Assembly (NCBI GenBank): GCA_020061515.1 | Contig: JAGUYC010000005.1 | Location: 1 to 36,918, forward strand | Length of the DNA stretch: 36,918 bases | Origin: Gemmatimonadota bacterium | GTDB lineage: Bacteria > Orphanbacterota > Orphanbacteria > Orphanbacterales > Orphanbacteraceae | Direction of reading: 5' to 3' | The notes under the pieces: generated by a model | The model's input: only the letters and a program-made list of their open reading frames with translations | What the model was told of the DNA's origin: nothing | Database searches by the model: none | Made by a program: the position numbers and the translations under genes | In this document: one piece after another, positions 1 to 36,918 of the stretch | Position numbering within the stretch: position 1 is the first letter of the stretch | Layout: the number at the start of each line of letters is the position of its first letter

Positions 1-676
1 ATTCCCGGCCGTCGCCCGATGGAATCCGCCGCCCGTCGGGCCTGTCCGACACACTCAAAGGGCTGGCCGTGGACCCGGATGAGGTTTTCATGAAGGACAG
101 GACTGCAGCGTCACCAAAAGGCGCCTCAGCAGGGTTCTCTTGCGCTCGGAGCGCCTCAACCATCGCACGTCCGAAAGCAGGTTCCGGGTGCTCGTCCTCC
201 AGAACGGAGCGGAGCCAAGCCCCGAATGCGGCGTCAGGGTCTGGTGCACCCGACTCGGCAATGGCCATCTTCTTCGCCTGAACGAGCCTGGCGAGCAGGC
301 GACTGAGACCAGGGATCGATTCCTCGGGTAGAAGAAGCGATTTCACGACAGCCCGGTAAAGCACGAGTGGGACGGAGAAGCTGAGGCCAGCCGAGCAAGG
401 CACGTAGGAAGTCGCGTAGTTTTCAGTGCGCGCTCTCTGTGACAAAGCCAAGAGGAAATGGGTCTTCCCGCCTCCGTAGGGCGCCAGCACGAGCTTGAAG
501 TGAGCGTGCCGTCGAGAGAGGTCTTGGAAGTAAGATCGAGCAATCCGGTCGATCCATGGATTCAGACCAACTGTGTAGCGTGGAAGGACCTCCGCTGCCA
601 GGCGGGGATCAGCAGGGGGTTTGCCTTCCTCGCCCAGCCTCGCCCACAAGTCTCGTGCGGACTCTGAGTTCATCAT
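1..676 (-). CDS. BrxC/BrxD-like (DUF2791-type) P-loop ATPase, N-terminal part, cut by window edge
   Basis: The frame is open from ATG at 676 to the left edge, giving about 225 residues, so the C-terminal part is missing. The N-terminus has a P-loop at residues 65-73 (A-P-Y-G-G-G-K-T-H). The Y-G-x-G-K-[ST]-H form, rather than a plain GxxxxGK[ST], is typical of the BrxC/BrxD ATPase family (PF10923, formerly DUF2791) known from BREX phage-defence loci. The first glycine of the Walker A motif is Ala here. An AGGAG that overlaps the upstream gene's stop codon lies 11 nt before the ATG, so translation is probably coupled. A second ATG follows directly at 673. The Walker B region would lie beyond the edge. 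The last 35 or so residues are Ser/Arg/Gly-rich and look less like a folded domain; a frameshift there cannot be excluded. Family assignment is from motif and context only. Confidence 0.7.
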   Translation of the reverse strand, partial: MMNSESARDLWARLGEEGKPPADPRLAAEVLPRYTVGLNPWIDRIARSYFQDLSRRHAHFKLVLAPYGGGKTHFLLALSQRARTENYATSYVPCSAGLSFSVPLVLYRAVVKSLLLPEESIPGLSRLLARLVQAKKMAIAESGAPDPDAAFGAWLRSVLEDEHPEPAFGRAMVEALRAQENPAEAPFGDAAVLSFMKTSSGSTASPLSVSDRPDGRRIPSGDGRE

Positions 677-690
677 GGCCAGTCAAACTC

Positions 691-1872
691 CTACTTGAGC
701 AAGCTCATCACTTCCTTGACGTATTGCCGAACAGCCCCAGGATCGATTCTTTCTGCATAGTCCTTGGCCTTGGTCGCAAAGAGCGATCGCGCGACTATTA
801 TGTCCTCCGTGCATACCCCGGCTTCGCTTGCTAGATCGAGGAGCCGATCAAGTAGTCTTTCGTAGAACGCGCACTTCCCCGGCCCCGGGTCGGTCAGTTC
901 GTCAAGACTCATCCAGATCGCTCTTGGATTCGGAAGGTCTTGACCCTCGTACTGAAGCCCGAGGCGCTCGATTCGCTGTGCAAGTGCGGCCAGTTCGCGC
1001 CGCGCCATCGGAAGAAAATCCTCGACCACAGCGTAGTAGATTGCGCAACCGTGGAGTCCTCCGATCGCGACGTAGTCGGCAAGATTTCGCAGATTTGCGA
1101 AGTGAATCATTCGAGCCCGGAAACCAAGGCCTTCTAGCGACAGGCTCTGCTCTGTTTCGTCGAAGAGAACGACGAGGCCACGGCATCCAATGGACTTCGG
1201 CAGGGAGCAGGCAGATCGAAGCCAGGCGCCGGCGTTCCTCTTGCCTAGCCTTCCCAGTGGCCGAGGCAAATCTGGATTCCTCTTAGCGAGTTCCGAGAGC
1301 CTGAGGCCGACCGGCGGTCTTCCGACGAGGAGGTCATGCAACTCCTCCTTGACGCCGTGAATCGTCCCTGCTCTCGACTGCGTTCTCGCATATGCAAGAA
1401 CGAGATTTCGGAATTCTCTGCACAGCCACTGATCGCCCTCGATTCCGCTCATTCGAAGTCTTCGCGTCTCGTGCGGCGCATTCTCGAGAGCATTCGCGAG
1501 GAGAAAACCGATCCCGAGCCGAGGGGTCTGTCCGTCCTCTCCGGGGGCAGTCCGGAAGCTACGGACGAGCTGGCGATAGGTCTCGTCAAACGCGGCGAAG
1601 GGCTTGCTGCGAGAGTGGCAGTCAATATAGGCTGTCGCGCAGCCATTACGAAGAGCAGTCGCCTCAATGGTTCTCAGGACATGAGACTTGCCTCGGCCGT
1701 ATGCTGCCTCGATGAAACGGATTTCGCAACCCCCGGAATCCAGATAAGGCAAAGTCTCGTCTGCGAACCGGGAGAGCAAACCATCGAGGCCGACCGAGAT
1801 TCGTAACGCAGTCTGGCCATCGGGTGGTATGCCCAGTGTTCCGAGCAACTCGAGGGAGTCACGGGCGTTCAA
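691..1872 (-). CDS. BrxD-like (DUF2791-type) ATP-binding protein
   Basis: This is a 393-residue AAA-type ATPase. The Walker A region at residues 56-64 reads A-A-Y-G-R-G-K-S-H, again with Ala in place of the first Gly. The Walker B strand G-L-V-V-L-F-D-E spans 232-239 and is followed by T-E-Q. A later G-L-H-G...Y-Y-A-V-V-E-D-F-L segment and an A-L-A-Q-R-I-E-R-L stretch match the layout I know from BrxD (a sensor strand, then 'LAQR'). Such proteins bind ATP and probably act on DNA with partner proteins; BrxD's exact role is not settled. The start is TTG, sharing two bases with the upstream gene's TGA (TTGA), and the next gene begins 14 nt after its stop, so the three genes form an operon. This protein and the downstream ATPase differ clearly outside the P-loop, so they are diverged paralogues rather than a recent duplication. 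Confidence 0.75.
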   Translation of the reverse strand: MNARDSLELLGTLGIPPDGQTALRISVGLDGLLSRFADETLPYLDSGGCEIRFIEAAYGRGKSHVLRTIEATALRNGCATAYIDCHSRSKPFAAFDETYRQLVRSFRTAPGEDGQTPRLGIGFLLANALENAPHETRRLRMSGIEGDQWLCREFRNLVLAYARTQSRAGTIHGVKEELHDLLVGRPPVGLRLSELAKRNPDLPRPLGRLGKRNAGAWLRSACSLPKSIGCRGLVVLFDETEQSLSLEGLGFRARMIHFANLRNLADYVAIGGLHGCAIYYAVVEDFLPMARRELAALAQRIERLGLQYEGQDLPNPRAIWMSLDELTDPGPGKCAFYERLLDRLLDLASEAGVCTEDIIVARSLFATKAKDYAERIDPGAVRQYVKEVMSLLK

Positions 1873-2759
1873 TCAGACCCCGCCTTCTCTATTCTCAGCA
1901 CAGCCAATGTCTCAACCGAGCTCTCGACGCTTTCTAGACTCGGTAGAGTCATCGTCTGTCCCTGCATCACGGTGTTCATCGCCGGAGTCTGAGTGCGCAA
2001 CCTCTCGCGGCCGATTTCCCATCCCCTCTCGCCAAACCTGGCCAGGTCGAACACGAACTGAGCCGAAGAATAGGACTGAAAGTGCTTGGAGTCGGGGTGC
2101 GCTATGAAGTCGCGCTTCTTGAGGTTCCTGACCATTACGGTCAGTGCGTATAGGTTCCGGATCGGAACCCAGCCTTCCCGTGGCTCAAAGTGAAGCTTCG
2201 CCATCTCATAAGCTCGGCGCAGGAGTTTGAAGAATTCCTCCCGATCGAAGGGCTCGCCCTCCATGCGTTGGTGTAACTCCGTGATTTCACGAAAAAGCCG
2301 ACCACCATCGACCTCGGAGATCTCTGCAGCGATTTCGCTGCCCAGACTGATTCTGGCCTTTGGCCCGGCGTACCGGATCTCAAACGGGCCCACCCGGTCG
2401 TATTCTCCGAACCGCCGACTTCGAATCCCTTCCTTCTTCGCCGCGGCATGAAGCGCTTCGCGCCTGCTATCCAGGGCCCTGTGGAGGTGGTCTGTCGTCG
2501 TCTGGAGTCGCTGCCTAAGCTCATCCGCAAGTTGTGGCATGGCGACAGCCTGGGCCGCATTCATCGCTTCCAGGACCGTTGCTGCGGTCTTCTCGGTCTT
2601 TTCGTCACCAAGTTTGACGAGATTAGTTAGCGCCCGACCCAGGGCGTTGACCCGAAGGGCGATCTCCTTCAGACCCGCAGCCGCTTGTTCTTTGGTCGCT
2701 CCCTCGAGGGTCATCTGCTTTGTGGGTGGCGCGCCTTCCTTCTCTGGACGTTTCGCCAC
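1869..2759 (-). CDS. Hypothetical protein, first gene of the DUF2791-ATPase operon
   Basis: I do not recognise this 296-residue protein. The chosen GTG start has a near-perfect AAGGAGG 5 nt upstream; the frame stays open to a GTG at 2852 and an ATG at 2774, but neither has a better site. Residues about 15-125 are rich in Ala, Leu, Glu, Lys and Arg with few helix breakers, and look like long helices or a coiled coil. A middle segment near G-P-F-E-I-R-Y-A-G-P looks beta-rich, and a helical C-terminal half contains aromatic motifs (W-V-P-I-R-N-L-Y-A-L). No signal peptide, membrane span or catalytic motif is visible. Its TGA overlaps the TTG start of the first ATPase. By position it may be a structural partner or DNA-binding adaptor for the two ATPases; that is inference. 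Confidence 0.75.
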   Translation of the reverse strand: MAKRPEKEGAPPTKQMTLEGATKEQAAAGLKEIALRVNALGRALTNLVKLGDEKTEKTAATVLEAMNAAQAVAMPQLADELRQRLQTTTDHLHRALDSRREALHAAAKKEGIRSRRFGEYDRVGPFEIRYAGPKARISLGSEIAAEISEVDGGRLFREITELHQRMEGEPFDREEFFKLLRRAYEMAKLHFEPREGWVPIRNLYALTVMVRNLKKRDFIAHPDSKHFQSYSSAQFVFDLARFGERGWEIGRERLRTQTPAMNTVMQGQTMTLPSLESVESSVETLAVLRIEKAGSD

Positions 2760-2853
2760 GAGAACCTCCTTCATGTATCCGGGTGGATAGCCGATGCCGC
2801 GCGACCCGTTCAGAATCCTCGCGTCCGAGAGACGTACCCCGAGCCCAACCACC

Positions 2854-2883
2854 AGTGTACTTGAAGTGCCCCGCTATCCACAA
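2854..2883 (-). promoter_or_regulatory. Possible sigma70-type promoter of the ATPase operon
   Basis: On the minus strand TTGTGG (2883-2878) and TACACT (2859-2854) are 18 nt apart. They match 3 and 4 of 6 consensus bases. Transcription would start near 2847, downstream of the farther GTG at 2852, which supports the GTG at 2759 as the real start. The match is weak and rests on eye alone. Confidence 0.35.
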
Positions 2884-3170
2884 GCAGGTCGTGAGGTTAC
2901 CCGTCCCCGCTTGCTTCTTTCATGCCGAAGGGTCATGGCAAGGACCAGGACGCTACCGCCGTGAGGGCAACATCCTGCGTACCCTCCGGAGCCGGCTCAC
3001 GACGAGACTCGTTCAGGGCAGTTAATCAATTCTCAACGACCCGTCGCCCAACTGACGTCATCGCAGCTGATTAGTCGACTCCTTAACGAGATGCCTCGCA
3101 GAAGCGTCTTCGCACTGATGGCTGGGACCGATCGCGACATCGGGAACCCGGAGTCGTCAACTGCTTGGCC
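2884..3170. other. Intergenic stretch with no supported gene
   Basis: No frame here has both a plausible start signal and protein-like composition. I see no integrase remnant, terminator or long repeat. It separates the ATPase operon from the tRNA-like fragment and tRNA-Asn, and could be the scar of an insertion. Confidence 0.5.
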
Positions 3171-3198
3171 CCAGGTTCGAGTCCCGCCCGGGGTGCCG
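3171..3198 (+). repeat. tRNA 3'-end-like fragment, inverted relative to tRNA-Asn
   Basis: This plus-strand segment has a T-arm core (GGTTCGAGTCC) followed by GCCCGGGG and TGCC, and matches 24 of 28 bases of the 3' end of the tRNA-Asn gene, which is on the opposite strand 59 nt away. No 5' acceptor half, D arm or anticodon arm lies upstream, so it is not a complete tRNA. Such fragments are typical attachment-site scars of elements that integrate at tRNA 3' ends, but the inverted orientation is not what one insertion at this tRNA-Asn would leave. Confidence 0.6.
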
Positions 3199-3257
3199 GG
3201 GAATACGCAAACCCTAACCGATTGATATTGCTGAAGTTGCGCGATGGCTGTCTGGGC

Positions 3258-3332
3258 TGGCTCCCCGGGCAGGACTCGAACCTGCAACCAACCGGTTAAC
3301 AGCCGGTTGCTCTACCATTGAGCTACCGAGGA
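3258..3332 (-). tRNA. tRNA-Asn(GTT)
   Basis: The 75-nt sequence folds as a cloverleaf. The acceptor strands TCCTCGG and CCGGGGA pair with one T-G, the discriminator is G, and CCA is encoded. The D arm is GCTC-AATGGTA-GAGC, the anticodon loop carries GTT between ACCGG/CCGGT strands, and the T arm is GCAGG-TTCGAGT-CCTGC. It is transcribed leftwards, towards the ATPase operon, from a likely promoter about 50 nt upstream. Confidence 0.95.
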
Positions 3333-3387
3333 ACCTGAAGCAAGCCGATTCGTTCGGGACGGCCGGATCGCCGTCCTATCGTTCCTG

Positions 3388-3416
3388 ATTCTATTGCATC
3401 CCGGGCCGAATGAGAA
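3388..3416 (-). promoter_or_regulatory. Probable sigma70-type promoter of tRNA-Asn
   Basis: On the minus strand TTCTCA (3416-3411, 4 of 6 consensus bases) and TAGAAT (3393-3388, 5 of 6) are separated by exactly 17 nt. The start point would be near 3381, leaving a leader of about 48 nt before the mature tRNA. Position and spacing fit a tRNA promoter well. Confidence 0.55.
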
Positions 3417-3470
3417 GCCCCGGGTGCGGATGCCGGATCGCGCCGGCGTCCGCTCGCGGCCGGGGCGTGG

Positions 3471-3947
3471 CTACTTCTCGAAGAGCTCGACCGCGGAGAG
3501 CATCACGTAGCAGTCCGGTTGCGGACAAACGTGCGGCTCCTCGCCCTCCGCGTGCTCGTGCTCGTGAGCGTGATCGCACTCCTGCTCCGCTTGCGCCGCG
3601 ACCGGCTCCACCACCACGAGCTCACCCTCGACTCGAATCCGCGCCCCTTCGCACGTGGTCGGCACGGTCACCGAATGATCCGCGCTCTTCGCATAGATCT
3701 TCGCCCCCGAAGAACCTTCCTCGACGAGCGCCCAGCAGCCGGAGCCCTTGCACACGCCCGTCACGGTGCCTTGCACCAAGACCGTTTCCCCTGCGAAGGC
3801 GCGCGGGTTTTCCATCAGCCCTGCGATCGATACGGACGCCTTCGCGCCGATCGGCTCGCCGGCCTTGTAGTAGGGTTCGCTTCCGCATGCGACGGCGATC
3901 AGTCCGACAAGCGCGATCGCACCAATCGTCATCCGCGTTCTCTTCAT
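3471..3947 (-). CDS. Lipoprotein with DUF4920-like OB-fold domain and His/Cys-rich tail
   Basis: The ATG at 3947 has GAGGAG 10 nt upstream; an in-frame ATG at 3965 lacks such a site. The 158-residue product starts with basic residues and a hydrophobic stretch ending in I-A-V-A-C (Cys21), a probable lipobox, so it is likely a periplasmic membrane-anchored lipoprotein. The body (G-E-P-I-G-A...G-T-V-T-G-V-C-K-G-S-G-C-W) matches the pattern I know from DUF4920: a small beta-barrel with a C-x4-G-C-W motif. Unlike the usual family, it has a late insert with four His between acidic residues (H-A-H-E-H-E-H) and Cys pairs C-P-Q-P-D-C, suggesting metal binding. Function is unknown. It follows the ribosomal block but is separated from it by two hairpins. 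Confidence 0.75.
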   Translation of the reverse strand: MKRTRMTIGAIALVGLIAVACGSEPYYKAGEPIGAKASVSIAGLMENPRAFAGETVLVQGTVTGVCKGSGCWALVEEGSSGAKIYAKSADHSVTVPTTCEGARIRVEGELVVVEPVAAQAEQECDHAHEHEHAEGEEPHVCPQPDCYVMLSAVELFEK

Positions 3948-4015
3948 CGAGCGAAATCTCCTCATCGAGTGTGTCGCCGGCCTCGCGTTCCCCGCGAAGC
4001 CCGATCGAGGTCTCC

Positions 4016-4035
4016 GGCGTCCGAATCGGGACGCC
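4016..4035 (-). terminator. Second GC-rich hairpin downstream of rplQ
   Basis: GGCGTCC and GGACGCC form a 7-bp perfect stem around a 6-nt loop, 9 nt beyond the first hairpin. No U-run follows. It may back up termination or protect the 3' end of the alpha-operon mRNA. Confidence 0.4.
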
Positions 4036-4044
4036 CAACAGCAA

Positions 4045-4066
4045 GTCCCCGCGCCTCCGCGGGGAC
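4045..4066 (-). terminator. GC-rich hairpin downstream of rplQ, probable end of the ribosomal transcript
   Basis: GTCCCCGCG and CGCGGGGAC pair perfectly over 9 bp with a GAGG loop on the minus strand. The following bases (TTGCTGTTGGG) are only mildly T-rich, so it is not a textbook intrinsic terminator. Its place 30 nt after the last gene of the block makes a termination or RNA-stabilising role likely. Confidence 0.5.
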
Positions 4067-4096
4067 CGCATTTCCAAACCGACCGGCGTCTCCGCC

Positions 4097-4585
4097 TTAT
4101 CCCTTCTCGGCAGGCGCGGACTCTGTCGGCGCTCCCGCCCGCGCCGCGGCCTCTTCCTCCGCGCGCTGCCGCTCTTCCTTCTTCTTCTTCTTCTTCTCGA
4201 CCTTCTCCTCGAGCTCCTCGATCTTTGGTTCGAGATCCACGAGCTCGATGAGAGAAAGCGGAGCGTTGTCGCCGCGCCTTCGCCCGGCCTTAAGAATACG
4301 CGTGTAGCCGCCGTTCCGGTTCGCGTACGCCGGAGCGATCGTGTCGAAAAGCTCCCGCACGACCTTCGCGTCCGTGATCGTGCGCATCACGAGCCGCCGC
4401 GCGTGAAGGTCGCCCCTCTTCGCCAGCGTGACGAGCTTCTCGGCCAGCTTTCGGAGCTCCTTCGCCCGCGCGTCGGTCGTTTCGATCCTCCGCTTCCGGA
4501 AGAGCGACGTGACCATGTTCCGGAACATCGCCTCCCGGTGGCTCGTGCTCATGTTGAGGTGCCGGCCGGCTTTCTGATGTCGCAT
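4097..4585 (-). CDS. rplQ: 50S ribosomal protein L17 with charged C-terminal extension
   Basis: The start [10 protein letters not shown] and the segment [11 protein letters not shown] are diagnostic for L17, which binds 23S rRNA near the peptide exit side of the large subunit. The core ends near residue 118. The remaining 45 or so residues are a Lys/Glu/Ala-rich low-complexity tail (starting P-K-I-E-E-L-E-E-K) that makes the protein 162 residues long, against about 120-130 in many bacteria. It is the last gene of the block, 20 nt after rpoA, as in the usual alpha operon. Confidence 0.97.
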
Positions 4586-4605
4586 CGCGCGAGACCCTTC
4601 CTTCC

Positions 4606-5613
4606 CTAGGTTTCGTTCGGCTCGGTGCTGCCGCTCGCCTGCCCGGAGAGGATCTCATCCAGGTTCATCCCGAACGAAAGATTCATGCCTCTCAGAATAT
4701 CCGAGATCTCCTTCAGCGATTTCCGGCCGAAGTTCCTGTACTTCAGCATGTCGGTCTCGGTCTTCTGAACGAGATCGCCGATCGTGCGGATCTGCGCCGA
4801 CTGGAGACAGTTGCTCGAGCGGACGGAGAGCTCCAGCTCGTCGACGCTTCGCGAGAAGAGATCGCGCAGCTCCTCGACCTTCTCGTCCTCGACTTCTTCG
4901 TCTTCCGAAGTCGGCTCCTGCTCGAAGGTCATGAAGAGCACGAGATGATCCTTCAAGATCTTGGCCGCGTGCGAGACCGCGTCCTCGGGGGTGATCGTTC
5001 CGTTCGTCCACACCTCGAGGATCAGCCGGTCGTAGTCGGTCTTCTGGCCGACGCGCGTCTCCTCGACGCGAAACGTCACGCGCCGCACCGGCGAGTAGAG
5101 GGAATCGACCGCGACCACGCCGATCGGGGAGTCCTCGATCAGCTGCTGATCCGCCGCCACGTACCCCCGGCCCACGTTCACGCCGACCTGCATCTTGAGC
5201 GAGGCGCCCTTGTCGAGCGACGCGATGTGCAGGGTCGGGTTCAGAAGCGCCATCCCCGCGGGGACCTCGAAGAGATCCGCCGTTACCTCGCCCGGGCCCT
5301 CGACGTCGAGCACCAGCGGCTTCGGCTCGTCGCCGTCGAGCCGGATCACAAGGTTCTTTAGGTTCAAAACGAGATCCGTGACGTCCTCGACCACGCCCGG
5401 AAGGGTCGTGAACTCGTGCCGGGCGCCCTCGATCTTCACGTAGTGCGGAGCCGCTCCCTGCAGGGAAGAGAGGAGCACGCGACGGAGAGCGCTCCCGAGA
5501 GTGGTTCCGTATCCTCTCTCGAGCGGCTCGGCGACGAACTTTCCGTACGTCTCCGTGTGCGTCTCTTCTTCCCTCTGGATCGCCTTCGGCATCTGGAGAC
5601 TCTTCCACTTCAT
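4606..5613 (-). CDS. rpoA: DNA-directed RNA polymerase alpha subunit
   Basis: Alpha dimerises through its N-terminal domain (residues about 1-225; [19 protein letters not shown] is characteristic) and nucleates assembly with beta and beta'. The C-terminal domain (about 255-320; R-T-I-G-D-L-V and [10 protein letters not shown]) contacts UP elements and activators. An acidic linker (S-E-D-E-E-V-E-D-E) joins them. ATG at 5613 gives 335 residues and lies 19 nt after rpsD; the frame stays open to 5655, and an internal ATG at 5592 with GGAAGAG 8 nt upstream is a possible alternative. It sits between rpsD and rplQ as usual. Confidence 0.97.
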
Positions 5614-5632
5614 CTTACGCCGCCCCCATGGA

Positions 5633-6262
5633 CTACTTCGAGTAAAGCTCCACAATGAGCTGCTCGTTCACATTCGCCGGAATCGCGTCGCGAGCGGGCA
5701 TCTCCATAATGTGGCCGGAGAGCTTGTCGATATCCCGGGAGATCCACGCGCAGAGCTGGTCCTCCCGGCGCCGTTCCTTCGCTTCCTTGAAGACGTGAAG
5801 CGATCGGCTCTTCTCGGCGACCTGCACGACTTCCCCTCTCACGAGCGCGTACGAGGGGATGGTGACCTTGCGCCCGTTGACCTGGAAGTGGCCGTGCCGG
5901 ACGAGCTGCCGCGCCGCCGAGCGGGAGGGCGCGAACCCGAGACGGAAGACGACATTGTCGAGGCGCCTCTCGAGCAGCCGGAGCAGGTTGTCTCCCGTCA
6001 CGCCCGGCTGCCGCTCGGCTTCCGCGAAGTATTTCCGGAACTGCCTCTCGAAAATGCCGTAGATCCTTCTCGCTTTCTGTTTCTCCCTGAGCTGCAATGC
6101 GAAGTCGGATTGCTTCCGGCGCGGACGCTGGCCGTGCTCGCCGGGAGCATACCCCCGCCGATCGAAGCTGCACCTCGGGGAGAAACAACGATCCCCCTTC
6201 AGGAAGAGCTTCGCCCCTTCCCGCCGGCACAACTTGCACTTCGCGTCGGTGTATCGTGCCAT
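5633..6262 (-). CDS. rpsD: 30S ribosomal protein S4 (zinc-binding form)
   Basis: The 209-residue protein is a primary 16S rRNA binder in the small-subunit body. It keeps four cysteines near the N-terminus (C9, C12, C26, C31), so it is the zinc-binding C+ form. The S4 RNA-binding domain follows at about 98-160 ([24 protein letters not shown]). The C-terminal segment [12 protein letters not shown] is conserved. In many bacteria S4 represses the alpha operon by binding its leader; no such leader was identified here. Confidence 0.98.
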
Positions 6263-6307
6263 TCCCTTCCTCCGTGCGAACCGACGGCCCCCCGGCCGGG
6301 GCTCACT

Positions 6308-6700
6308 CTAAACGCGGCGCCTCTTCGGGGGCCGGCAACCGTTGTGCGGAATCGGCGTCACGTCCCGAATCGACGAGATGTCGAGGCCCGCAGCCTGCAA
6401 AGAGCGGATCGCAGCCTCGCGCCCCGCTCCCGGTCCTTTCACAAGAACCTCCACCTTCCTCAGCCCCATGGAGAGCGCCACCTTCGCTGACTCCTCGGCG
6501 GCGAGCTGCGCCGCGAACGGCGTGCTCTTCTTTGAGCCCTTAAACCCGATCCGGCCGGCGCTCGACCACGAAACAACGTTCCCCTTCGAGTCCGTAATCG
6601 TCACGATCGTGTTGTTGAACGTGGACTGAATGTGCGCCACGCCATACGGCTCGACCCGTTTGTCTTTGCGTTTCTTCTTCTTTTCCTTCGGGGGTGCCAA
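6308..6700 (-). CDS. rpsK: 30S ribosomal protein S11
   Basis: The 130-residue protein lines the mRNA exit side of the platform. Conserved segments are visible: [12 protein letters not shown], the [19 protein letters not shown] run, and the C-terminal [16 protein letters not shown]. The N-terminus adds a Lys-rich stretch. The start is TTG, preceded 7 nt upstream by GAGAGGAGG, a strong ribosome-binding site that makes the weak codon credible. It lies between rpsM and rpsD in the usual order. Confidence 0.98.
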
Positions 6701-6754
6701 GCGCGGACCTCCTCTCCCCGGTCTTCCCGCGGAGCGTTGCGGGGCCGACCCGCT

Positions 6755-7129
6755 TTACGACTTCTTCTTCATGACGCCCGAACCCTTCTTCGGGCCTTTT
6801 CGCGTGCGCGCGTTTGTGCTCGTTCTCTGACCGCGCACGGGGAGTCCTCTCCGGTGCCGGAGGCCGCGATACGTCCCGATGTCCATGATCCGCTTGATGT
6901 TCATGGCCACCTCGTTGCGCAGGGCTCCCTCGACCTTGTGCTCGTTCTCGATGATCTTTCGGAGCTTGGCCGTGTCTTCCTCCGACAAGTTCTTCGCGCG
7001 GAGATCCGGGTTCACGCCCGCCGCCGCGAGAATCTTTCGCGACGTCGAGGACCCGATCCCGTAGATGTAGGTCAGAGCGACCTCGATGCGCTTCTCGGCC
7101 GGGAGATCGACCCCAGCAATACGGGCCAC
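6755..7129 (-). CDS. rpsM: 30S ribosomal protein S13
   Basis: S13 sits in the head of the small subunit and touches the P-site tRNA and the large subunit. The opening A-R-I-A-G-V-D-L-P, the helix-hairpin-helix T-Y-I-Y-G-I-G and the basic tail with [16 protein letters not shown] are diagnostic. Length is 124 residues. The start is GTG with GGAGG 8 nt upstream. It follows rpmJ by 32 nt. Confidence 0.98.
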
Positions 7130-7161
7130 CGGCGACCCTCCTTTCCTCGAATCTTAAAGCA

Positions 7162-7278
7162 TCACTGCTGTCTTTGTTTGTGTTTCGGGTTCTTCTTGCA
7201 GATAACCCGCACGACTCCGTTTCGTTTCACGATCTTGCAGTTCTCGCAGATCTTCTTGACCGACGTCCGCACCTTCAT
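7162..7278 (-). CDS. rpmJ: 50S ribosomal protein L36 (zinc-binding form)
   Basis: This is a 38-residue gene, with ATG at 7278 and TGA at 7162. The product begins [11 protein letters not shown] and keeps the zinc ribbon ligands Cys11, Cys14, Cys27 and His33, so it is the zinc-dependent form rather than the C- paralogue. L36 is the smallest large-subunit protein and organises 23S rRNA near the A-site side. It lies between infA and rpsM, the normal place. Confidence 0.97.
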
Positions 7279-7313
7279 CGCAACTCACCTCGCATCCGCG
7301 TCCGGGTCCGCTT

Positions 7314-7532
7314 CTACTTGTATCGATAAATGATCCGGCCGCGGCTGAGGTCGTACGGAGACAGCTCGACCGTGACCTTGTCCCCGGGCAGGATTCGAAT
7401 GAAATGCATGCGAATCTTCCCGGAGATATGGGCCAGGACTCGATGGCCGTTCTCGAGTTCCACCCGGAACATCGCGTTCGGGAGGGGCTCGATCACGGTT
7501 CCCTCGACCTGCACCGCCTGTTCTTTCGCCAT
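7314..7532 (-). CDS. infA: Translation initiation factor IF-1
   Basis: The 72-residue product is a single S1-like OB fold. The [16 protein letters not shown] segment and the [17 protein letters not shown] motif are those of IF-1, which binds the ribosomal A site during initiation. ATG at 7532 is preceded by GGGAGGAAGG. It starts 9 nt after map, in the usual map-infA-rpmJ order. Confidence 0.98.
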
Positions 7533-7541
7533 CCTTCCTCC

Positions 7542-8285
7542 CTAGCTCGTGAGGATGTCGGGGCCGTTCTTGCGCACGGCGACCGTGTGCTCGAAGTGCG
7601 CGCTGAGCGACCGGTCCGCGGTCACCACGGTCCAATCATCCTCGAGGACCCGCACGTCGGGACCGCCCGCGTTCACCATCGGCTCGATCGCGAGGACCAT
7701 CCCCTCTCGAAGACGGATTCCCTTTCCGGGACTCCCGTAGTTCGGGACCTGCGGGTCCTCGTGCATGTTGCGGCCGATGCCGTGTCCGACCAGCTTCCGG
7801 ACGACCGAGAACCCGTGCGCCTCCACCTCGCTCTGCACTGCGTGCGAGATGTCGCCGAGACAGTTCCCGGGACGCGCTCTCTCGATTCCCTTGTAAAGCG
7901 CCGCGCGCGTCGCCTCGAGAAGCCTCCTCGCTTCGTCGCCGATCTCCCCGACCGGGAACGTCGCCGCAGAATCTCCGTGGAAGCCGTTCTTGTACGCGCC
8001 CACGTCGATTCCGACGATGTCTCCCTCCTTCAACACCCTCTTGCCGGGTATCCCGTGCACGACCTCCTCGTTGATCGAGGCGCAGATGCTCGCGGGATAC
8101 CCGTTGTATCCCTTGAAGGACGGCTCCGCGCCGCGCGATCGGATGTGCGCGGCGATCAGCTCGTCCAGCTCCTCCGTCGTCACACCCGGAGCGACCTTCT
8201 CGGCCACGAGGCGAAGCGCGCTCGCGACGATCGCCCCGCTCTCCCGCATCCTCTCGATCTCCTCGTCCCTCTTCAGAATGATCAT
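7542..8285 (-). CDS. map: Methionine aminopeptidase, type I
   Basis: This metalloenzyme removes the initiator methionine from nascent proteins. The 247-residue length fits the bacterial type Ia form without an N-terminal extension. All five metal ligands are visible: Asp94 and Asp105 (I-D-V-G-A...H-G-D), His168 (G-H-G-I-G), Glu201 (A-I-E-P-M) and Glu232 (A-H-F-E-H-T); His77 is also kept. It starts 16 nt after secY. In many bacteria adk stands between these two genes, and it is absent here. Confidence 0.98.
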   Translation of the reverse strand: MIILKRDEEIERMRESGAIVASALRLVAEKVAPGVTTEELDELIAAHIRSRGAEPSFKGYNGYPASICASINEEVVHGIPGKRVLKEGDIVGIDVGAYKNGFHGDSAATFPVGEIGDEARRLLEATRAALYKGIERARPGNCLGDISHAVQSEVEAHGFSVVRKLVGHGIGRNMHEDPQVPNYGSPGKGIRLREGMVLAIEPMVNAGGPDVRVLEDDWTVVTADRSLSAHFEHTVAVRKNGPDILTS

Positions 8286-8301
8286 GCCGCTCCCGCAGCC
8301 A

Positions 8302-9624
8302 TTACCGCCGCCCGCGGAGCCGTCCTTTCTTCATGAAGCCGTCGTAATGCCGCATCAACAGGTGCGACTCGATCTGCTGCAAGGTGTCCAGACCGACGCC
8401 GACGACGATCAGAAGGCTCGTCCCCCCGAAATAGAACGGGACATTGAACCGGCTAATCAGGAAGATCGGCAGGATCGTGATGAGAGCGAGGAAGATCCCT
8501 CCCGGGAGCGTGATCCGTGTGAGGATTCGGTCGATGTACTCGGACGTCCTCTTGCCCGGGCGGATTCCCGGAATGAACCCGCCGTACTTCCTCATGTTGT
8601 CCGCGAGATCCGCGGGGTTGAAGATGATCGCCGTATAGAAGTACGCGAAGAAGACGATCACCACCGAATACGCGATATTGTACAGCGCCGTGTCCGGCGC
8701 GAAGAGGTTCGTGAGACTCTGAAACGCCTCGCTGTTGCGGAAGAACATCGTGGCCGCCGTCGAGGGGAACATCAGAACCGATTGGGCGAAGATGATCGGG
8801 ATGACGCCCGCGGTGTTCACCCGGAGCGGGATGTGCGTGCTCTGCCCGCCGTACACCTTGCGCCCCACGATGCGCTTCGCGTATTGAACGGGAATCCGCC
8901 TTTGTCCCTGCGTGATCATGATCACCGCCGCGGTGATCGCGACCATCACGATGATGAGAAACGCCATGAGGAACGGGGAGAGCGTTCCCGCTCGGAGCAT
9001 GGCGAATGTCGTAAGGGCGTCGATCGGGAATTGCGCGACGATTCCGATGAAGATGATCAGCGAGATCCCGTTCCCGATCCCCCGCTCCGTGATCTGTTCG
9101 CCGAGCCACATGATGAAGACCGTTCCGGACGTCATCGTGAGAACCGTCAGGAAGCGGAATGCCCACCCGGTCACGGGAACGACGGGAGCGGTTTGGTCTC
9201 CGACGGGAACGGTGAGGCTCTCGAGGAAGATGCTGATCCCATAGCCCTGGATTATGGAGAGGACAACGGTCCCGTACCGCGTGTACTGGTTGATCTTCCG
9301 CCGGCCTTCCTCGCCTTCCTTCTGGAGTCTCTCGAAATACGGAATCACCGCCGTCAAGAGCTGCAGGATGATCGACGCGCTGATGTTCGGCATGATGCCG
9401 AGCGCGAAGATCGTCGCCTTCGAGAGGTTCCCGCCCGCGAAGAGATCGTACAGCCCGAACAGGGTCCCCTGGTTCTGGCGGAAGAAATACCCGAGCGCCG
9501 CCGTGTCCACGCCGGGTGTGGGCACGTGGCTTCCGATTCGATAGACCACGAGGAGGGCGAGCGTGAAGAGAACGCGCCTCCTGAGCTCCGGTATCTTGAA
9601 GATATTTTGAATCTTGCCGATCAC
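8302..9624 (-). CDS. secY: Preprotein translocase subunit SecY
   Basis: SecY is the channel of the Sec translocon in the inner membrane. The 440 residues hold ten hydrophobic segments with the expected motifs: G-S-H-V-P-T-P-G near the first segment, F-A-L-G-I-M-P-N-I-S-A-S-I-I before the third, and G-I-R-P-G-K-R-T-S-E-Y late in the chain. The start is GTG with GGAAGA shortly upstream. It follows rplO as in the spc operon; its partner secE is encoded upstream of nusG in the same block. No secG is present in the window. Confidence 0.98.
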   Translation of the reverse strand: MIGKIQNIFKIPELRRRVLFTLALLVVYRIGSHVPTPGVDTAALGYFFRQNQGTLFGLYDLFAGGNLSKATIFALGIMPNISASIILQLLTAVIPYFERLQKEGEEGRRKINQYTRYGTVVLSIIQGYGISIFLESLTVPVGDQTAPVVPVTGWAFRFLTVLTMTSGTVFIMWLGEQITERGIGNGISLIIFIGIVAQFPIDALTTFAMLRAGTLSPFLMAFLIIVMVAITAAVIMITQGQRRIPVQYAKRIVGRKVYGGQSTHIPLRVNTAGVIPIIFAQSVLMFPSTAATMFFRNSEAFQSLTNLFAPDTALYNIAYSVVIVFFAYFYTAIIFNPADLADNMRKYGGFIPGIRPGKRTSEYIDRILTRITLPGGIFLALITILPIFLISRFNVPFYFGGTSLLIVVGVGLDTLQQIESHLLMRHYDGFMKKGRLRGRR

Positions 9625-9649
9625 GTTCTCTTCCTTCGTGTCTCGACCG

Positions 9650-10093
9650 TTATTTCAACAGGTTGACCCGGCCCCCGGCCGCCTCGACCTTCTCGCGCGC
9701 CGCGGCGCTCGCAGCGTGCACCGACACGCGAACCGCACTCTCGACGCTCCCCTTGCCGAGCAGTTTGAGCGGCGCGTTCGGATTCCGAATGATCCTCTTC
9801 TCCGCGAGGATCTCGGGAGTGATCTCCTCGATCCCTTCGCAGCGGGCGAGGTCCCCCACGTTCACGATCTGGTACGTCTTGCGAAACGGGTTCTTGAAGC
9901 CGCGCTTCGGGAGACGCCTCTGCAAGGGCATCTGGCCCCCCTCGAACCACGGCTGGACCGTGTTCCGGGCCCACTGGCCTTTCGCGCCCCGCCCGCTCGT
10001 CTTCCCCGTTCCGCTCGCCTCGCCGCGTCCGACGCGCTTCCGCCGCCGAACCGCGCCCGGACCGGGTTTCAGGTTCTCCAGCTTGAAGGCCAT
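9650..10093 (-). CDS. rplO: 50S ribosomal protein L15
   Basis: The Gly/Arg-rich N-terminal half (K-R-V-G-R-G-E-A-S-G-T-G-K-T-S-G-R-G) and the globular C-terminal half with N-V-G-D-L and K-L-L-G-K-G are typical of L15, which helps assemble the large subunit. Length is 147 residues, normal for the family. It begins 3 nt after rpmD ends and precedes secY, the usual arrangement. Confidence 0.97.
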   Translation of the reverse strand: MAFKLENLKPGPGAVRRRKRVGRGEASGTGKTSGRGAKGQWARNTVQPWFEGGQMPLQRRLPKRGFKNPFRKTYQIVNVGDLARCEGIEEITPEILAEKRIIRNPNAPLKLLGKGSVESAVRVSVHAASAAAREKVEAAGGRVNLLK

Positions 10094-10096
10094 GTG

Positions 10097-10279
10097 TCAA
10101 TCCACCTCCTCGACCCGCAGCAGATGGCGCACTCTGGCGATCATGCCGCGGATCTGGGGCGTGTCGTCTTGAATCACCGCTTCGTGCAGGCGGTGAATCC
10201 CCAAAGTCCGAATCGTTACCTTCTGAACTTTCTGTCGTCCGATCGCCGAGCGGATCTGAACGATCTTCAGCCTACTCAT
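10097..10279 (-). CDS. rpmD: 50S ribosomal protein L30
   Basis: The 60-residue product matches the short bacterial L30: [12 protein letters not shown] near the start and [10 protein letters not shown] centrally. ATG at 10279 lies inside the last codons of rpsE, overlapping it by 8 nt, which implies translational coupling. A longer upstream reading (to 10309) would add only rpsE-overlapping residues unlike L30. Confidence 0.96.
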
Positions 10280-10832
10280 GCTCCGTCTCCGCTCTCTCCG
10301 CGACCGCATCCATCCCGAAGAGCTGCCGAACCGACATGCCGCGGGCCTTGGCGACCGCCCCGGCGCGGCGCATCTTGTTCAGCGCGTCCATCGTGGCGGC
10401 CACGACGTTGTGCGGATTGCTTGAACCGAGAACCTTGGTGAGCACGTTCCGCACCCCCGCGGCTTCCATGATCGCGCGCACCGCGCCTCCCGCGATCACA
10501 CCGGTCCCGTCCGAGGCCGGCTTCATCCACACGCGCCCCGCGCCCTTTCGGCCGACGATCTCATGAGGAATCGTCGTCCCCAGCATCGGAATCGGCTTCA
10601 TCGCCTTCCGGGCGGCCTCGGTCCCCTTGCGGATCGCCTCGGCCACCTCGCGGGCCTTCCCGAGCCCCGTGCCGACGCGGCCCTTGCCGTCGCCGACCGC
10701 CACCAAGGCGGTGAAGCTGAACCGGCGTCCGCCCTTCACGACCTTGGCGACGCGGTTGATGTAGATTACGCGTTCCTGAAGCTCGTCCCGTTCCGCATCC
10801 TCTCGGGGCGCAGGCCCCCTCTTCTGCCTCAT
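10272..10832 (-). CDS. rpsE: 30S ribosomal protein S5
   Basis: S5 lies at the mRNA entry and helps accuracy and unwinding. The double-stranded-RNA-binding-like domain opens with [20 protein letters not shown], and the C-terminal domain has the G-S-S-N-P-H-N-V-V motif. ATG at 10832 with GGGGAG 12 nt upstream gives 186 residues; the frame is open further upstream but there it overlaps rplR. The spectinomycin-region loop appears intact. Its end overlaps rpmD. Confidence 0.97.
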
Positions 10833-10849
10833 CAAGGTGGAACTCTCCC

Positions 10850-11224
10850 CTAGAACTCGAGCCCTTCTTTGCGCGCGGCTTCCGCGAACGCCCGGACCCG
10901 GCCGTGGTAGGCGCACCCGTTGCGATCGAACCGAACCTTCCGGATTCCCATCTCGATAGCCCGGCGCGCCATTGTCTTGCCAAGCTCGGCGCTCTTCGCG
11001 GTCTTTCCCTTCGCCTCGGCCGCCGCCGCTTGGAACTCCTTCGACGTCGACGTGATCGAAAGAAGCGTCCTTCCCCGCTCGTCATCGACGATCTGGGCGC
11101 TGATGTGCTTCAGGCTTCGGAACACCGTAAGCCGCGGCCGATCCGCCCCGCCGGAGATCTTCTTTCGGACCCTCGCCTTTCGCCGCAGCCTTCCTTCGTT
11201 TCTGAGGCCCGCCTTCGACTTCAT
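10850..11224 (-). CDS. rplR: 50S ribosomal protein L18
   Basis: L18 binds 5S rRNA in the central protuberance with L5. Conserved features are [20 protein letters not shown], and the C-terminal [21 protein letters not shown]. Length is 124 residues. It sits between rplF and rpsE as expected in the spc gene set. Confidence 0.98.
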
Positions 11225-11250
11225 CGAACTTCCCCCAGCGCCCAGCCTGC

Positions 11251-11784
11251 CTAGGCGGTCGCCTTGCCCGCCTTCCGCCGGATCGTTTCCTCGAGATACT
11301 TGACGCCCTTCGCGTTGTAAGGCTCGGGCGGCCGGAACGAGCGGATCTTCGCCGCTGTCTCGCCGACGAGCTTCTTGTCGATCCCGCGCACGACGACCCG
11401 GTTACCGGCCACCTCGATCTCGATGCCGTCCGGGATCGGGTAGTTGACCGGATGCGCGAGCCCGAGGAAGAGCTGAAGCTCTCTTCCTTGAAGCTGCGCG
11501 CGGTATCCCACGCCGTTGATCTCCAACACGCGTTCGTACCCCTGCGTCACGCCGATGATCATGTTCGCGATCAGGGTCCGTGTCAGGCCGTGAAGCGACC
11601 GCTGCACGCCGTCGTCGGACGAACGGCTCACGCGCACCGCCTCGCCGTCGACCTCGACTTTGACGTCGCCGTGGACGGTCATCGCCTGCTTCCCCTTCGG
11701 CCCGGTCACCTCCAGACGGCTCTCCTGCAGGCTGACCTGCACGCCGCTCGGAATCGCGACCGGGAGCTTGCCAATGCGGGACAT
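11251..11784 (-). CDS. rplF: 50S ribosomal protein L6
   Basis: L6 has two related domains and sits near the factor-binding site. S-R-I-G-K-L-P-V-A-I-P at the start, G-P-K-G in the first domain, and the second-domain motif F-R-P-P-E-P-Y-N-A-K-G are diagnostic. The 177-residue length is standard. It starts 20 nt after rpsH. Confidence 0.98.
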   Translation of the reverse strand: MSRIGKLPVAIPSGVQVSLQESRLEVTGPKGKQAMTVHGDVKVEVDGEAVRVSRSSDDGVQRSLHGLTRTLIANMIIGVTQGYERVLEINGVGYRAQLQGRELQLFLGLAHPVNYPIPDGIEIEVAGNRVVVRGIDKKLVGETAAKIRSFRPPEPYNAKGVKYLEETIRRKAGKATA

Positions 11785-11804
11785 AGTTACCTCCGAACCG
11801 GCCG

Positions 11805-12203
11805 TTACCAGACGTAGCAGAGCAGCTCTCCGCCGATCCCCTGCTTCCGGGCCTCTTTGTCCGTCAGAATCCCTTGCGAGGTCGAGAGGATCGCCGTTCC
11901 GATCCCGTCGTACACGCGCGGAATGCCGCTTCGTCTCACGTAACGGCGAAGGCCCGGAGTGCTCGCGCGCCGGAGACCCGTGATCACGCGCTCCCCCGCC
12001 GGGTCGTACTTCAGATAGACGCGAATCGACCCCTGGAGGCCGTCGTCGATCACCCGGTACTTCGAGATGAACTTCTCTCGAAGCAGAACCTTCGCGATTT
12101 CAACCTTCAGATTGGATCGCGGGATATCGACCCGCTTGTGCTTCGCCCGATTCGCGTTGCGAATGCGGGTGAGCATGTCCGCCACCGGATCCGTCATCGA
12201 CAT
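11805..12203 (-). CDS. rpsH: 30S ribosomal protein S8
   Basis: S8 binds helix 21 of 16S rRNA and, in enterobacteria, also represses the spc operon. The N-terminal D-P-V-A-D-M-L-T-R-I-R-N-A-N and the C-terminal S-T-S-Q-G-I-L-T-D-K-E-A-R are conserved; 132 residues is typical. ATG at 12203 has GGGGAG 7 nt upstream. No S8-like repressor target was recognised near rplE. Confidence 0.98.
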   Translation of the reverse strand: MSMTDPVADMLTRIRNANRAKHKRVDIPRSNLKVEIAKVLLREKFISKYRVIDDGLQGSIRVYLKYDPAGERVITGLRRASTPGLRRYVRRSGIPRVYDGIGTAILSTSQGILTDKEARKQGIGGELLCYVW

Positions 12204-12235
12204 GTACAGGCTCCCCGTTCCTCGGAAGCGGTTTC

Positions 12236-12421
12236 CTACCAGCTCGCCTTCACGACTCCCGGGATCTCGCCCCTGAGGGCCAGCTCCCGGAAACAGATCC
12301 GGCAGATTCCGAACTTCCTCATGTACGCGCGCGGCCGCCCGCAGCGGTGGCAGCGGCGGCGGCGCCGGACCATGAACTTCGGCTTCCGATTCGTTTTCTC
12401 AATGAGCGCTTTTCTCGCCAA
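12236..12421 (-). CDS. rpsN: 30S ribosomal protein S14, zinc-binding type Z
   Basis: The 61-residue product is the short S14 type with a zinc ribbon: C-H-R-C-G-R-P and later C-R-I-C-F-R-E. It therefore needs zinc, unlike the long cysteine-free paralogue. The start is TTG, supported by AAGGAG 6 nt upstream. It lies between rplE and rpsH in the normal order. Confidence 0.97.
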
Positions 12422-12440
12422 TCGAGACTCCTTCTCCCCA

Positions 12441-12983
12441 CTACTTTCTGCGGAACGGCATCCCGAGAAGCTCGAGAAGAGTCATCCCCTCCTCGTCCGT
12501 TCGCGCCGTCGTTACGATCACGACGTCCATCCCCTGGATCTTCGCCACCTTGTCGTAGTCGATCTCGGGGAAGACGATCTGCTCTTCCATGCCGAGCGTA
12601 TAGTTGCCGCGGCCGTCGAACGACCGGGTCGGAACGCCGCGGAAGTCGCGAATTCGCGGAATCGCGACGTTCACGAGACGATCGAAGAACTCCCACATCC
12701 GTCTTCCGCGCAGGGTCACCGCGCATCCGACCGGCATCCCTTCGCGGATCTTGAAGTTCGCGATCGACTTGCGGGCGCGCCGAACGCTCGGCCGTTGCCC
12801 GGTGATCGCCGCCAAATCGCCCATCACCGCGTCGAGCACCTTCGCGTCTTGCGGCGCTTCCTTGACGCCCATGTTGACCACGATCTTTTCGAGCGTCGGA
12901 ACCTGCATGACGTTGCGGTAACCGAAACGCTTCCTCATCTCCGGCAGGACGCTCGTCTTGTATTGTTCTTTCAGGCGAATCAC
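12441..12983 (-). CDS. rplE: 50S ribosomal protein L5
   Basis: L5 joins 5S rRNA to the large subunit and touches P-site tRNA. Typical segments are [26 protein letters not shown] and the end [16 protein letters not shown] chose GTG at 12983, which has GGGGAG 8 nt upstream and gives 180 residues; GTG at 12992 would add three residues and is also possible. Confidence 0.97.
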
Positions 12984-13007
12984 GTTCCGCACTCCCCGAC
13001 GGCCTCT

Positions 13008-13313
13008 CTAGCCGATCACTTCCCCGGTCTTCCGGGCGACACGGACCTTCTTGCCGTCCGCCAGCTCCTTGTGACCGACCTTCGTCGGCTTGTTGTCGTA
13101 GTAGAGCATCACGTTCGACACATGGATCGGAGCCTCTCGCTCGAGGATTCCGCTCTGATCGCCGGGCCGCCGCGCCTTCCGGTGCCGCTTGACGAAGTTC
13201 ACTCCTTCGATGAGCAGGCGCGCTTTCTTCCGGTCCACGCTGAGGACCCTCCCGGTCTTTCCCTTGTCCTCGCCCGAGATGACGATCACGATATCGTTCT
13301 TCTTGATCTTCAC
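13008..13313 (-). CDS. rplX: 50S ribosomal protein L24
   Basis: L24 starts large-subunit assembly. The N-terminal KOW motif ([17 protein letters not shown]) is clear, followed by [12 protein letters not shown] and the conserved H-V-S-N-V-M-L. Length is 101 residues. The start is GTG with GGAGGTG inside the end of rplN, 9 nt upstream; the gap to rplN is only 3 nt, so coupling is likely. Confidence 0.97.
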
Positions 13314-13316
13314 GGC

Positions 13317-13685
13317 TCAGAGCACCTCCGGAGCCAGCGAGACGATCCGCATGAACTGGCGCTCGCGCAGCTCCCGCGCCACCGGGCCGAAGATTCGAGT
13401 TCCCCTCGGCTCCTTCTGATCGTTGATGAGGACCGCGGCGTTCTCGTCGAAACGAATGTACGATCCGTCGCGGCGTCGGATCTCTTTCTTCGTGCGCACC
13501 ACGACCGCCTTCACGACATCGCCCTTCTTCACCTGCGCGCCCGGGAGAGCGTCTTTCACGGCGCAGATCACGATGTCGCCGACGCGGGCGTACCGTCTTC
13601 TCGTTCCGCCCAGCACCCGGAAGCACATCACTCTCCGGGCGCCGGAATTGTCCGCCACGGAGAGTATCGTTTGTGCCTGAATCAT
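13317..13685 (-). CDS. rplN: 50S ribosomal protein L14
   Basis: L14 forms part of the intersubunit bridge and binds the ribosome silencing factor. [17 protein letters not shown], the [11 protein letters not shown] strand and [11 protein letters not shown] are characteristic. The 122-residue length is canonical. It follows rpsQ. Confidence 0.98.
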
Positions 13686-13706
13686 CTCCGAGCTCCTCTC
13701 CGAATC

Positions 13707-13973
13707 CTAGGCTTCTTCATGGCGCCGGACGATCTCCACCAGACGCCAGCGCTTCATCTTGGAAAGAGGCCGCGTCTCCATGACGCGCACCAGATCGTTC
13801 ACGCGCGCTTCGTTGTTCTCGTCGTGCACGTAGATCTTCGACGTCCTCTTCACGATCTTCCCGTAAACGGGATGAGGAGCGCGCCGCTCGATCGCGACGA
13901 CCGCCGTCTTGTCGGCCCCGTGCTTCACCACGCGCCCAATCCGGACCTTCCTTCTCGCTCTCGTTTCGTTCAT
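13707..13973 (-). CDS. rpsQ: 30S ribosomal protein S17
   Basis: S17 is an OB-fold 16S binder. [19 protein letters not shown] and the [15 protein letters not shown] motif identify it. Length is 88 residues. ATG at 13973 has GGAGG 9 nt upstream. It stands between rpmC and rplN. Confidence 0.97.
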
Positions 13974-13998
13974 CCCTCAAGGCCTCCCGGAGCCGTCC

Positions 13999-14244
13999 TC
14001 ACTTCTTGTCCTCGGTGCCGGCCGCGCGGGAAGCGCCGGCGCCGAGGTGCCGAATCCCCTTCTCGTCCTCGTGGAGCACCGTCCGGATCTGTGCGATCTC
14101 GCGGCGCAGCAAGCGAAGCCGAAGAGGGTTGTCGAGGGCGCGCGTCGCAGCATTGAAACGCAGATTGAACAGCTCCTCTTGGAGGTCGGATTCGCGCTGC
14201 TTCAGCTCCTCGCGGCTCATCTCGCGCAGTTTGAACGTCTTCAT
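13999..14244 (-). CDS. rpmC: 50S ribosomal protein L29
   Basis: L29 is a small helical hairpin near the peptide exit, where trigger factor and SRP dock. R-E-M-S-R-E-E-L, L-F-N-L-R-F-N-A-A-T and the I-A-Q-I-R-T-V-L helix are typical. At 81 residues it has a short extra C-terminal tail (about 12 residues, Ala/Gly/Lys-rich). It begins 2 nt after rplP. Confidence 0.96.
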   Translation of the reverse strand: MKTFKLREMSREELKQRESDLQEELFNLRFNAATRALDNPLRLRLLRREIAQIRTVLHEDEKGIRHLGAGASRAAGTEDKK

Positions 14245-14246
14245 CG

Positions 14247-14666
14247 TCAGTCCGCCAGCTCTTCGCGGGAGATCACCTGGGTGCGGATCGGCAGCTTCGC
14301 CGCCGCGAGAAGGAGCGCCTCCCGCGCGAGCTCTTTCGATATCCCCTCGATCTCGAACAACACTCGGCCCGGCCGCACGACAGCCACCCAGTACTCCGGA
14401 GCGCCCTTCCCTTTTCCCATTCGGGTTTCGGCGGGCTTCTGAGTCACCGGCTTGTCCGGGAAGATCCGGATCCAGACCTTGCCGCCGCGCTTGACGTGGC
14501 GGGTCAGAGCCACGCGAGCCGCCTCGATCTGACGGTTCGTGATCCAGCCCGGATCGGCGGCCTGCAGCCCGTAGTCGCCGAAGCTGACCTCATGCCCGCG
14601 CCTCGCGACGCCCCGCGTGCGACCGCGCTGCTGCTTGCGGTACTTCGACTTCTTCGGCATCAACAT
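14247..14666 (-). CDS. rplP: 50S ribosomal protein L16
   Basis: L16 lies beside the A-site tRNA and the peptidyl-transferase region. The start [16 protein letters not shown] is that of the family, so the first ATG (14666, with AAGGG 8 nt upstream) is preferred over the second at 14660. The [12 protein letters not shown] and M-G-K-G-K-G motifs are present, the latter near the loop that enters the functional core. Length is 139 residues. Confidence 0.98.
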
Positions 14667-14681
14667 CGCGATCGCCCTTTC

Positions 14682-15362
14682 TTAACGGCGCTCTCCCGCC
14701 GCGTGCCCCGCGGCGGTTTCGCCCAAACCCCTCTTCTTCCCCATCACCTCTCCCTTGAACACCCAAACCTTCACGCCGATACAACCGAACGTCGTGATGG
14801 CGGTCGCCTGCGCGTAGTCGATGTCCGCACGGAGGGTGTGGAGGGGGATGCGTCCTTCCTTGTATCCTTCGCTTCGGGCCATCTCCGATCCGCCGAGGCG
14901 TCCGGCGCAACCGATCTTGATCCCCTTCGCCCCCATGCGCATGGCCGAGGAAACCGCCTTCTTCATCGTGCGGCGGAACGACACTCGCCCCACGAGCTGG
15001 TGGGCGATGTGCTCGGCGATGAGCTGGGCGCTGGTCTCCGCGCGATCGACCTCCTTGATGTTGATATAGATCTCTTTCTTCGTGAGGTGCTGAAGCTCGT
15101 CGCGGAGCTGGTCGACTTCCTGCCCCTTGCGTCCGATCACGATCCCGGGACGCGCCGTATGAATCATGATCGTGACCTTCTTCGGCGCGCGGTCGATCTC
15201 GACCTTCGCGATCCCGGCGCGCTGCAACCGCGTCCGGATGTACTTCCGGATGAAGAGGTCTTCCTTCAAGAGGTTCGCGTAGTTCCTCGTCGAGAACCAC
15301 CGCGAGTCCCACGTCTTGATGATGCCGAGCCGGAGACCGACCGGATTCGTTTTCTGGCCCAA
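14682..15362 (-). CDS. rpsC: 30S ribosomal protein S3
   Basis: S3 is at the mRNA entry and acts with S4/S5 in unwinding. The N-terminal [12 protein letters not shown], the KH domain with [11 protein letters not shown] and the C-terminal domain with [13 protein letters not shown] are visible over 226 residues. The start is TTG, one base after the rplV stop, with GGGGGAG 7 nt upstream inside rplV, so coupled translation is likely. Confidence 0.98.
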
Positions 15363-15363
15363 A

Positions 15364-15750
15364 CTACTTCTCCCCCTTCGCGGTCTTGCGAAGCCCCACG
15401 ACGATCGTGATATGGCTCGAGCGTTTCCGGATCCTCGTCGCCCTTCCCATGGCCCGCGGCAGGAATCGCCGGAGCGTCGGCCCTTCGTTGGCGTAGGCCG
15501 TCTTCACATACAGATCGCTGCTCTGGATCTTCATGGTCCCTTCGCCGGCCAGGGCGTTCGCCACCGCGGAGTTCAGGATCTTGGTAATGATCCGCGCCCC
15601 GCGAACATCGGCTGCGCGCAGCGTCCGGAGCGATTCCTCCACCCCGCGCCCCGCGATGAGGCGAAGCACCATGCGGGCCTTCCGCGGAGGAATCCTCGTG
15701 TACCGAGCGTGCGCCTTGGCCTCGCCCGACTTCTCAGTCTTTCCTTCCAT
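15364..15750 (-). CDS. rplV: 50S ribosomal protein L22
   Basis: L22 reaches into the peptide exit tunnel by a long beta hairpin, where macrolide-resistance changes occur. [16 protein letters not shown] and the hairpin [15 protein letters not shown] look ordinary. Length is 128 residues. It lies between rpsS and rpsC. Confidence 0.98.
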
Positions 15751-15782
15751 CCCTCAGCCCTTTCGACCGCACCGAACGCGCC

Positions 15783-16073
15783 TCACTTCGAGGCCGGCGC
15801 CTTCGACTTCTCCTTCTTGCCTCCGTGCGCGCGGAACGTGCGCGTGGGGGCGAACTCCCCGAGCTTGTGGCCCACCATGTTCTCGGTGATGTACACCGGA
15901 ATGAACTTGTTCCCATTGTGAACCGCGAGCGTGTGGCCCACGAACTCCGGCGAGATGGTGGATCGGCGCGACCAGGTCTTGATGACTTGGCGATCGCCGC
16001 CCCGATTCATCTTCTCGATCTTCTTCGAGAGATGCTCGTCGATAAAGGGACCTTTTTTCAGCGATCGGGCCAT
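15783..16073 (-). CDS. rpsS: 30S ribosomal protein S19
   Basis: S19 forms part of the head with S13. [23 protein letters not shown] and the [13 protein letters not shown] motif are diagnostic. Length is 96 residues. It follows rplB by 21 nt. Confidence 0.98.
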
Positions 16074-16094
16074 ATCTTCCTCCGCGCTCCGCGA

Positions 16095-16922
16095 CTACTT
16101 CTTGCGGCGCCTGATGATCACCTCGTCCGATTTCTTCCGTCTCTTCCTCGTCTTGTATCCGCGGGTCGGGACGCCCCACGGAGTGACGGGGTGGCGGCCG
16201 CCCGAGGATCTCCCCTCGCCGCCGCCGTGCGGGTGATCGATCGGATTCATTGCGACGCCGCGCACGCTCGGCCGCCGCCCGAGCCAACGCGAACGCCCCG
16301 CCTTGCCGCCGACCTGGTTCTCGTGCTCGATGTTGCCGACCTGTCCGACCGTCGCCCGGCATTCCAGATGAACCTGGCGGATCTCGCCCGACGGCAAGCG
16401 AAGCACCGCGTACTTCCCTTCCTTCGCGAGAAGCTGCGCGTACGTGCCCGCGCTCCGTGCGATCTGCGCGCCCTTCCCCGGCCGCATCTCGATGTTGTGG
16501 ATCTGGCTTCCGAGCGGGATCCTCCGGATCGGAAGCGAGTTCCCCTCGCGGATTTCCGACTCCGGGCCGTCCTGAATCGGATCGCCGACCTTCACGCCCT
16601 GCGGCGCGAGGATGTAGCGCCGTTCGCCGTCCGCGTACAGCACAAGCGCGATCCGCGCCGAGCGGTTCGGATCGTACTCGATGCTCTCCACCCGGCCAGG
16701 CACCCCGCCCTTATCCCGGCGAAAGTCGATCAGTCGGTAGCGGCGCTTGTGACCACCGCCTCGATGCCGGATCGTGATCCGTCCCTGGTTGTTCCGCCCC
16801 GAGTTCTTCCGCAGGGGCTCCACAAGCTCCTTCCGCGGTTTGTCCTTGGTGATCTCCGCGAAATCGGAGACCGCCCGGTATCGGAGCGTCGAGGTCGTCG
16901 GCTTGAATTTCCGAATGCCCAT
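16095..16922 (-). CDS. rplB: 50S ribosomal protein L2
   Basis: L2 is a primary 23S binder needed for subunit association and peptidyl-transferase assembly. G-I-R-K-F-K-P-T-T, the two central beta domains and the [13 protein letters not shown] loop, with the His important for peptidyl transfer, are all present over 275 residues. The C-terminal [10 protein letters not shown] tail is conserved. Confidence 0.99.
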
Positions 16923-16967
16923 CGTGCCGTTCCTTCTCCGAAGCCCTCCGCCGGCGGGCGGCGAGCC

Positions 16968-17255
16968 TTAGACCTGCTCGAAGACCGGTATGCTCTCGCC
17001 CTTTCGGACGGTCACCGCCGCGCGCTTCCGATCCGGAGTCTTTCCGACGAAACGCCCGCGGCGACGGAGCTTCCCCCGCGCGTACCATGTGGTGATCTTT
17101 TCCACATGAACCTTGAAGATCTCCTCCACCGCGGCCTTGATCTGGATCTTGTTCGCGTCCGTCGCGACTTCGAACACGTACTTGTTCTCGGCGGCGCGAA
17201 GATTCGAGGTCTTTTCCGTCACCACCGGCCTAAGAACGATCTTCCTCGCCTCCAT
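16968..17255 (-). CDS. rplW: 50S ribosomal protein L23
   Basis: L23 forms the main docking site for trigger factor and SRP at the tunnel exit. V-L-R-P-V-V-T-E-K-T near the start, K-Y-V-F-E-V-A-T-D-A-N-K-I-Q-I-K-A-A-V-E and the R-R-G-R-F-V-G-K-T loop are typical. Length is 95 residues. It lies 4 nt after rplD. Confidence 0.98.
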   Translation of the reverse strand: MEARKIVLRPVVTEKTSNLRAAENKYVFEVATDANKIQIKAAVEEIFKVHVEKITTWYARGKLRRRGRFVGKTPDRKRAAVTVRKGESIPVFEQV

Positions 17256-17259
17256 GGTC

Positions 17260-17886
17260 CTACTCCGCTTTCTCGAACGCCTGGAGCGCCTCGGCGGTGA
17301 AAACGACCCTGCCGACGCGGACGGCGTCGTACGTGTTCAGGTTGCCGACGGTCGTGACGGCGAGGCGCGGGAGATTCCGCACCGACTTGAAGACGTTCTC
17401 GTCGAACTGGGCGAGCACCAAGAGGCACTTCTCCCGGTCCTTCGCGACGCGTCTCCAAAAATCCGAGAACACCTTGCTCTTCGGCGCATCCATCCGAGGG
17501 CAAGCGTCGATCACGGTGATCGCGCCCCGTCCGGCTTTGTCCGAGAGAACCGAGAGGAGCGCCAAGCGACGGATCTTCTTCGGGATGCGCATCGTGTAGT
17601 CCCGCGGGCGCGGTCCGTGGCTCCGCCCGCCTCCGACCCAGAGAGGCGACGTCGACGTCCCCGCGCGCGCGCGCCCCGTCCCCTTCTGCCGCCACGGCTT
17701 CTTCCCGGATCCCGATACCTCGTGCCGCGTCTTGGTTGAGGACGTTCCCTGCCTCTGATTCGCCAGGAGGGCCTTCACCGCCTCGTAGACCGCCTGCTGC
17801 CTGGGCCGGACCGCGAAAGCGGAATTCGGGAGCGTAACCGTTCCCTTTTCCTGGCCCTCGAAAGTCTGGAGCATTGCTTCCGCCAT
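17260..17886 (-). CDS. rplD: 50S ribosomal protein L4
   Basis: L4 lines the tunnel constriction; in E. coli it also represses the S10 operon. The tunnel loop ([15 protein letters not shown]) and [10 protein letters not shown] are clear over 208 residues, so this is L4 and not L3. It starts only 11 nt after rpsJ. In nearly all bacteria rplC stands between these two, so its absence here is striking. Confidence 0.98.
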
Positions 17887-17897
17887 GATTCGCTCCC

Positions 17898-18206
17898 TTA
17901 CACCTTGATCTCGATATCGACCCCGGCGGGAAGATCGAGCCGGCCCAACGCGTCGATCGTCTGCGGCGTGGAGTCGAAGATCTCGATCAGCCGCTTGTGC
18001 GTGCGGATCTCGAACTGTTCCCGCGATTTCTTGTCGATGTGCGGCGACCGGAGAACCGTGTAGATGGTCTTCTTCGTCGGGAGCGGAATCGGTCCCGAAA
18101 CCCGGGCGCCGGTTCTTCTCGCCGTCTGCACGATCTCGGCCGTCGACTTGTCGAGAACCTCGTGGTCGTAGGCGCGCAACCGAATGCGTATTCTCTGACC
18201 TGCCAC
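17898..18206 (-). CDS. rpsJ: 30S ribosomal protein S10
   Basis: S10 is in the head and doubles as NusE in antitermination complexes. [17 protein letters not shown] and [12 protein letters not shown] are diagnostic. I chose GTG at 18206, which gives 102 residues and has GGAGGTGA 5 nt upstream; the open frame reaches 18281 but the extra residues are unlike S10. A hairpin directly abuts this ribosome-binding site. The gene opens the S10-like set, 183 nt after fusA. Confidence 0.97.
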
Positions 18207-18218
18207 GTTCTTCACCTC

Positions 18219-18239
18219 CGCGGCGTCGGCTACGCCGCG
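18219..18239 (-). promoter_or_regulatory. Hairpin abutting the rpsJ ribosome-binding site
   Basis: On the minus strand CGCGGCGT and ACGCCGCG form an 8-bp perfect stem with a 5-nt loop. Its last base is the first G of the GGAGGTGA Shine-Dalgarno sequence. Its place just before the S10-like set suggests control of rpsJ translation, but no known leader class was recognised. Confidence 0.4.
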
Positions 18240-18389
18240 CCTACCGTATGCTCTCCCGAGGGGCGCCCGCCGCGCGGACACCGCGTCGCTTTTCGTTCAC
18301 GGTTCAAGAGACCGCGGGACGAGCCCGAAGCCCCGAGCCGATTCGCGCTCCTCGCCGCGTTCCCGTTCGTTCTTGCCGACTTCATCCGC

Positions 18390-20471
18390 CTAAAAACCCC
18401 TCATTCGGCTGATCAGCGCAGCCGCGATCCTCGACGGGATCTCCTCGTATCGCAGGAACTGCATCGTGTAGAGCGCGCGTCCCTGCGTCAGCGACCGGAT
18501 CGCCGTCGCGTAGCCGAACATCTCCACGAGCGGAACGATCGCCGTCACAATCTTCGCGTCCGCCCTCTGCGCGCTTCCGGAGATTTGCCCCCGCCGTCCG
18601 TTGATGTCGCCGATCACCGGCCCGAGGAACTCCTCCGGAACCACGACCTCGACCGTCATCATCGGCTCGAGCAGAATCGGATCCGCCTGCCGCACGGCGT
18701 CCTGGAGAGCCATCGACGCCGCGGTGCCGAAGGCCACGTCGGTCGAATCGACGTCGTGATACGATCCCCCGACGAGACGCGCGCGGATCCCGGTCATCTC
18801 GTAACCCGCCAAGACGCCGCTCCCCATCGCTCCCCGGAGGCCCTGCTCGATCGGTCCGAGGAACTGCCTCGGAATCACATCGGACGAGATGCCGTTTTCG
18901 AACTCGAATTGCGTCGCCACGTCGATCGGCGCGACCTCGAGGATCACGTGCGCGTACTGCCCGCGCCCGCCGCTCTGGCGAACGAACTCCATGTCCGAAC
19001 GGGCCGCGCCGCGGATCGTCTCCCGATACGCGACCTGCGGCTTGCCGATGTTCGCTCCCACCCCGAATTCGCGCGCCATTCGGGTCGTGATCACGTCGAG
19101 ATGAAGCTCCCCCATCCCGGAGATGATCGTCTGGCCGGTCTCTTCGTCGACCCGATAGCGGAAGGTCGGGTCCTCCTCGGCCATGCGCGCGAGCGACGAG
19201 GAGAGCTTCTCCTCGTCCGTCTTCGTCTTGGGTTCGATGGCGACAGAGATCACCGGATTCGGAAACGTCATCGACTCGAGCGCGATCGGATGCTTCAGGT
19301 CGCAGAGAGTATCCCCCGTGACCACGTTCTTCAGACCGACCGCCGCGACGATGTCGCCGGCGTAGATCTCGTCGATCTCGGTCTGCTTGTTCGCGTGCAT
19401 CTGAAGGATCCTTCCGATCCGCTCCTTGCGGCCCGTTCTCGGGTTCAGAACCACGTCCCCACTCTTCAGCGTCCCCGAGTACGCTCGGAGATACGAGAGC
19501 TTGCCGACGTAGTAATCGGCGCTGATCTTGAACGCGAGCGCGGAGAACGGCTCGCCGTCCGAGGCCCTCCGCGCCAGCGTCTTGTCGGTCGTCGGATGCG
19601 TCCCTTCGATCGGCGGGACGTCGGTCGGGGAGGGGAGATACTCCACGACCGCGTCGAGAAGTCTCTGGACTCCCTTGTTCCGGAGCGCCGACCCGCAAAG
19701 AACCGGCATGACGTGAACGCCGACCGTCGCCGCGCGGATCGCCCGCCGAACGTCCTCCTCGGACACGGGGCGCCCCTCGACGTACTTCTCGAGAAACGCG
19801 TCGTCGTACTCGGCGATCGCATCGAGAAGCTCCGCGCGCGCCTCCTGCGCTTCGGCGGCGAACTCCGCGGGGATCTCCTCCTCGCGGAACTGCGCGCCGA
19901 GCGACTCGTCGTCGTACACGACCATCTTCATGCGCACGAGGTCGATAAGACCCCGAAAGCGCTCTCCTTCCCCCGTCGGGATCTGGATTCGTACGGCATT
20001 CGCCCCGAGCTTCTCGCGCATCATGCGCACCACCCGGGAGAAGTCGGCTCCCAGCCGGTCCATCTTATTGATGAAGGCGAGCCGCGGAATGCGGTACTTG
20101 TCCGCCTGCCGCCACACGGTCTCCGACTGCGGCTCCACGCCGCCGACGGAGCAGAAGACCGCGACGGCTCCGTCCAAGACCCGGAGAGACCGCTCCACCT
20201 CGACCGTGAAGTCGACGTGCCCGGGCGTATCGATTATGTTAACCCTGCAGTCTTTCCAGAAGCAGGTCGTCGCGGCCGACGTAATGGTGATCCCGCGTTC
20301 CCGCTCCAGGTCCATCCAATCCATGACGGTCGTGCCGTCGTGCACCTCGCCCATCCGATGAACCCGGCCGGTGTAGTAGAGAATCCGCTCGGTGGTGGTC
20401 GTCTTCCCGGCATCGATATGCGCCATGATACCGATGTTGCGCACCTTCTCGAGCGCGTACTGACGACCCAT
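18390..20471 (-). CDS. fusA: Translation elongation factor G
   Basis: EF-G is the GTPase that drives translocation. The P-loop [11 protein letters not shown], switch [19 protein letters not shown] and N-K-M-D are intact, followed by domains II-V in a product of 693 residues. ATG at 20471 fits the usual start ([15 protein letters not shown]); a GTG at 20489 is less likely. No tuf gene follows it. A 181-nt spacer separates it from rpsG. Confidence 0.98.
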
Positions 20472-20650
20472 GACGGACCTCTCGTTCACACATCACCCGC
20501 GACGCTCTCTTCGACCGTTCGTCGCGGCGGGATTCGCGCGACCTCGAACACGCGGTAGCGCTTGGCGTTTCAGGAAGTAGGAGGATTCTCGTAACTCTTG
20601 TCAGACCCAATTCGTCATCCCACGACTGGTTGGGAACGGTTACGCTTGGA

Positions 20651-20667
20651 CACTACCAACGGTAGTG
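20651..20667 (-). promoter_or_regulatory. Hairpin over the end of rpsG
   Basis: CACTACC and GGTAGTG pair over 7 bp with a 3-nt loop. The stem covers the last codons and the TAG of rpsG, ahead of a 181-nt spacer before fusA. It could influence termination, mRNA processing or coupling to fusA. Confidence 0.35.
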
Positions 20668-21123
20668 GGCGAAAGCCTTGTTCGCTTCCGCCATCTTGTG
20701 CGTGTCCTCTCTCTTCTTGATCGTGCCCCCTTCTTTTTTCGAAGCGGCCACAAGCTCCGCGGCCAATTTCTCCTCCATCGACTTCTCCGAGCGGGCCGTG
20801 GAGTAGTCGATGATCCAGCGAATCGCGAGGGACGTCCGCCGTTCCGGGCGGACCTCGACGGGAACCTGATACGTTGCGCCGCCGACCCTGCGGGACTTCA
20901 CCTCGAGAACAGGCTTCGCGTTGGAGATCGCCTGCTTGAAGACCGTGATGCCCGGCTGGCCGGTCTTCTGCTCGATGATATCCATCGCCCGATAGAACAC
21001 TCTCTCCGCCGTGCTCCTCTTGCCGCGGCTCATGAGCGAGCTAACGAACTTGGTCACGAGAAGGCTTCCGTGAACCGGATCCGGCAAGGGATTGCTGCGC
21101 GGAACGTATTTCTTCCTCGGCAT
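20653..21123 (-). CDS. rpsG: 30S ribosomal protein S7
   Basis: S7 is the primary head assembler and lies by the E-site t[11 protein letters not shown] near the start, [25 protein letters not shown] and the end A-F-A-H-Y-R-W are diagnostic. Length is 156 residues. It begins 5 nt after rpsL; its own ribosome-binding site is weak, so coupling to rpsL is likely. S7 represses the str operon in E. coli. Confidence 0.98.
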
Positions 21124-21128
21124 GGTTT

Positions 21129-21503
21129 CTACTTCTTCGGTCTCCGCGTTCCGTACTTGGAACGGCTCTGTGTTCGTCCCTCTACCCCGGAGGCGTCGAG
21201 CGCCCCGCGGACGATGTGATAACGAACTCCGGGAAGGTCTTTCACCCTGCCCCCTCTCACGAGAACGAGGGAGTGCTCCTGCAAGTTGTGCCCTTCCCCG
21301 GGGATGTAGCTCGTCACCTCGATTCCGTTTTGAAGCCGCACACGAGCCACCTTCCTGAGCGCCGAGTTCGGCTTCTTCGGGGAGGTCGTGTACACGCGAA
21401 TGCAGACCCCGCGCTTCTGCGGAGAGCTCTGCAGCGCCGGCGCTTTCGTCTTCCTTTTCAAGACCTTGCGGCCCTTGCGGACCAGCTGATTGATCGTGGG
21501 CAA
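21129..21503 (-). CDS. rpsL: 30S ribosomal protein S12
   Basis: S12 is at the decoding centre. [25 protein letters not shown] and [13 protein letters not shown] are intact, so the lysines linked to streptomycin sensitivity are kept. Length is 124 residues. The start is TTG with GGAGG 8 nt upstream, unusual for this gene. It follows rpoC by 67 nt; no separate promoter was recognised there. Confidence 0.98.
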
Positions 21504-21570
21504 AAAGGCACCCTCCGAGACGGAACCCGTTTCAGTTCATAGGCATAGAACTGCTATTGTCTCCGCCTTT

Positions 21571-25695
<4,125 letters not shown>

Positions 25696-25751
25696 CTGAG
25701 TGACCCCCTAGGCGGCAACGCCGCCCCTCGCGAGCGCCGACTCGCGAATGG

Positions 25752-28700
25752 TTACTCGGTTTTCTGCTGCTCGAGATAAATATCGAGACCCAACGACTGG
25801 AGCTCCTTCACGAGCACGTTGAACGACTCGGGAATGCCAGGTTGGGGCGGGTTTTCCCCCTTCACGATCGCTTCATACACTTTGGATCGGCCCACGACGT
25901 CGTCTGACTTCACGGTCAACAGCTCCTGCAACGTATAGGCCGCGCCGTACGCCTCGAGCGCCCACACCTCCATTTCCCCGAATCGCTGGCCGCCGAACTG
26001 CGCCTTGCCGCCGAGCGGCTGCTGCGTCACGAGCGAGTAAGGGCCGATCGAGCGCGCGTGGATCTTGTCGTCGACCAGGTGGGAGAGCTTCAGCATGTAG
26101 ATGTATCCCACCGTCACCTCGTGCTTGAGCGGTTCTCCCGTGCGGCCGTCGTACAGAACCGACTTCCCGCTTTCCGGAAGACCGGCCTCGCGAAGCTTCT
26201 CCTTGATTTCGTCGATCGTGGCGCCGTCGAACACCGGCGAAGCGGCGCAAAGGCCGAGAGCCTTGCACGCCCAGCCGAGGTGCGTCTCGAGGATCTGCCC
26301 AAGGTTCATTCGCGAAGGAACTCCGAGCGGATTCAGCACGATCTCGACCGGGGTTCCGTCCGCGAGGAAGGGCATGTCCTCCTCCGGAAGGACCTTCGCG
26401 ACAACCCCCTTGTTTCCGTGGCGGCCGGCCATCTTGTCGCCGACGGAGATCTTGCGTTTCTTCGCCACGTACACCTTCACGAGCTTCACGACTCCGGGGG
26501 CGAGCTCGTCGCCGCGCGAGAGCCGTTCGAGCTCGCGGAGCAGCTCGCGCTCCTTCTTGTCGATGGAGGCTTCCGCCGCGGTCTGGAGCGAGCGCACCTT
26601 GTTATTCGTGCGCGTATCGTCGGTCACGGGTTCGTTCGGATCGACCTTGTCGAAGGAGATCTCCTCGAAGAGGCGCTCGTTCCACTTGCGGCCGGCCCGT
26701 ATGTGCTCGTCGGTCCCCCGGTAGTAGAAACGCGCCGTCGTCTTGTCGAGAAGGACGTCGCGGATCCGCTCGTCCCGAACGTCGCGGATTCCCTTGATCT
26801 CCTTGTTGATGCGGCGCTTGATCTCCGCCGCCTTCTTCTTCTCCTCCTGTTTCGCCCTCTCGTCACGCTCTTTGCGCGAGAACACCTTGACGTCGATCAC
26901 GACGCCGTCCATCCCCGGCGGAGCCTTGAGGGACGCGTCGCGAACGTCGCCCGCCTTCTCGCCGAAGATCGCCCGCAGGAGACGCTCCTCCGGGGAGAGC
27001 TCCGTCTCCCCCTTGGGAGTCACTTTTCCGACGAGGATGTCGCCCGCGCGGACGTGAGCGCCGACTCGGACGATCCCGTCCTCGTCGAGGTTCTTCACCG
27101 CCTCTTCCCCCACGTTCGGGATCTCGCGGGTGATCTCCTCGACGCCGCGCTTCGTGTCGCGAACCTGAAGCTCGAACTCCTCGATGTGGATCGAGGTGAA
27201 TCGGTCCTCCTTGACGACCCTCTCGCTGATGAGGATCGCGTCCTCGAAGTTGTATCCGCTCCACGGCATGAAGGCGACGAGCACATTCGCCCCGAGGGCG
27301 AGCTCCCCGTTCTGCGTGGCCGGCCCGTCTGCGATCACGTCGCCGGCTTCCACGCGGTCGCCGATCCGGACGAGAGGCTTCTGCGTCACGCACGTGTCCT
27401 GGTTCGAGCGGCGGAACTTGATCAGCTTGTGGATCTCCAGCCCCTCGAAGCCGGTGAGATCGATCTCGCGCCCCTTCGAGTAGTTGATCACGATCGAATC
27501 CGCCGAAACGTTTTCTATCGTTCCCGAGTGCTTCGCGGTCACGAGAACGCCCGAATCGAACGCCACGCGCCGTTCGAGCCCCGTTCCGACGAGAGGCGTC
27601 TCGGGCCGGAGAAGCGGCACGGACTGGCGCTGCATGTTCGAGCCCATGAGCGCGCGGTTGGCGTCGTCGTTCTCGAGGAAGGGGATCAGCGCCGCGGCCG
27701 CGCTCACGATCTGCATCGGCGAAACGTCCATGTACTCGACCTGCTCGCGATCCACCACCGGATAATCGCTCCAGAACCTCGCGGTCAGCCGCTCCGGAAT
27801 GATCCGGCCGTTCGAATCGAGCGGCGTGTTCGCCTGGACGACCCTGCGGTCGTCCTCCTGGTCCGCGGAGAGATACTCGATCTCATCGGTCGCTCTCCCG
27901 TTCACGACCTTCCGGTACGGCGTCTCGAGGAACCCATAGTCGTTGACGCGCGCGTAAGTCGAGAGGGAGCTGATGAGGCCGATGTTCGGTCCTTCCGGCG
28001 TCTCGATCGGGCAGATGCGCCCGTAGTGCGTGTAGTGGACGTCCCGCACCTCGAATCCCGCGCGCTCACGCGTGAGACCGCCGGGTCCCAGCGCCGAGAG
28101 CCGCCGCTTGTGCGTCAACTCGGCGAGAGGATTCGTTTGATCCATGAACTGTGAAAGTTGCGAGCTTCCGAAGAACGTCTTGATCACCGCGGAAATCGTC
28201 CGGGCGTTGATGAGATCGTATGGAGCGATGTTCTCGGTGTCTCCCAGGCTCATCCTCTCCTTGATGATCCGCGCCATGCGGGAGAGGCCGATCGAGAACT
28301 GAATCGCGAGGAGCTCGCCGACCGACCGAAGCCTGCGGTTCCCGAGATGGTCGATGTCGTCCGGTTCGTCCTTGCCGGCCCGCCGGCGGAGAAGCTGATC
28401 GACGACCTGAACAAAATCCTCTTTGGTCAGCGTGGTCTCATGGTCCGGGACTTTCAGCCCGAGACGCCGATTCATTTTGTATCGGCCGACGGGGGCGAGA
28501 TCATAGCGTCTCGCGTTGAAGAACAGCCGGTCGAGCAGGGAGCGTGCCGTGTCGATGCTCGGCGGATCGCCGGGACGAAGCAGGTTGTAGATGCGCTTCA
28601 GCGCCTCTTCCTCGCCGCTGGTCGTATCCTTCGCCAGCGTGTTCCGAATCACCTGCGCGTCCTTCTCCTCGTCCGGAACGAGAAGTCGCACATTGCCGAC

Positions 28701-29534
28701 CTTCGCCTCGCGCATCCTCTCGAGAAGCTGGAGGGTGATCTCCTCGTTCACCTGGGCGAGAACCTCTCCGGTCCCCGACCTCTCATCCACGACGTCGGAC
28801 GCGAGGATGCGCCCAACCAGCTCGTCCTTCTTCCGATACGAGCTGAAGTGGATCTCCTCGATCTCATAGAAGAGCTCGAGGATGGAGGCGTCGGACGAAT
28901 AACCCAGCGACCGCAGGAGAATCGTCACCGGCAGCTTCCGCTTCCGGTCGATGTGGGCATACATGATGTCGTTGATGTCCGTCGTGAACTCGACCCACGA
29001 CCCGCGGTAGGGGATGATCCTGGCCGCGAAGAGCCGCTTGCCGTTCGGATGCGTCTCCTCGTCGAAGAAGACGCCGGGCGAACGGTGAAGCTGGCTCACG
29101 ATCACCCGCTCGGCGCCGTTGATGATGAACGTCCCCTTGTCCGTGATGATGGGGAGCTCGCCCAGATAGACTTCCTGCTCGATGACCTCCTTGACCTTCT
29201 TTTCTCCGTCCACCGTCTCCTTGACGATGAGGCGGAGAGTCGCCTTCAGAGGCGCCGCGAACGTGACATCCCGTTCCTGGCATTCCTCGACGTCGTACTT
29301 CGGTTCCCCGAGTCCGTATGAGACGAACTCGAGGCTGAAGTTCCCGCGCGCATCCGCGATCGGAAAGATCTCGTTGAACACGGCCTGCAGACCCTGATTC
29401 TTGCGCTTGTCGGGCGGCGTATCGAATTGCAGGAACCAGTCGAAAGACCGGAGCTGCACATCGAGAAGGTTGGGGATGTCCATGACGGCGGGGTTCTTGG
29501 AGAAGCTCAACCTCTCGACCCAATGGATAGCCAA
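25752..29534 (-). CDS. rpoB: DNA-directed RNA polymerase beta subunit
   Basis: Beta forms one pincer and half of the active-site cleft. The family start (E-R-L-S-F-S-K...[12 protein letters not shown]) begins close to TTG at 29534, which has GGGGAG 8 nt upstream and gives 1260 residues; the frame stays open to GTG at 29627, but those residues are unlike beta and cover a palindrome. The rifampicin pocket ([13 protein letters not shown] and [13 protein letters not shown]) keeps the usual sensitive residues. The end [18 protein letters not shown] is conserved. Confidence 0.98.
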
Positions 29535-29580
29535 TCTTCCATCTCCCCTATGAACGGACGACTCGGCCGCGCGCGGATCC

Positions 29581-29599
29581 GGAAGGCGATTCGCCTTCC
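29581..29599 (-). promoter_or_regulatory. Palindromic hairpin between rplL and rpoB
   Basis: The 19-nt sequence is a near-perfect palindrome (GGAAGGCGA, one base, TCGCCTTCC), giving a 7-bp stem with 5-nt loop or more. In E. coli the rplL-rpoB spacer holds an attenuator and an RNase III site that lower rpoBC expression; this may be a counterpart. No U-run follows. Confidence 0.4.
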
Positions 29600-29652
29600 G
29601 AACCCGGCGCGGCATCGGGCGGAACACCTTTCACGATTCAAGCGAACGCGGC

Positions 29653-30081
29653 TTACTTCACCTCGACCTGGCCGCCCGCTTCCTCGATCTTGGCCTTGAT
29701 GTCCGCGGCCTCTTCCTTGTTCACCCCCTCCTTGATCGGCCTGGGGGTGTTGTCCACGAGGTCTTTCGCTTCCTTCAGACCGAGGCCCGTGATCGCGCGC
29801 ACGACCTTAAGGACCTGAATCTTCTTGTCCCCCGCCGCCGTGAGGATCACGGCGAACTCGGTCTGCTCCTCGGCCGCGGCGGCTTCGCCGCCCGCGGGCA
29901 TCATCCCGCCCATCGGCATCGCCATCGCCTGGGGCGCCGCCGACACGCCGAACCGATCCTCGAGCGCCTTCACGAGCTCGGCCGCCTCCAGGACGGTGAG
30001 CTTCTCGATCGCTGAAACCACCTCCGCGATCTTGGGCGAGACATCGACGGCCGCCTTGGTGGCCGTATCCTCGTTCGTCAT
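29653..30081 (-). CDS. rplL: 50S ribosomal protein L7/L12
   Basis: This stalk protein recruits translation GTPases. The N-terminal dimerising helices (residues about 15-50, [16 protein letters not shown]) are joined by a Met/Ala/Gly hinge to the C-terminal domain, with [11 protein letters not shown] and K-E-E-A at the factor-binding face. At 142 residues it is a little long because of its hinge and N-terminal tail. ATG at 30081 has GGGAGGT 7 nt upstream. A long structured spacer precedes it. Confidence 0.98.
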
Positions 30082-30137
30082 GATGTGTACCTCCCGATCT
30101 TGAGAGAGCAGGGAATCCCGCCCTTCAGGTTCCTCGC

Positions 30138-30163
30138 GGAGCGCGCGCGCGCGGCCGCGCTCC
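30138..30163 (-). promoter_or_regulatory. Strong GC hairpin upstream of rplL
   Basis: GGAGCGCG and CGCGCTCC pair perfectly around a CG-rich centre that can extend the stem. It lies 56 nt upstream of the rplL start, inside the unusually long rplJ-rplL spacer. Confidence 0.4.
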
Positions 30164-30210
30164 CCGGTGTTTCCACGCCTTTCCGATCGCCTCGCCGGCC
30201 GTCCGGCCGT

Positions 30211-30248
30211 GGCGATCCATCTATGGACCGAACCGGCGGTGGATCGCC
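30211..30248 (-). promoter_or_regulatory. Hairpin just after rplJ
   Basis: GGCGATCCA and TGGATCGCC form a perfect 9-bp stem with a 20-nt loop, 5 nt after the rplJ stop. With the second hairpin it could act as a partial terminator, a processing site or an mRNA stabiliser that sets the high L12:L10 ratio. Confidence 0.45.
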
Positions 30249-30253
30249 CGAGA

Positions 30254-30787
30254 CTACGACCCGCCGCCCTCCTTCTTCTTCCGGATTTCGTCGGTCGCGA
30301 CCGCGAGCGAGGTCATCACCGCCCGGATCGTTCCCGCGATCCCCTGCGCGGGCGCGTTCACGAGTCCCATGATCTGCGCGACGAGCACCGGCTTCGGCGG
30401 CAGATTGGCGAACCTCCGGATCTCATCCGCGGTAAGAACGGCTCCGCCGACGAACCCGCCCTTCACCACGGGGATGTTGTTGTTCGCCTTCGCGAAGTCC
30501 ATGAGGATCTTCGCCGGCGAGACCGGATCGGCGATCGCCAGCGCCCAACCGGTCGGCCCGCGATCCAGGAAGCGTCCGAGCCCCTCCATGTTCATGTCGC
30601 GCGCGGCGATGCGGCCCAGCGTGTTCTTGATGACGAAGAACTCGCTGCCGCTCTTGCGGAACTCGCGGCGAAGACGGCTGACGCCGTCGACGTTCAGGCC
30701 GGTGAAATCGGCGAGGACGACCGCCTGCGCGTTCTCCAACTTCTTCCTGAGGGTCGCGACCGATTCAACTTTTCTTGGTGTCGGCAT
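30254..30787 (-). CDS. rplJ: 50S ribosomal protein L10
   Basis: L10 anchors the L12 dimers to the stalk base. [26 protein letters not shown] and the C-terminal helix that binds L12 are present in 177 residues. It starts 21 nt after rplA, too short a gap for the L10 leader seen in many bacteria, and is followed by a 172-nt spacer with two hairpins. Confidence 0.97.
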
Positions 30788-30808
30788 GGTTGCAGATCCC
30801 TCCCCCGA

Positions 30809-31507
30809 TCATCCGCGCAGGAGCTCGGCCTGGACGTCGATGCGCACGCCCGGCCCCATCGTGGACGAAATCGTGAGGCCCTTCCAATACGTCCCCTTCG
30901 CGGAGGACGGCTTGGACCGCTGGATTTCCGTGATCACGGTCCGGATGTTCTCCGCGAGCTGGTCCTTGCCGAACGAGACCTTCCCGACCGGCACGTGGAT
31001 GTTCCCCGTCTTGTCGGTGCGGTACTGAATGCGCCCGGCCTTCACTTCGCGCACCGCCCGCCCGACATCGAACGTCACGGTTCCGCTCTTGGGGTTGGGC
31101 ATCAGGCCGCGCGGCCCGAGAATCTTCCCGAGCTTCCCCACTTCCTTCATCATGTCGGGCGTCGCGATCATCGCGTCGAACTCGGTCCATCCGCCTTGGA
31201 TCTTCTCCACATAGTCGGCGGAACCGACGAAATCGGCTCCCGCCTCCGCGGCTTCTTTTTCCTTCTCGCCCTTCGCGATGACGAGCACGCGAACGCTCTT
31301 CCCCGTTCCGTGCGGCAGGACGATCGTCCCGCGGATCTGTTGCTCGGAGTGGCGGGGATCGACGCCGAGATTCGCCGCGAGCTCGACCGTCTCGTCGAAC
31401 TTCGCGCTCGCCCCTCCCTTCACCAGGTCGATCGCGGAATCCAGCGGATACCGGGTCATCCGGTCCACCTTCTCGCTTGCGGCCCGATAGCGCTTCCCAA
31501 CTTTCAT
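30809..31507 (-). CDS. rplA: 50S ribosomal protein L1
   Basis: L1 forms the mobile stalk that moves with the deacylated t[33 protein letters not shown] and the end M-G-P-G-V-R-I-D are diagnostic over 232 residues. It follows rplK by 66 nt. L1 represses its own operon in E. coli; no target site was identified by eye. Confidence 0.98.
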
Positions 31508-31573
31508 CTGTGCACCTCTGATCTCCCGCCCGGTTGAGGCCGACGTCCGGAAATCGCACCTGCGATCCGGAGA

Positions 31574-32011
31574 CTAGCCCTCAACATCGATTCCCATGCT
31601 GCGGGCGGTCCCTTCGATCATGCGCATGGCCATTTCGGTATCGTTGGCGTTCAGGTCCTCTTTCTTGAGATCGGCGATCTCGCGGACCTGCTTCTTCGTT
31701 ACCTTTCCCACCTTGTTGCGGTTCGGCTCGCCGGACGCCTTCGGAATTCCGGCCGCCCTTTTCAAGAGAACCGCCGCGGGCGGGGACTTCGTGATGAAGG
31801 TGAACGACCGGTCCGCGTACACGGTGATGACCGCGGGAATGATGAGTCCCTGGTCCTTCTGCGTGCGCGCGTTGAAGGCCTTGCAGAACTCCATGATGTT
31901 GACGCCCTGCTGGCCGAGAGCCGGTCCGACCGGTGGAGCCGGAGTCGCGTTGCCGGCCGGAATCTGCAGCTTGACCATCGCCTGTACTTTTTTCTTCTTC
32001 GGTGCGGCCAT
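31574..32011 (-). CDS. rplK: 50S ribosomal protein L11
   Basis: L11 sits at the GTPase-associated centre. [21 protein letters not shown] in the N-terminal domain and [13 protein letters not shown] in the C-terminal domain are canonical. Length is 145 residues. The segment is joined to rplA as usual and lies 34 nt after nusG. Confidence 0.98.
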
Positions 32012-32045
32012 TGTTTTTTCCCGCGCTCGAGGGCGCTCCCGCGCC

Positions 32046-32810
32046 CTACAAGCTTTTCACCTGCAAAAAGTCCAACTCGACGGGAACCGGCCGGCCGAAG
32101 ATCGAGACCATGACCTTCAGCTTTCCCCGGTCCGGCTGAATCTCGTCCACCACGCCCGTGAACTCGGTGAAGGGACCGTCGGTCACCTTCACGTGCTCGC
32201 CCACGTGATAGGGAATCGTCGGCGTCGGTTTCTCCTTGGTTCCCTCGACTCTCCCGAGAATCCTCTCGATCTCCTCGTTCGAGATCGGCTGCGGCTTGGT
32301 CCCGACCCCGACGAACCGCGTGACGCCGGGCGTGTTCGAGATCACGCGCCAGGTCTCGTCGGACATCTCCATCCTCACGAGAACATAGCTCGGGAAGAAC
32401 TTCCGATCCGTGATCGTCTTCTTCCCGTTCCTCATCTCCGCCACCTTCTCGGTCGGAACGAGAACTCGGGGAACCTGATCCTGCAATCCGGCCTGCTTCA
32501 CCGCTCGTTCGATGTTGCTCGCGGCTTTTTCCTCGTGGCCCGCGCTTGTGTGGACGACGTACCAGCGCAAGCGGTCCTCTTCCTGGCCCTCCTCGCGATC
32601 GCCCTCTTCCGCGGGCGGCTTCTCCGAAGGCTCGCCGGAAGCGGCCGCGTCCTCGACGCTCTCCTCCGAGGCCGTCTCATCGGACGGCGGCCGGACCTCG
32701 GCGCTCTCCTCCGCCGCTTCGTCCGGGGACGGCGCGCACTCATCGGCCGGCGGAGTCTCCGGAGTCGTTCCCGAGACGCCCGCGCTTTCTTCCCTCACCT
32801 CTTCTCCCAT
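32046..32810 (-). CDS. nusG: Transcription termination/antitermination factor NusG with acidic N-terminal extension
   Basis: NusG binds RNA polymerase and couples it to Rho or the ribosome. The NGN domain begins near residue 82 ([12 protein letters not shown]) and contains [10 protein letters not shown]; the KOW domain follows ([15 protein letters not shown]). ATG at 32810 gives 254 residues. The first 80 are Glu/Asp/Pro/Ser/Ala-rich and probably disordered, where most NusG proteins have only a few residues. It lies 24 nt after secE. An upstream GTG at 32825 is possible. Confidence 0.97.
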
Positions 32811-32834
32811 GACCTTCCTCGACACGAGAGGACC

Positions 32835-33041
32835 CTATCGCAACACGAGCCGGACCAGCCGAAGGAGCCCGGCGTCCACGACTCCGATGAAAATGGAAAT
32901 GAGGATGACCGCGACGATCACCACTCCCGTCGAACCTTTGAGCTCCTCCCAAGTGGGCCACGCGACCTTCTGGAGCTCGATCCATACCTCGCGCAGAAAC
33001 CGGATCAGTCTTTGGACGACTCCGGTGGACTCCTCATTCAT
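32835..33041 (-). CDS. secE: Preprotein translocase subunit SecE
   Basis: The 68-residue product is the short single-span SecE that clamps SecY. E-L-Q-K-V-A-W-P-T-W-E-E-L is the conserved amphipathic helix, followed by one transmembrane segment (V-V-I-V-A-V-I-L-I-S-I-F-I). ATG at 33041 has AAGGGGA 7 nt upstream; the longer frame to 33104 would overlap tRNA-Trp and is rejected. It stands between tRNA-Trp and nusG. Confidence 0.96.
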   Translation of the reverse strand: MNEESTGVVQRLIRFLREVWIELQKVAWPTWEELKGSTGVVIVAVILISIFIGVVDAGLLRLVRLVLR

Positions 33042-33077
33042 CCTTCGATCCCCTTCGGTTCGCGGAGAAGAGGGCCG

Positions 33078-33150
33078 CAGGTGTGGCAGGGATCGAACCC
33101 GCAACCCCCGGTTTTGGAGACCGGTGCTCTACCAATTGAGCTACACACCT
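33078..33150 (-). tRNA. tRNA-Trp(CCA)
   Basis: The 73-nt sequence folds with acceptor strands AGGTGTG and CACACCT, D arm GCTC-AATTGGTA-GAGC, anticodon CCA in CTCCAAAA, and T arm GCGGG-TTCGATC-CCTGC. The discriminator is G; CCA is not encoded, so it must be added. It lies between tuf and secE, as in many bacteria. Confidence 0.95.
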
Positions 33151-33176
33151 GTGCGCTCTCCTTGGACCTTCAAGAC

Positions 33177-33199
33177 GGGGGAGCGGCGCGCGCTCCCCC
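33177..33199 (-). terminator. Hairpin between tuf and tRNA-Trp (second of two)
   Basis: GGGGGAGCG and CGCTCCCCC pair over 9 bp with a 5-nt loop. It is the stronger of the two structures after tuf and may end part of the tuf transcript or mark a processing site. It lacks a clear U-run. Confidence 0.45.
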
Positions 33200-33214
33200 C
33201 TTCGTCCTTTGTTC

Positions 33215-33232
33215 CGGCCCGCGAGCGGGCCG
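33215..33232 (-). terminator. Hairpin between tuf and tRNA-Trp (first of two)
   Basis: CGGCCCGC and GCGGGCCG pair perfectly, with a 2- to 4-nt loop, 9 nt after the tuf stop. No U-run follows; partial termination or 3'-end protection is possible. Confidence 0.4.
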
Positions 33233-33241
33233 CCGCTTCCG

Positions 33242-34447
33242 CTACTCGATGACCTCCGCGATCACGCCCGCGCCCACGGTGCGTCCGCCCTCGCGGATCG
33301 CGAAACGGAGCGTCTTCTCCATAGCGATCGGCGTGTGCAGCTCGACGTTGATCTCGACGTTATCCCCGGGCATGACCATCTCGCGGCCTTCCGGAAGCCG
33401 CGCGGTCCCGGTCACGTCGGTCGTCCGGAAGTAGAACTGCGGGCGGTAGCCGTCGAAGAACGGCGTGTGCCGACCGCCTTCATCTTTCTTCAAGATGTAG
33501 ACCTCACCGCGGAACTTAGTGTGCGGCTTGACCGATCCGGGAGCCGCGATCACCATTCCGCGCTCGAGCTCTTCCTTCTCGACGCCGCGGAGCAGGAGCC
33601 CGATATTGTCCCCCGCCTGCGCATCGTCGAGCAGCTTCCGGAACATCTCGACTCCGGTCACGACCGTGTCCTTCGTCTCCTTGATCCCGACGCGCTGCAC
33701 CTTGTCGCCGACCTTCACGCGGCCTCTCTCCACTCGGCCGGTGCCGACAGTTCCGCGGCCCGTGATGCTGAACACGTCCTCGATCGGCATGAGGAACGGC
33801 TTGTCGACGTCGCGAAGCGGATCGGGAATGAACGAGTCGATGGCGTCCATCAGCTCCTGGATGCACTTCGTAGAAGCGGGATCCTCGGGGCTGTTCATGG
33901 CGAGCAGCGCGGAGCCCCGAATGAAGGGAGTGGCATCGCCCGGGAACTCGTACTTGCTGAGCAGCTCGCGCACCTCGAGCTCGACGAGATCCAGAAGCTC
34001 CGGATCGTCCACCGTGTCGACCTTGTTCAGGAAGACGACGATGTACGGCACGTTCACTTGGCGCGCGAGGAGCACGTGCTCGCGCGTCTGCGGCATCGGG
34101 CCGTCCGCCGCGTCGACGACGAGAATCGCGCCGTCCATCTGCGCCGCGCCGGTGACCATGTTCTTCACATAGTCCGCGTGGCCGGGGCAGTCGACGTGCG
34201 CGTAGTGCCGCTTCTCGGTCTGATACTCCACGTGCGCGGTCGCGATGGTCAGAATCTTCGTCGCATCGCGGCGTCCGTGCGCCTCCGAGGCTTTCGCCAC
34301 CTGGTCATAGGTGATCGCGTCGGCCAGCTTCTTCAGCGCCTGCACCTTGGTGATCGCCGAAGTGAGCGTGGTCTTGCCGTGGTCGACGTGGCCGATCGTC
34401 CCCACGTTCACATGCGGCTTCGTTCGTTCGAATTTCGCCTTCGCCAT
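33242..34447 (-). CDS. tuf: Translation elongation factor Tu with non-standard switch I
   Basis: EF-Tu brings aminoacyl-tRNA to the ribosome. G-H-V-D-H-G-K-T (residues 19-26), D-C-P-G-H (86-90) and N-K-V-D (141-144) mark the GTPase; domains II and III follow with [10 protein letters not shown] and the end A-G-V-I-A-E-V-I-E. Length is 401. ATG at 34447 has AAGGAG 8 nt upstream. Switch I does not have the usual R-G-I-T-I: it reads K-I-L-T-I at 64-68, preceded by an insert of about five residues (region H-G-R-R-D-A). The Mg-binding Thr (Thr67) is kept. This is the only tuf in the window; none follows fusA. Confidence 0.96.
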
Positions 34448-34503
34448 CTGTTTCGCTCCTTCTAGCCAACACGGGCGGCGAGGTGCGGGTCCACGGAGAG
34501 AGG

Positions 34504-34579
34504 TGGAGCCCACGACCAGAATTGAACTGGTGACCTATTGCTTACCATGCAATTGCTCTACCGACTGAGCTACGTGGGC
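34504..34579 (-). tRNA. tRNA-Thr(GGT)
   Basis: The 76-nt sequence folds with acceptor strands GCCCACG/CGTGGGC, discriminator T and encoded CCA. The anticodon loop ATGGTAA lies between ATTGC and GCAAT, reading GGT. It is 56 nt upstream of tuf, the same neighbour as in E. coli (thrT-tufB). Confidence 0.95.
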
Positions 34580-34655
34580 TTCCCGCGTTGCCGCAAGACC
34601 GCCTTTTCTCTCGCTCCTCCGTCGACGCCCGGACGGCGTCGCCGGCCGACACTTC

Positions 34656-34732
34656 TGGAGCGGGAAACGGGATTCGAACCCGCGACCCTCAGCTTGGAAG
34701 GCTGATGCTCTAGCCAGCTGAGCTATTCCCGC
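34656..34732 (-). tRNA. tRNA-Gly(TCC)
   Basis: The 77-nt sequence has acceptor strands GCGGGAA/TTCCCGC, discriminator T and encoded CCA. Anticodon TCC lies in CTTCCAA between CAGC and GCTG. It belongs to the four-tRNA group ahead of tuf. Confidence 0.95.
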
Positions 34733-34894
34733 ACAATCCGACCGACCTCGGTTGTCTCGCGCGGATCGACTTCGGTCTCTCCTCCAGGGCGTTCCCGACG
34801 CCGCGTCGTCCGGGACGCGGCCGGACTGCGCGCGCCCGTGATCTCGTCCGCCGTCGCGCCGCAAGACCCGAGAAAATCCTCTATCCATAAAGAA

Positions 34895-34976
34895 TGGGGA
34901 GGGGAGGATTCGAACCTCCGAAGGCTTCGCCGACAGATTTACAGTCTGTTCCCTTTGGCCGCTCGGGAACCTCCCC
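34895..34976 (-). tRNA. tRNA-Tyr(GTA)
   Basis: This is an 82-nt class II tRNA with a long variable arm (CGGCGAAGCCTTCG). Acceptor strands GGGGAGG/CCTCCCC pair, the anticodon GTA is in ACTGTAAAT, and the discriminator is A. CCA is not encoded. Confidence 0.95.
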
Positions 34977-35040
34977 ACGCCATGACTCTTTCTTCTGCGC
35001 CGTTCCGTAACCGGCTCGACAACCTCCGCGCCCATTTCGG

Positions 35041-35113
35041 AGCTGGCGAGAGGAATCGAACCCCCAACCACCTCATTACAAATGAGACGCTCTACCAATT
35101 GAGCTACGCCAGC
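35041..35113 (-). tRNA. tRNA-Thr(TGT)
   Basis: The 73-nt sequence has acceptor strands GCTGGCG/CGCCAGC, anticodon TGT in TTTGTAA, and discriminator T. CCA is not encoded. It is the first gene after the strong promoter and corresponds by position to E. coli thrU. Confidence 0.95.
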
Positions 35114-35157
35114 AGTTGAACCTCGACAGGAGATGCACCTGCAAAGACAGAACTTAC

Positions 35158-35186
35158 AAACTACCACCCGCGATCGAGGGTGTCAA
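35158..35186 (-). promoter_or_regulatory. Strong sigma70-type promoter of the tRNA-tuf-rpl-rpo block
   Basis: On the minus strand a perfect TTGACA (35186-35181) and TAGTTT (35163-35158) are exactly 17 nt apart. The start point would be near 35151, about 38 nt before the first tRNA. This is the best promoter match in the window. Confidence 0.65.
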
Positions 35187-35281
35187 TGGAAAATACCACG
35201 GCTTTCGCTCTTTTTCACCTTTCGCCCCGCCGGGGAGACGGGGAACCGGCAAGCGAAACCCGCCGCCGCTCCCGGACCGGC

Positions 35282-35311
35282 TTGCAATCATACCGGTCCC
35301 TCTGCCATAGT
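35282..35311 (+). promoter_or_regulatory. Possible promoter of the glycosyltransferase gene
   Basis: TTGCAA and CATAGT are 18 nt apart; each matches 4 of 6 consensus bases. It faces away from the ribosomal promoter and lies about 100 nt before the coding start. A weak call. Confidence 0.3.
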
Positions 35312-35405
35312 CAAAGAGCTTTTCCACCCGCGTCCCCGCGAGGCGAGGGGGCTCGCCCGGCGCGAGGCCTTGTCGGGAGGGGTTAACCTCTTGAAAGAAA
35401 ACGGG

Positions 35406-36918
35406 ATGCGGGCGCGAGGCTTCCACATGGGGACGCGCCGCTTTCTCCTTCTCCTTTTCGCGGCCGCCCTGGTTCCGCGCCTCCTATTTCTTTCCGAGGC
35501 AACGAGTTCCCCGCTCTTCGACCACCTCTATCTGGACGCCAAGTCGTACGACGAATGGGGGCGGGAGATCGCGTCGGGGAAGTGGCTCCGCGACGAGCCG
35601 TTTCACATGGCCCCGCTCTATCCCTACTTTCTCGGAGGCTTCTTCAAGGTCTGCGGGCATAACTTGTTGATTCTCAGACTGATCCAACATTTCTTGGGGG
35701 CGGCCTCCGCCGTGTTGGTCTACCTGACGGCGCGACGCCTCCTCGGCCGGTCGACCGCAGTCGTCGCCTACGCACTCGCCCTCGGATACGTTCCGTTCAT
35801 CTATTTTGAGGGGCAGGTGCTCTCGTCCTCCCTCGGGATCTTCCTCGGCCTTCTCAGCCTTCATCTTCTTCTCAAGGCTCTCGAGAGGGAGGGGAAGGGC
35901 CTCTTCGCCCCCGGGCTCGTCCTCGGGATCGGGGCGGTCGCCCGTCCCAACCTCTTGTTCTTCATGCCGTTCGTGCTTCTCTGGGTTCTTGCCGCGGAGA
36001 AGGCGAGCCGCGCGCGCCTCCCCCTCTTTCTGGCGGGGTTCGCGGTCGCCCTCCTCCCCTCCACGCTCCACAACTACCGCGCCTCCAAGGAGATCATCCC
36101 GATCTCCTCCCACGGGGGGGTCAGCTTCTATCTGGGCAACAACCCCTACACGCGCGGGGTCTATGTCCCGCCTCCCGAGTTCGGGGGAACTCCCGAGGCG
36201 ATCGACATCTACGATTCCCGGCGGCTCGCCGAGAAGGATCTCGGGCGAAGGCTCTCGGCTTCGGAGATCTCTTCTTATTGGTACGGGAAGAGCTTCGACT
36301 TCATCCGCGAGAACCCGGCGCGGTACTTCGGGCTCCTCGCGCGAAAGATCGCTCTCTATTGGAATGCGTACGAAATCCCCCTCGACGTGAACTACGAGTT
36401 CGACCGCAGATTGTACGCGGTTCTTCGCGCGGGGCCTTTCCCCTTCGGGCTTCTCCTTTCGCTCGCGGTCGTCGGCGCCTTCACGATTCCCCGCGAAGGA
36501 CGGCGGTCGCATCTCCTCGTTCTCTTCGTCCTGGCGAACGCAGCCTCCCTCATCGCGTTCTTCGTCTGCGCACGCTATCGCCAAACTGCGGTCCCCGCGC
36601 TTGCGATTCTCGCTGCAATCGCGCTCGCGCGGCTCGCCCGCGACGCGCGCGCGGGCCAGTGGCGTTCGTTCACCGGAGTCGCTGCGGCGGCAGCGCTCCT
36701 CTCGATTCCGATCCACCTCGACATCTACGAGGGACGCGAGACAAGCGAGGTCCGCTCCACGGTCATTCTCGGAAGGGCCTACGCCGAGTCCGGGGACCGG
36801 GAGCGCGCCGAGGATCTCTTTCGCGAGGCGCTCCGCCTCGCTCCCGGCCACGTCGACGCCGGCATGAGCCTCGGGCTTCTCCACTATCGTGCCGGGCGCT
36901 TCGAAGAGGCGGCGGCGG
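35406..36918 (+). CDS. Membrane glycosyltransferase (GT39/ArnT-like) with C-terminal TPR repeats, cut by window edge
   Basis: The plus-strand frame is open to the right edge, giving 504 residues. A first transmembrane segment (about 13-30) is followed by an outside loop with D-A-K-S-Y-D-E-W, the acidic motif expected of polyprenol-phosphate-sugar-using GT39-type transferases, then several hydrophobic segments. From about residue 448 the chain turns into TPR helices (L-G-R-A-Y-A-E-S-G-D-R-E-R-A and L-G-L-L-H-Y-R-A-G-R-F). Donor and target are unknown. ATG at 35406 is used; TTG at 35391 (GGAGG 10 nt upstream) and ATG at 35427 are alternatives. It is divergent from the ribosomal block. Confidence 0.75.
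   Translation, partial: MRARGFHMGTRRFLLLLFAAALVPRLLFLSEATSSPLFDHLYLDAKSYDEWGREIASGKWLRDEPFHMAPLYPYFLGGFFKVCGHNLLILRLIQHFLGAASAVLVYLTARRLLGRSTAVVAYALALGYVPFIYFEGQVLSSSLGIFLGLLSLHLLLKALEREGKGLFAPGLVLGIGAVARPNLLFFMPFVLLWVLAAEKASRARLPLFLAGFAVALLPSTLHNYRASKEIIPISSHGGVSFYLGNNPYTRGVYVPPPEFGGTPEAIDIYDSRRLAEKDLGRRLSASEISSYWYGKSFDFIRENPARYFGLLARKIALYWNAYEIPLDVNYEFDRRLYAVLRAGPFPFGLLLSLAVVGAFTIPREGRRSHLLVLFVLANAASLIAFFVCARYRQTAVPALAILAAIALARLARDARAGQWRSFTGVAAAAALLSIPIHLDIYEGRETSEVRSTVILGRAYAESGDRERAEDLFREALRLAPGHVDAGMSLGLLHYRAGRFEEAAA

What the first reader, a model, noticed from the sequence alone, without database searches (positions are those of the whole stretch)
1..2883. Operon of two diverged BrxC/BrxD-like ATPases behind an unknown helical protein, a candidate undescribed defence module
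Both ATPases have the Y-G-x-G-K-[ST]-H P-loop of the BrxC/BrxD (DUF2791) family, known from BREX. Two such ATPases in tandem, started by an unrecognised 296-residue partner with overlapping stop/start codons, do not match the BREX gene order I know. Both also have Ala for the first Walker A glycine. The rest of the operon lies beyond the left edge.
Basis: partly seen in the sequence, partly recalled or inferred. Interest (0 to 1): 0.75.

Follow-up and report, generated by a model that had tools for sequence, protein, structure and literature searches.

The report
Unnamed two-ATPase, coiled-coil, helicase operon
The window holds the start of a conserved, so far unnamed bacterial operon in which a coiled-coil protein is followed by two DNA-handling ATPases and, in relatives, usually a helicase of the kind used against phages; it looks like a new relative of the BREX and Shango defence systems, although protection against phages has not been tested.

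Summary
Window 1-2759 (minus strand) encodes a 296-aa protein (P0001) and two PF10923 (BrxC/BrxD) ATPases, P0002 complete, P0003 cut by the contig end. The trio is not unique. Partner profiles run over three genome sets gave 44 further loci in probably five or more phyla. By my own profiles an ATPase of this family directly follows the partner in all 45 loci, and a second one in 41 (contig ends cut the other 4). In the set that gave no rows to any profile, 17 of 17 strong hits had the ATPase. Then comes a BrxHI/SngC-type SF2 helicase (26 of 45) or an SNF2 helicase (5 of 45, two fused to an Mrr nuclease); of the other 14, six contigs end inside the ATPases. The two ATPase slots are old and distinct. 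Slot B often carries a PcrA/UvrD-like Tudor domain; with SNF2, slot A has lost Walker A. The partner shows no relation to Shango's TerB protein; BREX and Shango membership fail. Defence is inferred from homologous parts and a variable site beside tRNA-Asn, not shown; flanks show no clear excess of defence genes. Best reading: a new ATPase-helicase system related to BrxD-BrxHI and SngB-SngC.

The parts
1869..2759 (-). P0001, partner protein, 296 aa: helical, probably coiled-coil N-terminal half plus C-terminal conserved domain (QxxxF...Y..AQF.YD pattern in most relatives)
   Evidence: ORF with SD AAGGAGG at 2765-2771; a profile of 23 other partners, without the window row, finds it with E 1.2e-23 among 9,039 frames, 83 bits, against 5.5 bits for the best of 500 shuffles; no Pfam, NCBIfam or PADLOC match over a cut-off or, for PADLOC, at E <= 1
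691..1872 (-). P0002, first BrxD-like ORC/Cdc6-type ATPase, 393 aa, Walker A AAYGRGKS, Walker B VVLFDETE
   Evidence: PF10923 E 5.6e-19, BrxD PADLOC E 1.2e-16; motifs; nearer slot A by profile (126 vs 69 bits) but tree place unsure
2..676 (-). P0003, second BrxD-like ATPase, cut by contig end, 225 aa, Walker A APYGGGKT
   Evidence: PF10923 E 2.7e-8; nearer slot A by profile (82 vs 47 bits) and in the quick tree (99 SH-aLRT; no starred set in the careful tree)
1684..1707 (-). Walker A of P0002 (AAYGRGKS)
   Evidence: position computed from residue 56
1150..1173 (-). Walker B of P0002 (VVLFDETE)
   Evidence: residue 234
461..484 (-). Walker A of P0003 (APYGGGKT)
   Evidence: residue 65
2765..2771 (-). 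Shine-Dalgarno AAGGAGG, 5 nt before GTG start of P0001
   Evidence: sequence
3258..3332 (-). tRNA-Asn (GTT) next to the operon; likely boundary of the variable site
   Evidence: ARAGORN; sister genome G006 matches window 3254-9700 at 94%
3156..3197 (+). Inverted 42-nt copy of the 3' half of tRNA-Asn; the alignment to the sister genome begins here
   Evidence: 81% complementary to 3259-3300; alignment of window 1-4000 to G006:C12 begins at 3156 (88% over 854 columns)

Best explanation
This is the first part of an operon (partner, ATPase A, ATPase B, usually a helicase) that I read as an anti-invader system built like BrxD-BrxHI of type 2 BREX and SngB-SngC of Shango, with a second, anciently diverged ATPase and a new partner in place of TerB. 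Proposed mechanism: (1) A and B form a mixed ORC/Cdc6-type AAA+ assembly on DNA (inferred from family); (2) the partner bridges or senses and keeps the complex inactive until invading DNA is met (inference); (3) the ATPases load or switch on the SF2 helicase, which unwinds or blocks the invader; in the SNF2-Mrr subtype a fused restriction nuclease would cut it (inference from domains); (4) in many B ATPases a PcrA/UvrD-type Tudor domain would tether the complex to RNA polymerase or DNA, so transcribed invader DNA may be the target (domain shown by profile match, role inferred). Shown: the conserved gene set and order, slots, domains and motifs. Not shown: complex formation, loading, defence. 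In the window only the partner and two ATPases are on the contig; P0003 looks A-like and P0002 is unresolved; a helicase, if present, lies off the contig.
For: All 45 loci with a partner match of 79 bits or more have a slot-A-type ATPase match -84 to +391 nt downstream, 41 of 45 a second one; the 4 exceptions (L060, L074, L118, L121) end within 1.1 kb (50 loci examined, 5 without a real partner match). The ATPase and helicase profiles were built from some of these loci; L112-L128 gave no rows to any of them, and there it is 17 of 17. Helicase in 31 of 45: 26 Ski2-type, 5 SNF2 (Pfam on samples). PADLOC's best match is BrxHI (4) or SngC (1) for the 5 Ski2-type helicases scanned, best E 9.9e-72; PMC12278908 (passages) places SngC, BrxHI, DruE and DpdJ in one SF2 clade tied to antiphage immunity. 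Slot B separates from the rest (97/95; SH-aLRT 74). B Tudor: the six best PDB hits of its profile are PcrA, UvrD or other helicase fragments, best E 2.1e-4; Pfam PcrA_UvrD_tudor in 4 of 8. Mrr_cat in 2 of 5 SNF2 proteins. At the same tRNA-Asn the sister species carries an E1-like enzyme and a JAB-type peptidase instead. PMC12839542 (passages) suggests BrxD may load BrxHI.
Against: No clear excess of defence genes around the operons: among 139 flank proteins of 29 of the 45 loci, AAA_21 3, Uma2 2, PIN 2, N6_Mtase 1 in the 25 of 144 families shown, no background computed, proteins of 900 aa or more left out; 0 of 9 large neighbours matched PADLOC at 1e-10; one of 10 was a GmrSD enzyme. No match in plasmids with six queries (P0001, P0002, three other partners, one slot-B protein), in phages with a slot-A query, or in viral contigs (short-pattern scans). 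The Tudor domain would fit a repair role too. Five loci with DNA present have no helicase (L029, L039, L059, L078, L128). The window copy sits on very long branches (2.6-2.9), so it may be fast-evolving or decaying; no further PF10923 match and no close helicase were found in its own 91%-complete genome.
Confidence: 0.55

Rival explanations
1. A chromosomal genome-maintenance system: the ATPases and helicase act at stalled RNA polymerase or replication forks (transcription-coupled repair or conflict resolution), with the Tudor domain as polymerase tether, and no role against phages.
For: PcrA/UvrD-type Tudor in slot B of many loci; UvrD's Tudor governs its RNA polymerase contact (PMC7585439, abstract); mixed, mostly ordinary neighbours among those seen; no match in the plasmid and viral searches with partner, slot-B or window queries.
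Against: Rare and patchy (16 of 386, 12 of 390, 17 of 392 genomes) and missing in the six other genomes held of the window's family; the helicases scanned are closest to BrxHI/SngC; Mrr nuclease fusions; site next to tRNA with other cargo in the sister species.
Confidence: 0.25
2. It is simply a divergent Shango or type 2 BREX system, i.e. an already known kind with its usual gene set.
For: Same ATPase family and helicase family; BrxD falls on the slot-A side of both trees.
Against: No TerB: hhalign of the partner profile against a profile of only two SngA proteins gives probability 0.11%. PglZ, present beside BrxD in L037, was not seen in the proteins scanned next to the trio. Two ATPases and the new partner in every locus not cut by a contig end.
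Confidence: 0.1
3. The window copy itself is a decaying remnant on an island, although the family is real.
For: Both window ATPases on very long branches; last 34 residues of P0003 outside its profile match, ending at a contig edge; no close helicase found in the genome.
Against: P0001 and P0002 are full-length without stops, with intact Walker A and B in P0002, tight gene junctions and a good SD; the partner still matches the family profile strongly.
Confidence: 0.15

Closest known systems
BREX type 2 BrxD ATPase - BrxHI helicase dyad
   Same: BrxD-like PF10923 ATPase upstream of a BrxHI-type SF2 helicase; best PADLOC match of 4 of 5 helicases scanned is BrxHI
   Different: Two ATPases in fixed order and a new partner; no PglZ in the proteins scanned next to the trio. 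For comparison L037 has a 1309-aa protein with weak PF10923 similarity (probably BrxC), PglZ, a BrxD-like ATPase and a helicase; L038 has similar gene sizes but was not scanned with Pfam
Shango (SngA TerB protein, SngB ATPase, SngC helicase)
   Same: Order partner - ATPase - helicase; SngB and SngC are the second-best or best PADLOC matches of the proteins scanned
   Different: Partner is not TerB by profile comparison, an extra ATPase B is present, Tudor domain on many B, SNF2-Mrr variants; a Shango example on plasmid NZ_CP031599.1 has TerB, one ATPase, helicase
DUF499-centred BREX-related (BR) systems (PMC12839542, abstract and passages)
   Same: ORC/Cdc6-type ATPase plus helicase, RM-like
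   Different: BR uses one large DUF499/BrxC-like ATPase and a methyltransferase; here two small BrxD-like ATPases, and a methyltransferase in the operon position was seen only in L039
PcrA/UvrD C-terminal Tudor (RNA polymerase interaction domain)
   Same: Slot-B N-terminal domain matches it
   Different: Attached to an ATPase of another family, at the N-terminus

Membership tests
PF10923 BrxC/BrxD ATPases | Profile match over gathering score (22.2 bits) | tested here: met
   P0002 68.8 bits, P0003 33.6 bits; also both ATPases of L031
NCBIfam BREX_BrxD (NF033438) equivalog | Score over 350 bits | tested here: not met
   59.3 and 33.6 bits
BREX (any type) | PglZ and BrxC in the operon | tested here: not met
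   In the other loci partner, ATPases and helicase follow each other; the proteins next to the trio scanned with Pfam gave no PglZ (in one search only 25 of 144 families were visible). The window's own left side is unreadable
BREX type 2 | BrxD-like ATPase upstream of a BrxHI-type helicase | tested here: inconclusive
   Met in relatives (26 of 45); in the window the contig ends first
Shango | TerB-domain SngA | tested here: not met
   hhalign probability 0.11% against two SngA proteins; no TerB Pfam hit in the three partners scanned
Shango | single SngB ATPase followed by SngC helicase | tested here: not met
   two ATPases in the window and in 41 of 45 loci
The partner-A-B operon described here | partner protein directly before an ATPase of this family | tested here: met
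   window and 44 other loci
The partner-A-B operon described here | one slot-A and one slot-B ATPase | tested here: inconclusive
   window: P0003 A-like (held with B: p-AU 0.076), P0002 unresolved (held with B: p-AU 0.5)
Antiphage defence system | protection of cells from phage | not testable with these tools
   needs plaque assays

The most novel reading that the evidence does not exclude
A third, unnamed lineage of ATPase-loaded helicase defence systems, beside BrxD-BrxHI and SngB-SngC, defined by an ancient pair of ORC/Cdc6-type ATPases and a universal coiled-coil partner, in which one ATPase docks on RNA polymerase through a UvrD-like Tudor domain so that actively transcribed invader DNA is attacked, and in which the helicase/nuclease end is exchangeable (Ski2-type, SF1-fused, SNF2, SNF2-Mrr) while one ATPase can become a dead regulatory subunit.
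Probability: 0.3. Interest if true: 0.82.

Novelty: new variant of a known kind. Interest (0 to 1): 0.66.

Why it matters
It would add a widespread, unnamed system to the BREX/Shango family and a new protein family (the partner). How BrxD-like ATPases work with their helicases is an open question; here two such ATPases have kept separate slots over long evolution, one often with a polymerase-binding type of domain and the other without its active site in one subtype, which makes the roles of the two subunits directly testable.

Tried and rejected
Close-relative scans of genome contigs with P0002 and P0001 found nothing, probably because the window proteins are too diverged; whole-genome profile searches solved this. 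Viral contigs: no relative with P0002, with the slot-A alignment or with the partner alignment. Plasmids: no match for P0001, P0002, three other partners or one slot-B protein. One slot-A query (L031) hit 676 plasmid records: of the 60 listed, labels read BrxD, TerB-linked or plain 'ATP-binding protein' and the like, or nothing; 616 were not seen. Of three opened, two are TerB-ATPase-helicase sets and one has no annotation. Phages: none with a slot-A query.

Structure prediction from single sequences was poor (P0001 pLDDT 43.6, P0002 33.8), so no fold search was made; relatives from whole genomes are not among the sequences the tool says it accepts, and I did not send them.

Rejected: that the partner is TerB. 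Not supported: a classic defence island. Rejected as members: L062 and L130 (no partner match in the final scan), L087, L088, L129 (24-26 bits, no ATPase). L037, L038 and L040 came in as ATPase relatives without the partner; Pfam shows PglZ beside the ATPase in L037 and TerB in L040, and L038 has gene sizes like L037's. The place of SngB is unstable between trees (A side, B side), so I draw nothing from it. The helicase hits in the window's own genome are weak (66 and 35 bits) and not beside a PF10923 protein.
Full report
WHAT IS THERE. The window is a whole contig, G000:C10, 36,918 bp, of a 3.32-Mb, 341-contig assembly that is 91% complete. At its left end, on the minus strand, lie three genes: P0001 (1869-2759, 296 aa from a GTG that follows AAGGAGG by 5 nt), P0002 (691-1872, 393 aa, its TTG start overlapping P0001's stop) and P0003 (2-676, cut by the contig end; 14-nt gap after P0002). 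P0002 and P0003 match PF10923 with 68.8 and 33.6 bits against a cut-off of 22.2; P0001 matches no Pfam or NCBIfam family over its cut-off and no PADLOC family at E <= 1. PADLOC and NCBIfam put the two ATPases nearest BrxD, but far below the BrxD equivalog score.

IT IS A CONSERVED OPERON. P0002 searched over 386 genomes hit 16 (its own included), several with two adjacent matches. Their neighbourhoods showed a repeated order: a 260-355-aa protein, ATPase A, ATPase B and mostly a helicase. The first protein is homologous to P0001 in 12 loci (phmmer 8.8e-14 to 1.3e-5, but in a set of only 15 sequences; L039 was not significant with P0001 alone). The cleaner test is a profile of 23 other partners without the window row: it finds P0001's frame with E 1.2e-23 among 9,039 frames, 83 bits, while the best of 500 shuffles of it reaches 5.5 bits. 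A profile of 13 partners found the family in 17 of 386 genomes and 13 of 390 of one phylum. A profile of 24 partners found 19 of 392 genomes of another phylum, none of the 19 having given a row. I fetched the neighbourhoods and mapped the parts with my own profiles on stop-to-stop frames. Of 50 loci examined, 2 had no partner match and 3 only 24-26 bits, without ATPases. In all 45 others a slot-A-type ATPase match begins -84 to +391 nt from the partner match; 41 of 45 have a second ATPase, and the 4 without one (L060, L074, L118, L121) end within 1.1 kb. The ATPase profiles were built from 24 of these loci, so the fair count is L112-L128, which gave no rows to any profile: 17 of 17 strong hits, and the two weak hits (E 6.9e-5 and 4.6e-4) have no ATPase. 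Some of these 17 are close to a profile row (L113 and L114 to L026). Counting only loci with ATPases, the operon is in 16 of 386, 12 of 390 and 17 of 392 genomes (G207 is in two sets; G142 has two copies). 'Phylum of' the window, G064, G270, G207 and G278 returned 7, 1, 9, 390 and 392 genomes; names are not given, but the two large groups share no family code among their listed hits, so I count at least five phyla as probable. The six other genomes held of the window's family lack it.

WHAT FOLLOWS THE ATPASES. A Ski2-like SF2 helicase follows in 26 of 45 loci and an SNF2 helicase in 5 (L061, L084, L085, L086, L089); two of these five carry a C-terminal Mrr_cat nuclease. Of the 14 without, in 6 the contig ends before or inside the second ATPase (window, L060, L074, L116, L118, L121), in 3 it ends within 1.2 kb of it with no helicase match (L080, L083, L126), and in 5 DNA is present but no helicase (L029, L039, L059, L078, L128). 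L039 has a DNA methyltransferase there. In L036 the helicase is fused to an SF1 Upf1-like helicase, and L061 has A and B in one 768-aa protein. The five Ski2-type proteins scanned match PADLOC's BrxHI (4) or SngC (1) best. A published tree puts SngC, BrxHI, DruE and DpdJ in one SF2 clade tied to antiphage immunity (PMC12278908, passages).

TWO ATPASE SLOTS. In a careful tree of 54 ATPases, slot-B proteins (the window aside) form one side of a branch with support 97/95; on the other side are slot-A proteins, BrxD and SngB. Slot A is thus not a clade by itself. A quick tree of 77 rows repeats the split for B (SH-aLRT 74 only) but moves SngB to the B side and breaks slot A into two parts, so SngB's place and the root are open. 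Slots keep their identity across the loci in the trees. The window is the exception: P0003 groups with slot A in the quick tree (99 SH-aLRT; holding it with B gives p-AU 0.076), whereas P0002, on a branch of 2.7-2.9, fits either side (p-AU 0.5). So the window may have A twice, or B and A swapped. Of 10 slot-A matches of the second type, 7 have no Walker A motif, among them all 5 with an SNF2 helicase, while slot B keeps it in 8 of 8. The N-terminal 50 or so residues of many slot-B proteins match the PcrA/UvrD Tudor domain: the six best PDB hits are PcrA, UvrD or other helicase fragments (E 2.1e-4 to 0.018); Pfam PcrA_UvrD_tudor hits 4 of 8 members (best 0.0013) and the CarD_TRCF_RID family 2 of 8; a motif for it is seen in 19 of 34 slot-B matches, in 0 of 36 slot-A and 0 of 8 slot-B matches of the second type. 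The Tudor domain of UvrD governs its contact with RNA polymerase (PMC7585439, abstract). The motif is in neither window ATPase.

LOCATION IN THE GENOME. Right of the operon is tRNA-Asn(GTT), 3258-3332, and between them an inverted 42-nt copy of the tRNA's 3' half at 3156-3197. The sister species G006 matches window 3254-9700 at 94%, and its alignment to the first 4 kb begins at 3156. Left of that point G006 has other genes, including an E1-like enzyme (E 2e-21 to SUMO-activating enzyme) and a JAB-type peptidase (E 3e-8 to an Rpn11-like protein), a pair known to me from bacterial ubiquitin-like antiphage operons (recalled, not from a call). G+C is 0.58-0.60 in 1-3000 and 0.60-0.67 elsewhere. 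This fits a variable site with exchangeable cargo. It is the only site-level support for defence; the flanks of the relatives are mixed, with no clear excess of defence genes and no background computed.

HOW IT PROBABLY WORKS. BrxD has been called an ORC/Cdc6-type AAA+ ATPase that may load BrxHI (PMC12839542, passages). By that analogy, A and B would make a mixed AAA+ assembly that places the helicase on DNA, with the partner as bridge or sensor and, in many cases, the Tudor domain as a link to RNA polymerase or DNA. The gene set, order, slots, motifs and domains are shown; assembly, loading, target and defence are inferred.

WHAT IS KNOWN. Shango is TerB, ATPase, helicase and protects Pseudomonas against phages, modestly on plates (PMC10250203, passages). 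The partner here shows no relation to two SngA proteins. In the listings that I saw from searches of the paper library for DUF2791 (none), PF10923 or BrxD-like terms (one paper, not opened), Shango/TerB/BrxD and BrxD/Mrr/SNF2 combinations and paired-ATPase antiphage wording (long lists were seen only in part) no title or abstract start described a two-ATPase system of this kind, nor did the passages of PMC12839542 that I saw. Subscription papers are mostly not in that library, and a 2012 survey of Ter systems that I recall did not appear in the listings. I therefore rate it a new variant of a known kind.

Noticed in passing
window 3156-3332; G000:C264:15501-15643; G006:C55:1361-1511; G006:C13:1528-1642: The element 'tRNA-Asn 3' half, ~60 nt, inverted tRNA-Asn 3' half' has further copies in this genome and its sister; the C264 stretch fetched holds no full tRNA. 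It looks like a small att-like or MITE-like repeat.
   Followed up: partly
L141 (G006:C12) 4001-8207: The sister species carries an E1-like enzyme and a JAB-type peptidase at the same tRNA-Asn site, perhaps a ubiquitin-like operon.
   Followed up: partly
L036 5966-10696 and L027 3-5486: Helicase of the operon is part of a much longer protein; in L036 the extension is an SF1 Upf1-like helicase with PADLOC MkoA/MkoC similarity; L027's was not scanned with Pfam.
   Followed up: no
L061 8391-10697: ATPases A and B lie in one 768-aa protein, a sign that they act together.
   Followed up: no
L084 5545-6108, L085 7960-8532, L086 7708-8400, L089 10280-10765: A small protein of 161-230 aa lies between slot B and the SNF2 helicase; those of L084, L085 and L086 had no Pfam match, that of L089 was not scanned.
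   Followed up: no
L039 7443-8870: A DNA methyltransferase (N6_N4_Mtase) takes the helicase position after the two ATPases.
   Followed up: no
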